From the NCBI RefSeq assembly GCF_032854445.1, contig NC_088296.1, positions 19,273,485-19,337,484 on the forward strand: a stretch of 64,000 nucleotides of DNA, in the 5' to 3' direction. Below are positions 1 to 64,000 of the stretch, piece by piece (positions within the stretch are counted from its first letter, which is position 1; each line of letters begins with the position of its first letter). Under the pieces are notes generated by a model. It searched no databases. It was given only the letters and a program-made list of their open reading frames with translations, and was not told the DNA's origin. The DNA is from Liolophura sinensis. Taxonomy: Eukaryota > Mollusca > Polyplacophora > Chitonida > Chitonidae. Both the position numbers and the translations under genes were made by a program.

Positions 1-636
1 GGCACAATATTATATTTGCGTACAATAATTTTGCTATCAAGTTCTAGTAGAGAAGCCAAATATCACTATAACACTTGTCGCAACATAGGAACTAATTAAC
101 TAATTTGTCCTTTCTTAAGCAAAGAAATGCAAAAAGCTCTACCCCCCAAAAATGTTACTAAAGAACTGGACGCTGAAATAACTGTACCGCATAAGGACAT
201 GCCCAGTCGGGATTTCTCTACTCTCTATTCTACTGTTCCTCCTCAATGTTTACGTGATAGAATTTCACCAGCAGTTGTTTCGGGTGTTCTGTTAACCCTT
301 GCAACAAATCCTTACTGAATTGAGCGTTACAATTTCTATGACGTTTCGCCGTTCATCAAGTTGCTTGAATTTTGTGATTTATTAAGCAATGGGCCGTTTT
401 ACAATCCCTTTATTAAATAACTGTACACAGAACAGCTCCCCCCACCTCCCAACGCCCACCTCACTGAGGGCAATTTTCTAAGACATTTTCTAACATTTAG
501 TACTCTGGACTTGATATTACTCTGAGCTTTTCATGCCTTTTATGTCGTTCAAGCACACCACGCTTCTTTTGTAATTCCTGAAAACCAATAAGAACAAGCA
601 TAGGCTTCACCTACGTTTTTTTCCTTTTTTTTACAG
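1..636 (+). other. Presumed last intron of the left-edge PAN-domain gene
   Basis: This stretch precedes a good acceptor (T-rich tract, then TTACAG ending at 636). It contains a 63-codon open frame at 127-318 that is rich in Pro, Thr and Val. That frame could be a linker exon like the one at 14791-14898, but I cannot place convincing splice sites around it, so I do not call it coding. No repeat family is recognised here. Confidence 0.4.
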
Positions 637-860
637 TTGTCATGCGTGAGCCAGATGCTAATCTGATTATTGGAGATCCGCTATTTAGGCTAAGAATTCC
701 CCAGCCCACCATGTGTTCACGTGTTTGCATGAAGAATGAAATGTGTACCATATTTAATTTCAATGTGGATACCTTTGAGTGTAAAGGATATAGGCGAAGT
801 TCTATGATCACTTACAAAAAGAATCCAAAATGGACAGTATGGGTCCTTAAAAGGTTGTAA
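637..860 (+). CDS. Terminal exon of a PAN/apple-like domain protein (partial gene)
   Basis: This is the last coding exon of a gene whose upstream part is outside the window. It starts after a polypyrimidine tract and CAG (phase 1: one base of the first codon lies in the previous exon) and ends with TAA at 858-860. The roughly 74-residue product has the PAN/apple-like pattern C-x3-C-x5-C, then F-N-F-N, then C-x-G-Y, followed by a short basic and hydrophobic tail (WVWVLKRL) before the stop. The minus-strand exon at 13153-13376 is clearly homologous, has the same 224-bp length, the same phase and the same relative stop. PAN modules usually mediate protein or carbohydrate binding in secreted proteins. 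By analogy with the minus-strand gene, C-type lectin domains may lie upstream. The function is inferred from family only. An AATAAA lies at 994-999, but it falls at the edge of a repeat. Confidence 0.75.
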
Positions 861-993
861 CACGTTTCTCCAAACACGTGTTCAGAATCTAATTTTTGAT
901 GTTTTAGACAGACTGTCTTATTTATATACAGATTTCTATGCCTCAGTAAAATATATACATGTACTTTGATATTTTCAAAAGCATGCACCATAT

Positions 994-1450
994 AATAAAG
1001 ACGCACAGCACAGAGAGTAAAACCAGAGCAACGACGACAACGTGATAGATATACAGCATAGAGAGTAAAACCAGAGCAGCCTCTTGTCACTCGGCTTCTT
1101 GTCAGTTTACCAGTTAGGGTTTTATTCTAACTGTTCACGTAAATATATGAGTAGTAGTATTACACGCCCCCTAGCACCATGACTTGTGCAGAATGGTAAA
1201 AAAATATGCAGTGATGTTAACTGCAATATATTAGACATCGTTGATCTTGAGTAATCTAAAGGTTAAGTTGTCATTATACTTAATATGCATCGCATTAAAA
1301 CAATGGCCTATAGGATTCAGAAACTATTACAGGACTATGTTTTGGTTCTGATGATTCTAGGCGTTGGTTTCAAGCTTGCACAAGCTTAGTCTTTGACCAA
1401 ACCCTTAGGTTATGTTCTTATCGGGATTTTAGGATAACAAATCTTCCACA
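994..1450 (+). repeat. Dispersed element D, copy with two internal 48-bp units
   Basis: The copy begins near AATAAAGACGCACAGCACAG, carries the 48-bp unit (AGAGTAAAACCAGAGCA..GACGACA) about twice, and continues with the family tail (TTTTATTCTAACTGTTCACG, then GCAGTGATGTTAACTGCAAT). The same order is seen in copies at 45.5, 50.9 and 55.4 kb. No protein is encoded. Confidence 0.7.
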
Positions 1451-1787
1451 AAATACACAATTTGACAATGAATAACAGATTTAGTAAACAGAAAGATTCT
1501 GGGAAGAAAAAGTAGACTAGATCAAGGAAAATTAAATTTAATACCAACGCCCAGTTCAAAGCGCCCCTCAGCCATATTCTGTCTAGTGTATAACGCCCAC
1601 AGGTAGATATATTTTAGGTTTTATGTAGTCGTCTAATTGCTCGTAGCGCTGACTAAGCTGTTTTTAAATTATTGCAGTTCACCGATTTGTAGAATACAAT
1701 ACTTCTGTCCATCGATTTGAATTGATTGCAAACGGCCAGACGAAATAATTGGAAATGAACATGGGTAGCCGCGTATGTCAGGGTTCT
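1451..1787. other. No recognised feature
   Basis: I see no coding signal, RNA gene or recognised repeat in this AT-rich interval. Confidence 0.4.
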
Positions 1788-1800
1788 TCCAGACAATCCG

Positions 1801-2164
1801 ACCGGCCCGGATAGCACAATTGGTAGACCGTCCGCTTCGGGAACGGTAGATCCAGGATCAATCCTTGATCAAGTCACACCTAAGACTTTAAAAGAGAAAC
1901 TTGTAACTTCTTGCTTGGCGTTCAGCATGAAGGGGATAGTGCAACGACTGGTTGACCCGTATCAGTATAATGGCTTGCGCGGGGCGGCTTACTTGTCTTC
2001 GGTAAGTCGTCTCAGTGTAGCAGCACTAAATAAAAGAGCGGTGGAAATCCGTCCTGCAAGAAGGAGGCATATTACACGTACATGCACCCTAAGAATTCCT
2101 TCGTCGTCATATGACTGAAAAATTGTTGAGTACGACGTTAATCCCCAAGCACTCACTCACTCAC
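1801..2164 (+). mobile_element. SINE family B, full-length, with 13-bp TSD
   Basis: This is a tRNA-derived SINE. Its head (GGATAGCACAATTGGTAGAC..) contains an A-box-like segment and a stem like that of a tRNA. The body is shared with copies at 15.06, 48.36 and 62.69 kb, and it ends in ACTCACTCACTC. The 13-bp sequence TCCAGACAATCCG directly repeats at 1788-1800 and 2165-2177, a perfect target-site duplication. The short open frame inside it (from the ATG at 1927) is a repeat-derived shadow. Confidence 0.9.
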
Positions 2165-2177
2165 TCCAGACAATCCG

Positions 2178-5100
2178 GTTCCCTCAGATGTCCCTGTTTA
2201 ATCCCGACTCTTCGGCTTTATCTACTCGGTCCAGTATCGTTCAAAACATAAACATGAGCACCGTGATATAACTGAAGAATTCTTGAACAATTCGGGGTTG
2301 AACATACAGCATAATAGGTAAGTCAATAAATAGAAATGAAACTAACAGTTTTAGGTGAAGTTCCCAGCAACCGGTAATTTTGTAGTATAATAGAGAAGTT
2401 TAGCGATGAAACACTTTTGTCGTCAAAGGCAGTTCTACTGTGCCATTTGAACTGTAAAAAAATATGTTAGGCAGCCATGTTGAAATTGATGTACTTATTA
2501 CCAGCTTCACCCCTTAACAGAGAAACAAATGGCACCTCTTTCCTTTAGGAAATTCTCCACTTCACAAATCGTTTAGATTCCCAATTTTTTCTTCATTTGT
2601 CCACGCAGAATTACTTTATATGACAATTTGTACTGGCGCCCATATCTTTGGTGAATGGGGTCATGATAGGTGCCTAATATTTTTTATAGGTCATATGAAA
2701 AAGTTGGACATTATCTACGTTCAATAATAAGAGTTCGCAAAAGAAACTCCCATATTAAACAGACGCACGGCATAGAGAGCAAGACCAGAGTAGCGACGAC
2801 AGTGTGGTAGGTGGTAAATGCTCACAACTAACCAATGAAATCCGGAGAACGTCTTGCGAATTTTCCAACACGTTACTTTGAAATTTCGCGACCTAAGTTG
2901 GGACGTTGCCTTTACTCATTCGTTACACGAAGTGACATGATAACGCAAAACTGCACAGAAATTACAACGATTTCTATACATATACCCGTGGGGTCATTTC
3001 ACAGTGTTGTGGGACAGGTCTGTATCATTTACGGACCACCACAAACGTAAAGTTTGTTGATTGGTAATATTCAACGAATTTATCATCAATTATGTCAGAC
3101 AGTGGCATACCGTCTCGGACCAAACCACATTCATCTCCCCAGTAGGTATTAAGCCTACTTAACACGCTGTTCATCTGAAAAATATGCACTTTTTGTCGTT
3201 CATTTTACCGCTTAGTCTAAATAACAAATATAACACCGTCAGTGAAAACTTCATCTGAGTTTCCGATAGCAGATGGGAACGAGAAGCGGCATCCCATCGG
3301 ACAATGATTAAAATTAATTAAATCTTACAATATAATTTTTTTCTCTCAACGTTTATGAGAACTGAAGAATTTAAATTTTGCTCGTCTTTCGTCCATACAA
3401 GAGATGATTTTTTTTCTGTTTTCTTGGGTAAAATACAGTAAAATTATTTTGAAAGGCTGTGTTCAAGTCGGGGTGTTTTCCCTGACGTCCACGATAACTA
3501 GGTCTGCGGAGCTCTCATCTCAGAAGCCACCACCACAAAACTAAAGCATAAAATCCAGCGGCAGTCGAATGCCTAGAACAGTCTCAGTGGAGCTTACATT
3601 TGTTTCTATTTGTTTCAGAATTAAGTTTGAATCCAGTTGTACAACAATCCTATTGTAGTAATGTTGTAAACATGTAATAGGAGTTAAAATCTCCAGAACA
3701 ACCCTTCCGGAGGCTACGACCTCAACCGGGAATACACCCCCGCCGTGCATCTGCAGGGTTCTCAAAAACGATAAAACAGTCCACTACCTTTATCTTTAAT
3801 ACACTTCTCCTTTGATTATGATACGGAAAATAACTTCGACGTTAGAAAGCTAGATTAAACGTGGCGTCTCCTTGCTGTCTATAATGGGGTCGCGCTGACT
3901 GTGTCAGGACAAAGTTGTACTAAACTTTCACTGAAATGAAAAAAAATCTAAAAGAAATTAATGCGGGCTTAAAATACTTTGAATCGTAGTCTTTCAGTGG
4001 ACATAAACATTGGTCAGGTGCTGTCTTTCACTTCAAGCAGAATCAGGTACAAAGTGCAGTGATGTTTATTGCAATTTATTAGACGTTATTGGTCTTGGAT
4101 TGCGCAAAATGGTGTGTGGTTATAGCCTTTGACTTGAAATTGCAAGTAAAACAAGAACAGCTATACAGTAGTGTTGTAGTTGACCAAAATGTTCACACTT
4201 AACAGGTAAAACCCGGGATCTTGTCAGTGTACCTCCGGTAAGGTTGTAATCTAACTCTTTGTGCAAGTGTTCAAAGAATAGCAACTTACAGTCCATAGCA
4301 CCATATCATTTGCAATAAAGTGTTTTAAAATGTAATAACTGTACATTGCTTCTTCACCCCTCTCTACATGACAGATAAAAGCGTTCTTTTTCTAATTATT
4401 CTTAAGCCATAGTGATACGCGATATTGCTGCTTTCTAAGCACTAACATGAAAAGTTAGAATAAAACCCGAACTGAGGTAGGGTTTTCACCATTTGCCAAC
4501 AATGACACTGTTGTCACTTAAAGTTCATCGTTAATAGTAATTCCGTCCATGAGGCGCATATGCATATAAAATTAGTTTGGGTTAGAAGTTTAGAAGAGAT
4601 GTAAAATATGCCTAAAAAATAATGTTTTAAAACTGTTGGCATAATTTGTTTATTTCCCTGAAAACCAGAGTTCTCTTTCAAGAATTCTTGAAGCAGTGAT
4701 CCTCTGTTTGTGTTGGTGATCACGCAGTGAGCTTCTGTTGAGGTTTTCGATGTTCGTTACGTTAAAGGCGATGTATGTGGAAACTACATGTGGCTATAAC
4801 ATGCTGTATGTGGTAGCACTCTCAAATGAAATTCCATCGACTCGGAAGGCGAGAGTATAGAGTAAGACACGCACTGCAGTTTCCTCTGCTGAGTTTCCTC
4901 TGCATTTTTCCTTCATTTCATGTGCATGTTTTCTGGGGTTCCTCTAACATAGAACATGACAGTCGTTAAGAGAGTTAAATGGCGCAAAACAAGTTCGCAA
5001 CTGCTAGTCTAATTTTGTCTTTAGTCGTTGACACGATTGTGGGTCATTTACACAATTAATGTATGGCCTCTACAATAGTGAACAACCTTTGTGGGGCAAA

Positions 5101-5580
5101 TACAGAATCCGTCAGGCTTCTTTGTCAATTGAAGATAAATCTGTTAGCAGTTTGTGATATTCTTGTATTTGGTTTGTGAATATAAGCTGGTGAGCTGTGA
5201 AGTGATTTAATTATACATACAGTTCGTTTTTCAACATTTTTGTTGCCATTTTGAGATTATTACTCATCACGGCGTTATTACATGTACATATATTCTCCAT
5301 AAAATGTTTCTGACCTTCTACTGGGACGTCGGAGGGCCGAATAGATAGAGGATATTGCATAGTGAAGGTTGAATCAATATTTTTCGAGTGAAAATGAAAA
5401 CTCACGTCTCTTGGGTTATCATTTCCACCTGTTAAGCGAAAAAATATTTATGATATTTAACCTTTTCTTAGCAATATTTTCTTTATTATTTACATTTTTA
5501 CAATATGGTGAATTTGTGTAATTAAACAAGTTGAAGCAATGTTTTTGGCTGGAGGTCTTCAAAGACTTTTGTATATAGCC
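2178..5580. other. Gene-poor AT-rich stretch with old element D fragments
   Basis: Fragments of dispersed element D lie at about 2745-2835 (GGCATAGAGAGCAAGACCAG) and in diverged form at 4040-4320 and 4440-4510. The open frames here (for example at 2835-3050, 3541-3765 and 5211-5405) have no recognisable domain, no paired splice sites and no homologue in the window, so none is called. Confidence 0.45.
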
Positions 5581-5592
5581 TCACGTCGCACA

Positions 5593-5718
5593 TGACGTAT
5601 GAATTCGTTTCCTGTTGCTTGACGTCAGGAATGTTAAAGTTGACTGATCTTGTAATATGACGTCATTCTGCTAAGGTCGAACTGAAATGTCATAAAACAA
5701 AATGTTTTTGTGACGTCA
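5593..5718. promoter_or_regulatory. Cluster of CRE-type TGACGTCA palindromes
   Basis: Perfect TGACGTCA octamers occur at 5620-5627, 5658-5665 and 5711-5718, with a half-match TGACGTAT at 5593-5600. TGACGTCA is the established binding site of CREB/ATF bZIP factors. Three within 99 bp suggests a regulatory element, but no promoter or first exon is visible nearby, so the target is unknown. Single copies also occur elsewhere in the window (17.5, 25.7, 39.6 and 40.0 kb). Confidence 0.3.
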
Positions 5719-6330
5719 TGGCGTCGGGGTGCATAATAACAAAAGTAATATATAATTATCTGTGCATGCTACCCGCCTGATACAGAGCCCCTTGACATTT
5801 TTTCTTATCACCATCCTGTGCACGCACGGAACTACTTTCGCACCGAGAGAGCTTTCCCTGGAAAAGCCCTGCGGTCCTTGACTGAGATTTCCATGCAGTG
5901 GTGACCTACTTACACGAACATGCAATTTTATCTGCCTAAAACTGAAACCCAGAAAAACAAATAAAATTTTTTCTACATTGTCTACATGGAAACATTATGG
6001 GCATAAATGTTATATTCAAATATTTTCCTCATTTCCTTGTGTCGTCTGCTTCGTGATTTTTGGCTTCTAATTACATTCCGCAACGCTAGCTGTAGATGTC
6101 AGTTCAGGCCAGATTTCTAGCTCGAGACGTTTGCAATTCATCTGTACATTAAGTTTTCTCCTTTAAATATTTAAATTAGCCTTTTCCTTTTCGTTCTCCT
6201 TTCAAAAGTTTGTTGTTGCTACTCAATTATTGCTTGATTTCCGAACTGTTAAACTGTTTACCTTTGGAACTGTGCTATACTGTTAGTGTTACCAGTGCAA
6301 ACCACGCCATTATGGACCAGGGACTAAGAC

Positions 6331-7225
6331 ATGCCAAATTTTGACATTGGATTTTGGTCGGACAGGGACAGTGAGCAGCTATCCGATTATGATAGTGATT
6401 TTCTTGCTAGAATAGATGCTTTCGAAAAGGAAATTTTGGTGACCGACGCCCATGACAACCTTCATTTCCGAACAGAAGGCCAACTTTCGTTGAATGTGGC
6501 GAGAGCAAGAAATAACAGTTTGTCGTGTCATTGAGGAACAAAAACACTGTCCGGAAAACTTAAAACGTAGCCAGAATATTTTCTGGATTCCTGCGAAGCT
6601 TTCCTCGCGAAGATGATCGGGAAATTGAGGAGATACCACCTGTCCAGTTGAACAATTACGTTTGATCATTCCTTCTTTCCCTGAGAAAACACGACGGTAG
6701 CGAGTATGAACCAGACACTGACCAGTTATTACAGGGAGCATAACTATGCACATAGCTTGATACAGCTTGAAATGGCCAGTGTATACTAAAGAATAATAAA
6801 GTAATAGGGAGCCATAGTCTGCGGACTTGTCAACAAAATATGGTTGATGAATTCCCTTCATTCGGGCCTTCGTGGAGGAGAAGAAAATCGTAAACTCAGA
6901 TTGGGAGACGTGACCTTAAAATGTGATGAAAAATCTGGGGACAGAATACCTGGAGTACAATGTGCGGCGAAGCATCAGCACAGAGCTCGAGCTGATACGA
7001 CGATGCAGACCAGCACATTGGGATGATAATCTCTATGTAGCCAGCGAGATATCACTTTTACCAGTTGTTGACAGCTTACTGGAACTTTTCCAACGCATAG
7101 ATTTGGTGTTAGACACTTATAACATTGCTGTGAAATATCTGACACGTTGTGGTATGGTGAATAAAATTTTCGGAGTCACATGGACAGAATATTTTTTTCA
7201 AGATCTCTGGCAGTCTGCTTCATAG
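6331..7225 (+). pseudogene. Decayed coding-like region, family unknown
   Basis: Two plus-strand open frames in this stretch look protein-like. The one at 6331-6534 is acidic (Asp/Glu/Ser-rich near its start) and is followed in another frame by a plausible continuation (IEEQKHCPENLKRSQNIFW). The one at 6923-7225 contains SEISLLPVVDSLLELFQRI and ends WTEYFFQDLW. They are interrupted by stops and frame changes and I see no splice sites. I do not recognise the family. It could be a broken transposon ORF or a retrocopy. Homology would have to decide; this call rests on composition alone. Confidence 0.3.
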
Positions 7226-7807
7226 TTGTATCTAAATACGATTAACCCTACGGCTAAGGGCCGGACGTTCATCAGTAAACTTAGATCGCCACATAATATA
7301 TCTGAACATTCGCAATCAAAGTGCATCTGAGAAACTTCATTTGGTAAATGTCAACATACCAAGTTGATTGGAGCAGGATTTGGATATTGATTTAATAATT
7401 AATTCACCTATAACATTATCTGTGTTTTTTTTACCCGTCATCATTGTAAAGCTGTTAACTGCTTCTCTTTGTATGAATCCTACATAATTTCTGTATATAC
7501 GTTCCTAATACATGTACTTTGGTGTTTTGTGCAGAACCTGATTTTAGGAATTGGTCTTTTGGTTATTGGCGCAGGACATCCATTTTGTACGCGAATGCCT
7601 GTTTAGACGCTTAGATTGAAATGTCTGAAAAATTAGTGAAATATTTCGAATCCATATGGTTGTGGATTGAGTTTATTTCAACAGTAAAATATACACTAAA
7701 TTACAATATAAGAAGTGATACACCATACGTATCAGAGCTGCAGGAGAATAGAGAGGATGTAAGGCCCAAACTCTCTGTGTAAGTGTGTACCTTGCGTGCG
7801 TGCGTGC

Positions 7808-8065
7808 GTTTATTTATTGTTTTATTTTAATGGTGCTTTACGGCGTACTCAGGAATACATTACTTATTTATTTCATTGGTTTTTTTTACACTGTACTCAA
7901 GAATATTTCACTTGTACGACGGAGGCCAGCATTATGGTGGGAGGAAACCGGACAAAGCCCGGGGGAAACCCACGACCATCCCTTGGTTGCTGGTTGTAAT
8001 TCCCACGTACGGCCGGACAGGAGGCCAGCATGAGTTGTACTTGCATTCACAGCGACCACATCGGT
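7808..8065 (-). mobile_element. SINE family A copy
   Basis: The family A tail (TTTATTTATT..) lies at the left. It is followed by a partly duplicated GTACTCAAGAATATTTCACT segment, the GGTGGGAGGAAACC core and the head region (CCAGCATGAGTTGTACTTG) on the right. The first 60 bp contain a second, diverged copy of the tail segment, so one SINE may have inserted into another. Confidence 0.8.
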
Positions 8066-8139
8066 GTACTGGTGTACTTACCGGGTAAAATTCCTTGACA
8101 TGGCATTTAAGAGCATTGAAATAAACTATATCAAATACA

Positions 8140-8400
8140 ATATAATTAAGACGTACAGTACAGACAGAAAAGGCAGAGCAGCGACGACAGTTTGATAGAC
8201 GTACAGCATAAAGAGTAAGACCAAAGCAGCGACGACAGTGTGATAGACGTGCAGCATAGAAAGACCAGAGCAGAGACCACAGTGATAGACTTAGAGCATA
8301 GAAAGACCAGAGCAGCGACGGTGTGACAGACGTACAGCACAGAGAGGAAAACCAGTGCAACGACCACAGTGTGATAGCTGGAAAATGATCACACTTAACT
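8140..8400 (+). repeat. Element D copy with 4-5 tandem internal units
   Basis: The copy starts near ATAATTAAGACGTACAGTAC and holds four to five diverged copies of the 40-48 bp unit ending GACGACAGT(TT/GT)GATAG. It then runs into GCTGGAAAATGATCACACTT, the family's next segment. The open frames on its minus strand are simply the repeat. Confidence 0.75.
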
Positions 8401-8414
8401 GATGCACGGCCTCT

Positions 8415-9190
8415 CTACGCGTTAAAACATACATTCGTATACCACCTGTCAACAAATATGGACGTACCCGATAAATATTCGCAAGGCCAGTTTTCAAAAC
8501 GACGTTTAAAACAAACGACTACAGAACTAAGACGAAAGTATGCAAGGGGAACAGTTAACAGTGTTCAGTGGTGTCCAGGAAAGACGCATGGTATGCCAAA
8601 GGTGAATGAGTAGAACCAGTACTCAAATCGTGTACCATGTTGTATGTAGTGTAAAAGTTGCCGATAGGAGAATATACACTTGCCCTTTGATTGTAATTGA
8701 TCATATATCCAACCTGGCGATGGAATTCAACACGATGAATATAAAATCCCTACCCACGGGCCAAACCGAAATAAACACAATTATGAGAGAGAATGCCTCA
8801 TTATGCCACAGAAGATTCTGGACGATCTGTCCCTGGAAGAAAATTATACTCTTTGCGAAACCCAAGAAACTTAAGAGTGAAGGCGTTTGATAGAATAACC
8901 TTGACACTTTTGTCTTGCAGTAATGACTTGTCACGGTAACACTTGGGATCTAAACATTGATACAAGGCGAGATATGTACAAGCCATATGCAGGACGCTTC
9001 GGTACATCACTGCCCAAGAAAGGGCAATGGTCAAAATTCACACTATTTCCTTGTCGTTAAGTCTGCGAGAGAGGAAAGTGTTTTGGTATTTGTACAAATA
9101 TAGGTCCAGATAAGATACTGTCTGGTAAGTCTGTGGTCTCCTATAAGTCCAACGAAGCTGGGTAAATATCTTTCATAGGGTTCATAGGGA
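8415..9190. repeat. Dispersed repeat segment also present near 29.05 kb
   Basis: Short collinear blocks (CATTCGTATACCACC.., then AGTTTTCAAAACGACGT, then TGATCATATATCCA) recur in the same order at 29.06-29.27 kb. The block ATTCAACACGATGAATATA recurs near 38.76 kb. I recognise no coding capacity. The identity of the element is unknown. Confidence 0.45.
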
Positions 9191-9194
9191 ACAT

Positions 9195-9405
9195 GTTTGG
9201 CTGTCCCCATTAGCGCTGTGAGTTCAAGTCCAGCTCATGCAGGCTTCCTCTCCGGTCGTACGTTGGAAGGTCTTGCAGCAACCTGCAGATGGTCGTGGGT
9301 TTCCCCCGGGCTGTGCCCGGGATCCTCCCACCATAATGCTGGCCGCTGTCGTACAAGTGAAATATTCTTGAGAACGGCGTAAAATACCAAGTCAAATAAA
9401 CAAAA
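9195..9405 (+). mobile_element. SINE family A copy, 5'-truncated
   Basis: It begins inside the tRNA-like head near GCTGTGAGTTCAAGTCCAGC (B-box-like). It continues through GATGGTCGTGGGTTTCCCCC and CCACCATAATGCTGGCCGC, and ends ACCAAGTCAAATAAACAAA. The open frames on both strands are repeat shadows. Confidence 0.85.
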
Positions 9406-9639
9406 AATTAAATATGAGCAGTAGCGTTGATATAATGGATTGCATACACAAGCTTTATCATTACTTTCTCAAGCCAAGTGTCAAGGACTGATGGTTTTGC
9501 CTTCTCCCCAATAGATCATATTTTAGCAAGATTGTCAACCTCCTAAATGATAATTCCTCTCATTATGTTTTTTTTTCTTTTCTATGCTTCGAACGCCTCA
9601 CAAGCAGACCTCGTAGATCCTCATTATTTACAATATTAG

Positions 9640-9975
9640 ATTAACCAGTCATGACATGTTTGCATGCATGATTAGTTTAGCGATTCACTGTCACACACAG
9701 CGGAAAATAGGGTACGTCCTGACATACAGGGATCCCATGGTTTAGTATAGGAAAATGTAGAGGCTGACGTTACTTCCGTAACCATTTTACTCAGTGCTTT
9801 AAGAGGATCTGCATATCTTACTGTGCGTAGAGCGTGCATGTTACTACTTGCGTCACACAAACATAGTGGGTATCTGACAGCTATGATGCTATGAATGGAC
9901 AAATTTATCAAACTTCCCCCTACAATGGCTGCGCTAATTTCGGTGATTGCATTTTAACTGGATGTTACGTCGCCA
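9640..9975. repeat. Dispersed repeat block shared with 29.64-29.83 kb
   Basis: GCGTAGAGCGTGCATGTTA, and later AACTTCCCCCTACAATGGCT, occur here and again at 29.64-29.75 kb in the same order. With the 8.4-kb block, this suggests one roughly 1.5-kb element copy here and a shorter one at 29.05-29.85 kb. Confidence 0.45.
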
Positions 9976-12487
9976 ATCCCCATAACAGCTCCAGCACCCT
10001 AAATAGTCCTGGTCACGGATTTTCCCTTTGATACCGGAAACAGTATCCTTTAGGTAAGAATAAAGTACGTCTATTATGTGAATGCCGAAGTGATTCCAAC
10101 CAGGTTTAGAGGGAGAAAAATGCTTACATAATAGCAGAAGTGTTTTTCCTGGCTGATTTTCTGTGGCTATTTACCATCAGTTTGGGTCGTCTTTCCAACA
10201 TACTGTTTTTGTTTTTCATAAAACGAAGTAGATACAACATGATGATCTACAGTTACATTTAACCTAAGATTGAACACAACTTGAATCACTAGTCGGAGAG
10301 GTGTTGAGTGTTAGAAAGTTATTATGTCCACACATAGGAGTAAATTGGGATCTTTGGCAACTATGGGTTATACAACCGCTTACTTGTACTTGACAAGGTT
10401 TTGTTTTGTTCCATGAGTTTCAATAATCGCAGGATCACTGACCACATATAGCATACAAAGTATATACTTTTAAAAGTATTTCATTGTAAAGTTATACAAA
10501 TTATAACATGCAAACCGGACAAATCCTGAAGAAAGCCAACGACCATCATTAGATTGCTGCCAGACCTTCCCAGATGCGGCGGTTACAAGCGTAATCAGGC
10601 TACGGCCCACATTTAATGATTCCACATTGCCTGATATTCTTATATATATTCTCTTATGTGTCTTTGGGCTGCCGTTTTACTTTTTCTGCTTGCTAAGGAA
10701 TATTGATTTGGATGGCAGACTTCAAAGGTTTCCTTCCAGGTATAACCTATCTTGTTTTTCACGAAATGGAGGCGGATGGAGACACGGCAAAAATAGTAAA
10801 AAGGGACGACGGTTATCAGGCCCGAAGCGTTTGGGGCTCGCAGATTTAAGGACAGTCCTGAGGCCACATTTTAACATGTAGGTAAATGGGAAAGTAACCA
10901 CGGACTGTGACCATCAGCGGCAACTGCACAAGTGGAAATAACCGCCACTCACCGCCACACTAATGTTGCTATAATCAACAACATAGTACCTGGGTCCTGC
11001 AAGACTCTCCGATAAGTAAAACTAAGAAGCTGGGAAAAACAAACAAGTCTAACCATGGATGTCTCATACATCAGATGTTTATTTTATAGATCTGTGAAAC
11101 TGCCATATATCTGCGCATACTATTCTACTGTATATAAAAATCTTGTTTATTGTTAGGTCAATAGCAAATTAAGAACAATTTTTAAACATGTATTCGGCAC
11201 TGAAATGTGCGCATTAAAACATCACTATATTGTATTCAACGCTTTTTACCTAGTATACACTGCGTGTAATTTTTTTACGGATTTTAACACCGCATTTTAT
11301 TAATGACTCATTTAAATTCAGTCATTTACACAACATAATACATCATCTTATCTTTACAAATTCCATCTATAACTATCTTCTAGAAATAGGCATGGATGAT
11401 GCTGATGGCGGTAGACATATGTACAGTCTTCCCACCCTGATAAAGTTTTCCCACCGTGACATCCATGGGTCTTCGAAACATTATTGCAAATCAACCCAGC
11501 TATATACAGAAAACAACCCCAACTTTCAACCATCTGATCATGCGATATTTCACTAACTATATCTAGAATTTATTGTTCCAAAGCTTTTTCTCTCCATCAT
11601 ATCCTGTTTGAGATGTCTCACAATCTGATAAGTCCTTATATGTCTCTACATGAAATGACATTTAGTCCAAAAAGATGCTCAAAACCAAGTTCTCTCTCCG
11701 GTGTTGCCATAAAAAACTAAATGGCATAGGTAAGTATATACCGAGTGTAAGGTGAACAATAATCTAAATATGACACACCCAGAAAATTTCTAATTAAATG
11801 GCTGATTATATGTATACTTATGTCACTGAGAGGCGTATTCGTGTGCAGTTACAAACCAAATACATAGTTGAATTACTAATGGTTATGTTTCGTGTACTTT
11901 GACATGGAGGTTTATTGTGCTTTGAACACTGAATTAATGTAACAATGGTCGAACACGATTGTACCAAGGCCATATATATCTAAACTATCTTGCAGTTCTG
12001 TATGTGGCTACGACAATATTAGATTTCATGTGTTGCGAGCTAACAATTGGTGGGAAGTTTTGTGCGTAAACACACATTACAGTATTCACAGCAGTAAGGA
12101 TGTCATTTAGAGATGCGTATAAAGAATCAATATTATGAGTTCTGAGGAAACCAAACAACCGCAGGAGGAAACCAGAAAAAAGCAGAAGGAAACCTCACAG
12201 ATCAATGAAGAAAACAAACCCATCTATGAGGATACCAACACCTCCGGCTAAGTGCTTTAATCGCCTCAGCCAAGCAGATAAAATCGATGAGTAAAACTGT
12301 TTTAAAAATCAATACTTTGTAAACTAAAAGAAAAAATAAATAAACCATTAAAATTCAAGAATTTTTTCCAGCGCGAAAGTCATACAGTTGACTATAAAAT
12401 TCAGAAAGCAACCCGGAAGTGTTGTCCACTAGTGGTGTTTACGATTTTGATATGCCTTAAAATATGGTTTATTAATTTCCATTGTAT
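9976..12487. other. No recognised gene
   Basis: This is about 2.5 kb of AT-rich sequence. The frame at 10627-10881 and its antisense partner have no domain I recognise. There are no tandem repeats and no clear SINE before 12488. Confidence 0.4.
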
Positions 12488-12685
12488 TTATTTGTTTATT
12501 TGGTTAGTGTTTTACGCCTTGCTCAAGGGTTTTTGCCTGATACAACGACTGACACGACCCAGGGAAAACCCACGACCCATCCTCAGGTTGCCACATACGA
12601 TCGGAGAGGAGACCAGTATGAACTGACCCCTGAACTCACACCAGCCGCATTGTGAGAGGTTATGGAGTTATTGCGCCGCTCTGGC
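12488..12685 (-). mobile_element. SINE family A copy, diverged
   Basis: The tail TTTATTTGTTTATTTGGTTAGTGTTTTACGCC is followed by GGAAAACCCACGACCCATCC and then the head segment with AACTCACACCAGCCGCAT. The middle has deletions compared with the copy at 12836. Confidence 0.8.
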
Positions 12686-12835
12686 ACGCAAAAAGTTTCA
12701 ATTTTGGTGTGAAGGCCTGAAATTAGCTAACCAAACCACAGCCTAATGCTTTTTCAAACACATGTTTATTATGAGACAAATGTATATACATGTTTTATCT
12801 TGACATATCTAAAACATCCGAAATTAAACTTATAT

Positions 12836-13118
12836 GGGGCCTCCTTGGCTCAGTTGGTTAGTGCGCTAGCGCAGCGTAATGACCCAGAAGTCTCTCACCA
12901 ATGCAGTCGCTGTGAGTTCAAGTCCTGCTCATGCTGGCTTCCTCTCCGATCGTAAGTGGATAGGTCTGACAGCAATCTGCGGATGGCCGTGGATTTCCCC
13001 TTGGCTCTGCCCAGTTTTCTCAAACCATAATGCTGGCCGCCGTCGTGTAAGTAAAATATTCTTAAGTACGGCGTAAAACACCAATGAAATAAATAAATAA
13101 ATAAGTAAATAAATAAAC
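12836..13118 (+). mobile_element. SINE family A, full-length reference copy
   Basis: The head CTTGGCTCAGTTGGTTAG matches a pol III A box, and GAGTTCAAGTCC matches a B box. The body contains GGATGGCCGTGGATTTCCCC and CATAATGCTGGCCGCCGTCG. The tail is CGGCGTAAAACACCAATG plus (AAAT)n. The sequence TAAACTTA lies on both sides and may be a target-site duplication. This is the most complete copy in the window. Confidence 0.9.
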
Positions 13119-13152
13119 TTAAAACATACGTCATGGTTTTTGAAGAAATGCG

Positions 13153-13376
13153 CTACACCCTTTTAATGACCCATATTTCCCATCTGTGATTCCCCTTGTA
13201 AGTGATCGTAGAACTCCGACTATATCCTCTGCACTCACGCGTAGCCGTGTTGAAATTAAACATACCACATGTTTCTTTCATCGTGCAAATGCGAGAGCAC
13301 ATCGTCACCATGGGAGCTGACATCGTAAATAAGGGCTCTCCAATAATCACTTTCGGGTCTGTCATCCGAATAACAA
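13153..13376 (-). CDS. Terminal PAN/apple-like exon of the modular lectin gene
   Basis: This is the last coding exon of the minus-strand gene. The acceptor TTATTTTAG precedes 13376, the exon opens in phase 1, and the stop TAG is at 13153-13155. Its roughly 74 residues show C-x3-C-x5-C, then MFNFN, then C-x-G-Y, the spacing of the central PAN/apple-module cysteines, and end WEIWVIKRV. A homologous plus-strand exon at 637-860 is exactly as long and ends in a similar motif (WTVWVLKRL). The preceding exon is the Pro/Val-rich linker at 14791-14898, whose last base completes the first codon. PAN modules bind protein or carbohydrate partners in secreted proteins. A role beside the CTLDs as a recognition module is inference. 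No AATAAA is obvious before transcription would run into the SINE at 12836-13118. Confidence 0.78.
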
Positions 13377-13869
13377 CTAAAATAAAATCAAACTTTCATA
13401 GGAAAGCATTCAGTGAAGTCCATGGTGCGTAAAGAATAGAACCTCAGTCCTCTAGGCCTAAAACAGTCATTGTACGGTACAATCTGCACGTGTGACCTTG
13501 AGTTTCTACCTTTTGACATGTGGCCAGGAGCTCATCAGTAAGAGTGGCCATTAACCCGGTCACTTTTGTTTCTCTCTATCTTGAAATTGATCACCATTTC
13601 ATAAGTGAGACACTTTTTGCAGATGGTGTTAACAAGCAACAACCAAATACTAGTAAGTCAAAAAATGAAAAGTTGACTGTAACACAAGAAATAAAGATTA
13701 GTCTGATTGTTAGTATCTACAAATCACATTGTGAGTGGGAGAGCTATAGGTTTGGAAACCGTCTGTCAGTCTGTGAGTCTGTCACACTAGCTTTCTGGAC
13801 TTTAAGACTACCCTTATCTTCGCCACATGAAGTTCCAAATCAAGCTCCTCTCCTGATTGTTGTGGAATT

Positions 13870-14540
13870 TTGCGAGTTTTGCGGACTTTTTTTCACAACG
13901 ACCCCTTATATATTGAATTGCAACTTAGTTCATGGGTTCCTCATACAGTAGCGAGTTACTGGTCGAGTTTAATTTGAATGGTCATTTTGTCCAAATTTGG
14001 ACTATTGGCATTACATTTTGGTCAAATTGAATTGAAACTTTGTAGATGACTTTACCATAAGAAGCTACAGATTATGACTAATGTTTGGACCCTACCTTTC
14101 ATTTGAACAAAAAGGTCGTTTTTGCCCACATTTTGAATTTAATTTAATTCTTTCTTGAAATTGTCCATCATACTCAATTGAAAGCTTGGTACATGGATTC
14201 ACCGAAGCAAGTCACAAAAGAATTCCAATCTTATGATTCTTCGTCCAATTTTAACAAAATTATAGCGACTTTGGACCAAGGTAAATTTCCGGATTTCTTT
14301 CACTGTAAAAACAATTACACAAAAAAAGATAAATTAGAGCCGTTTTAAGTTAAAGATCAAGTTCAGGTCGCGAACTCCTACATCCAGTTTGGACAAAACT
14401 GTTGTCATTTGCTGTGATTGTCGTTTTCCGGATTTCCTATCAAACCGTTTTATTATATATGAACTGAATCATTGAACCTGCCTTCATCATAACAAGCTCC
14501 ACGGCAAATTCGAGAATCAGTCCATTGAGGTACAATGTGG
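13870..14540. repeat. Diverged tandem repeat in the last intron of the lectin gene
   Basis: Three to four poorly conserved units of roughly 130-190 bp each contain a motif like CAATTGAAAGCTTGGTACATGG or AATTGAATTGAAACTTTGTA, followed by TACAG/CACAAG and a TTGGAC(C/T) segment. Similarity is visible only at motif level. The 143-codon frame at 13520-13951 overlaps it and has no recognisable domain. Confidence 0.45.
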
Positions 14541-14790
14541 TCAAAGTTTTAACACTTTTTGCATTTTTGTTAGCTGAAACCTGATTCACCTTGGTAAGTT
14601 ATAAATCGAGTTTCGATGTTTCTTCAAATTAAGACAACTAATTTCCTATTTTTGTTTTGCTGTGGGGTTTGACATAGCTGTTATTCTGGTGGCTCAAATC
14701 GGTAGGAGGCAGGTCTTGTTTTAGCATTTTTTTTTCAACATTTGCTTATCATTAATTTTCTGAAATTACCTATCCGTCCGGCGGCCTGAC

Positions 14791-14898
14791 CTACATGCTC
14801 CGGCTTTGGATCCAAAACAGGCTTTACATTTTGTTCCAAAACTGGCTGCACACTTGGTTCCACAACTGGTTTCACCTCTGGTTTCAACACAGGCTGGT
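14791..14898 (-). CDS. Pro/Val-rich linker exon of the modular lectin gene
   Basis: The exon lies between TTTTCTTTTTAG (acceptor, ending at 14899) and a GTCAGG donor starting at 14790. It is 108 bp, phase 1-1. It codes for about 36 residues of a degenerate PV(L/V)(K/E)P repeat (VLKPEVKPVVEPSVQPVLEQ), an extended, low-complexity spacer between the second CTLD and the terminal PAN-like domain. A stronger-looking donor (GTAGGT) four bases upstream would leave phase 0 and put a stop into the next exon, so I chose the phase-1 donor. There is no homology outside the gene in this window. It could be longer or alternatively spliced. Confidence 0.62.
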
Positions 14899-15055
14899 CT
14901 AAAAAGAAAATGGATCTCAGGTCTCTTATTCAATAATGACACGCTTCTAGCTTGTTTGATTTATTGTAGTAATACAAACATCAGCAAATAACTGCGCGTA
15001 TCTGTGGTTGAGTATGAAGGCTATACAAATTCCAAATGAACCTCACAATAAGGAG

Positions 15056-15395
15056 ACCGGGCCGGATAGCACAGTCGGAAGAGCGTTCGCTTCGGGAACG
15101 GTAGATCCAGGATCAATCCTTGAGCGAGTCACGCTTAAGACTTTAAAAGAGAAACTTGTAACTTCCTTATAACAACGACTGGTTGACCCGTATCAGTATA
15201 ATGGCTCGGGCGGGGAGGCTAACTTGCCTTCGGTAAGTCGTCTCAGTGAAGCAGCACTAAATAAAAGAGCGGTGGAAATTCGTCCTGCAACAAGGAGGCA
15301 CATTACACGTACATGCACCCTAAGGATTCCTTCGTCGTCATATGACTGAAAAATTGTTAAGTGCGACGTTAAACTCCAAGCACTCACTCACTCAT
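15056..15395 (+). mobile_element. SINE family B with 9-bp TSD and small internal deletion
   Basis: The head GGATAGCACAGTCGGAAGAG is followed by the family body and ends AGCACTCACTCACTC. Compared with the copies at 1801 and 62693, the segment after AAACTTGTAACTTCC that holds GGCGTTCAGCATGAAGG is missing. AATAAGGAG repeats at 15047-15055 and 15396-15404. It lies in an intron of the lectin gene. Confidence 0.88.
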
Positions 15396-15904
15396 AATAA
15401 GGAGTATATCTTCATGTTTTCACGCGGAAGGTATTGAGCAATTTTAAGCTATACAATTGTGCATTCTCCGAACTAGTCAAGTCATTGCTCTGGTGTTAAG
15501 ATTAGGTTATGACTTTGTCAAAACATACACAATTTTGTAAAAAGGAGATATCAAAGAAGGATGACTTTTGGACACACGCAGAATTTATAAATGACTATAT
15601 TTCGCCTGTCAGACTTAACACTGACACAACAAAACACAAAAAAGTAGAAACACTATTATGACAGTTTAGAATAACCGGTGTGTGTGTTGGAATCTGAGTT
15701 CACCCGAGGGCGGATATACAAATTTTGTTGGTACGAAGTATGCTTGGGATTTTAGGTATCATGTTTTTTTTTTAATAACAATTTTTCAGTCATATGACAA
15801 CGAGGAGTTATAAGATGAACGCTTTGCCATCAGGTGAATCCCCGCACTTTTCTTTCTCACAAAAGACTAAAAATGGTACTTTTTATTGCCTCGCTTGAGG
15901 TTCA

Positions 15905-16125
15905 GCAGTGAGACCTTAGGGCAAGGAGAAAGAGCTAGTTGACCAGCAGTGAGCGTAATGTGACTGAATGGGGTGTTATGTCTGATGTGTTTGCCATGAC
16001 ACTTAGGTGGTCTCAGCACTTTGGTGACATGGTCTCTCCCTGCCACAAGAAATTATCTGGACACACACCTAATGACCCCACCTCGTTGTATAAGTGAAAT
16101 ATTGTAACGTACGTAAAGCCCGAGC
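15905..16125 (+). mobile_element. SINE family C-like core with a family A-type tail
   Basis: The order GTTATGTCTGATGTGTTTGC, GTCTCAGCACTTTGG, GACACACACCTAATGACCCC matches copies near 40.3 and 49.3 kb. Here it passes into GTATAAGTGAAATATTGTAA, which resembles the family A 3' segment. Diverged. Confidence 0.5.
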
Positions 16126-16214
16126 ATAAATACACGTTGTACACGTAAAAGGTGACAAAGATCATGTATTTCTAGTAATAATGAAGTGTATTAAGTAAGT
16201 GTCATTATATTATA

Positions 16215-16720
16215 ATTAAGTGTTATATATAATTATATACCTACAGCATAGAAAGGAAATCCAGAGCAGAGACGACAGTGTGATAGTGGGGAAATGGTGA
16301 CAAGTAACCAGTAAAATACGGCCTTCTGCCAATTTACCTTAGGTAGATTTTTATTGTAACCATTCTTGTAAAGCTTAAACACATGTAGCAGTAATTACAC
16401 GCCCATAGTTGGTTAGCGCGCTAGCGCAGCGTAATGACCCATGACCCAGGGGTCTCTCACCAATGCGGTCGCTTTGAGTTCAAGTCCAGCTCACTCTGGC
16501 TTCCTCCTCCGCCGTATGTGGGAAGGTGTTACAGCAACCGATGGTCGTGAGTTTCCCTCAGGATCTGCCCGGTTTCCTCCCACCATAATGCTGGACGCCG
16601 TCGTATAAGTGAAATATTCTTGAGTACGGCGTAAAACACCAATCAAATAAATAAATAAATAATTAGACGCCTTTAACCATCATGGCTTATGCAGAATTAG
16701 CTAAAAAAGCTGTACGTTAG
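16215..16720 (+). repeat. Element D copy split by a family A SINE
   Basis: The left part (CTACAGCATAGAAAGG.. through CAGTAATTACACGCCC) ends near 16407. The right part resumes after 16663 with TAGACGCC..CATGGCTTATGCAG, which is the next segment of the family. The intervening bases are a SINE. Confidence 0.75.
16408..16663 (+). mobile_element. SINE family A inserted into element D
   Basis: It starts near AGTTGGTTAGCGCGCTAGCG and ends ACACCAATCAAATAAATAAA. The flanks AATTACACGCC (left) and AATTAGACGCC (right) look like an 11-bp target-site duplication with one mismatch. This gives the relative age: D was there first. Confidence 0.85.
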
Positions 16721-17220
16721 CTGTACATATACAGGCTATGTTCACTATTTGGGCAATATCAGCGCACAGATATATGTGAAATTTATCCTAATATATCACC
16801 ATAAGAGATTTTTGTTTACCTATGATAGTTCCAACACACGTTTTCCCATGATTTCGCTTAACCCGAGTCTAGGGCCTGGGTGTTCATCGTGTAGAATTGG
16901 GTCGCCACATTGGATACATGATAGCTGCAATCAAAGCGCAGCTGATCTACATATTTTGTTATGGACAGCTGCATGGTACCCGATTTGAATACTGATTTCA
17001 CTCAGTCGCCAGGAACATACCTTACGTCTTTCCAACATTCCTCTCTTTGCATGATTCCATCCTATTTCCGTACCTTTTTTACTTACTTAGTTCATTGGTG
17101 CTTTTTACTATACGTCGCATTGGGAATTGACCTTGAGATCATTCACCTGGAAATTCCTTACAGGTTGACAGCTGGTATAAGAATGACTGAATCGACGCAG
17201 AGATTTGCAGATTAACTTAC

Positions 17221-17376
17221 CATATTCACATACAAACTTTGAAGAGACGTCACAGTAGTCTTGCTTCCAGTCCCACTCTCCAGAGGTCGGGCACATCCGC
17301 GCACAGTCCAATTTGTATTTTAGAAAGAAATGAGTGTGACGATTTGTAACCCATCGCAACAAAAAAACAGGTTGTC
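17221..17376 (-). CDS. CTLD-2, C-terminal half exon
   Basis: The exon is 156 bp, phase 1-1, between acceptor TTAATTGTAG and donor GTAAGT. It encodes 52 residues that start GQPV and close with CARMCP, WDWKQDYC and FVCEY. These are the hallmarks of the second half of a C-type lectin-like domain: the two Cys of the long-loop region and the terminal Cys. The usual WND calcium ligand motif is replaced by WDW, and no EPN or QPD is present, so calcium-dependent sugar binding by the standard site looks lost. It pairs with the exon at 19223-19480. The exon at 21594-21752 is its paralogue (53 residues). The next exon in the transcript is the linker at 14791-14898. Confidence 0.85.
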
Positions 17377-18137
17377 CTACAATTAAAAAACACGTTGTGA
17401 AGTACTCATTTTGTTGTGTATGTGGAATGGTTAGGTAAATAATAAAAATGTAGAACATAGACCTGTCAAACGCCCGGCGGAAAGACCTTGGCTTCATTTC
17501 ATAGACGTCAAATGTTAATTCCCAGCTCACCATGATGACGTCACATTATAGACAGTGCGACGTTGCAAAAGAAACGGATACAATGTAACGGTGTAGACCT
17601 TGCGCTACATTTTTGACGTAGCAATGACTCAAAGTCCTGTTGCACACTAAAGGGTAAAAAAATACGCGGAATTCCCATTGGTGTTAAATTCAGTCTCTGC
17701 ACTTAGACACCCATTTTAAGTAAAAGCCTGTCTGACAGACGTCACATAATGCAAGAGTTTATTTTTTATATTTCTTCATATAACAGCATATTGTACAAAT
17801 ACATTGAGAAGGGGCTATCTGTTTATCAGTTTAGCTTCGTAAAAAATGTCTCTTAAAAACAGATATCATTTGTCATATATTCACGGTATAATTCGTAAGA
17901 CAAAACTTGTTTCAAATGCCAGCATTAGACGCAAAAAGATAATATCCAATGCATTTAACGGCAAGCAGTAAGCTGATGGTTAGCAATGAATACTTTTTAT
18001 TTCATTGGCTACACCTGGTACACAACAACTTTAACTGTTGTGGCGAATGTAGTACCGCGGAACCTGAAATGAGAATGTGACTTTTACGGCGATCTTCGCT
18101 GACATGAACAGTGCTATGATGTTTTCCGGTAGACGTC

Positions 18138-18270
18138 TTTTATTATTTTCTATTGATTTGATTGGTGTTTACGCCGTACTCAAAAATATTTCACTCATAC
18201 TACCGCGGCGAATATTAATAGTGACAGCAAACTGGGCAGAGCCAGGGAAAAACCACGGCCATCCGTTGCC
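18138..18270 (-). mobile_element. SINE family A fragment
   Basis: The tail segment TTGATTGGTGTTTACGCCG and TACTCAAAAATATTTCACTC is followed by GCAGAGCCAGGGAAAAACC. The tRNA-like head is missing. It lies in the intron between the two CTLD-2 exons. Confidence 0.8.
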
Positions 18271-18416
18271 GTTTTTTATACGTTCCAAGGCTTTCTCCTC
18301 ATGAAATTCTGCACGCACTAATGCAATAATAAAAAATACAATACGTTGAAGAGCCAGTTACTGTCCTGTGGTAATATAGTTGTACATGTACCAGACATGA
18401 CCATTAACTCGCTCGA

Positions 18417-18590
18417 GGGGCCTCCGTGGCTCAGTTGCTTATCACGCTAGCGCAGCGTAATGACTCCTGAGTCTCTCACCAATGCGGTCGCTTTGAGTTC
18501 AAGTCCAGCTCATGCTGGCTTCCTCTCCGGCCGTATGTGGGAAGGTCTTCCAACAGCCTGCTGATGGTCGTGGGTTTCCCCCGGGATCTA
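18417..18590 (+). mobile_element. SINE family A, 3'-truncated
   Basis: The complete head GGCCTCCGTGGCTCAGTTGC is followed by the GAGTTCAAGTCCAGC box and GGTCGTGGGTTTCCCCCGGG. The copy breaks off at 18590. Just downstream (about 18655-18705) is a fragment resembling the end of family B (ACTACGACGTTAAACTTCAA). Confidence 0.85.
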
Positions 18591-19222
18591 TACTCTAAAT
18601 CTAATCTATATCATGAATATATTTTCTGGGTTATCTTTCTAACCTCCTTTCCACCATCGTCATATTACTGAACAGTGATTAACTACGACGTTAAACTTCA
18701 AGAATACATGTATACATACCAGCTACAATGTACACACACTGGCATTCTACAGGGTATTGGTTGTACATTGGAAAAGGCAACATGAAGCCGGCCATCCTAC
18801 TGCAGGCCAACATTTTCACCATAGCAAAATTGCCTGATTGGATAAAACTGTAAACATGGCGGCGCTTAAGGTGATCTCATTGTGAACTATTTTGTTTACA
18901 GTATCAAAGTAATTCTTTTTAAACTTACTGGAGATTACTTTGTGGATGCATGTATACATTTGGTGTACTGTTATCTTTTCTTTCAAATTTTCAAGTATTT
19001 AATACAGTCGGATTCTCCATTCTATCCTGTCAACATAATTGGACTCTCCTAACATAAGACGATAGAATACACAGTTTAGTTATTCTACATCGACACCTAA
19101 TAAACACGCATCAATTATCATTTATTCAAATCTATCCTGCAAAAACTGTGCTCATCACATAATTAATATTCTTCAGCTGACTGCTACATGAAATGCTAGA
19201 AAACACAATAATACCGACATAC

Positions 19223-19480
19223 CGTCAGTCCAGAGCCATTTCCCTTCAGTTTCCCGATCTGAGGCCCCGATCCAAACACAACTATCACCAGCACGAGAGC
19301 TCATATACCGGGACAGCGGTGCGTTCAATATAGCCGTTCCCGTTATTGGTATGATTTTTGCCAAACGCCCGTTATCCCGTTCACAAAATGACTCTGCGTT
19401 CGCAAAGTCAGTCTCATAGTCGGGAATTTGGTAGATCTTGCTGTTGACGATAAATCGGTTGGTATCAGCACTGCTTACAG
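19223..19480 (-). CDS. CTLD-2, N-terminal half exon
   Basis: The exon is 258 bp, phase 1-1, with acceptor CCATTTTCAG and donor GTATGT. It codes for 86 residues: a strand with KIYQIPDYETDF, the first helix region with SFCERDNGRLAKI, and the core SCVWIGASDRETEGKWLWTD. WIGASD stands for the family WIGL motif, and W-x-W-T-D precedes GQPV of the next exon. The frame is intact. It is homologous along its whole length to the exon at 23018-23276. The protein would be a secreted or surface lectin-like receptor; its ligand is unknown. Known mollusc CTLD proteins act in pathogen recognition or extracellular matrix, but nothing here distinguishes these. Confidence 0.85.
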
Positions 19481-19959
19481 CTGAAAATGGTTATAGATAA
19501 TGTAACTGCGCAAAATAATATTTTTATTTACCTTGTGTGAAATGAACATTAAATGATATACAGTGTTATTGTAATCCGTCAAAATTTCCGCATGCTTGCA
19601 AGATGTATAAGCATAGTCTGAAGTTATTATTTTGAGTGTACTCATACAATTATATCTTTTTTAAAAGACGTAAAATTGGTCAACCCAACCAATGTATTTT
19701 TGTCTCCAAACATAATTGCATAATTCGCAATGAAAGTTGCTCTTTTATATGCAAAAAGACTGAGGAATTGTTAGGATTATTGATCTTTGGTGATGTGGGC
19801 TAGTGCAACGTGAAGATTGCCTTTCAGTGCCACAGAATTGGGTTACATGTAGGTCGGGTAGATGTGTCTCCCCCTTTTCACTGTGTATGTGTATTGGTAG
19901 TGTGTCATCTGCTCCACGGAGGGCGCTGGTGTGGTTCATCCTCTCTATCGTTCTACTCG

Positions 19960-20410
19960 GATACAGGACCCCATTACATCTTCCGTGTAATTCTCTGTAT
20001 TTTAGGGTATAACGCCTTTTTGCGCTACAAGCCTGCCTTTTTTGGTGTACAGGTGCGTGCTAGTTATCAAAATGCTGGATATTGTCTAGGCTTTAAGCAG
20101 GTGTGAGTTTTAATGATGAAAGTTTGAAACTCTGGGCGAGAGGACTCGAGGAGACAGGTGGTGATGAAGTCGCGAGTGACGCCCCCTTGGCATTGCTAGG
20201 CACCCCTCCCAGCTGCCGGCATAGAAAGGTCTAGATTTTGATTGTCGACCTATGTCAAGAATTTTTATGGCTTCTTTCTCACAGGCTTAGCCAGGTATGC
20301 ACCAAAGCCCATTGGCCACGGAATGTTTAGGACTGAGCTACAGCGCTAAACGCTAACATTGTCGCTTACGGCAAATTAATGGGGATCTGTGGCCTACAAG
20401 AAGCTTGTCC
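19960..20410 (+). repeat. Dispersed repeat E, plus copy
   Basis: A series of blocks (TGTATTTTAGGGTATAACGC, GACGCCCCCTTGGCATTGCT, CCAGCTGCCGGCATAGAAAG, ATGTTTAGGACTGAGCTACA) reappears in reverse complement and in order at 30365-30790. No terminal repeats or coding capacity were found. It lies in a lectin-gene intron. Confidence 0.65.
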
Positions 20411-20566
20411 GTATATTCAACAAAAACATAAACGCACAGAGCAATATTATATTGTTTTCTACCAGTATTAAATAACGTGTTAACTCAACAAATTAGAGTG
20501 AACATTTACTATCAGTTGTGACTTTAATTTCCTTCAGATCTGTACATTTTAGGGCAATAATCCAGG

Positions 20567-20703
20567 AGCTATGACAGCATGAAAACAGATTGGTCAGTAA
20601 TCACAGTTCACGCTTTTTGTGATGTTAAAGGTAGACATACTCGGAACTGAGTGCTGTAAACTGTGATTGTCGAGCACTCTGTTTTTACACTGCCATAACC
20701 CTA
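20567..20703. mobile_element. Fold-back element (MITE-like)
   Basis: The left arm from about 20568 (GCTATGACAGCATGAAAAC, later AATCACAGTTCAC) and the right arm ending near 20702 (its complement reads GTTATGGCAGTGTAAAAAC, later AATCACAGTTTAC) form imperfect inverted repeats of about 45 bp around a short centre. The structure suits a small non-autonomous DNA transposon. No target-site duplication was determined. Confidence 0.6.
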
Positions 20704-20717
20704 ACACTAATCCCTTG

Positions 20718-20765
20718 CAACACAAACATGTGCACTTGACATTTACTTAACACATGTTTGTGTTG
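20718..20765. repeat. Perfect 15-bp inverted repeat (hairpin)
   Basis: CAACACAAACATGTG at 20718-20732 and its exact complement at 20751-20765 are separated by 18 bases. It may be the core of another small fold-back element. Confidence 0.7.
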
Positions 20766-21095
20766 TGGTAACACATTTAGTAAAAACAGCACAAGCTATT
20801 GTTACATTTAAACGCAGTGGGGTTTTTTGTGCATCTTAACTAATATGACAATAATAATATAATATATTAATATGAAAATTATTAATGAGTAAATCATTAG
20901 ATCATTTGTTTGACTTCATACTTTGATCCAAACACCAAAGACGAAAACATGTGCTAGACTATGGTATGTTGGAAACTATTTTAAGCGGTAATTTACGTAC
21001 ATCTTTAAAAAAATAAGCGTATAAATAACACAGAGAAAAACGGTGCGCTACATGCAGTTCGGTACACTTTGTTCATATATAACTTAAATTCACAC

Positions 21096-21164
21096 CTGTC
21101 GATGTAGATTTTGGAGTCGCTTGAGCTGTGCATACAGTTCCGCATTGCTCTGCATCTGGATCAT
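21096..21164 (-). CDS. Short Cys-containing linker exon between CTLDs
   Basis: The exon is 69 bp, phase 1-1, with acceptor TTTTCAG and donor GTGTGA. It encodes DDPDAEQCGTVCTAQATPKS followed by Thr/Ser, where the first Asp codon is split with the preceding exon. The acidic start and two cysteines (C-x3-C) suggest a small disulfide-bonded spacer joining CTLD-1 to CTLD-2. Its phase fits both neighbours exactly, which is the main support. It is too short for homology to be judged from sequence alone. Confidence 0.65.
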
Positions 21165-21593
21165 CTGAAAATCAAAGAATACATGTACGACCCATACCAA
21201 GAAGATACTTGCACCTATAAGATACCTGGGTATAAAACATGATTTGAAATAATGCCCACACGCAGCTTATCGTCCTCCTTTGTCATGCGTGTATTTATCC
21301 AGGGCTTGGCCCAGATACAACAATTTTCAAATTCCCCAGATTGCAATTTTTTTCTTAGGGACGTGTTAACTGGCCTAAAAGGCAGCATCAGCAACAGCCA
21401 TGGAACACAACTATCGTATGACGTTTGATGGCAAAGGCTGCAAAAGATATACATATCCAACTTTGCTGAATTTGCACAAAAAGGGGTGTGTGCAAATATA
21501 TCCCTAATCCATTTCAAAGAAACGCATGTATAGAATTAACAAGGCTTTCGTTGTGTCTGCGTGTATTTCCATCTACTATTGAGATCAACTTAC

Positions 21594-21752
21594 CATATTC
21601 ACAGACGAACTTTAAGTTTGTCTCACATGTGGCTTGCTCCCATACCCACACATTATCACCCTGACACAGGCGACCACATCTTAAGACATATTTCTGAAAG
21701 ACGTAAATATGAGGAGGCGGGATCTTCCAGGCCACCGTATCAACGGGTTGTC
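21594..21752 (-). CDS. CTLD-1, C-terminal half exon
   Basis: The exon is 159 bp (53 codons), phase 1-1, between acceptor CTAATTGTAG and donor GTAAGT. It starts GQPV like its paralogue at 17221-17376, then has RCGRLC, VWVWEQATC and KFVCEY. The Cys spacing fits the second half of a C-type lectin-like domain. The calcium motifs EPN/QPD and WND are absent (WVWEQ in the WND position). The frame is intact, so this exon alone shows no decay even though its partner exon at 23018-23276 is frameshifted. Confidence 0.82.
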
Positions 21753-22038
21753 CTACAATTAGGTAAACACAATGGCTACAATCAGTAATCTGTAATATGA
21801 ATTAATGTATGAGTTTATATGTCACACCAATGTGCTAGCTTACACATACGTATTGAGTAGTGTCTAACATATGCTGAAGTGCAATACATGGATGTCGAAC
21901 CTGATAAGTCAATGTGTTGCCTTATTCATCAACAGACCAACAGTTATTAAGCGCCCGGTACGTAACCGCATAGAGAGACACATAAAGACGCATAACTGTT
22001 AGTTCACCTTATGGAAGACACATTTTCTTAGATATTAC

Positions 22039-22438
22039 ATCACATTTTTTTTACCTGGTGGCCCCTACACAATTCCGAAGCACTTTCCTATTCATATACC
22101 TCATAAAAGGAAGTGACTCCATCTTCCCGCATAAGTGAAGTTAAAATTTAAGTGGTGGGATTTTTGAAGGCATAATCAAGTTTAGAAAAGAAATGGCTAC
22201 ATATACCATTTCTATTGCTTTTCATTTCTTATTTGTTCATCACATTTTTTTTACCTGGTGGCCCCTACACAATTCCGAAGCACTTTCCTATTCATATACC
22301 TCATAAAAGGAAGTGACTCCATCTTCCCGCATAAGTGAAGTTAAAATTTAAGTGGTGGGATTTTTGAAGGCATAATCAAGTTTAGAAAAGAAATGGCTAC
22401 ATATACCATTTCTATTGCTTTTCATTTCTTATTTGTTC
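22039..22438. repeat. 200-bp direct tandem duplication, apparently identical
   Basis: The block starting ATCACATTTTTTTTACCTGG and ending TTTCATTTCTTATTTGTTC occurs twice back to back with period 200. By eye I found no difference between the two copies. It lies in the intron between the two CTLD-1 exons. Confidence 0.9.
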
Positions 22439-22621
22439 CGACGTATGCTATCTTTCCGATATTGTGCATACAACACATTTTCACAAAATCAATACATTTC
22501 AAACGAAATATTTTGTTCGGCAAAATTTGATGCAATCATTTTACACAGAATAAGACTGAACAAGTGAAGTTGTTAAAATCATGAAAATGAAGTTTCACGA
22601 AGTTTCTGCTGCCCTTATTCA

Positions 22622-22861
22622 TTTACTTTACTTCATTAGTGTTTCACGCCTTTCTCTACAATATTTCACTTTATACGACGATCAGCATTCCGGTGGGAGG
22701 AAACCGAGCAGAGCCCGAGAGAAACCCACGACCTTCCTACGCTCAACAGAAGTGGAAGCCAGCATGTGCTGGACTTGAACTCACAACGACTGCATTGGGG
22801 AGAGGCTCTTTAGTTATTCCGCCGCGCTGGAACACTAACTACTTCCCGCACGGAGGCCCTC
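22622..22861 (-). mobile_element. SINE family A, near full-length
   Basis: The tail CTTCATTAGTGTTTCACGCC is followed by GGTGGGAGGAAACCGAGCAG, the GGACTTGAACTCACAACGAC head box and a diverged head ending CGGAGGCCCT. It lies between the CTLD-1 exons. Confidence 0.85.
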
Positions 22862-23017
22862 CTGCTGCCCGTGAAGATGTATACTATATTCTCGTTAAGC
22901 ATTATTGCTTATCTAGGGGTAGATCCTTGATGCATATTGAAAAAATCTAATTAACATATAAATAAATATTTTTCTTTTATTGTGGTAACTAATAAAAAGC
23001 ACACAATCCACACATAC

Positions 23018-23276
23018 CATCAGCCCACTGCCATCGGCCGGCTTTTTTGAAATCTGACGCTCCGATCCAAGCACAAGTTTTACCAACACGTGGGGCTCAA
23101 AAATTGCGATAACGGTGCGTAGAAATTGTCCGTTACTGTTTGTTGTGTGATTTTGGCCAAAAGTCCACCACTTCGTTCACAAAAGCCTTTTGCTTTTATA
23201 AAGTAAGCCGCAGTATCGGATATTTCGTAGATCTTGCCATTGTAGACATATTGGTTGCTTTCGGCACTACTGACAG
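23018..23276 (-). pseudogene. CTLD-1, N-terminal half exon with a 1-base frameshift
   Basis: This is the clear paralogue of the exon at 19223-19480. It starts after TCATTTTCAG, opens in phase 1 (VSSAESNQYVYNGKIYEISD), has GFCERSGG and LLAKI, and ends before GTATGT. It is 259 bp instead of 258. Reading breaks after LSQFLSP: one extra base near 23085-23090 moves the remainder (KTCAWIGASDFKKAGRWQWA) into another frame and creates an in-frame stop. The splice sites and the sequence after the break are otherwise well conserved, so either the inactivation is recent or the extra base is a sequencing or assembly error. Because the exon is phase 1-1, skipping it would keep the downstream frame only if the normal length were skipped with its neighbours in phase, which they are. 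I see no further exon upstream. Confidence 0.75.
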
Positions 23277-23330
23277 CTGAAAATGATTAATCAATTTGTT
23301 AGTAACAAGACAATACAACCTACAATCACG

Positions 23331-23371
23331 CGTATGTATGTATGCATGTATGTATGTATGTATGTATGCAT
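23331..23371. repeat. TGTA-type microsatellite beside a SINE
   Basis: GTATGTATGTATGCATG and similar tetranucleotide repeats run for about 40 bp directly before a SINE head. Confidence 0.85.
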
Positions 23372-23616
23372 GGGGGCCCCCGTGGCTCAGTTCGTTAGCG
23401 CTCTAGCGCAGCGTAATGGCGCAGGAGCTTGTAGCCAATGCGTTCGCTGTGAGACCAAGTCCATCTCTGGCGGGTTTCCGCTCGGTCGTACGTGGGAAGG
23501 ACTACCAGCAACCTGCGCATGGTAGTGGGTTTCCCCCACTATTGTGTTGGGCGTCGTCATAGAAGTGAAATATTCTTGAGCACGTCGTGAAATATCAGTC
23601 AAAAAAATAAATAAAT
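23371..23616 (+). mobile_element. SINE family A with short core
   Basis: The head CCCGTGGCTCAGTTCGTTAG is followed by a CTGTGAGACCAAGTCCA box, GGTAGTGGGTTTCCCCCA and a tail ending AAAAAATAAATAAATAG. The CTGCCCGG-type segment is deleted compared with 12836. Confidence 0.85.
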
Positions 23617-23699
23617 AGCTATTTAGGCGAATATGGCAAAGAAACATATCTCTACAAACTTTCAAATGATTGTAACTTATCAACAGACGCAAATGTCAG

Positions 23700-23905
23700 T
23701 ATAATTAAAGACGTACAGCGTAGAGAGCAAAACCAAAGCAGCGATGGCAGTATGATAGCTGGAAAATAGTGACAGGTTAGCTGTTAAATATGGCGTCTGG
23801 TCAATTTACCTTAGCCGGGGTTTTATTCAGACTGTACATGTACAGTGGCAATTTAAACGCCCAAGAACACCATGGCTTGTTGAAAGTGTCGCAACCAACA
23901 ATGAA
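23700..23905 (+). repeat. Element D copy, 5' part
   Basis: It begins TAATTAAAGACGTACAGCG, has one 48-bp unit, then TTTACCTTAGCCGGGGTTTTA and CACCATGGCTTGTTG. The rest of the family tail is missing. Confidence 0.75.
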
Positions 23906-24384
23906 ATAGGGTTTGTCATTTAGCATAAAGTGCGGGAATGGTTACTTGAAAAGGCGGTTTGGGAAGATGGGAAGTTTGGGATGAGTTCTCGAGGCCCCGC
24001 GTCGATGATCGCCCGCACAACCTTAAAGAGGGGCGCGCTGCTCGTTTGGAGGCTGGCTCGGTATTAGGAGAGGCCCTTCGATCTCGTATAAACGGAATAG
24101 GCTCACCGGATCTTCAATGAATACACAACGCTGCCAACGAATTCGCACACTCTTCCGGGATCAGAGCTTTACGGTTGTCAGTGTTTTCCCACTACTAGAA
24201 TGGCATCTCGACCGTTGTCCTCACATTGACGAAGGGATATGAAGGGTTACTTCACAACCACGAACACCACGACCATGTGGTAGAGGTATTAGTAACGAAA
24301 TGGGTGAAGATACACCAAAACTAGGTAGCATTTCCTGGACATATTAAAAGTGTAGTCTTCAGGCTATTCATCATGTTAAAGTTT

Positions 24385-24527
24385 GTCAGAAACCTGCGGA
24401 TGGTCGTGGGTTTCCTCTGGGCTTTACCCGATTTCCACCCACCACAATGCTGGTCGCCGTCGTATAAGTGCATTATTCTTGAGTAAGGCGCAAAACACCA
24501 TCAAATAAATAAAAAAATAAATAAATT
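24385..24527 (+). mobile_element. SINE family A, 3' half
   Basis: CCTGCGGATGGTCGTGGGTT to CAAATAAATAAAAAAATAAA; the tRNA-like head is absent. Confidence 0.8.
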
Positions 24528-26400
24528 CGTCATGTTAGACAAAAACGGTTGGATGGTTTGCCGAGAATACGTACGCTTTTTAATTATTTTGGCTGCTAGC
24601 TTGATCTGTGCGGATGGCAATCTAATTACCGCGAGCCTGTGCCAATGCAAAGCGCAATTAGTGCAGATTTTCCTCGGCGTACAGTGTCGAATCTGTGCCT
24701 GTGGTCTGAGAGTTGTCCACACATAGGTACCGATGGAATTGCTGAAAAGTTGCACTCCCTGATGGGTGAAGCCCTGCGATTTGTCTAGCATGAATGCCTC
24801 TCACCTGTTATCGGCATCAGAGCATTCTTGGTGTTGTCGATGTGGAATTTTACTTTTGACAGCGTCAATGAAATATGGTCTGGATCATATTATCTTCATG
24901 GCCTGTTTTTATGTAGCCCTTAATCATTCCTGAAGAGGAGTCGTATGCTGGATCGAACACTGTCCGGGTTGCCTTTGCCGCCAGTCTGTATCAAGAGACA
25001 CACCAAACTCAACGCAGATACGTTCATGTGCCCTGCGGTCGTAAGTGTTGTCTGTTGCACTTTAGACTCCATCTTTTGATCGTGGTGCCTTTGCATCTAC
25101 CAGAATGATGTAAATCTGGTAGTACAGAGGAAATTGGAACAGCGACCCCAAGAGAGATGGCCGTCATCTTTGAGCACACGGCACACGGCCTTTGCACATC
25201 ATGAGGAGAATTCGAATGCAAATTCCATTTGTTGACCAGTGTATCACTATTTCTTTTTGACAAGATGTAGATTTCGAAAACGTCCTAGAACTTGGTGTTG
25301 AACTTGTTCTTAGTGCTGTCATTTGGCTGGAGTCTTTTAGGAGAACTTCGATGAGAATCGTACTTGAGCCTGAACTCTACACACCGTCTGTAGAATCCTT
25401 CGCTTTGGAACTGAATACAAGCGCTTGATCACCCTCACTTTGTACGCAGTTATGTTTATTAATTCGAGTGGAGTTCAAAACAACAGATCATACCTTTCAT
25501 CTCACGTTTTTGATAATCAGCAGGGTCGGTATGAGGTCACTCTGCTAGAGCCTATTATTCTATCCACTATGGACAAACATCGGCCCAGGGAGTTTTCTAT
25601 TTGATGGTGTGCGACAGAATGTGTTCTCGGGCACCACAACCTTTGCATTCTCAACAAAGGGGTCTTCCAGCCTTTAGTAGCTCATCTTGGGTAGATGCAC
25701 AGTAACTGACCGTGTGTGGATAGAGACCGGTAGTGACGTCATTATTCTACAGGATCTGGCCGAGGCCATCGGGTTGCCCCAAGTGGTGCTCCACCACGAA
25801 GTATTCGCACATCTAGACGAGCTGAGCATGTCTGAGAATCTAACAGCCTCGGCAGTTACAAGCTCTCCACCATCCGGACACCCACTCTACTGACAGGAAC
25901 GGGGAACTCGAGCATAAACTGACATTCGCCCCCCCCCCCCCCCCCCCCTACTTCCTCAACAAGGCAGGGCATTACGATCTGGCATCTAGTCTCAGCCTTT
26001 GTAGTCTATTGGAGAAACAACAAAGTATTCATGACGTGAATAATAAGTGTTGGACTCGAGGGCCCCGATACTACATCTCGTGCACGTACTGATCTCGCTG
26101 AAGTCACTACTTCGGCAAACAAGGCAAGAATAGAAACACATACGCCTCTGCTTTTAACGATGTCATTTATTTCCGGAAGAGGATCGAAAAGGTTGGAGAG
26201 AGCTCAAGAAGACGTGTTCTCCGAAAATGACTCTACTGACAAATAGTTTTTTCTCGCCTTTTCAGCAGCTGAAAAGTTTTATTGCCATACTCGCTACTGA
26301 CCCCGACTAGGATATCGACCTGTTGTTAACATTACGTTTTATTCAGACAACAAGGAATAAGCAGGCAAAGACATCTTAAAGAGCAGATCAGATTTCCTTT
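24528..26400. other. Unassigned stretch beside the Ty3/gypsy remnant
   Basis: Open frames at 24532-24726 (+), 25024-25263 (-) and 25687-25893 (+) look more protein-like than typical intergenic frames, but I recognise no domain. A 20-base C tract lies at 25929-25948. The stretch may hold scrambled retroelement remains. No exon with paired splice sites is visible. Confidence 0.3.
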
Positions 26401-26449
26401 CTTATTCACCAGTGGGTCAAAATATTTCTGTTGGCTGGACCGACAAGGG

Positions 26450-26745
26450 ATGTACTCTGCAATCGGAGAAAGGGGCAGGTCCTTTTTTCAATACCAAATT
26501 CACTCAGTTCACACACTCACTAAGTTATTGACACCGGATAATCCAGCTAAACGAACATTCTTAGAAATGTTTGATGTCATTCGAGAGTACGTGGACCCAA
26601 GGCTACTCTTACCTAACGATACAAATGGCACAAACGTAAAACAAAAACCTGGCGAATTGGTGAGTGAATTTATGGCTGAATTACGACACCTAAGTGAATA
26701 CTGTCAGTATGGAGATTTCCTCAAGGAAGCGTTGTGAGAGCTATT
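26450..26745 (+). pseudogene. Ty3/gypsy Gag fragment
   Basis: The frame contains KRTFLEMFDVIREYVDPR and KPGELVSEFMAELRHLSEYC followed by YGDFLKEAL. This is the recognisable C-terminal part of a retrotransposon gag domain (the 'pGEsv.efva.Lr.L...C.fG..L' pattern known from Ty3/gypsy elements). A stop follows directly. No zinc knuckle, protease, reverse transcriptase or RNase H is seen downstream. Integrase sequence starts about 50 bp later, which implies a large internal deletion. Confidence 0.75.
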
Positions 26746-26789
26746 GTTGCTATGAACACAACAATAGCTACTGCAACATTAAATGACCT

Positions 26790-27310
26790 TAGGCAATGGA
26801 CCTCAATTTACAGTTACAGTTGCATGAGTTCATTAAAAATAATGGGATAAAACGCATCAAATTACCAGCCCATCACCCAAGTAGCAAAACAGAAGCAGGG
26901 AGGTTAGTGCGTACGTTAAAGACAAACAAAGAAACCCTTATCTATATGTCCAGGAACAGTTAACCAGACATTGTGCCAGTTTTATGTTGTGGTACAGATC
27001 AACACCACATTTCGCCGCGAAAGAGACATCGGCAGAGATTTTTTACGACGACGACTGCAAACCAGACTCAACATTATGCATCATAATCTGGTATCATCTG
27101 TGGTAAAGAAAACCTCACCGGAAACTGAGAAAAAACAAGATCACTGAAGATGGGATCTTTTGTCTTGGTGAGATACTAAAGAAACCATCAACGCTCTACA
27201 TGGATTCGATGTGTTGTTCTGAAGAAATTAGGTGCTGTGACATACCAAGATGAAGTGGGGATCGACATTATTTGGAAGAGACATTGGATCAGCTGATTGA
27301 TATTTCCATG
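26790..27310 (+). pseudogene. Ty3/gypsy integrase remnant, catalytically dead
   Basis: Pieces of an integrase are collinear but interrupted by stops and frame changes: GNGPQFT, HEFIKNNGIKRIKLPAHHPS, a tail resembling 'LWYRSTPHSTT..SPAEIFYG' in broken frames, and the C-terminal chromatin/DNA-binding part SFVLVRY*RNHQRS with WIRCVVLKKLGAVTYQDEV and WKRHW. Family knowledge: the catalytic core normally has DNGPQF and a Glu in a '.AER' motif. Here the Asp is Gly and the motif reads EAGR, so two of three catalytic acids appear replaced. A purine-rich tract near 27558-27570 could be the old polypurine tract. Confidence 0.75.
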
Positions 27311-27679
27311 TCAAAGAATCTACCGGATAACCTTAATGATGGGTCATCAGAAAGCATTCGGGATTTTCTTGCAACACCGGTGATCCCAGTTCCCAAACCT
27401 TTAACCAATAAGTCTACTATAGTGATTACACAGGATATGCCCACTTTTTGTGATCCGAAATCACCCGTACTGAAAAAGTCATTACCATCCAAAACTCACC
27501 CGAGCCGTAAGAACTCAAAAAAGTAAAATGATTTGCGTTTAACAACCCTTTCTTTGTCAGAGGGGAAAGATTGCAGTATATCTATCTCCACACGAGAAGG
27601 TTGATTTGTTACCGCGAGTACTAATACTTCACTTCCTCAAAAACCGCGTTGTACAAAGGAAACGCTGATGTAAACATTT

Positions 27680-27949
27680 CTACTCAAACTTAACCTGATA
27701 ATTTGTGTTATCTTTGCGATTAAGAACATAACAGGTACCTTTAAAATTATAAGTATAAGCGTCAAGTCCAACATTCATATACCATTCGTAGTCCATAAAA
27801 GGCGTTCCAAGTCGATAATCGCAAGATCCATTTCCAAAACAACGTTTAACACTAACTCCCAAAGACAAGACAGAGAATCGGTCATCAGTTTTCAATGATG
27901 CCGGGCAGACAATGAATATTCCAGGCATGAATTCCATATCAAAGTTCAA
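27680..27949 (-). other. Unassigned protein-like ORF
   Basis: This minus-strand open frame (about 90 residues) has several Cys, Tyr and Trp residues (for example CFGNGSCDYRLGTPFMDYEW and FKGTCYVLNRKD). A second frame at 28211-28435 on the same strand contains LKGHISWLIAEASWSDEQYS. Their composition fits extracellular protein exons, and their strand and position (upstream of the lectin gene) would suit 5' exons of it. However, neither shows a convincing acceptor and donor in phase 1. I do not recognise a domain. Confidence 0.25.
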
Positions 27950-28440
27950 ATTCGTAGTCCGTGAATGAGTTCCATGTCAAACAACAATTAAACAAGTATC
28001 TCAGTCGCACTTTAATTGCAGCTGTTCATAAAGGCATCATGCTGATGTAATGAGCATGGCTGCCTTTACGGCCCCTAGCCCCAGGTAAAGCGGTATTAGA
28101 TACAGTTTAAAAATGACGAGCTGTGCAGACCCTAACCGATCAGATTGTAATTCAAAAGACTGAAACTTGTATACATAATTGAATTCACGAAATTCTTTTA
28201 AATCTAGGCATTATAATGTATAGATAAACTTTTGGTGAGTGTTGGACCAAGTCGTGTGAAGAGAGCTCCAGTCATAACAGACTATATCCGGTATTACTAT
28301 TATGGAGTTGGACACGTCGCTGTATTGCTCATCAGACCATGAAGCTTCCGCTATCAACCAAGAAATGTGACCCTTCAAGTTCTTCATTAACCAAAGTCTG
28401 TTTTTCTTATAATCTGGACTTATAATGTGTGTCATCGCAA

Positions 28441-29049
28441 CTATACATATAAAGATAAATAACTAAAGATGTAAGGAGTGCTGGTCATTACATTTTTTGC
28501 CCCGATAAAAGCTGCGGTATTTCCCGTGAGTGCAACCATCAACTCATTGGCAAGTTTTAACATGATATTTTACAGAAAGTAAGAGATGGCTTTTATCTTA
28601 TAATATACTTTACCTACGACAGTTTGCTTCTTTATCCTATTTTGTATCAGTAAATGAATATAAATCTTAGCACAAAAGCCGGCAATACTCACATTTCATT
28701 AAATTATTCCAGAAGACCACAACCATTAAACAGGCATGCAACGAGAAATACATGTTAAATTCACAGGCATCTGACCTCAGTAATGCTGCAGACTTGTGTA
28801 TTTGTAGTTGTCCGAAGACTTTTTCACCTATAGCCCTGTGTGACCTGTAGAGGTTGAAAAGAGCACCGTCGTATCTTCGCCTGAAAACTTAAATATGTAA
28901 ACCTTGTGCATACCTAAATCATGGAAGACAATAACAAGTGGGCAGCACTCCTCTAAATAAAAAACGAACATTGGCAAGCTGACAGGCCGGTGTAGCGATA
29001 CATTTCAGTGCTTAGTAACCAATAATACCTAGTGTAATACTGTATGAAT
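28441..29049. other. No recognised feature
   Basis: Nothing with coding, RNA or repeat character is identified here. Confidence 0.4.
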
Positions 29050-29850
29050 CTATGCGTCGAAATAGACATTCGTATACCAGCCGTCAACCAATAAAGATGT
29101 TCAAAGCCAGTAATCGCAAGGGTAATTTTCAAAATGACGTACAACACAAACCAAATATTTGATGTTAAAATCAGTATTCACATGAGTACCATGGTAGAAT
29201 ATATGGTAGAATCGTCGATAACAAAATATGTATCTCGGTTTCGCTCTGAATGCAACTGATCATATATCCAGCGGGAATGAACGAATAAAGTTTTCCCAGA
29301 CTGTCTGTGCGAGCTGTCGGTGTCAAGGAGGCCTCATCCACGATCGTTGGGCAGAGTGTCAGCGATTATGTCTAAATCAGCCTCATACTGGCCTACCATC
29401 AAACGCCGCAGTCTGATCGAATTTTCGAGATAGATTGTTTCGACATCCATGCGGTCAGCTGCGAGGATTCCGACTTTTTCCAGGGACCTCCCAACGACTG
29501 GTTCTCCCTTCAGCGGAGTTTTCATGATTATCCTGACGGCCTTATAATTGTGTTCTGCTGGCCATCTAATCTTCAAGCCGGGAAACACGAAGACGGCGCC
29601 ATCGAGTAATAATTTAATATAAGTAATAATAAGACTTCGCGTTGAGCGTGCATGTTATTAGATGTTTAAGGCAAACCTACCAACTGGTTGAAAGTTACAT
29701 GTACGATTCTGTGAACTGACACTGTATTAAACTTCCCCCTACAATGGCTACAGTGGTTGAGTTCTCCGATGGTATTGGTATACGTTCAAATCTTATGGTT
29801 GACGGGATGACTAGATACCATAACGTTCTCGCTGAAGCTGTCATGTTAAA
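29050..29850. repeat. Second copy of the dispersed repeat seen at 8.4-10.0 kb
   Basis: It shares ordered blocks with 8.42-8.71 kb (GCAAGGGTAATTTTCAAAAT.., TGATCATATATCCA) and with 9.83-9.96 kb (GAGCGTGCATGTTA, AACTTCCCCCTACAATGGCT). In between, a minus-strand open frame at 29334-29588 is coding-like (VGRSLEKVGILAADRMDVET, RRLMVGQYEADLDIIADTLP). I do not recognise that protein. It may belong to the mobile element or be an unrelated exon. It has no counterpart in the 8-kb copy that I can find. Confidence 0.4.
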
Positions 29851-30364
29851 CCAAGCTCCAGAAGAGAAAACAAATCCTTAAGATTGAAATTCTAATGGTA
29901 CGGACTAAACTACACAAAGTCAAGCCTACACAGCGTAATGTATCAGCTCGTACCAAAAGCGAATCTTAAACATAAATTTAGTTTGATGTATTATATATTA
30001 ATTTACTTTAAACAAGATGTCTGTGTTTCTGAAAGGTCGTAACCAGAGTTACAACAGTTCGTGACATTGCATGACAATTGTTGCATGTATACACACAGGC
30101 GAAGACACCAGCTCACTTAGCGCAGTCCACGTTACACCTTCAACCTAAAAATAATAGCCTCGTTGTATTAACGCTTATTAACTGTAATTACCCCTGTCGT
30201 CGGTGTTCTACTTGTGCTCTCTGTGCTATAAGTTCTGCATCTGACCCGCATCCGCATCTTGCAACGTACACGTTCTATATGTTGTAGCCATACATTTCGT
30301 ACGTTCAGCAATAGCTGTGCCAGGCTACAATATGTATAGTCACGTCTTCACTCTGGCCTCGGAC

Positions 30365-30790
30365 CCCCATTAATTTTCCATAAGCAACAATGTTAACGTC
30401 TAGCGCTGTAGCTCAGTCCCAAACATTCCGTGGCCAACAAGCTTTGGTGCATACCTGGCCCAGCCTGGGAGAAACAAGCCATAAAAATCTTGACATAGGT
30501 TGACAGATAGGTTGACAGTCAAAATCTGGACCTTTCCATGCCGGCAGCTGGGAGGCGTGCCTAGCAACGCCAAGGGGACGTCACTCGCAGCATCATCACT
30601 ACATCACACCTTGTGTCCTCTCACCCAGAATTTCAAACTTTAATCAATAAAGCTCATACCTCCTCAAAGTTTAGACAGTTTCCAGCATTTTAATACCAAG
30701 CATGCACCTGTGCACCAAAAATGGACGCCTGGGAGCCAAAAAATACTTTATACCCTAAAATTCACAGAACTACAGTCGTCCCTACCGAAA
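30365..30790 (-). repeat. Dispersed repeat E, minus copy
   Basis: Reverse-complement relative of 19960-20410. Matching blocks include CCGGCAGCTGGGAGG, GCAACGCCAAGGGG and TAGCGCTGTAGCTCAGTCC. To its right, GAAGTTGTAATGGGGGTCTGT occurs twice (about 30794 and 30988), so a short direct duplication is attached to this copy. Confidence 0.6.
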
Positions 30791-31019
30791 AACTGAAGTT
30801 GTAATGGGGGTCTGTGTCTTATCACACCAGCCAACTTTTTTCAAAATCAATAATTTTTGCACCGCATAATTCCTGACACTTCTGAACCTCACAAGCAAAA
30901 TTAGGGCTTGATACATGCAGAAACTTTGGAGTTGGGTGAATTCAAGTTGGGGTACCCCCATCTTGGACATGTGCCCTACCAAAAAACGGAAGTTGTAATG
31001 GGGGTCTGTTTCCCCTCTG

Positions 31020-32157
31020 TAAAGTCAGAAGTTGAAATGATGTGGAGCATGCGCACGGAACGACGGTTTACTCCTCCCTGCCAGAATGCCGACAGGTGAT
31101 TGGCTGGTGTCTAGCGCATCACTGGGCCGGTATTCTGGCACACTAGTCTATATATGCGGGGGCAATCGGTAATCACAGCAGATAAAGAATCTCGTGGACG
31201 ATATTTATAAAATATTTGACGGAACGATTACTAAATCAAATTCGTTCTACCTACCAAATAAACAAGATGATTAAAATGTATTACGCCTGAGAGTAGGGAA
31301 AACGGGACACAAAGCACATTTGCCAACAATGATCCGCAATACTTCCCCCACATGCCCGCCTGTCAGGAACACGATTAAACATAGAGCATTATCTCCCACA
31401 ATGTACCAAGCATAGCAAAGAACGAAAAATATTTGCAGTAAACCTAAAAGCACAAAACTGTGACAATGACCTTTAGACTATACTTAGCCCCAAAACTCAT
31501 CATTGAACAGAAACATTTTCACCTCTCTGAATGAATTCATAAAATCAACGGGATACGAATACCAGATCTAAAGATTTTCCAAATGAGCACTGCAAAATAA
31601 CCGAAACTATCTATCAACAACGGCGATACCTTGATTTTGAGAGCCGTGTGTTATGCAGATATTAAATTACTAGAATTTAAACTTCGAGAAAAAAAAACAC
31701 ACACACACATAAAAACTTACATGATACCTTCATTTTGAGGGCCGATCGTGCACTCATAAAGCATATACATTTGATGAAAACAAAAATATCTCTATAAATT
31801 GATTAGAGGTTTCATTATTTATATGTATCTACATACACGTATTCATGTAACTTTTTATTTAGTTATTTATTGATCGTTTACACATGCTCTCAAGAATTTG
31901 GCTGCCATCCGAGCATTAAAGGCGCAGATTAGACTTCATTGGCAATACCTTGATTTTTAGGGCCAGTTTCAAACTGCGCTTCGCTAAAATTAAAACACGC
32001 CGATACAAACAGTTTATTTTATCAGTTCTGATTGTTCTGTTATTCTTTTCTTTGGTAAACTATATATTTTATTTATTTATTGTTTTACGTATTGGTCCAA
32101 TTTTATATTTACACAAATATGTGTACTTGAATACGCGTAAATGAGTGAAAGTATGCA
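31020..32157. other. No recognised gene; SINE tail fragment
   Basis: A CTATATATGCGGGGGCAAT sequence near 31148 resembles a TATA box, but no first exon follows. At about 31850-31915 there is a diverged family A tail (TTTATTGATCGTTTACACATG, CTCAAGAATTTGGC). Otherwise nothing is recognised. Confidence 0.35.
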
Positions 32158-32167
32158 AGTGTGTGTG

Positions 32168-32227
<60 letters not shown>

Positions 32228-32230
32228 TAC
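32158..32230. repeat. (GT)n microsatellite
   Basis: About 35 GT dinucleotides with a few interruptions. Confidence 0.95.
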
Positions 32231-33041
32231 CGGAAGTGGGCTGTGCGTTTATGTGTGTTTAGTTGTACCCGCATACATAAAATAATCAAATGAAAATCAA
32301 AAACAATGTCTCATACTCAGAATACTACATCCCTCTTTTTTAACACATATTTACAGAAAATATGTGCAATGTAACAGCGACTGTCATTGATTTGACGGGC
32401 CACTATATCCGAAACGGCAAAACCAGTATTTCAACAACAAAACCAGTATTTCAACAACAACAAAGAACAGCATTAGCTGTTGGGCTGCGAGCAATCGTCG
32501 AAATAATCACGGGGAAAAAGCACGGCTTATCAAGGGCTACCTTACGCGGCAGGAGAGACGAGCGTCAGCAGGTAGACTGGAATTCAGGCTGTTTGGGCCG
32601 TGGATAGCGTGCCTTGATGAGGCGGGCCTGTAAACGGTTATCCTTGGAAACTCTGGAGAGGGACATATACGTGGAATCGTATTCGCTCTTTATTTGTACG
32701 TTATTCATTAAAGCTGTTTTATTATATTGTAATAATCTTTTGTCTGTGTCTTACACTCTTCACTTAGGAGATAAGGGTTATTGTGCATGTTGAGATATCT
32801 GCCCTATATTTCGAGCTATCCGTCACCTAAGGCTACCAAAGGACAGTGCGTGACAGTGCTTCCATTCGAATGACCAATCCAAACATCACTGAGACCTGTT
32901 TTCATCTCATTACCACTTTGAAGCAATGCTATTCATGAGCACTAATGGATTTCTTCGTCTGAAATTATCTCACATAAGTGAGGAAACAAGTACGAAGATT
33001 GTCTGCTGACTGTACCACACGGTAATATTTGTTGTAAATTT

Positions 33042-33206
33042 GACTAGGATTTTGTACATGATTTTATCGATTTTGTACATGATTTTTGTACATGATTTTA
33101 TCGATTTTGTACATGACTTTTGTACATGATTTTGTCGATTTTGTACATGATTTTTGTACATGATTTTATCGATTTTGTACATGATTTTATGGATTTTGTA
33201 CATGGT
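33042..33206. repeat. Tandem repeat of TTTTGTACATGA units
   Basis: The motifs TTTTGTACATGATTTT and ATCGATTTTGTACATGA alternate in an array of 14- to 21-bp subunits. TGTACA and ATCGAT are palindromic, so the array can form small hairpins. The minus-strand open frame here is only the repeat. Confidence 0.85.
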
Positions 33207-33419
33207 AGAAAAGAGGGTGTGTATTTTCTACACAGTTAACTATTTTTTGTATTAAGTCGTATTTTGCACATGGTGGAGAGGATTTTGTAAACAGTGGACA
33301 TAAATTTTGTGTAGGATTTTATAGATTTTTAAATTGTGATATTGATTTATCTACATCTTTATGTGGGATTTGTACATTAATGTGATTTTATGTTAAATGT
33401 GATGACAACACAACATTTT

Positions 33420-34450
33420 GAGCAATTCTAAACCAGTGAAGTCTATTAAGTTACAATTAATATCACTGCATTTTTTTACCTAGCTCTGCTTAAGCCGTGG
33501 TGCTAGTGGGCGTGTGAATTGCTACTGTTTATGCATTTACATGAACAGTCAGAATAAAAAAAAACCCTTACTGAGGTAAACTGACAGGAGGTCGTATTTC
33601 ACCGGTTGCTTGACCATTTGCCAGCTATCACACTGTCGTCGCTGCTCTGGTTTTACTCTCTATGCTGTATGTCTATCACACAGTCGTCGGTGCTCTGGTG
33701 TTACTCTCTATGTTGTACGTCTATCACACTGTCGTCGCTGCTCTTGTTTGACTCTCTGTGCTGTATGTCTATCACACAGTCGTCGGTGCTCTGGTGTTAC
33801 TCTCTATGTTGTACGTCTATCACACTGTCGTCGCTGCTCTTGTTTGACTCTCTATGCTGTACGCCTATCACACTGTCGTCGGTGCTCTGGTTTTACTCTC
33901 TATGCTGTATGTCTATCACACAGTTGTCGGTGCTCTGGTGTTACTCTCTATGTTGTACGTCTATCACACTGTCGTCGCTGCTCTTGTTTGACTCTCTATG
34001 CTGTACGCCTATCACACTGTCGTCGGTGCTCTGGTTTTACTCTCTATGCTGTATGTCTATCACACAGTTGTCGGTGCTCTGGTGTTACTCTCTATGTTGT
34101 ACGCCTACCACACTGTCGTCTCTGCTCTTGTTTGACTCTCTGTGCTGTACGCCTATCACACTGTCGTCGGTGTTCTGGTGTTACTCTCTATGCTGTACAC
34201 CTATCACACTGTCGTCGCTGTTCTTGTTTGACTCTCTATGCTGTATGTCTATCACACAGTCGTCGGTGCTCTGGTGTTACTCTCTATGTTGTACGTCTAT
34301 CACACTGTCGTCGCTGCTCTTGTTTGACTCTCTATGCTGTATGTCTATCACACAGTCGTCGGTGCTCTGGTGTTACTCTCTATGTTGTACGTCTATCACA
34401 CTGTCGTCGCTGCTCTTGTTTGACTCTCTGTGCTGTACATCTTCAGTTAT
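33420..34450 (-). repeat. Element D copy with about 17 internal 48-bp units
   Basis: Positions 33420-33624 are a normal element D in reverse orientation (CAGTCAGAATAAAA.., CTGAGGTAAACTGACAGGAG, TTTGCCAGCTATCACACTG). From 33625 to about 34440 the segment CTATCACACTGTCGTCGCTG..GTAC repeats with period 48. Two variants alternate: one with GGTGCTCTGGTGTTACTC and one with GCTGCTCTTGTTTGACTC. This gives a higher-order 96-bp (and 144-bp) periodicity. Because 48 is divisible by 3 and the unit lacks stops in two plus frames, open frames of 280-292 codons result. They are 16-residue repeats rich in Cys/Ser/Leu or Arg/Cys/His and are not credible genes. Confidence 0.9.
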
Positions 34451-34789
34451 AATGCACGGTGCGACTATGAAGATCGTTGTATAAATTGTGCTCAAGGTGT
34501 TATATATTTCTGTACATGATGGCGCAAGTCCATATGCTTTGGGCACTGTGGCTTTTTTCGTCCATACACTTTACACCCCCATCGCATTCCCCTTACGTGA
34601 AAAAAGTTCGAGTACTTCATGTAACGCTAATGAATGAAATAACCAGATGTGCCGAATTTGTTTGTAATCAACTGGCACTAAGACTAAGGAACCTGCAAAG
34701 ATTACAAGCTTCACCATGATGGTGGCTTTCCCACAGCGATCCTTGTCGAAGACGAACACAGCCAAACAAACATCTCTCACATAGACACC

Positions 34790-35040
34790 AAATAAGCATC
34801 TCACAAACTAAAACAACATCTCACAAACAGAAGAAAAGTCTACCAAACAAGCCTCTCCCAAACCAAACAAGTATCTCCCAACCAAACAAGCATCTCCCAA
34901 ACCAAACAAGCATCTCCCAACCAAACAAGCATCTCCCAAACCAAACAAGCATCTCCCAACCAAACAAGCATCTCCCAAACCAAACAAGCATCTCCCAAAC
35001 CAAACAAACATCTCCCAACCAAACAAGCATCTCCCAAAGG
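34790..35040. repeat. Minisatellite, CATCTCCCAAACCAAACAAG type
   Basis: A roughly 20-22 bp unit is repeated about 11 times, more diverged at the left (CATCTCACAAAC). All three minus frames stay open through it, giving three overlapping shadow frames. Confidence 0.9.
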
Positions 35041-36039
35041 GAAAAAAAGTGCGTTCTCCAAAAACACATCTTCCGAACCATCTTTCTTTACAACATGCAT
35101 CGAAAGAAAGAACATGCGCTAGCTTCCGAAACATTGCGTTCTCTGTTGGCGATGATATTGAAAATCACTGTACTTCGCGCCAGGCTCGATGATTTTCTTG
35201 ACAAAGAATTCGGACCGATCGGACTGGTTTATCTCTTTTTAAGCCATGGACAATTGCCCCTGGGCATTTCTTTTACCAAAAGACTGGATACGCTATCATT
35301 AGCCAAATATAGTGCAGACGAAATCATCTGGGATAACCCATTCACTGTGACACGTAGGTACAAGATGGATACAATTAGAATCTCGCTGCAATGCACATGC
35401 CATTGCTGAAACAAGTTTGGCATTACCCACCATTTATAAAGACAGTTTGTATTTTACATACACGTATCTTACACAACACAGCTAAGTAATAGTTAGCTCT
35501 ACTTAACAATGTGGGGTGACTATCTGGGTAAAACAAAGTACATATTTGATTAACTGATATAGCTACCTGTAACTGCCTGTAACACACCAGTATTTAATAT
35601 TTATACTACGTGCAGTTATAATATTTAATAGCAAAACAGTTTTTACTGTTTGTAATAATCATGTATCATTAAAATGTTTCCTTGCAGTGTGTTTTTACTT
35701 AACGTCATTTTTCATGTTTCGATAAAAACATTTACAACACCAAAACGTAATCATACACATAGATAAGTAACGATCTCAAAATGTCGATGTACATATATGC
35801 GGCATTTGCACCATTCATCAATTCTGTGTTGCAAAAAGCAAAAGTTTTAAAAAACGGCAGGTGTGAAACATTTTACGGCTACGTTAAACTTTTTTCTTCT
35901 AAAATAATTTTACCCTTGTAACTTTTACAGCTCTTTTCACCCCACTGAATGAAGGACAAAAACACAGGGCATAACGCCAATTCCAGTTAGAGACACAGGT
36001 ACGCCATGCACTCAGTGCTCGCCCTTACGCGATGAATAC
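35041..36039. other. No recognised gene
   Basis: A 104-codon plus frame at 35095-35409 has no recognisable domain, no homologue in the window and no splice sites. I leave it uncalled. There is otherwise no structure. Confidence 0.4.
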
Positions 36040-36252
36040 CAAAGGATTTGGTAGTTAGCATGCTAGCGCAACACAGATATGAGTTCAAGTCCAGCTCATG
36101 CTGGCTTTCTCTCTGGTTGCACCTGGGAAGTAAGCTGGTAATGGCCGTGAGATTCCCCTGGGCTCTGTGAGTTTTTTTCCCACCACATGAAGCTGTCTGC
36201 CGTCCTATGATTGAAATATTCTTCAGTCTTGAACACCAATCAAATAAATAAA
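36040..36252 (+). mobile_element. SINE family A, internally deleted head
   Basis: GTTAGCATGCTAGCGCAAC, then GAGTTCAAGTCCAGCTCATG and the body, ending ACACCAATCAAATAAATAAA. Confidence 0.85.
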
Positions 36253-36756
36253 CCAAAACCCAGCTTGAGTTAACGGTATTCGCCCAGTCGCCCTTGGTTG
36301 AGTAATATAAAAGACTACAGCATAGCTGGTAACACTAGATTAGCAATTACATGTATCTGTTCGAAAATGGTCACACGTAACCAGTGATTGTCGACCATTC
36401 GTCAATTTACGTCAATTAAAGTTTCTTAACTGATTTCATTTTACAAATGAATGTGTGTGTCCGTTCTACCTGCAAGTGTGTGCTTCGTGCTTTTCGTACT
36501 CAACAACTGCTTTCAAGTGCCCGTCACAGTTTTGTGTAACAGCCTTATTATTGCATGTACACATAGTGTTTGTTTTTGTCAGGTGTGCAAAGCGGCACAT
36601 AAATATTAAAACAAACTGTCATATATTGACAAGGAGGTAAAGTACTTGAGCTTTATTAGAGACACATTATAAATTAAAACCTTATCAGTCTTTACTACGG
36701 ATGCATTTGGTTCCACCTTTCCATGCTTACGGATTTTGTTCCGAAAAATAATACCA

Positions 36757-36878
36757 GTGTATTTATTTATTCATTTGATTAATGTGTTACGCCGTACTCA
36801 AGAATATTTCAGTTATACGACGGCGGAAGAATATGGTGGGAGGAAACCGGGCACAGCCCGGAGGAAACCCACAACCAA
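36757..36878 (-). mobile_element. SINE family A, 3' half
   Basis: TTTATTTATTCATTTGATTA, GTACTCAAGAATATTTCAG and GGTGGGAGGAAACCGGGCAC are present; the head is missing. Confidence 0.85.
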
Positions 36879-37334
36879 AATTCATAAATCCATCAAAATT
36901 CATAAAAATCGTTCAAACGAGATATAGAACCAGATATATGTATGTAAAAGATAGTTGCGAATATAGAATACATAACACCATGCAGAGTAAAATTCTAGAG
37001 TAGCTACGACACAGGGAAAGTTGACAAATACTTAAACGTAACTGCTGAACTTTGACCACTGCCAGTGTACCACAGTTATGGCTTTATTCTATTGACAAAG
37101 AAAACAGTAACGAAGTATATGTGTCATAAGAAAGAATGAGTTTAAAATTTTGGATTTAGCGGTGGCCTTTTCTAACGATGTTGGAGCCTATCCCGTCAAA
37201 TAAAGTTTTACCATGTAGTACACAGGTAAAACGTAAGAAGTCTCTGTATAGCACTGACTTGATCAAGAAAATGAATTTTAAAAAAGAAATAAGCCAACCT
37301 TACTACCGATCAGAGGACAAATAAGGCCAATTCC

Positions 37335-38300
37335 CACAAACACATCCTGGTGCGAGTACATATAGGCCATTGTTCTGTAACGGATATATAATTGTCTGTT
37401 TGAGTGCCAGTATTTGTATCAAATTACTCAAAAAGCAATTTATTAAATGTCAGCGCACTAGAATTACTCAAAAAGCTGTGTTGTTATCACATTAATCATA
37501 CAATAACATGAAAACAAAGACCAGGCCTCCGGGATGGTTTGTCCACCCCAAAAATCTCAGTTTACACATGAGTACAAAATAAGAAATACTACAGCATAGA
37601 GAGTAAAACTAGAGCAGAGACATACATATACCACGACACGTATTAAGAAAATCAGTGTGAGTGACCTTGAAATTTAATAAACACGCTGACAAATCCCTGT
37701 TGATTGACCTTATGGAGATTTAATTGTTGATATAGTTCAGCCGTTGAAATATACGCCACAGGTGAAAATGACACTGACAAATCTCCGTTTGCCTGATGGC
37801 TCTTATCAACAATATATCACCGTAATATGAGACGATCCATAAAGTGATATCTCTATAGATCTCGTGTGAAGTGCTTGTCAAAAGTGAGCACATGGGGTTC
37901 TTTCAGAGACGCGCACACGTACATTGCTTCTCTTTTAGTTGCACGTAAGACAAAGTCTAATGTATAGCATATTATGGTCACCGTGGTTTAAGGGAAATAT
38001 TCTTATAGGTGAATGGGTGAAAATTCCTGAGTATATAACATTAAATACATTAAACAATCTATAAATTTTTTATCGGTGTAAATGACTCAAATGGATATTT
38101 GTTTCCGTCTTGTCAGTAACCAATCCTGCATGTGTGACTTTGGGCATTATATTTTGATGTGAATTCACCCATGTGTTTTTCGTCAACCAGTTTCATTTGT
38201 ATGTCCTTGTAACATCCTGGTGCGAGTACATATAGGCCTTTGTTCTGTAACGGATATATAATTGTCTGTTTGAGTGACAGTTTTTGTATCAAAACCAAAC
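37335..38300. repeat. Pair of 85-bp direct repeats about 870 bp apart
   Basis: CATCCTGGTGCGAGTACATA through TATTTGTATCAAA occurs at about 37345-37425 and again at 38212-38295 with only a few differences. Between them lie a fragment of element D (37440-37620, in permuted order) and two related TGACAAATC(C/T)C(T/C)GTTT blocks. The ends may mark a single larger element. Confidence 0.6.
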
Positions 38301-39059
38301 ATTAGATGTTTCCTGATTACGTCACGAATATTTCGACCTATAGGTAAGCACATGTAAAGATGAACTTACTATGTTTACACATCAAAGCTGACAAATGTCA
38401 TTATCCATTTAGATGCATTGAATAGGAACTGTGTAAGTATCTACGATTTATGCATTCCCATGAAAAGTCAGAATAAAACCCTGACTGACTAAGGTAAATT
38501 GCTGATCTGTCTTTTCTCTCTATGCTGTACGTCTTAATTATATAATACAGTACGACATTAGAATGGGATCATGGGAAGACAAGTAGTCAGCAGTTTTCAA
38601 TGATGCAGGACAGACGCACTGAATCAGATAGGCGAATAAATGAAATAAGTGTCCAAACGGTATACCATGCTAGTATGTAAGTTGTCAAAATATGCAAATA
38701 TGTACCTCAGTTTTGCTTTGACTGCAGCTTTTTATATATCTGAAGTGGCGATCTAATTCAACACGATGAATATACATTCCCCTGAGTCATATGGCGGTAC
38801 GGCTGCACACGTTTCTAATATTTAAGGATTCACAGTTAGATAAAAACCCTGTTACTTAAGTAAATTGACAACAGTACGGATTCACTGGTTAAGTGTGACT
38901 ATTTATTTACTATTACATTGTCATTACTGCTCTGGAGCCATTTTGACAAAACTTCGTAAGAAACGTTTCTGGCAACTTTTTTCCTAAACGACTTTATTTA
39001 GGTTATGGTGCCATAAGGCGACCTCATTACGAGGAAAGTTACGAAAGATTGATTTACCA

Positions 39060-39398
39060 AGTTTTGTGAAAGTGGCCTTAGGGATTTATTTATTTAATTT
39101 ACAGGCTAACTGTACATTACATGGCCTCGCTCTCCTGGGGACTTCGTGACAAAGCTCGGCGACGATTTCTGTGACCGTATGCGCTGTCAAACCTTCGTTG
39201 AAGACAGCTTGTCTTCCAGGAATTGGGTGTGCCCATCTTTGCATTAAACAAAGGAAAGTTTGTCACCATCTTGCCGCAGGTCGATGGTTTTCTTCACGCA
39301 CTCCGGTTTCTTCCGTCAATAAACTGATCCCAACTGTATGCAATAAAAATTATTGCGTATGGCGTAAATCAACAACCAAATCAAATCAAATAAAAACA
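39060..39398 (+). mobile_element. Probable SINE of another family
   Basis: The 3' part ATTGCGTATGGCGTAAATCA and the tail (AAATC)n resemble SINE ends in the window. GCAGGTCGATGGTTTTCTTC recalls the family A GGTCGTGGGTTTCCCC box. No clear tRNA head is seen. Confidence 0.45.
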
Positions 39399-39414
39399 TG
39401 ATGTGCACGTATAC

Positions 39415-39432
39415 ATACATATATATATATAT

Positions 39433-39514
<82 letters not shown>
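39415..39514. repeat. (TA)n microsatellite
   Basis: About 100 bp of almost pure TA with a few CATA interruptions. Confidence 0.95.
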
Positions 39515-39516
<2 letters not shown>

Positions 39517-40309
39517 TATTTATGTTTGAGGAAATATATAACGCCTATTACATTTTGTTTGTTCTCAACTCAAAACCTTTGGACCATTATAAATTACGTG
39601 CAGACAATATGCTGTTGACGTCAAAATCCGACTAGGCTAACACATAAGTTTTACAGGCCAGCAGATCTGGGAGTTTGTCAGATGTGACGTTCGGCATTTC
39701 TTGACCCGAAATGTGTGAAATAATGATCTCTGCTTTTATTCGCGCAGGTGTGAATTCTGATCTACTAGCACATCTTCTATTCCGAAGTTTCAAGGACATA
39801 TTGAGTGTTTAACATATATAAATAATAATTATGATCTAAACGATACACGAAACGCTTTTTTTAGTTTTAACTCGGTGTATAGATGTATCCTATGAATTAA
39901 CATATAAAGGTACAGAAAAAATGTCTCAAAAAAACTTTAAACAACAGTTTTTTTAAAAACCTTATCGATCACCCTAGACATTAAGTAGCCTACTGTGCTG
40001 ACGTCAGTGGTCACTTTGCTGCTGTTGGAGGTGTGGGGAGAATAGAGGGCACTTAACTGGTCCTACGTTTCCAGTATGCATAAAATAGAGGGGTGATTGA
40101 ACATAAAAAAATGAAGATGTTTTTTTTTCATTTTTAGTTTACAAATTTTTGTTCGTTTTCCTTAAAATCATGTACTTTTCCATGTATCATTTATATCCAC
40201 ATAGGCAGTACGCGCTTGACACAACAGCTTTATCATGCATAAGTTTGTAAAATAACCGCTTCGTTGTCCGAATGTTTACAGAAATGTTACAGCAAGAAAA
40301 CAGAACTAG

Positions 40310-40476
40310 TTTAGCCGGTGTCTTTATAATGTGACTATTAGTGGTGTCGTGTCTGGTGTCCTCGATATGATACACGTAGTTCAGTGTCGGCTGGACTTTG
40401 GCCGCAGGGCGAAAGAAGACACAGTATATATACACACACCTAATGACTCCTCGTCGCCATATGAATGAAAATCGTT
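40310..40476 (+). mobile_element. SINE family C copy
   Basis: GGTGTCGTGTCTGGTGTCCT, GAAGACACAGTATATATACA, ACCTAATGACTCC and a CGCCATATGAATGAAAATCG end agree with the copy at 49320. The end segment is similar to that of family B. Confidence 0.6.
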
Positions 40477-40477
40477 A

Positions 40478-40740
40478 ATACAATTACAGACGTGCAGCAT
40501 AGAGAGTAAGACAAGACCAGCGACGACAGTGTGGTAGCTGGCAAATGGTTACATATAACCGGTGAAATACGGCTACAGCATAGGGAGTAAGACAAGACCA
40601 GCGACGACAGTGTGGTAGCTGGCAAATGGTTACAAGTAACCGGTGAAATACAGTCTCTTGTCAATTTACCTCAGTCAGGGTTTTATTCTAACTGTTCATG
40701 TAAATGCATAAATAGTAGCTATTTGCACGCCCCCTGGCTC
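40478..40740 (+). repeat. Element D with duplicated 5' segment
   Basis: The segment from AGCATAGAGAGTAAGACAAG to ACCGGTGAAATACGGCT is present twice in tandem (period about 94). It is followed by a single tail with TTTTATTCTAACTGTTCATG. So longer units than 48 bp can also duplicate. Confidence 0.8.
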
Positions 40741-40965
40741 CCTAAGTACGACGTAAAACCCCAAGCATACATAGATGTTTGTATAACAGGCGTGGGGAAT
40801 GGTAATGGTGACAGGCGGATTGTACTCGCCTTACACGCAACAGAGCATGAAACTTAAAAAACACCCAGTATTCTCGTGCATGCCTACAATAATGGCAGAT
40901 AACAGCAGCAGAGATAATTGTGGGCGTGTCCATATTTTAGGTCAGTGCGTGTGAAGGATCGCGTG

Positions 40966-40996
40966 TATAAATTAGATCACGGCAGGTATTTGCCAC
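40966..40996 (+). promoter_or_regulatory. TATA-box core promoter of the antistasin-type gene
   Basis: TATAAAT at 40966-40972 lies 63 bp before the initiator ATG at 41035. Initiation about 30 bp downstream would give a 5' UTR of roughly 40 bases. The spacing is typical of a TATA promoter for a strongly expressed small secreted protein. The exact start site is inferred. Confidence 0.6.
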
Positions 40997-41034
40997 ACAG
41001 TCTTATTTCACTAGGTGTAGAGACACTCAACACG

Positions 41035-41080
41035 ATGAAGGTTTTGATTATCGCCGCTTGCCTTATTGGCGCCATCTATG
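41035..41080 (+). CDS. Exon 1, signal peptide of an antistasin-type protease inhibitor
   Basis: The ATG follows ACTCAACACG downstream of a TATA box. The 15 complete codons read MKVLIIAACLIGAIY, a short basic start and hydrophobic core typical of a signal peptide. The exon stops in phase 1 before donor GTATGT. The following AA from exon 2 would suit signal peptidase. The mature product would be a secreted cysteine-rich inhibitor of about 65-70 residues with two antistasin domains: 86 aa precursor using the terminal exon at 50341, or 81 aa using the one at 52861. Antistasin-family proteins inhibit serine proteases. In molluscs and leeches they occur in secretions and in defence. The role here is inferred. 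Confidence 0.82.
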
Positions 41081-41269
41081 GTATGTATACAGCCAAACCC
41101 TAACTATAACTTTGCAATAATAAGCTGTAGTAACTGAATGGAATCTTCCTCTTACATATATTAGCCTTCTATCCAAAATGCTGGTATCAATTCAGACATG
41201 ATAGTGGGCTTTTGTTGCTAGACTAAGCATACTCATTGCATTGTTTAATGCTATTGTATGTTAAATGTG

Positions 41270-41560
41270 CCGAAAAGTCAGGATTTTGGGAAATTCTAGA
41301 TTAGTGACGTCTAATAAGCTGAAATTGACATCACTGAATTTGTTTTACCTAATTTTGCATAAGCCAAACTGCAAGCCATTGTGTAAATTGCTTCTCTTTA
41401 TGCATTTACATGAACAGTTAGAATAAAAACTCTAACTGAGGTAAATTGACAAGAAGCCGTATTTCAAAAGGTTACGCTTGATTTTGTTAAGTATCACACT
41501 AGCATCGCTGCTTTGGTTTTACTCGCTATGTTGTATTTCTTGAATATATTTTCACACTTC
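41270..41560 (-). repeat. Element D, reverse copy, in antistasin intron 1
   Basis: AACAGTTAGAATAAAAACTC, CTGAGGTAAATTGACAAG and TATCACACTAGCATCGCTGC appear in reverse family order, with one internal unit. Confidence 0.75.
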
Positions 41561-41697
41561 TGTTTTAATATCGGACACCATGACTTTAAATGGATTTTGC
41601 TACCTTTACGTATTCAAGCAAGTCCATGGCAAGGGTCCTCAAAATCGTTTCTGACCCTGGCAAAACCTTAAATCGTCGTCACAGTACTTAGGTCTTT

Positions 41698-41870
41698 GTA
41701 TTTATTTATTTGATTGGTGTTTTATGCCGTACTCAAGAATATTTTACTGATATGACTGCGGCCAGCATTATGGTGGGAGTAAACCAGGCAGAGCGTAAGG
41801 GAAAACCCACAACCATCCGCAAGCTGTTTGCAGACTTTCCCACGTACAGCCGGAAAGGAAGTAGGTCTTG
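41698..41870 (-). mobile_element. SINE family A copy, 5'-truncated
   Basis: TTTGATTGGTGTTTTATGCCG, GTACTCAAGAATATTTTACT, GGTGGGAGTAAACCAGGCAG and CCCACGTACAGCCGG are present; the head is lost. Confidence 0.85.
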
Positions 41871-42117
41871 GTACTACAAGTTCATATTTTGTTACAGTTG
41901 TCCTCAAATATAATGTTTGAGGTGATCACAATTCAAATTTCTGTTGTTCAAAAATATGCTCATTGATTTTTTTTTTAAATTTTGAAATGAGTCGCAAATG
42001 GTTTTGGAGTTTCGGCCCCAGATCTTAAGACATTAGCAATTTTTGATGGCGTGTAAATTCTTGTGCGATTTAAGACACCGTTACATTAGCCATTTCATTT
42101 ATTTTATTAGCCATTTT

Positions 42118-42540
42118 ATTTATTTATTTGATTGGTGCACACAAAAATCGCTTGTGTGGTATGATCTCAAACTTGTGTTCCTTCCAACAAAGGTCTTGTG
42201 TCACATTTGAATAACTCTATCTTGTGTTGAACCAACACAAGATTTTGTGGTGAAAGAATATAACACAAGATGGATTGGATGTTATACACAATACTTGATG
42301 CAAAATACTTAAATTTTTGTTACAGCTGATAGATAACCTCAGTTGTGGTTCAACACAAATTTGTGACTATTTGTAACATATTTTGTTTTAGATTTCAACA
42401 GAAACATTTCTTTTTGTGTGGTTTAGTCAAGAATATTTCATTTATACAACGACGGCCAGCGTTATGATCGGATGAAACCGGGCAGAGCCCGGGAAAAATC
42501 CCACAGTCAACCGCAAGTTGCTGGAAGGCCTTCCAATGTG
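42118..42540 (-). mobile_element. SINE family A split by a fold-back element
   Basis: The tail TTTATTTATTTGATTGGTG is at 42118-42136. The rest of the SINE resumes at about 42421 with TAGTCAAGAATATTTCATTT and runs to CTGGAAGGCCTTCC. Other copies show these parts adjacent, so the 42137-42420 block is an insertion. Confidence 0.85.
42137..42420. mobile_element. MITE-like element with CACACAAAAA termini
   Basis: It starts CACACAAAAATCGCTTGTGT and ends AACATTTCTTTTTGTGTG, whose complement begins CACACAAAAAG. Inside are many ACACAAG/CTTGTGT motifs in both orientations, so the element can fold extensively. It has no ORF. Its borders are defined by the interrupted SINE. Confidence 0.75.
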
Positions 42541-42765
42541 TGTAGATTTTTAGGTATTCTGTCCTGTTATTCAGGGGTGGGGGTGGGGTGGTGGGGGTCT
42601 CCTGCCTAAACAATCGGTTCCAAACTGTGTAAAGCAAAACTACACAGAAACAGTAACTGATGACAGAAAAGAGTAAAACAGTTTTATGTTCACTTTTCCT
42701 GATACCAACACATTTATCATTTCTGTGAACTGCCCGGAGATACCGGACGAGTGTGCTTCTAAGTA

Positions 42766-43715
42766 AGTCCGAATTCCGTCAAAGGACCTGGTACGGAAAA
42801 GCGGAGAATCGGCATTCCGTCAAAGGACCTGGTACGGAAAAGCGGAGAATCGGCATTTCGTCAAAGGACCTGGTACGGAAAAGCGGAGAATCGGCATTCC
42901 GTCAAAAGACCCGGTTACGGAAAAGTGGAGAATCGGCATTCCGTCAAAAGACCTGGTACGGAAAAGTGGAGAATCGGCATTCCGTCAAAGGACCTGGTAC
43001 GGGAAAGCGGAGAATCGGCATTCCGTCAAAAGACCTGGTACGGAAAAGTGGAGAATCGGCATTCCGTCAAAGGACCTGGTACGGAAAAGCGGAGAATCGG
43101 CATTCCGTCAAAGGACCTGGTACGGAAAGGCGGAGAATCGGCATTCCGTCAAAAGACCCGGTTACGGAAAAGTGGAGAATCGGCATTCCGTCAAAGGACC
43201 TGGTACGGGAAAGCGGAGAATCGGCATTCCGTCAAAGGACCCGGTACGGGAAAGCGGAGAATCGGCATTCCGTCAAAAGACCTGGTACGGAAAAGTGGAG
43301 AATCGGCATTCCGTCAAAGGACCTGGTACGGAAAAGCGGAGAATCGGCATTCCGTCAAAGGACCTGGTACGGGAAAGCGGAGAATCGGCATTCCGTCAAA
43401 GGACCTGGTACGGAAAAGTGGAGAATCGGCATTCCGTCAAAGGACCTGGTACGGGAAAGCGGAGAATCGGCATTCCGTCAAAGGACCTGGTACCGAAAAG
43501 CGGAGAATCGGCATTCCGTCAAAGGACCTGGTACCGAAAAGCGGAGAATCGGCATTCCGTCAAAGGACCTGGTACTGGAAAGCGGAGAATCAGCATTCCG
43601 TCAAAGGACCTGGTACGGAAAAGCGGAGAATCGGCATTCCGTCAAAGGACCTGGTACGGAAAAGCGGAGAATCGGCATTCCGTCAAAAGACCTGGTACGG
43701 GAAAGCGGAGAATCG
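42766..43715. repeat. 41-bp minisatellite, about 23 copies
   Basis: The unit runs TACGGAAAAGCGGAGAATCG, then GCATTCCGTCAAAGGACCTGG. Variants are AAGTGG, GGGAAAG, ACCCGGT and occasional extra bases. Since 41 is not divisible by 3 and the unit has no stop in any plus frame, three overlapping open frames of up to 334 codons result. Each cycles through the same three short peptides every 123 bp. It is in intron 1 of the antistasin-type gene and is not regarded as coding. Confidence 0.93.
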
Positions 43716-45060
43716 GCTTCAGATAAAAAAAAGTGCAAAATCAAAGTCCCAGTATAATTCTGTAAATTTCTGAATCGGAAGTATAAAACTTGGTCAAATC
43801 ACCCATACAAGTTATATGGTCATAAAAGAGACGGTTGCTCAGTAATAACCTGCCAAAAATGCACTCTCAATCAAATACCTCGATTTTTCGTTCAAACGAG
43901 ACATTGTGTTTTTAATTTGCAGTATGAAGATCGACGTTAATCAGAAAAATATTTTTTCCGAAACATCCATGTGTGTTTTGCACGTGCTGTCAAAGTTTCG
44001 ATTTGGTTTACTTTTGTCTTCATATGTAAAACATAAACTTTATAACGTGACCAATTTTGTTATAATTTTAAATATTGTAAAATACACATTTCAGTCATAG
44101 GCCCTCAAGTATTTTTTTTATAGTACAGTGAACTAACGAACTCACTCTGGAGAACAAGTTGCTCGTCGCCAAAGAGTTCGAATCTGTGTTGTTCTTTGGT
44201 TTTCTTTTATTTGGAAACATGCTTTTGTGTCAGTAAAGATAAAGGTCGTCTTGCATTAAATAAGTGTTATCATGGATTTGAATTGGAAGGTAAGATATTA
44301 CATAATGTGTGGGAACTATAGCAAAATCATACAAGAATCCTGGATGAGAGCATAGGTGGTCGGCTATCATTAACATTAAAATGTTGCGCTTGGCCGAAGA
44401 GAAGGCTGAAAGTTACATTTGTTATATATTGATTTATCTGATTCTTGCTATATCAAGAATTTTTCAAAAACTTACATTTGTGGTCGAGTGTCGAGTGATT
44501 TTCGTTAGCTCTACAGTGTCTAAATGCCAAAAAAGATATTTCAGTACGACTGGTCAGGGGTAGACTAGCGTTTATCCATTTAATGTCCTATGCATCGCTT
44601 TAGTGCATGTTTGGAGCTTTGTAAATCGGAAAGGAACGGAAGAGTAAAAAAAAAACTGGAAAAAGAAGGGGCCTTACGAGTGTGTCAGCAGCTGTCACTC
44701 ACAACTATAGTCGGTTTCGTGTCTTGAGGTGCACAGTTTCTTGCACTGGGCCGATTCCCCGTCTTACCATACCACGTCCTTTCCTCTCAAGCAATTCCGA
44801 CTTACAAGATTTCGGATATTTTACCATCCTCCAAGATATCTTATCTTCTGCGGACATTCCTCTAGATACGATTATATGGTAAACTTAAAATAGCAACATT
44901 TGTACCATCTGGAATCAAGTACGTGCGGACTGTTATCTGTATTACTCGAGCTGACAACATATGCTAGTCATTCAGACAAGGTTATGCATCAGGAGACAGG
45001 TTTTCAATATCTGAGGAAGGAATCATATTGCTCTGTCAAAAAAGTGTAATCCTTTAACAG
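43716..45060. other. Antistasin intron 1, no recognised element
   Basis: There is no exon-like segment with Cys-rich coding and splice sites, and no known repeat. Short open frames have no domain. Confidence 0.4.
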
Positions 45061-45078
45061 AAAAATTCACCAATATTT

Positions 45079-45216
45079 CAGTACTAGTGATGTATGTTTT
45101 ATGACTGAATGTATGCTCGAGACTTAACAATTTTACAGTCATATAATCAGTACTAGTGATGTATGTTTTATGACTGAATGTATGCTCGAGATTTAACAAT
45201 TTTTCAGTCATATAAC
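45079..45216. repeat. 69-bp tandem duplication
   Basis: CAGTACTAGTGATGTATGTT starts at 45079 and again at 45148. The units end in AATTT(T)(A/T)CAGTCATATAA, a piece that also occurs at the end of SINE family B. Confidence 0.85.
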
Positions 45217-45345
45217 CACGAGAACTTATTAAGTGTGTGTACATACACTGTGTAGTCTTGTGGCATGGTGATTTCAAGCCGCCAAAGTGCTGCCGCCACT
45301 GATGTATCATACCGAAGACACCAGACGTGACACCTCACAGCGCCA
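45217..45345 (-). mobile_element. SINE family C copy
   Basis: TGTGTACATACACTGTGTAG, GGCATGGTGATTTC, GATACATCAGTGG (complement) and GACACCAGACGTGACACC fit the family in reverse orientation. Confidence 0.6.
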
Positions 45346-45524
45346 TTTTTCGGCAGAAATCTCAGATATAACCTCTTTTTACATACGTGTAAGTCAAGTT
45401 ATCCTCTCTATAGGCATTCGTATAGGCCTACTAATCGTCGGCCACACTGGACGTATCAACTCAATAATCGGAAGACTTACTTCAAAAGCAACCATTAACA
45501 CAAACCACTAAAGAACTATAAAAA

Positions 45525-45850
45525 TCTAATTAAAGACGTACAGCGTAAAGAGCAAAACCCAGAGTAGTGACGACAGTGTGATAGCTGGCAAATGGTCACA
45601 CGACACCAATGAAATACGGCCTCTTGTCAGTTTACCTCAGTTAGGGTTTCATTGTGACTCCACGTCAATGTTTAAACCGTAGCAAACTACACGCCCTTTA
45701 GCACCATGGCTTAAGCAAAATATTGGTAATGTTGTGATGTTGATTGCAGCTTATTAGACGCCACTGGTCTAGAATTACTGAAAATGTTATGTTGTCATCA
45801 CATGTTACCATCAATAACATTAAAACAATGCAAACGGACCAAAGCATATA
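45525..45850 (+). repeat. Element D copy, near complete
   Basis: It starts AATTAAAGACGTACAGCG, has one internal unit, CCTCTTGTCAGTTTACCTCA, CACCATGGCTTAAGCAAAAT, and a tail to AACATTAAAACAATGCAAAC. Confidence 0.8.
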
Positions 45851-46067
45851 ATGTAAGAAATTAGGACGGAGAGGTCGACAACAGTCTCCAATGAAGCAAA
45901 AAAAAAAAAAAGTAACGAGTCATGTTCTACGTGTAAACAGCGACTTCCGACTTAACAAATCGTAATATTTCTGTCAGTTTTATCCCATTTCCATACAGGA
46001 GCACATAGATCCAGACTCAGTCGGCAAGACCATTATTTTCGCTGTTCGAATACCGTTATCGTTGATC

Positions 46068-46152
46068 CCAGTCGTCAATGGCCATACGAAAGTCCTCGAT
46101 GGCCACATGAAAGTCGTCGATGGCCAAATGAAAGTCGTCGATGGTCACACGA
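46068..46152. repeat. Short 22-bp tandem repeat
   Basis: Four units of GTCGTCGATGGCCA(C/A)ATGAAA type. Confidence 0.8.
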
Positions 46153-46577
46153 AAACTGCGACTGGTTCCAGCTAAAAGCGCTTCCGGCTGAGTCGTTATT
46201 TTGCATAAATAAGCTTTTAGGACCCTATTTTCAAAGGTCGTGTTAAGCTGAATTTTAAGATTGCGTGTACACCAAGCTTCAGGCCCGTGGCATATGGCCG
46301 GCCCTCCAATCAGTGCATTCCGATTCCCCTATAAACGTCCACTATACATAAGAGAAACAATCTTCTGTGAGGATTTGAACTCTCCAATAAAATGACAAAC
46401 AAAAACGACCAAAATAATTGTTCTACATTTGTAAATGTCAAATCTATAAACATCAACAATGGATTGGTAGTTCGACTACTTATTAATGCAAAACCGAAAT
46501 AAACATAACATGATATATTTATTTTACAATTTCGTGTGATTTTTAAATTAATGGTTGTCGTTGTCGTTGTATTTCAG

Positions 46578-46682
46578 CCGCCAACCTGCAAATCCCAGTC
46601 TGTGGTCCCGTGTGTATGATCTACTGTCCCTATGGCAACGTCCTGGATAGTAAGGGATGTCCCACGTGCAGTTGTAACCCGG
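46578..46682 (+). CDS. Exon 2, first antistasin domain
   Basis: The exon is 105 bp, phase 1-1, with acceptor TTGTATTTCAG and donor GTAAGA. It encodes VCGPVCMIYCPYGNVLDSKG followed by CPTCSC, exactly the antistasin core C-x2-V-C-x3-C-x2-G-x4-D-x2-G-C-x2-C-x-C. By alignment with the structurally known family, the P1/P1' reactive-site residues follow the second Cys of the core: Met-Ile here (C-M-I-Y-C). This predicts chymotrypsin- or elastase-like rather than trypsin-like specificity for this domain. It is preceded by AANLQIP, the likely mature N-terminus. It is spliced to either terminal exon (50341 or 52861) in the same phase. Confidence 0.88.
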
Positions 46683-48346
46683 GTAAGATAAATATTTTAA
46701 ACCTCTATTTACTTATTTATTTATTTAGTTTCTTAGTTATTTATTTAATTGTTTGCTTGGTTTTGAGCATGACATTAAAGATGAAATAATCAAAATTGCT
46801 TACTTCGGTATAATTTTTAACTTATTTGAAAAGGATTTCATTTTGCTTTTTTAATATATGCATTTATATATATATAATTGCATGGAAGTTATAGTGAAAA
46901 TGTTTTTGCGCCATGATATGTACGTTTTAGACACTTTCACAACACTTCGTAAACACTGCGATTTCCTGAAATATTTTAACGGTTATAACATCAAATGACA
47001 ATGGCAATTCACCAGATAATTTGCGAAAGAACTATTTACAAGGCTTTGTGATTGTGGATTTTGGTCTATAAACTTTCTTCTGGTGCCTTCTGGATTTATT
47101 ATGCAAATTCCAAGCTATTAAGCTCTACGATATAAAGGCGGGGCTTTGCTCTCTGATGTTATGTCACGGCTTTATGGCAGGGTAGGATTGTTTGCCTAGC
47201 TTTCGCATGCATGCTACAAGCATATTTCCCTCAACCATTCTGGAGGGTGCTTATAGTCAGATTCATTCCACATTTGGGATGATTTCAGTAATGGCGCAGC
47301 TCGTTTTACTAGTTTTACACCTTGTTGGTACTGAACCCAGACTAACCCAGCTGTCCCATCTTGTAACATGTAACTTATTTTTTTAAATAACTGTTCTCAT
47401 GAACATTGAGAGAGGAAAATTCTACAAATTCCCCGCCCAAGTCGGGGATTGAACCAGCATCTCGTGTCTCTTATAGTATAGACGGGCATTTTAAGAAATT
47501 GGCTATGGCCTTAATACGTCGCGCTAAATAATCACGACACATGCGTACAGTAGTACAAATCATAATCACACATAACTGAGCAGCTGCCGCACAGTACGAA
47601 ATGGTACGTTTGCCAGAAAATACCGTGTGGCTGATCTGTTCTACCACACGGTTCGTGGTTGCATTGTACGTATATGGATATGTGCACTGTGCCTTGCTAG
47701 CAATGGCTGTGGTACCTACAGGAAATTGTGACACAGTAAAAAAAAAAATCAGAAGCCGTCGTTAATACTGTTCGTTTATATTTTAGCTTTCCGATTAGCA
47801 CAGCATAGTCTACATCTGTTCAGTACGCTATCGATAATTCACAGATTTACAGTGTATATTGACCTCAAGCTGAGCCTGGAAGCTGGTCTCAGTGCAAGGA
47901 TCTTGGCGCGTGGACATTCATTCTAACAACCGCAGTCCACAGGGTGGAGAATAAGACTGCCTCTTTTCAAATGTGGTATGTCACAGATGGCTACATTTGA
48001 AAAGAGCAATGTACTAAAGAAGCATGGAGCGTATCAATGTGGAATGTTCCGGGTATCGACCGTTTTGCGCACAGATGGCCACAGTCCACAATTACTTTTG
48101 TATTTATTTACACGTTGACGTTAGGTCTCCTGGCACTGTCCCTAGAGCAGCAAGCCCCGAACACTCCGGTCCCGATAATCCTCGTTCGCTGAGCAAATTC
48201 TAGTCAGTTCTCTGAACAATGAAAGTTTTTGCAAAAATGACAAAAAGCTGATATGGATCAAACCCACCGAGTCAGAGGCCAGTGAAACAAGGTTTCTCAC
48301 TACTTCTGCCCGCCAAGAGTTTTCATCCGCTTTCATTTCCTGCAAA
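46683..48346. other. Antistasin intron 2, first part
   Basis: At about 47405-47495 a tRNA-like segment lies on the minus strand (B-box-like GGTTCAATCCC, complement of GGGATTGAACC), probably an old SINE head. Otherwise nothing is recognised. Confidence 0.4.
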
Positions 48347-48362
48347 ACGAAACCATCTAGGA

Positions 48363-48615
48363 GTGAGTGAGTGCTTGGGGTTTAACGTCGTACTCAACAA
48401 TTTTTCAGTCATATGACGACGAAGGAATCATTAGGGTGCATGTACGTGTAATATGCCTCCTTGTTGCAGGACGGATTTCCACCGCTCTTTTATTTAGTGC
48501 TGCTTCACTGAGACGACTTACCGAAGCCAAGTAAGCCGCCCCGCCCGAGCCATTATACTGATACTGGTCAACCAGTCGTTGCACTATCCCCTTCATGCTG
48601 AACGCCAAGCGAGGA
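48363..48615 (-). mobile_element. SINE family B, 5'-truncated, 16-bp TSD
   Basis: In the element's own direction it begins near CCTCGCTTGGCGTTCAGC, lacks the tRNA head, and ends in ACTCACTC. The 16-bp sequence ACGAAACCATCTAGGA flanks it perfectly at 48347-48362 and 48616-48631. 5' truncation plus a long duplication is the signature of LINE-driven retrotransposition. Confidence 0.92.
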
Positions 48616-49319
48616 ACGAAACCATCTAGGAAGCTGAGAACAAAAAAAAGACACAAAGAGGCAGCCCAAAAGACAAAGGAAATTTTAAAAAAAAATTAAA
48701 AAAATTGGCCAATTCAAAACATAGCACGGGTTTATATTCTTAATTCCTTCACCACCCAGAAGGATTAATTTTGGAGTGTAACCAAATGGCAACCTGGCAA
48801 GATCACTAATAGCTTATTCACCTGTGTTGGTGTGTACGGTCTAGTACTGGAGCATCAGGCCTAGTCTCTTATAGTTGTGTGGTGTGGGTGAGGCAAGCAT
48901 TCTATTCAGGTGCTTACTGCCGGAATCAGCAGCCTATTACAACATTTGTTGTTTTCGGAATCTAATTCTGTGGATTTTAGTGTATAAAGTCTTTTAATTT
49001 TTTGCTTTCAAGCGGCCATTTTTGGATTACAAGTCAATGCGTATTTGACATTAAAATACTGGAAATTGGAAACTTTGAGAAGGTTCGAGCTTTACTGATA
49101 AGAGGCACCAGAGGCACCATGGCACCAGTTGACCGCGACGGTAGCCTAACGCTTAGAATGTTGGCTTCGAAGTCGGGAGGCCTGGGATCAAAGACGGGTC
49201 GGGCCATGCCGAAGTCTTTACAAATGCTGCCGCTTCTACCTCCCTCCTTGCTGTCACCCACAGTGTATGATTTCAGTTCAGTTTGTGTCTACACTGTAAG
49301 TTAATCATCCTGTAACACC

Positions 49320-49520
49320 AGCCGTCACGAAGTCGAAAGATATAGTTCCTGTGTCAGTGTATTGTAACTCGGTGTGGGGTCATGTCTGGTGTCTTCGGCA
49401 TGAAACTTCAGTGGAGGCAGCACTTGGGCACCATGGAATCATCATGACACAAGAAGACACAATATGTACACCCACCTAAACACTCATGAAGAAGTGTTAA
49501 TTAAGACTTCAAACCTTATG
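49320..49520 (+). mobile_element. SINE family C copy
   Basis: GTAACTCGGTGTGGGGTCAT, GTCTGGTGTCTTCGGCATGA, GGAGGCAGCACTTGGGC and AGAAGACACAATATGTACAC define the family core. The end is TGAAGAAGTGTTAATTAAG. Confidence 0.6.
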
Positions 49521-49619
49521 TATACACATATGCATGCATGTCACTAGGTGCGACTACGTTATTTTTGATAATCAAAAGGGTAATGCATGTTCGACCTGAA
49601 GTCTGCCACTTATTTTTGT

Positions 49620-49705
49620 GGAAAGGTCGTTGGTCGAGTTGTCTAGACGGCTGACATTTATTGCTGTCGAATTGCTGCTGGTTCGAAACCCAGCTTGGAA
49701 AGTGT
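49620..49705 (+). mobile_element. tRNA-like segment (probable SINE head)
   Basis: An A-box-like TCGAGTTGTCTAGACGG and a near-ideal B box GGTTCGAAACC are spaced about 40 bp apart. The arms do not make a credible full cloverleaf, so I call a SINE head and not a tRNA gene. Confidence 0.45.
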
Positions 49706-50340
49706 ACTTCCTAATAACGATAATACTAAAACTTTCGCTGCACGCCCGTGGACATGGTTACATCAGTTTCCACGGTATTGTATGATTCATAAACAGGTAC
49801 AGTGTGGTTGGCACACGATAAAAAGTATAAAAATGACAGAATGACTCTACCCTTTCGTAAAGTCACGACGTCACGTCACAAAGGCACGTTACTTTGTTGT
49901 TGTAGCGTTGTGTCTAGAATCCCTTTCAAAAGACTTCGTAAATCAATTTTTCGTAAATTTTCTCGTAAATGATGTCGAAAAGACGTTACGAGAAATATGA
50001 CTACCGAAGTTGGTTGAAAGTGACTCGCGCGAGTATTTTACACAGTACTGGGTACATGGCGCATGGGACTGCCCAATGTTTGGACCTTTCTGAGCATCAA
50101 CGCTATTACACCAGAATGGTTGCTGGGTGTGTTTCGGACAACTCCTCTTTGCTGCAATTTACCCTTTGCAATTGCTAGGTTCATGAAATGAGCCACTCGT
50201 ACTGTGATGTAACAAGGGCCGTTGCTCTGTAGTCGTAACCTGAAAATACCTCCATAAACCGCTTAGCGGTATTAACAAGGCCCCTACCAGTCTTCAAGAA
50301 TAGTTATACATTGTTGGGCTTTGTTTTTTGCAATGCGCAG

Positions 50341-50450
50341 CTCCCCTTGAAAAGAGAGAAGATGGTTGCCCACCTGTTCTCTGCAAGATGTACTGCTTCA
50401 ACGGGTGGAAGAAGAATGACGAAGGATGCGACATATGCGAATGCGCCTAA
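50341..50450 (+). CDS. Alternative terminal exon 3a, second antistasin domain (P1 Lys)
   Basis: Acceptor GCAATGCGCAG precedes 50341, the exon opens in phase 1, and TAA is at 50448-50450. It codes APLEKREDGCPPVLCKMYCF followed by NGWKKNDEGCDICECA. The antistasin core is complete. The predicted reactive bond is Lys-Met (C-K-M-Y-C), so trypsin-like proteases would be targets. A KR pair just before the domain might be a processing site. An AATAAA at 50574-50579 follows 124 bp after the stop, so this exon carries its own polyadenylation signal. The exon at 52861-52955 is a paralogue (about 21 of 29 aligned domain residues identical) in the same phase. The two cannot occur in series because 3a has no donor before its stop. 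Confidence 0.86.
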
Positions 50451-50573
50451 ACAGATGCCACGTGAACGTCACGTCATCGACATCTTTTAAATTCAGTTGG
50501 CTCGACATACTAAGCATAACGGTCACATTTAAATTCAAGTATCTTGCTGTACCAAACACAATGGATTGAATGC

Positions 50574-50579
50574 AATAAA
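50574..50579 (+). terminator. Polyadenylation signal for exon 3a
   Basis: AATAAA in TGCAATAAAAGTATGC, 124 bp downstream of the stop of exon 3a; the next bases include a GT-rich stretch. Confidence 0.7.
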
Positions 50580-50844
50580 AGTATGCTGTAAACAAGTTTC
50601 AGAGAGCCTGTCTTGTATTGAGATAGCGTATTTAGGCTTATCCTTCAGCCCAGCTATACGTGACAGACGCAGTTAATTCTGTCTATACCCTTTTTAAAAA
50701 ACAAAATGCTTACTGAAATTTGATATTTTCGACTATTTCGATTGTATTGTGAAATGTGAATTTAAAAAGGAATAGACTTAAGCTATTCACATGTCAGTAT
50801 TAACCGTCAAAGCAAGCATGTTATTGCCTTGTTACATAGTAAAA

Positions 50845-51175
50845 GATTATGAGTAAAACTAGAGCAGCGACAACTATGTGGTAACCAAATAGTCAAATTG
50901 TAACAATGAAATACGATCTCTTGTAAAGTTACCTCATTTGGGGATTTTTTCTGACTGTTCATGTAAATTCTTAAATAGACGCTCCCTAGCCACCTAATTA
51001 CGAAAAAAAAAACATGCAGTGATGTTAATTACAATGTATTAAATGTCATTGGTCCAGAACTAAACTGCTGTACTTCATCACATTTAACATACACTAATTT
51101 TAAAACAATAGAAAGGGACTCGGGGATGCTTAATCAACCAGCAGAATTTTGGTTTATGCAGGAATACAGTAGACG
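50845..51175 (+). repeat. Element D copy between the two terminal exons
   Basis: ATGAGTAAAACTAGAGCAGC, CATTTGGGGATTTTTTCTGA and GCAGTGATGTTAATTACAAT, ending with GTTTATGCAGGAATACAGTA. Confidence 0.75.
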
Positions 51176-52860
51176 TTTTCAGTAACTACCTCGTGAATCA
51201 AACATGTACCGGACTGATTGAATTACGAGTGAAAATTGTACTTATATCATCTTCCTAGTGTTAGTGATAAACTGTTTTTTTTCAATCAACGACAGTGAAC
51301 ATTGACATATGTGACTCAGTTATTTAGAATATACCGAGTTGTTTCAAAACGGTATAATATATCTGTAGCTCTTATCATCCAGATAAAAAAAATCAGGGGC
51401 ATCTTCCGGGTCCACTTTCACAAACTTGTGAACTTGTCCACTTTCAATTGCGAGTGCGCATGCACTCTATTTGTCTGTATGAAAAATGTCGTAGTTTAGA
51501 TCTCTTCAGCGTTTTTAAAGTATTAGGTTCCCCATACGCAGATTTCAACGGTTATGTATGATCCAAAAAAGCAAAAGAGTTCCAACACAATTAGCATTTT
51601 TAAAGCAGGCCTATTTTGTGGGTGATGGCCTCTATTTGTATTAAACGTCAATTTTTTGACATAAACTTAAATTATATTATAATCTGACATGTATCTCTCA
51701 GGATGACTCTCTGTAACCGTACAGATTTGATGAGAGACTTGGAAACGCTTATATTGAAGGATATTCCTCTCCGCTATAGCGGACAGGTAACGGTAAACTA
51801 TTTACCTGTCTACTCCGACAATGCAATCAATAAAGAGGCTATACACAGGAGATTTATGGCAAAAAAACCCATATTCACTAATCAAACCAAATTTTCTGTG
51901 TTTACCGAGAATAGCTCAAATTATTGTTTTTCGGTAAATATCAGATTCGACTTTATAAAATTAGAATGACTCTATGGATTGAAAAAGAATATAATGCGCT
52001 TCATAATTTTTGGAAATATTATTACCGATTTTGAACGGTAACACGTGTACAAAAGGTGAGATTTTGGAAAGGTAATTATTTCGGCTGTTTTAAATTGATA
52101 GTAAAAATTCAATTGGATTTGCGCTGACTAATTTTTGCCAAAAATATTCGGTATAGCTTCTTTAACCAAGATCACAAACAAGTAGCCTATTGTTAGACGA
52201 GAGCTGTTTTAGTGGCATGGCAATTGTTTCCAGAAACATGACAGAAATGTCAGGACGGAGACTGAGATGGTTTTCAGTAACAAGGTAACGTTTTTCTATT
52301 GACAGACTTGAAATGTGAACACAAAGTTGTTTCCATCAAACGTACATGTACACGTTTGTTTCTTAGATTAACACCAATCAAATAAATAAAATAAATAAAA
52401 AGATTACCAGTTGGGTATAGGGGAGTTGCGTGGTTGTACTATCACACGCTTATACATTTTTGCATGGCTGATCTCTCTAAGCTTTCTGTTCTTTGTTTGG
52501 AATTTCTTTTCGTTTCGTTGCTTGCAAAAACTTTTCTATTTTATCACAATTATTGTTTGGTAACGGTCTGAGTACGAAATGAATCTTTTTACATATGAAA
52601 AATACTTTTAACCTTTTCACGAAACGGTAATCTGTTAGGTTAATCGGGTTAGTCTGAACCTTAAATTGACTATATGGTTAACGTTTTTGTTTTCGCGTCG
52701 TGTTTGTTTTTACTTTAAATATATAGGGTTTACCATATATATAGGGGTTGCATGTACGGACGCACGTCAACGCAGTAAATTCTCTGATGCAACGTTGAAT
52801 TAACTTTGCCATTCTCTGCATAGTCTTTCTTATTTTTTTAAATTTTCTTTTGTAACACAG
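51176..52860. other. Intron upstream of exon 3b
   Basis: An 88-codon frame at 51703-51969 has no recognisable domain. A block at 52100-52170 (TTTTTGCCAAAAATATTCGG) resembles one at 60330 (TTTTTTGCCAAAAATCTCCA), so an old repeat may be present in both. No further antistasin exon was found. Confidence 0.4.
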
Positions 52861-52955
52861 AACCCGATGACTGTCAGCCTGTTTTGTGTAGAATGTACTG
52901 CCCAAATGGATGGCAAAAGAACGAGAAGGGATGTGACATCTGCGCATGTGCCTAG
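52861..52955 (+). CDS. Alternative terminal exon 3b, second antistasin domain (P1 Arg)
   Basis: Acceptor TTTTGTAACACAG precedes 52861, the exon opens in phase 1, and TAG is at 52953-52955. It codes EPDDCQPVLCRMYCPNGWQK followed by NEKGCDICACA. The antistasin core is intact and the predicted P1-P1' bond is Arg-Met (C-R-M-Y-C). Compared with 3a it lacks the five-residue insertion containing the KR pair and has Pro instead of Phe after the third core Cys. AATAAA at 53029-53034 lies 74 bp after the stop. Use of 3b needs 3a and its polyA site to be skipped. It might instead be a decaying duplicate, but nothing in it is broken. Confidence 0.86.
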
Positions 52956-53028
52956 AACGACGATCCCCGGTGTTTCCCAAATCAGATCTGTGTAATTTAA
53001 ATCGGCATGTACCCAACTTGTGGGCTGT

Positions 53029-53034
53029 AATAAA
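53029..53034 (+). terminator. Polyadenylation signal for exon 3b
   Basis: AATAAA in GCTGTAATAAAAATATG shortly after the exon 3b stop, with a TGTGCGTCTGTG GT-rich stretch downstream. Confidence 0.7.
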
Positions 53035-53079
53035 AATATGTTCCCTGTGCGTCTGTGACAGAATTAATATTTTCAAAGT

Positions 53080-53215
53080 TGTTTATTTTCCTAATTGTTG
53101 TTTTATGCAATGCTCAAGAATATTTCACTTATACGAAGGCAACCACCATTATGGTGGGTGGAAACCGAGCAGAGGTGGGGAAAAACCCACAACCATCAAT
53201 AGGTTGGTGGTAGAC
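53080..53215 (-). mobile_element. SINE family A fragment just after exon 3b
   Basis: TGCTCAAGAATATTTCACTT, ATTATGGTGGGTGGAAACCG and AACCCACAACCATC; only the 3' half remains. Confidence 0.8.
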
Positions 53216-53451
53216 CAGTACTCTAGCTGATAAGTACTGTAAATGAAACTTATCAGAAGTTGCCAAGACCGAGGTATCAAACATTGCGTCTATCACAGAC
53301 AACTTTTACAAAGTACATGCATGATGTGCATAATTATGTGTACGTCACATGTGGGAACGTTTATCAGATACTTGCCATTGGTTTACGCCGGGCGCTCCGG
53401 TTTCCTCTACCCACGAAACCGTTTGTTAAAAGGTCTTAAGTGTGGCAACAT

Positions 53452-53645
53452 TTATTTATTTATTTGATTGGTGTTTTACGCCGTACTCAAGAATATTTCA
53501 CTTATACGCCGGCGACCAGCATTATGGTGGGAGGAAACCGGTCAGAGCCAGGGGGAAACCCACGACATGTGCAGATTGCTGACAGACCGTCCCACGTACG
53601 TCCGGAGAGGAAACTGGACTTAAACTCACAGCGAGGGCGTGGCAA
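53452..53645 (-). mobile_element. SINE family A copy
   Basis: TTTATTTATTTATTTGATTG, CGTACTCAAGAATATTTCAC, GGTGGGAGGAAACCGGTCAG, CCCACGTACGTCCGGAGAGG; the head is partly present. Confidence 0.88.
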
Positions 53646-53744
53646 TGAGAGGCAATCACATGATTAGAAGGGAATATGTACACACAGTAACAGTGAATAA
53701 CGAGATGTGTAAAGGTATATTCCGCCTCATAAGAGAGACAGCCG

Positions 53745-53950
53745 ATTGGCTATAATCATGTTGGATCATGCCAAAGACGGTTAAATGGTCAACGTTGGTT
53801 TCGTGCCTGGTTTCCTGAAAAGGTGCACAGTGTTCAACTGGACTGTTCATTAAAAGCACACTTGAACTGGGTGGGGTGCTATGCCTAGAGTCTCCAACAT
53901 ACATGCAACTTGTTAGTGAGGCAGCACTAGAAAGCTTTCCCGCCTAAACT
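53745..53950 (+). mobile_element. Diverged SINE family C copy
   Basis: TGGGGTGCTATGCCTAGAGTC and AGTGAGGCAGCACTAGAAAG resemble the C core (GTGTCTGGTGTCTTCGGCAT, GGAGGCAGCACTT). Confidence 0.4.
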
Positions 53951-54066
53951 TATTCGGGTTGTGTTGTCGGTATTGTTCATCCCTGCATGGTAAAGTAAAA
54001 ATCCTGCATTACCAGAGAACAATGGGCATAGACCCGAATCGCTAGTGCACAGGAAAAAACATGTAC

Positions 54067-54320
54067 ACTGAAAAAATAATCTGTTAAATTTAACAGAAGG
54101 CCTGTAACCTGAGTGATGCTAGAATAAATTCTGTTATTATAACACAATCATTTTGTCTCATTCAACATGTTATCCGTTATTCTAATAGAATGGTTATGTT
54201 GAATTAAAAGAATATGTGTGTTATATTTATCAGAATCACCTTCTAATATAACAGAATACATTCTAGCATCACTCTGGTAACTTTCTGTTAAATTTAACAT
54301 CATATTTTTTAAGTATAGCT
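54067..54320. mobile_element. Fold-back element (MITE-like), about 250 bp
   Basis: The left arm (AAAAAATAATCTGTTAAATT, AGTGATGCTAGAATAAATTC) and the complement of the right arm (AAAAAATATGATGTTAAATT, AGTGATGCTAGAATGTATTC) align over roughly 70-80 bp. The centre holds TTCAACATGTTATCC against GGTTATGTTGAATT. TTAAATTTAA palindromes sit in both arms. No ORF. Confidence 0.75.
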
Positions 54321-55034
54321 TTGTATATACCTTAGTATTAATAACCTGTGCGTATTTGTTGGAAATACATCCTATTCACTTCACCTCATACGACTCACGC
54401 AGCGGTCTTTGTACTTGCAAATGTCGTCTCAGCCAGCCAGTACAGCTCGCTCGGGCCAAAATCAGATTCTGCAGGAGTCAAGCAATGCCCAGACGTCAAC
54501 GCCGAACACAGATGCTCCAAGGTGAATAACGTCTGGGGACTGCGTAAATGTAACCAGATATAAAACTGTCGCAAAAGGTGATAAAGACACATTTGTTCAA
54601 AATAACCCTAAGAAAAAATGCCTGCAAGAGGGAAAGTGACCTGAAGGTTTTCTGGAAAAATTCTTGGGTATGATATTAAACAATGATCGGATTTATAGAT
54701 CGACTAGACTATTACAAACATTTCTTGGTAAGGCCTGGCACATGACGTCTTTAGTTGGTTACCAAGACATTTTTGTTGTTTCCTCATACAAATACACATA
54801 GGCGATTAATAAAAATGCCCTAAATGGCTGTTCATACACAGCCTTGTTTCACCCTCTTACACTTCGCTGCGGTCGCGTTAATCAAATATTCTTGAACGCC
54901 AGGGCCTTACGTAAACAGTAGTAGTCATGCTTACGCCCCAAGAAGAAAGATGAGAAGGAAGCATTATATGCTCCGCACCAACCTATAAAAACCAAGCCCG
55001 TCAAGAATCCTTTATGACATTTTTTTTTTTCTTT

Positions 55035-55345
55035 TGTCCCAAGAACTGCGCCATTCTAGACCGCTCTGGAAAGTAGGTACTTACATACATGTACCTGGTA
55101 TAGATGGATTGGTAGATCAGTTGGTGTCTCACGCCTATACCCTAGAAAGGTTCTCGCTACCTCATAAGTCGGCTGGGTTTATATGCAGAGGAAACCAGGG
55201 TGTCCACAGTAAAGCACCGTCTTTTGCCATATACCGTTCCAAACCTCCTAGCTTAAAGCGGCAGCCGAACTAGCAAGAGTGGGATTCGAACTGTTGACCT
55301 CGCAGCATGCGTACGCTTGAATACTCTAGGCCAGAGATGAGCCTT
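55035..55345 (-). mobile_element. tRNA-derived SINE, separate family
   Basis: On the minus strand the head at the right (A-box-like TGGCCTAGAGTA and B-box-like AGTTCGAATCC near 55270-55340) is followed by a body with GGTTTGGAACGGTATATGGC and CTGGTTTCCTCTGCATATAA, which recalls the family A 'GGTTTCCTCCCACCATAATG' segment. Confidence 0.5.
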
Positions 55346-55394
55346 TCAAGGCACTGACAGTGTGTTTCTGTAGTATCTGAATGGTGATTACAAT

Positions 55395-55770
55395 CTCTAG
55401 ATATAATTAAAGACGTGCAGCATACAGAGTAAAACTAGAGCAGCGCCGACAGTATTGCTGACAAGTGGCCACACTAAACTGGTGAATAAGGGCTTCTTGT
55501 CACCTTATCTGTGTTTTGGTTTTAATCAAAATGTCCACGTAAATGCATAAATAGTAGCAATCCCCACCACCCCCAGCACAAAAAATGCAGTGGTGTTAAC
55601 TACAATTTATTCGACATCACTGGCCTAGAACTAGTCCAAATGCTGTGCTGTCATCACATTTCACATACAATCACATTAAACAGTGCAAATGACCAGGCCC
55701 CGAGGATGGTTAGTCCACTAGCAGAATCCTGGTTTATGCAGGAATACAATATAATTAAACACAATTGTAG
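55395..55770 (+). repeat. Element D, best full-length copy
   Basis: It runs from ATATAATTAAAGACGTGCAG through one internal unit and the complete tail to GTTTATGCAGGAATACAATA followed by TAATTAAACAC. ATATAATTAAA therefore appears at both ends, either as a target-site duplication or because copies can join head to tail. Confidence 0.75.
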
Positions 55771-56114
55771 TGTATGCCGAGCGCGTGAAAGCCAATAAGT
55801 AAACAGAACAACAACCAGAAAATATGATCAAAAATGTGTATTTTTGATATAAAATAAATAAATAAATAAACCAACAGGGTTGCTCCACTGTCAGCCAATC
55901 AACGCCGACTTTGCATCCCTCTAAGTTAACGAAACAACATAATAAGACAGCAAAAACAAGTTCCGGTAGTGTGTCTTGACCTTGTATACAAGATATTGTT
56001 AAAAATGGGTCCGTTGATCCAGCATGTTAAGGCTACTGTTTTGTTTTTCTACCTGCACGAACCCCTTAGAAGGTTAATCATTGCTGCAATAAACCAAATA
56101 TTAAAAAGAAAGTT

Positions 56115-56349
56115 GGGGCCTCCGTTCTCAGATGGTTAGCGCACGAGTGCAGTCGCTGCGAGTTCAAGTTCAGCTCATGCTCTCTTCCTCTCCGGCCGTA
56201 CGTGGGATGGCCGGACAGCAACCTGCGGATGGTCGTGGGTTTCCACCGGACTCTGTCCGGTTTCCTCCCACCATAATTCTAGCCACCTTGGTATATATGA
56301 AATATTCTTCAATACGGCGTAAACACCAATCAAATAAATAAATAAATAA
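56115..56349 (+). mobile_element. SINE family A, near full-length
   Basis: The head GGCCTCCGTTCTCAGATGGT is followed by a shortened head region, CTGCGAGTTCAAGTTCAGC, and a body ending CACCAATCAAATAAATAAAT. AAGAAAGT lies on both sides and may be the target-site duplication. Confidence 0.88.
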
Positions 56350-57555
56350 GAAGAAAGTATATGGATTTTAACTGAAATCAAAATTCACTTCGTACACTGG
56401 TCCCCCGGCTTAATATTATTTCACTTTCGTAAGCATGTTGGTGATAGCCTCTGAAATGCAATAACACGAGTCCTGTATGGTGAAGAAAACGGGACCTTTC
56501 TTTCTTATGTTTACCCTGAACTGAAACCTGTAGTCGGACATCAGTTCATGCTTCATTGCTTGATCGGGACATGTGCTTTGCCAGAAAAAACATATTTCTG
56601 AGAGTCAGATTTAAATTTTTCTATATGTAACCACGCACGTCAAGAAAAAAAAAGGTTTCAACACGCCATATTAGAAACACAGAGTGAGTTCTTTCTAGGA
56701 TACGCAATATTTGTCCCTAACCTGAGTAAAGCGCCTCGAATTTAGACTACGGTCATATTAATATAGGAAAACAAGACAGTCGTGTAAAATATTATCCGAT
56801 CAGATTATTAGAAATATGCAGAGTCTCCATTCCCATTGATATCTCACGTTCGTACATGTAGGTTATTAGATAGCAGCTGCTCTATATGTTAACCCAGAAA
56901 CATCTTCAGGCAAGTGTGAACAGTTAAAAAGACACCAGATGTTTTTACTCAGACTGATGAGTATAGACCTACAAAGATATAGGCGGCCTTGATTTCCATA
57001 CACTCTATGTGAGGAAGTGTTACAAAGCTGACACTATAGCAGAGCGTTCATACAGAAATGGGGTTTTAAAATTTCCTGAACAAAACATTTAAAATTTAAA
57101 TTTCCAGATATTGAAGTGTCTGGAACTGGCAGTTCCGTTTTCCCCGATATTCCAGATTTTCCCTGAACTTCGCGAATCCTGAAAGCTCTCTGTTCTGCGA
57201 GAAAGTACAAACGACAGCGTCATGTTGATAAAATATAGCTCATTGTATGCCTACCCGTCGACGTTGGTTTGATATTGCGCTAGACGCTCGAGTAGCACAT
57301 TTTAAAGGCTGATATATTTCCCACATAAACACAATAAATAGTACTATCAGCCCGTTTAATATCATCCTTTTTTTTTATTAATACATGACTTGATACGCTA
57401 AATTTTGGTTTGGCCCAGATCCTTCTTAAAATTGACCCTTCACATACATTTACAGCTAGGTTTAAGTTATTCATACAAAACTCTAGATCTGAGATCTCTT
57501 TCATTCTTCCCAGCTTAGCTTCTACGTTATTCTTGAAATAAATAAGTACGCTTGA
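56350..57555. other. No recognised feature
   Basis: AT-rich interval without exon-like segments, tandem repeats or SINE. Confidence 0.4.
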
Positions 57556-57556
57556 A

Positions 57557-57972
57557 TATGGCGTGGCTTTAACATGCCTGTCACCATCATGGCTTTAACA
57601 TGCCTATCACCACCATGGCTTTAGCATACCTATCACCACCATGGCTTTATCGTGCCTATCACCACCATGGCTTTATTGTGCCTATCACCACCATGGCTTT
57701 ATCATGCCTATCACCACCATGGCTTTAACATGACTATCACCACCATGGCTTTATCATACCTATCACCACCATGGCTTTATCGTGCCTGTCACCACCATGG
57801 CTTTATTGTGCCTATCACCACCATGGCTTTATCGTGCCTGTCACCACCATGGCTTTATCATGCCTATCACCACCATGGCTTTAACATGCCTATCACCACC
57901 ATGGCTTTATCATGCCTATCACCATCATGGTTTTAACATGCCTATCACCACCCTGGCTTTAACATGCCTACC
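57557..57972. repeat. 26-bp minisatellite with repeated CACCACCATGGC
   Basis: The unit TGCCTATCACCACCATGGCT plus TTATCA or TTAACA is repeated about 15 times. Each copy holds ACCATGG in a good translation-start context. Since 26 is not divisible by 3, successive ATGs fall in rotating frames and the plus frames stay open, giving shadow frames of 66-94 codons. Confidence 0.92.
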
Positions 57973-60900
57973 AGTACAGTAATTACAATCAACTCTGCTT
58001 ACGATCCATGCAGGGAACATGGCCCATGCACAACTTCATAACCTGCTTTAGAGTGAAACAATGGATATGTATATCAGAAACATCCAGACAACAGCTGATG
58101 GTTTTTTTATCAGGATAGGCCAGTATGTAAAGCAATCTACACATTTTAGAAACTCACACACGTCATATTGGGACTCATTAAAATTTTACCGAATCCAAGG
58201 AGAGACTCAAAAATTTGTCTCACGGATATCCACGGGAATCTGATTTTAGATTCCTACATGTGTATGTCTGAATTATTCTTTAAAAGAAAAGACAACAAAT
58301 AATATCAGAGAGATAAAAACAGACCAAAACGGCTAGTCATTTCGTTCTGAAGTGCTGAACGAAAAGTGGTGAACTCTGTAAATCAACATTTAGTCTGAGG
58401 TCTTTACTGGGCAATACGAGTCGCCATTTTTAAGAAACAGGAAACATGACGTTGTCCCACTCGTAGCCCATGTTCATATGAATAAATGGCAAAAGTGTTT
58501 GGTTGATGTGAGCAGAAACAGGAAATAAGTCGGTTAAAACTGGTGCTGCTTTTGATTTTCTCAATGTGCACAATTCTTGCTTTCTTTGAACTGTGATATA
58601 TCTCGGTGATTAATGCAACATCAGAAAAGTGAAACAGTACGTTTTCATAACTTTACATGGGATAATTTATCAATGCATTCATAGTTATGCAGTGATGTCA
58701 TAGCTGCTCTGAGCCAATCATCAACACACCCCATTTGTCACATGACTATTGTACTGGCAGTGTAAACAAACCGAATTTAACCCAGGTGAAGTGGGCGTTA
58801 AATAAGGTTTTAGCATGAATAACGAACATAGCTTTTAGGTAACAATTTTTTTTGTGGAAAAGTAATCAGAATGCACCTAACCTTCAAATATAGTAGTTTC
58901 AATGTCCTGCAGTACTTTAAATTTTAGAAATGAGCCAAAAACTCAGCCTTTCGCCCATTTAGTTCCATGTTATCTATCACCTGTTACTCCTTGTGAGGAG
59001 CCTGGATGCTCAAAGCTAGGGATACATTTGGTCTGGTATTGTCTTCTCTTTTAATCCTTGAGGAAAGTAAGTGATAAAATATATGTTGTATCAGAGATAA
59101 ATACTTTATTCTTCACATAGCTCCATATTTTAACGATCACTTATATAATCATTTATTTTACCAATCTTTAAAAAACTTATAACTTTCATTCAGTGGAAAA
59201 TTTTGGGAACTTAAAAAAAAAAAAACATTGAAAAATCAGCTGACAAAACAAATTCAGCTTTGAAAAAAAAAAGAATGAAAAAAAAAGAAAAGTACATAAA
59301 GATACACAAACTGCATTAGGTACAAAATGGTGGCAGAGGTAAGGGACATTACTCTTCACATAGGCCTACCGAGCCACCCGTTACTGACTTTTTAACAAGA
59401 GGTGTGGATGTTGCAGAAGAGCACCTGGTATCGTGTACGTGTGCTGGTATACTACTTGGTACATTGTACAAACACAATTCTCAACATACTTCTTTTTGGT
59501 TCAATTTCTGCATAATCATATATGTGACATGTTTGTAAATAGCGTTGTTTATACATGCAAAGTTAAGACAGGTGCATACATATCTCTCATTATACTAAGT
59601 GGATTTCTCTGTGACAGGAAAACACGCATGGGATCATATAATATTTTTTTTTTGATTGGTGTTTTACGCCGTAGTCAACAATATTTCCCCAGGTAACCTG
59701 CAACCATCCGCAGGTTGCTGGCGGACCGGATCATGTAATATGATTAAAAACTCACAGTACTTCAACCAATGACATCCACTGTATTTTGGAAGTCCAAAGC
59801 AAAACCAGGTTTAAAGCTTTCACAGATGTAATCTAGAACTTTATACAGCTCTAATTTGTAAATCAAAAAAAAGCTTTTCTAAAAGCCTTATGATGGTATC
59901 ACTTTGTGATATTCAAACAAAAACAAATTATACTCAGGCCTGTCGAAATACATACATGCATTAGCTATGCTATAAAATTTCCAAACAAGCTTTCAATACA
60001 CATCAGAATTGGGCAAAAAATAAAATAATATCAATAAATAAACCAAAAAAATTTGGCAAAAAATTGATCTGCTCAAATCCAATAGAATTTATGTTAGTAT
60101 TTTAGAATAACCTAAATAATTGCCTTTCACAAACTATGAGCCTCGTCTGAGCACGTGTTACCATTCAAAATCAGGAATAACGGTGTTATAATTTCTGAAT
60201 CAAGTTATACATGTGACACATTCTAGCACTATAACAGAGTACATATTTCACATGTTTGAGTCACTGATATTCACTGAAAGGCAAATAATTTGGTTTAATT
60301 CTGACAAACACAGAAAATTTGACTGATGTATTTTTTGCCAAAAATCTCCAGTATAGCCCCTTCAACACCATGTCACTCTTTTACAAAACTTTGTAGATCA
60401 TTTTTTCTAGGGGGAAATCTTTCTTTTCAACCTTTCGAAAATATATGATTTACATGAGAAAAACTTCAGAAAATTCATCTACAATGTTTTGTAAATGAGG
60501 GCTGATGAATTCCTTTAATTTATAAATAAGTACTGTACATGTACTAAGTAATAAATAAATCTATTGTCCTCTTGGTGGAATAGAGCACTCAACATGCATA
60601 ACTGTTGGTACAACAGTCTCTTTGATTATCATCTTTCAAAGATACCGTACTATATGATATGTGAGTATATATACATATATATCTGTATACAGTACACCTG
60701 TGTCATAAGGATCAAAGATACTAAACAGAACAAATACCTGTGCAGGTGAAATCTGATCAAACCAAAGAATCTCTTTCCAGCCCACTTATCTTATAAGCCT
60801 GGCTTCTTAAAGCAAGCCATATTCGTATTTCATCAAGCCATTAATTTTTTTTTTTTTTTTTTTTGATGGTCAGGTCATAAGATTTCATTGTACACAAGAG

Positions 60901-61830
60901 CTGGGTGCCAATTTCCCCTTGATTGTCTACACTTTAGCTTAGCGATGAAAAGCTAACTACATTAAATATCCATTTTATTGAAACTCCACATAGTAAATCT
61001 TATCCTAGTTCACAGCATCTTGCAACCAAACCAATAGAGAAACTGAAATACCAAGTAGAAAGTGTTACTGATTCTTTGAAATGCTGCTCTTTCATCAGCC
61101 AAAGAAAACGGCTTAAGTCTCAAACTTCAAAGGCCGCTGTCGGCGACTTGGTACTAAATTTGACCATGGCTGCTCTGTTATGGCAGTTGGGTGTTTACAT
61201 ACAGCATAGTCTCAAGTGCCAATGTGGCTTCTCTCAGTTTTACAGGAAGTGCAAGCACAAGCACATGTAGCTGCCAAGAGACATCTAAAAATATGACAGG
61301 AATGGTAGAAAGCTGTTGAGTTTTCCAGAAACTAGAACATAGGTTGTGATGGAATTCTTGTTATTTCCCCTTGATCAGTTGATCTCTATCTATTTGTTAA
61401 ACAAAATAACAGGTGTCACTACGGTGACAAATCATGTTACTGCTTCCAAATTTATACATCACTGTTTTCCAGTCAATAGCTTTTTTTTTTATACACATAA
61501 CGTTGAAATAACAAAATGCAACAGAAAATACTTGCTTGTTTTTTTTTTTTTTTTTGTTATGTCACCATAACACAATGACGTAATTTAGATTTCTGTGATT
61601 AGTCCCCTGCAGCACAAATATCCCAAAACAATCAGGGGGAGACAACCTACCTTGCAGAAAAGGTCTATTTGATTTATGTACTACATACAGTAGGGAATAC
61701 TTTAAACTGGCTCCACGTCTGTGTGTTGCTGAGTGCACACTACTTCCATTCAGAGTGCACAGAGCAGCAAGCTTCCTGACACAAAACCAACATGACCATG
61801 TGCACATATACACAGCTTTACTTCCATCTT
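57973..61830. other. Unassigned stretch, right part possibly 3' UTR of the carrier gene
   Basis: There is no convincing exon. A partial family A tail lies at 59642-59725 on the minus strand (TTGATTGGTGTTTTACGCCG, CCATCCGCAGGTTGCTGGCG). Long A and T runs are frequent. On the minus strand, AATAAA (TTTATT on plus) occurs near 60973-60978 and 59105-59110 and could end the carrier transcript, but nothing fixes the choice. Confidence 0.35.
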
Positions 61831-61835
61831 CACAG

Positions 61836-62222
61836 TGACCAACAGCGTCCATTATTTGCCTTACGTCCCTTAAGCCACACCAATAGCGTCCATTATTCAT
61901 CTTATGTCCCTCCGGCCACACCACCAGCGTCCATTATTCATCTTATGTCCCTCAGGCCACACCAACAGCCTCCATTATTCACCTTATGTCCCTCAAGCCA
62001 CACCAACAGCGACCATTATTCATCTTATATCCCTCTGGCCACACCACCAGCGTCCATTATTCGTCTTATGTCCCTCAGGCCACACTAACAGCGTCCATTA
62101 TTCACCTTATATCTCTCAGGCCACACCAACAGCCTCCATTATTCACCTTATGTCTCTCAGGCCACACCAACAGCATCCATTATTCACCTTATGTCCCTCA
62201 GGGCACACCGGCAGCGTCCAAT
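61836..62222. repeat. 41-bp minisatellite in the presumed 3' UTR of the carrier gene
   Basis: The unit CATTATTCATCTTATGTCCC plus TCAGGCCACACCAACAGCGTC is repeated about 9 times, with TTCACC/TTCATC and GCC/GCG variation. Open frames of 92-107 codons on plus and 120 on minus are repeat shadows. It lies just 3' of the stop codon of the minus-strand gene. Confidence 0.9.
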
Positions 62223-62289
62223 GCTAGTCTAGTCTATCAGTTTAGTGTTGATACTCAAATATAAAAAAATTACCTAGGTAATGCCTTCA

Positions 62290-62478
62290 TCACCATCGTA
62301 CAGAACTGCGATGTTCCTCCAAAAGACTCCAGCGTTTGATGGACTCATAACCCAGGATTATAAAGAAGGAGAAGGAGATGGACTGCACCAGCCTGGCTGA
62401 CAGTCCCTTCAACACTAGCCTCACGCCCTCCTCTTTCACCAGTATCCGGACAGTCTCCCCGAATTTGGTGCCCTCCAC
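62290..62478 (-). CDS. SLC25A44: Last coding exon of a mitochondrial carrier, SLC25A44-like (partial gene)
   Basis: The exon starts in phase 0 after CTTTCTTGACAG and ends with TGA at 62290-62292. Its 62 residues begin VEGTKFGETVRILVKEEG, continue KGLSARLVQS and IILGYESIKRWSL, and end in a final Trp. This is the C-terminal sixth transmembrane helix region of a mitochondrial solute carrier. KGLSAR, the GYES(I/L)K segment and the final Trp match what I know of SLC25A44, the carrier linked to branched-chain amino-acid import into mitochondria. Other SLC25 subfamilies are possible because only the last helix is visible. The upstream exons lie beyond 64000. The adjacent intron (62479 onward) contains a young SINE and a tandem array. 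Confidence 0.75.
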   Translation of the reverse strand: MEGTKFGETVRILVKEEGVRLVLKGLSARLVQSISFSFFIILGYESIKRWSLLEEHRSSVRW

Positions 62479-62507
62479 CTGTCAAGAAAGCAATACATGT
62501 TTTCATT

Positions 62508-62640
62508 TATTTGACTGTTTTTAGTGCCATACTCAAGAATTGTCATTTATCTGAAGGTGGCCATTGTGTAGGGTGGAGAAAACCATAGTGCTCATAGTAA
62601 ACCACCAGCCATTGGCAAATCACTGATGACCTTTCCCATG
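62508..62640 (-). mobile_element. Diverged family A-type SINE fragment
   Basis: TTTATTTGACTGTTTTTAGT, CATACTCAAGAATTGTCATT and GGTGGAGAAAACCATAGTGC resemble the family A 3' half with many changes. Confidence 0.55.
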
Positions 62641-62692
62641 AGTGTTGTAATACTTCTGCTACATACTCGTTAGTTATACATCCTGTTGATGT

Positions 62693-63058
62693 TACCGGCC
62701 TGGATAGCACAGTTGGTAGAGCGTCCGCTTGGGGACCGGTAGATCCAGGATCAATCCTTGATCGAGTCACAACTAAGACTTTAAAAGAGGAAGTTGTAAC
62801 TTCCTCACTTGGCGTTCAGCATGAAGGGGATAGTGCAACGAATGGTTGACCAGTATCAGTATAATGGCTCAGGCGGGGCGGCTTACTTGCCTTCGGTAAG
62901 TCGTCTCAGTGAAGCAGCACTAAATAAAAGAGCGGTGGAAATCCGTCCTGCAACAAGGAGGCACATTACACGTACATGCACCCTAATGATTCCTTCGTTG
63001 TCATATGACTGAAAAATTCTTAAGTACGACGTTAAACCCCAAGCACTCACTCACTCAC
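62693..63058 (+). mobile_element. SINE family B, full-length, 12-bp TSD
   Basis: The head CTGGATAGCACAGTTGGTAG is followed by AGACTTTAAAAGAGGAAGTT, the body, GACGTTAAACCCCAAGC and ACTCACTCACTC. The 12-mer TCCTGTTGATGT is repeated perfectly at 62681-62692 and 63059-63070. It is in an intron of the carrier gene, opposite to its direction. Confidence 0.93.
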
Positions 63059-63237
63059 TCCTGTTGATGTCTTCAGAATGACCCAACATTGCATAAATCC
63101 TCACATGAAGAATGTCAACTGATTATCATCAAGTCCCGACAAACTGTGAGAGTGGGGGAATTCACAAAATGTCTATCCAAGGCTGGGGTTAAGACCATGC
63201 CTTGGGTGTCCTCGCAACTGAAGGACAAATGTTTTAT

Positions 63238-64000
63238 CCCCTGTTGTTTCATTGTAGCTTTACGCTTTAGTCAAGAATATTTCACCTATACAACACCAGC
63301 CAGAAGGTTGCTGGCAGCTCATACAACATCCATGGGGTTGGTGATGATGGTAGAAATGTAAGGCACTGAATGGTAGTGAATATTTCACCTATACAACACC
63401 AACCAGAAGGTTGCTGGCAGCTCATAACAACATCCATGGGGTTGGTAATGTTGGTAGAGATGTAAGGCACTGAATGGTAGTGAATATTTCACCTATACAA
63501 CACCAACCAGAAGGTTGCTGCCAGCTCATAACAACATCCATGGGGTTGGTGATGATGGTAGCGATGTAAGGCACTGAATGGTGGTGAATATTTCACCCAT
63601 ACAACACCTACCAGAAGTTTGCTGGCAGTTCATAACAACCTCCATGGGGTTGGTGATGATGGTAGAGTGATAAGGCACTGAATGGTAGTGAATATTTCAC
63701 CTATAGAACACCAACCAGAAGGTTGCTGCCAGCTCATAACAACACCCATGGGGTTGGTGATGATGGTAGAGTGGTAAGGCACTGAACGGTAGTTAATATT
63801 TCACCTATACAACACCAACCAGAAGGTCGCTGGCAGCTCATACAACATCCATGGAGTGGGTGATGACGGTAGAGTGGTAAGGCACTGAATGGTGGTGAAT
63901 ATTTCACCTATACAACACCAACCGGAAGGTCGCTGGCAGCTCATAACAACATCCATGGGGTTGGTGATGATGGTAGAGTGGTAAGGCACTGAATGGTGGT
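63238..64000. repeat. 104-bp tandem array derived from a family A SINE tail
   Basis: The first unit starts in TTTACGCTTTAGTCAAGAATATTTCACC, which is the complement-strand end of a family A SINE. From then on AATATTTCACCTATACAACA, CCAACCAGAAGGTTGCTGGC, CATGGGGTTGGTGATGATGG and AAGGCACTGAATGGTAG repeat with period about 104. About seven units reach the right edge of the window, so the array continues. Open minus frames are repeat shadows. Confidence 0.9.

Follow-up and report, generated by a model that had tools for sequence, protein, structure and literature searches.

Serpins are large conformational inhibitors, and the swapping of exons in insect serpin genes is already known. As described in part of PMC10513286, PpSerpin-1 of Pteromalus puparum joins a constant part to alternative C-terminal exons, with 21 C-terminal forms confirmed by RT-PCR, and the title of a paper cited there presents the reactive site loop of Manduca sexta serpin-1 as encoded by alternate exons. 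This serpin paper was the only clear parallel among the open-access matches listed for reactive-site exons in other inhibitors, and no antistasin gene with alternative terminal exons was reported in the open-access literature searched, as judged by titles and the openings of abstracts. Leech antistasin-like and decorsin genes undergo alternative splicing, exon skipping and intron retention being proposed for the decorsins (part of PMC12651989); the splicing forms described in that part do not include terminal exons that differ at P1, as predicted here. In molluscs, antistasin has been named as one of the protease inhibitors of shell-forming oyster larvae, and an abalone table of immune candidates includes it.

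The window analysed here, a stretch of 64,000 nucleotides at C2:19273485-19337484 in an assembly of 609 Mb, contains three antistasin (PF02822) domain exons according to a pattern scan, which gave no other convincing one, and Pfam; all are on the forward strand and in phase 1. Each exceeds the curated Pfam cut-off of 21.2 bits (33.9 for exon 2, 35.8 for 3a and 38.5 bits for 3b), and PF02822 is the only Pfam family that they match, with no serpin domain among the hits. When a profile derived from these domains was searched against 2926 six-frame segments of the window, no fourth domain emerged (best further match, E 1.2). The following layout emerges, in window positions:

40966..40971, forward strand: TATAAA box, about 33 nt 5′ of a putative start site near 40999
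41035..41080, forward strand: coding part of probable exon 1, signal peptide MKVLIIAACLIGAIY plus one base, with a phase-1 donor at 41081
46578..46682, forward strand: exon 2, first antistasin domain, P1 Met (CMIYC), phase 1 at both ends
50341..50450, forward strand: terminal exon 3a, second antistasin domain, P1 Lys (CKMYC), linker APLEKREDG, stop TAA
50574..50579, forward strand: AATAAA of 3a, 123 nt past the 3a stop
52861..52955, forward strand: terminal exon 3b, alternative second antistasin domain, P1 Arg (CRMYC), linker EPDD, stop TAG
53029..53034, forward strand: AATAAA of 3b, 73 nt past the 3b stop

The exon coordinates, phases, stops and poly(A) signals that an earlier note had assigned to 3a and 3b were recovered when the sequence was re-read. 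Both terminal exons follow the common exon 2 with a compatible phase-1 acceptor, carry a stop directly after the domain and have a poly(A) signal, which is the arrangement of alternative last exons; they cannot be joined in series, again as had been proposed. The architecture, a shared exon 2 with two terminal exons, is real and has good support at the sequence level. With ends placed by prediction, the gene would extend from about 40999 to 53055.

We consider it probable (about 0.72) that alternative last exons let this single gene produce two-domain inhibitors of the antistasin type, small and secreted. Specifically, exon 1 would be spliced to exon 2, providing a signal peptide and a first domain whose Met at P1 is expected to address the elastase/chymotrypsin class. 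Exon 2 would then be joined to 3a (P1 Lys), with the transcript ended by the nearby 3a poly(A) site, or, where 3a is bypassed, to 3b (P1 Arg). The predicted products, of 86 residues (1-2-3a) and 81 residues (1-2-3b), would both be double-headed with a trypsin-class second head, and the choice of exon would fine-tune that head and alter the linker: that of 3a includes a dibasic KR, whereas 3b has a short, acidic one. Splicing, poly(A) choice and protease targets are all features that we infer.

The serpin-1 genes resemble this gene in that a single constant part can be followed by different C-terminal exons, but the antistasin gene would exchange a whole 26-residue disulfide-rich domain, offers two forms only, and retains a basic residue at P1. 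Serpin genes of this kind are the clear precedent in function, with the antistasin gene working alike while not being a serpin. Leech antistasin, hirustasin, bdellastasin and guamerin share their Pfam family and P1 position with these exons, and guamerin, like domain 1, has Met at P1. In the one-domain leech chains the matched stretch is preceded by an N-terminal part, which exons 2, 3a and 3b lack. A leech-type antistasin domain with its N-terminal subdomain contains ten cysteines, whereas each of the three exons encodes the six core cysteines, with P1 immediately after the second, and no extra cysteines before the core.

Splice sites were ranked with simple matrices built on the splice-site consensus, which placed the exon 2 donor in the top 0.28% and the exon 1 donor (ATG/GTATGT) in the top 2.2% of 3963 GT dinucleotides. 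Among 3483 AG dinucleotides, the exon 2 acceptor ranked in the top 1.5%, that of 3a in the top 2.0% and that of 3b in the top 3.4%. Because the exon 2 donor outscores that of exon 1, and the exon 2 acceptor those of 3a and 3b, regular inclusion of exon 2 is expected. This makes it unlikely that exon 2 is skipped and exon 1 joined directly to 3a or 3b, alone or beside the two-domain forms, although such joins remain in frame (exon 2 being phase 1 at both ends), would yield one-domain inhibitors of 51 or 46 residues, and have one-domain relatives at the C10 14.46 Mb and C2 0.45 Mb loci.

A scan of the window for an ATG followed by a hydrophobic core and a phase-1 donor returned 14 signal-exon candidates (nine on the forward strand, five on the reverse), and the top score fell to 41035-41080, which probably encodes a signal peptide with cleavage likely near AIYA/ANLQ. 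This exon lies outside the span of the earlier note (46578..53034). The interval between 3a and 3b (50451-52860) held no candidate at either strict or lenient thresholds. In addition, no ATG precedes the domain in the 3b open frame, and the six-frame profile search of the window turned up no further first-domain exon. Within intron 2, the lenient scan returned a weak signal-like ORF at 47291, with a poor donor and a score of 6.9 versus 9.9 for exon 1, which counts against the single-gene reading. The empty interval between 3a and 3b and the single first-domain exon argue against 3b being the last exon of a separate, tandem-duplicated gene whose own signal exon went unrecognised, an explanation that we judge slightly less likely again than exon 2 skipping, even though C2 0.45 Mb and C10 do carry tandem genes that have one domain and a signal exon each.

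Beyond the window, the analysis covered 20 kb on its upstream side, 160 kb on its downstream side and stretches of other loci; the assembly holds at least 37 antistasin family matches, to which an exon on C4 at 10445179 is additional. At C2 0.45 Mb, all three terminal domain exons are preceded, by position, by their own signal exon, so this locus follows the pattern of ordinary tandem genes and serves as a control. The C10 locus at 14.46 Mb contains three terminal exons:

14460942: T1, preceded by signal exon 14459321
14463795: T2, behind signal exon 14462763, with its own stop and an AATAAA at 14463954
14464851: T3, following T2 behind signal exon 14462763, with its own stop and an AATAAA at 14465034

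Joins of signal exon 14462763 to T2 and to T3 would both be in frame, and the scan gave no phase-1 signal candidate between the two. Terminal exons lacking their own signal exon accordingly number two of the eight examined (3b and T3; two exons in the window, three at C10 and three at C2 0.45 Mb, with the C11 exons outside this count), while like scans found a signal exon for the six others, 3a being served through exons 1 and 2. The second locus of the same build strengthens the alternative-terminal-exon reading. The scan is nevertheless imperfect and misses some genes, and it is blind to a signal peptide whose coding sequence an intron interrupts, which leaves some room for a separate 3b gene. 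In the C2 cluster, signal exons precede six groups of domain exons, yet no credible nearby signal exon reached the listing threshold for five minus-strand exons (19448683, 19449972, 19454410, 19455528 and 19464683), nor, at the same threshold, for the plus-strand exon at C2 16258177 (16.25 Mb locus). At least two of these six C2 exons look degraded (19454410 and 19455528).

Returning to the pair of alternative last exons, 3a and 3b have the same residue at 19 of 26 sites in the domain, or at 20 of 27 if the stop is included, close to the approximately 21 of 29 reported earlier, and they agree at 55 of 78 bases. Significant DNA similarity is limited to 77 bp of coding sequence (50373-50449 versus 52878-52954, E 3e-9); the flanks show none, and no further match between the two stretches falls below E 0.037. 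Over 27 codons, pS is 0.96, which is saturated, and pN is 0.14, with identical bases at 23, 23 and 12 of the first, second and third positions. The pair is therefore old, given its saturated synonymous sites, and its protein sequence is conserved. A likelihood ratio test disfavoured the model in which one copy is neutral (p 0.021, or p 0.019 on 26 codons); when the lower 95% bound of third-position divergence was used, that model gave P 0.116, and we therefore grade the constraint as moderate. Moderate evidence thus suggests that both exons have served as protein, and the use of both by the animal is likely. Least likely of the alternatives weighed is that one terminal exon is an unused relic of the duplication, for which the degraded exons in the same cluster and the conservative form of the constraint test can be cited, but which sits poorly with the frame, six cysteines, acceptor, stop and AATAAA kept by both exons despite saturated synonymous divergence, and with p 0.019–0.021 against one neutral copy.

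The proposal that 3a and 3b represent an exon duplication under constraint is hence upheld for constraint, at the moderate level given above, while the duplication itself is favoured rather than proven to be local. In a tree of ten exons with C-x4-C spacing, the 3a+3b grouping received weak support of 53 (DNA) and 69 (protein), and quartet tests of 3a+3b against C10 gave 0.85, 0.95 and 0.43, or 0.41 for all three jointly.

The P1 residues were located at codons 46616-46618 (Met), 50385-50387 (Lys) and 52890-52892 (Arg), each within a six-cysteine frame and in agreement with the earlier assignment. The Arg of 3b aligns with P1 of antistasin, guamerin and hirustasin, and 3b matched the solved chains of antistasin (1skz, E 1.1e-6) and guamerin (3bg4, E 0.0027); 3a matched antistasin at E 0.011 at best. 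Exon 2 gave no significant match to solved chains (best E 1.1; guamerin 4.2), and the P1 of domain 1 therefore rests on the cysteine frame. That the residue after the second core cysteine sets specificity, as assumed earlier, fits the part of PMC6265900 considered here, in which P1 is the specificity site of the family and Lys, like Arg, counts as a P1 residue of the trypsin class. The examined stretches offer a further indication. Among 44 domain matches of at least 14 bits, 36 fell in the standard 21-residue frame and eight were dropped; with the C4 exon added (37 domains, 33 distinct sequences), P1 was the most variable of the 21 columns, at 3.27 bits compared to 2.96 for the next.

Against this variability, the alternative pairs are conservative, and both keep the charge class of P1, with Lys and Arg in the window and Glu and Asp in the T2/T3 pair at C10. 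The earlier note had envisaged a swap of the second reactive site: the residue indeed differs between 3a and 3b, but the effect would be weaker than implied, because Lys and Arg belong to the same trypsin class. It is more likely that the terminal-exon swap tunes affinity within a class than that it changes specificity, and the class difference would lie between domain 1 (Met) and domain 2. Were the two forms made, they would constitute a natural inhibitor pair with a common first head and a mildly different second, useful for gauging the value of Lys or Arg at P1.

More tentatively, and with somewhat less than even odds in our estimation, terminal-exon swapping could be a recurrent route to the diversification of antistasin inhibitors. 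It would operate at two or more loci, with one promoter and signal exon serving several terminal reactive-site exons, long kept under selection that preserves the charge class of P1 (K/R, E/D) but lets the residue differ freely from one locus to another. At C10, the constraint test was not strong for T2/T3 (p 0.094) or T1/T3 (p 0.26), and gave p 0.004 for T1/T2. What would be new is such a layout in antistasin genes; if correct, reactive-site exon swapping would be present in a small inhibitor family unrelated to serpins, at two loci of one genome, implying that this solution arose more than once. Variation at P1 is also apparent among internal exons on C4, where two nearly identical copies are distinguished across the 75-nt domain by only two bases, which both fall in the P1 codon (Leu versus Ala), and a third copy departs from the other two at two additional codons ahead of the second cysteine.

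Further antistasin exons and genes lie elsewhere in the same Liolophura sinensis assembly (G000, with contigs C2, C4 and C10):

G000:C4 10447612, 10445179 and 10442762 (in the stretch 10438500-10448400), minus strand: three internal antistasin exons resembling exon 2 of the inhibitor gene
G000:C10:14456500-14466400: two small one-domain antistasin genes (predicted)
G000:C2:19394000-19483000, mostly minus strand, 3' of the window: cluster of additional antistasin exons

On C4, the signal-exon scan revealed a single predicted signal-peptide exon (10450284) preceding all three exon-2-like copies, which are similar to one another. The exons at 10445179 and 10442762 differ within the domain solely in the codon for P1, the reactive-site residue directly after the second core Cys (CTC, Leu, versus GCC, Ala), with both of the two substitutions falling inside that one codon. 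The P1 residues of the C10 domains are all acidic (Glu, Glu and Asp), and the second of these genes comprises one signal exon followed by two terminal exons. In the C2 cluster, many exons carry a phase-1 donor rather than a stop at their 3' end, and several have a degraded appearance.

Within the inhibitor gene of the window, a dibasic Lys-Arg (50352-50357) occurs in the linker APLEKREDG of terminal exon 3a only; this pair is a possible processing site, at which cleavage would part the two domains of the predicted isoform a. The proposed intron 1 contains a 41-bp unit in ~23 tandem copies (42773-43717). Two segments of ~290 bases, 50851-51119 and 45550-45839, are 66% similar (E 2e-11) and probably represent a dispersed repeat. 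Further along the window, nested inverted repeats of 34-35 nt at 54064-54317, with inter-arm distances of 110 and 184 nt, resemble a small non-autonomous transposon.

The window also holds a C-type lectin exon on the minus strand (19176-19490; PF00059, E 3.6e-6). On the plus strand, 62698-62769 scores as tRNA-like in Rfam at 29.2 bits, barely over the threshold of 29; ARAGORN called no tRNA there, and this borderline match is possibly a tRNA-derived repeat. Finally, 200 bp are duplicated in tandem with 100% identity at 22038-22438, reflecting either a very recent event or an assembly duplication.
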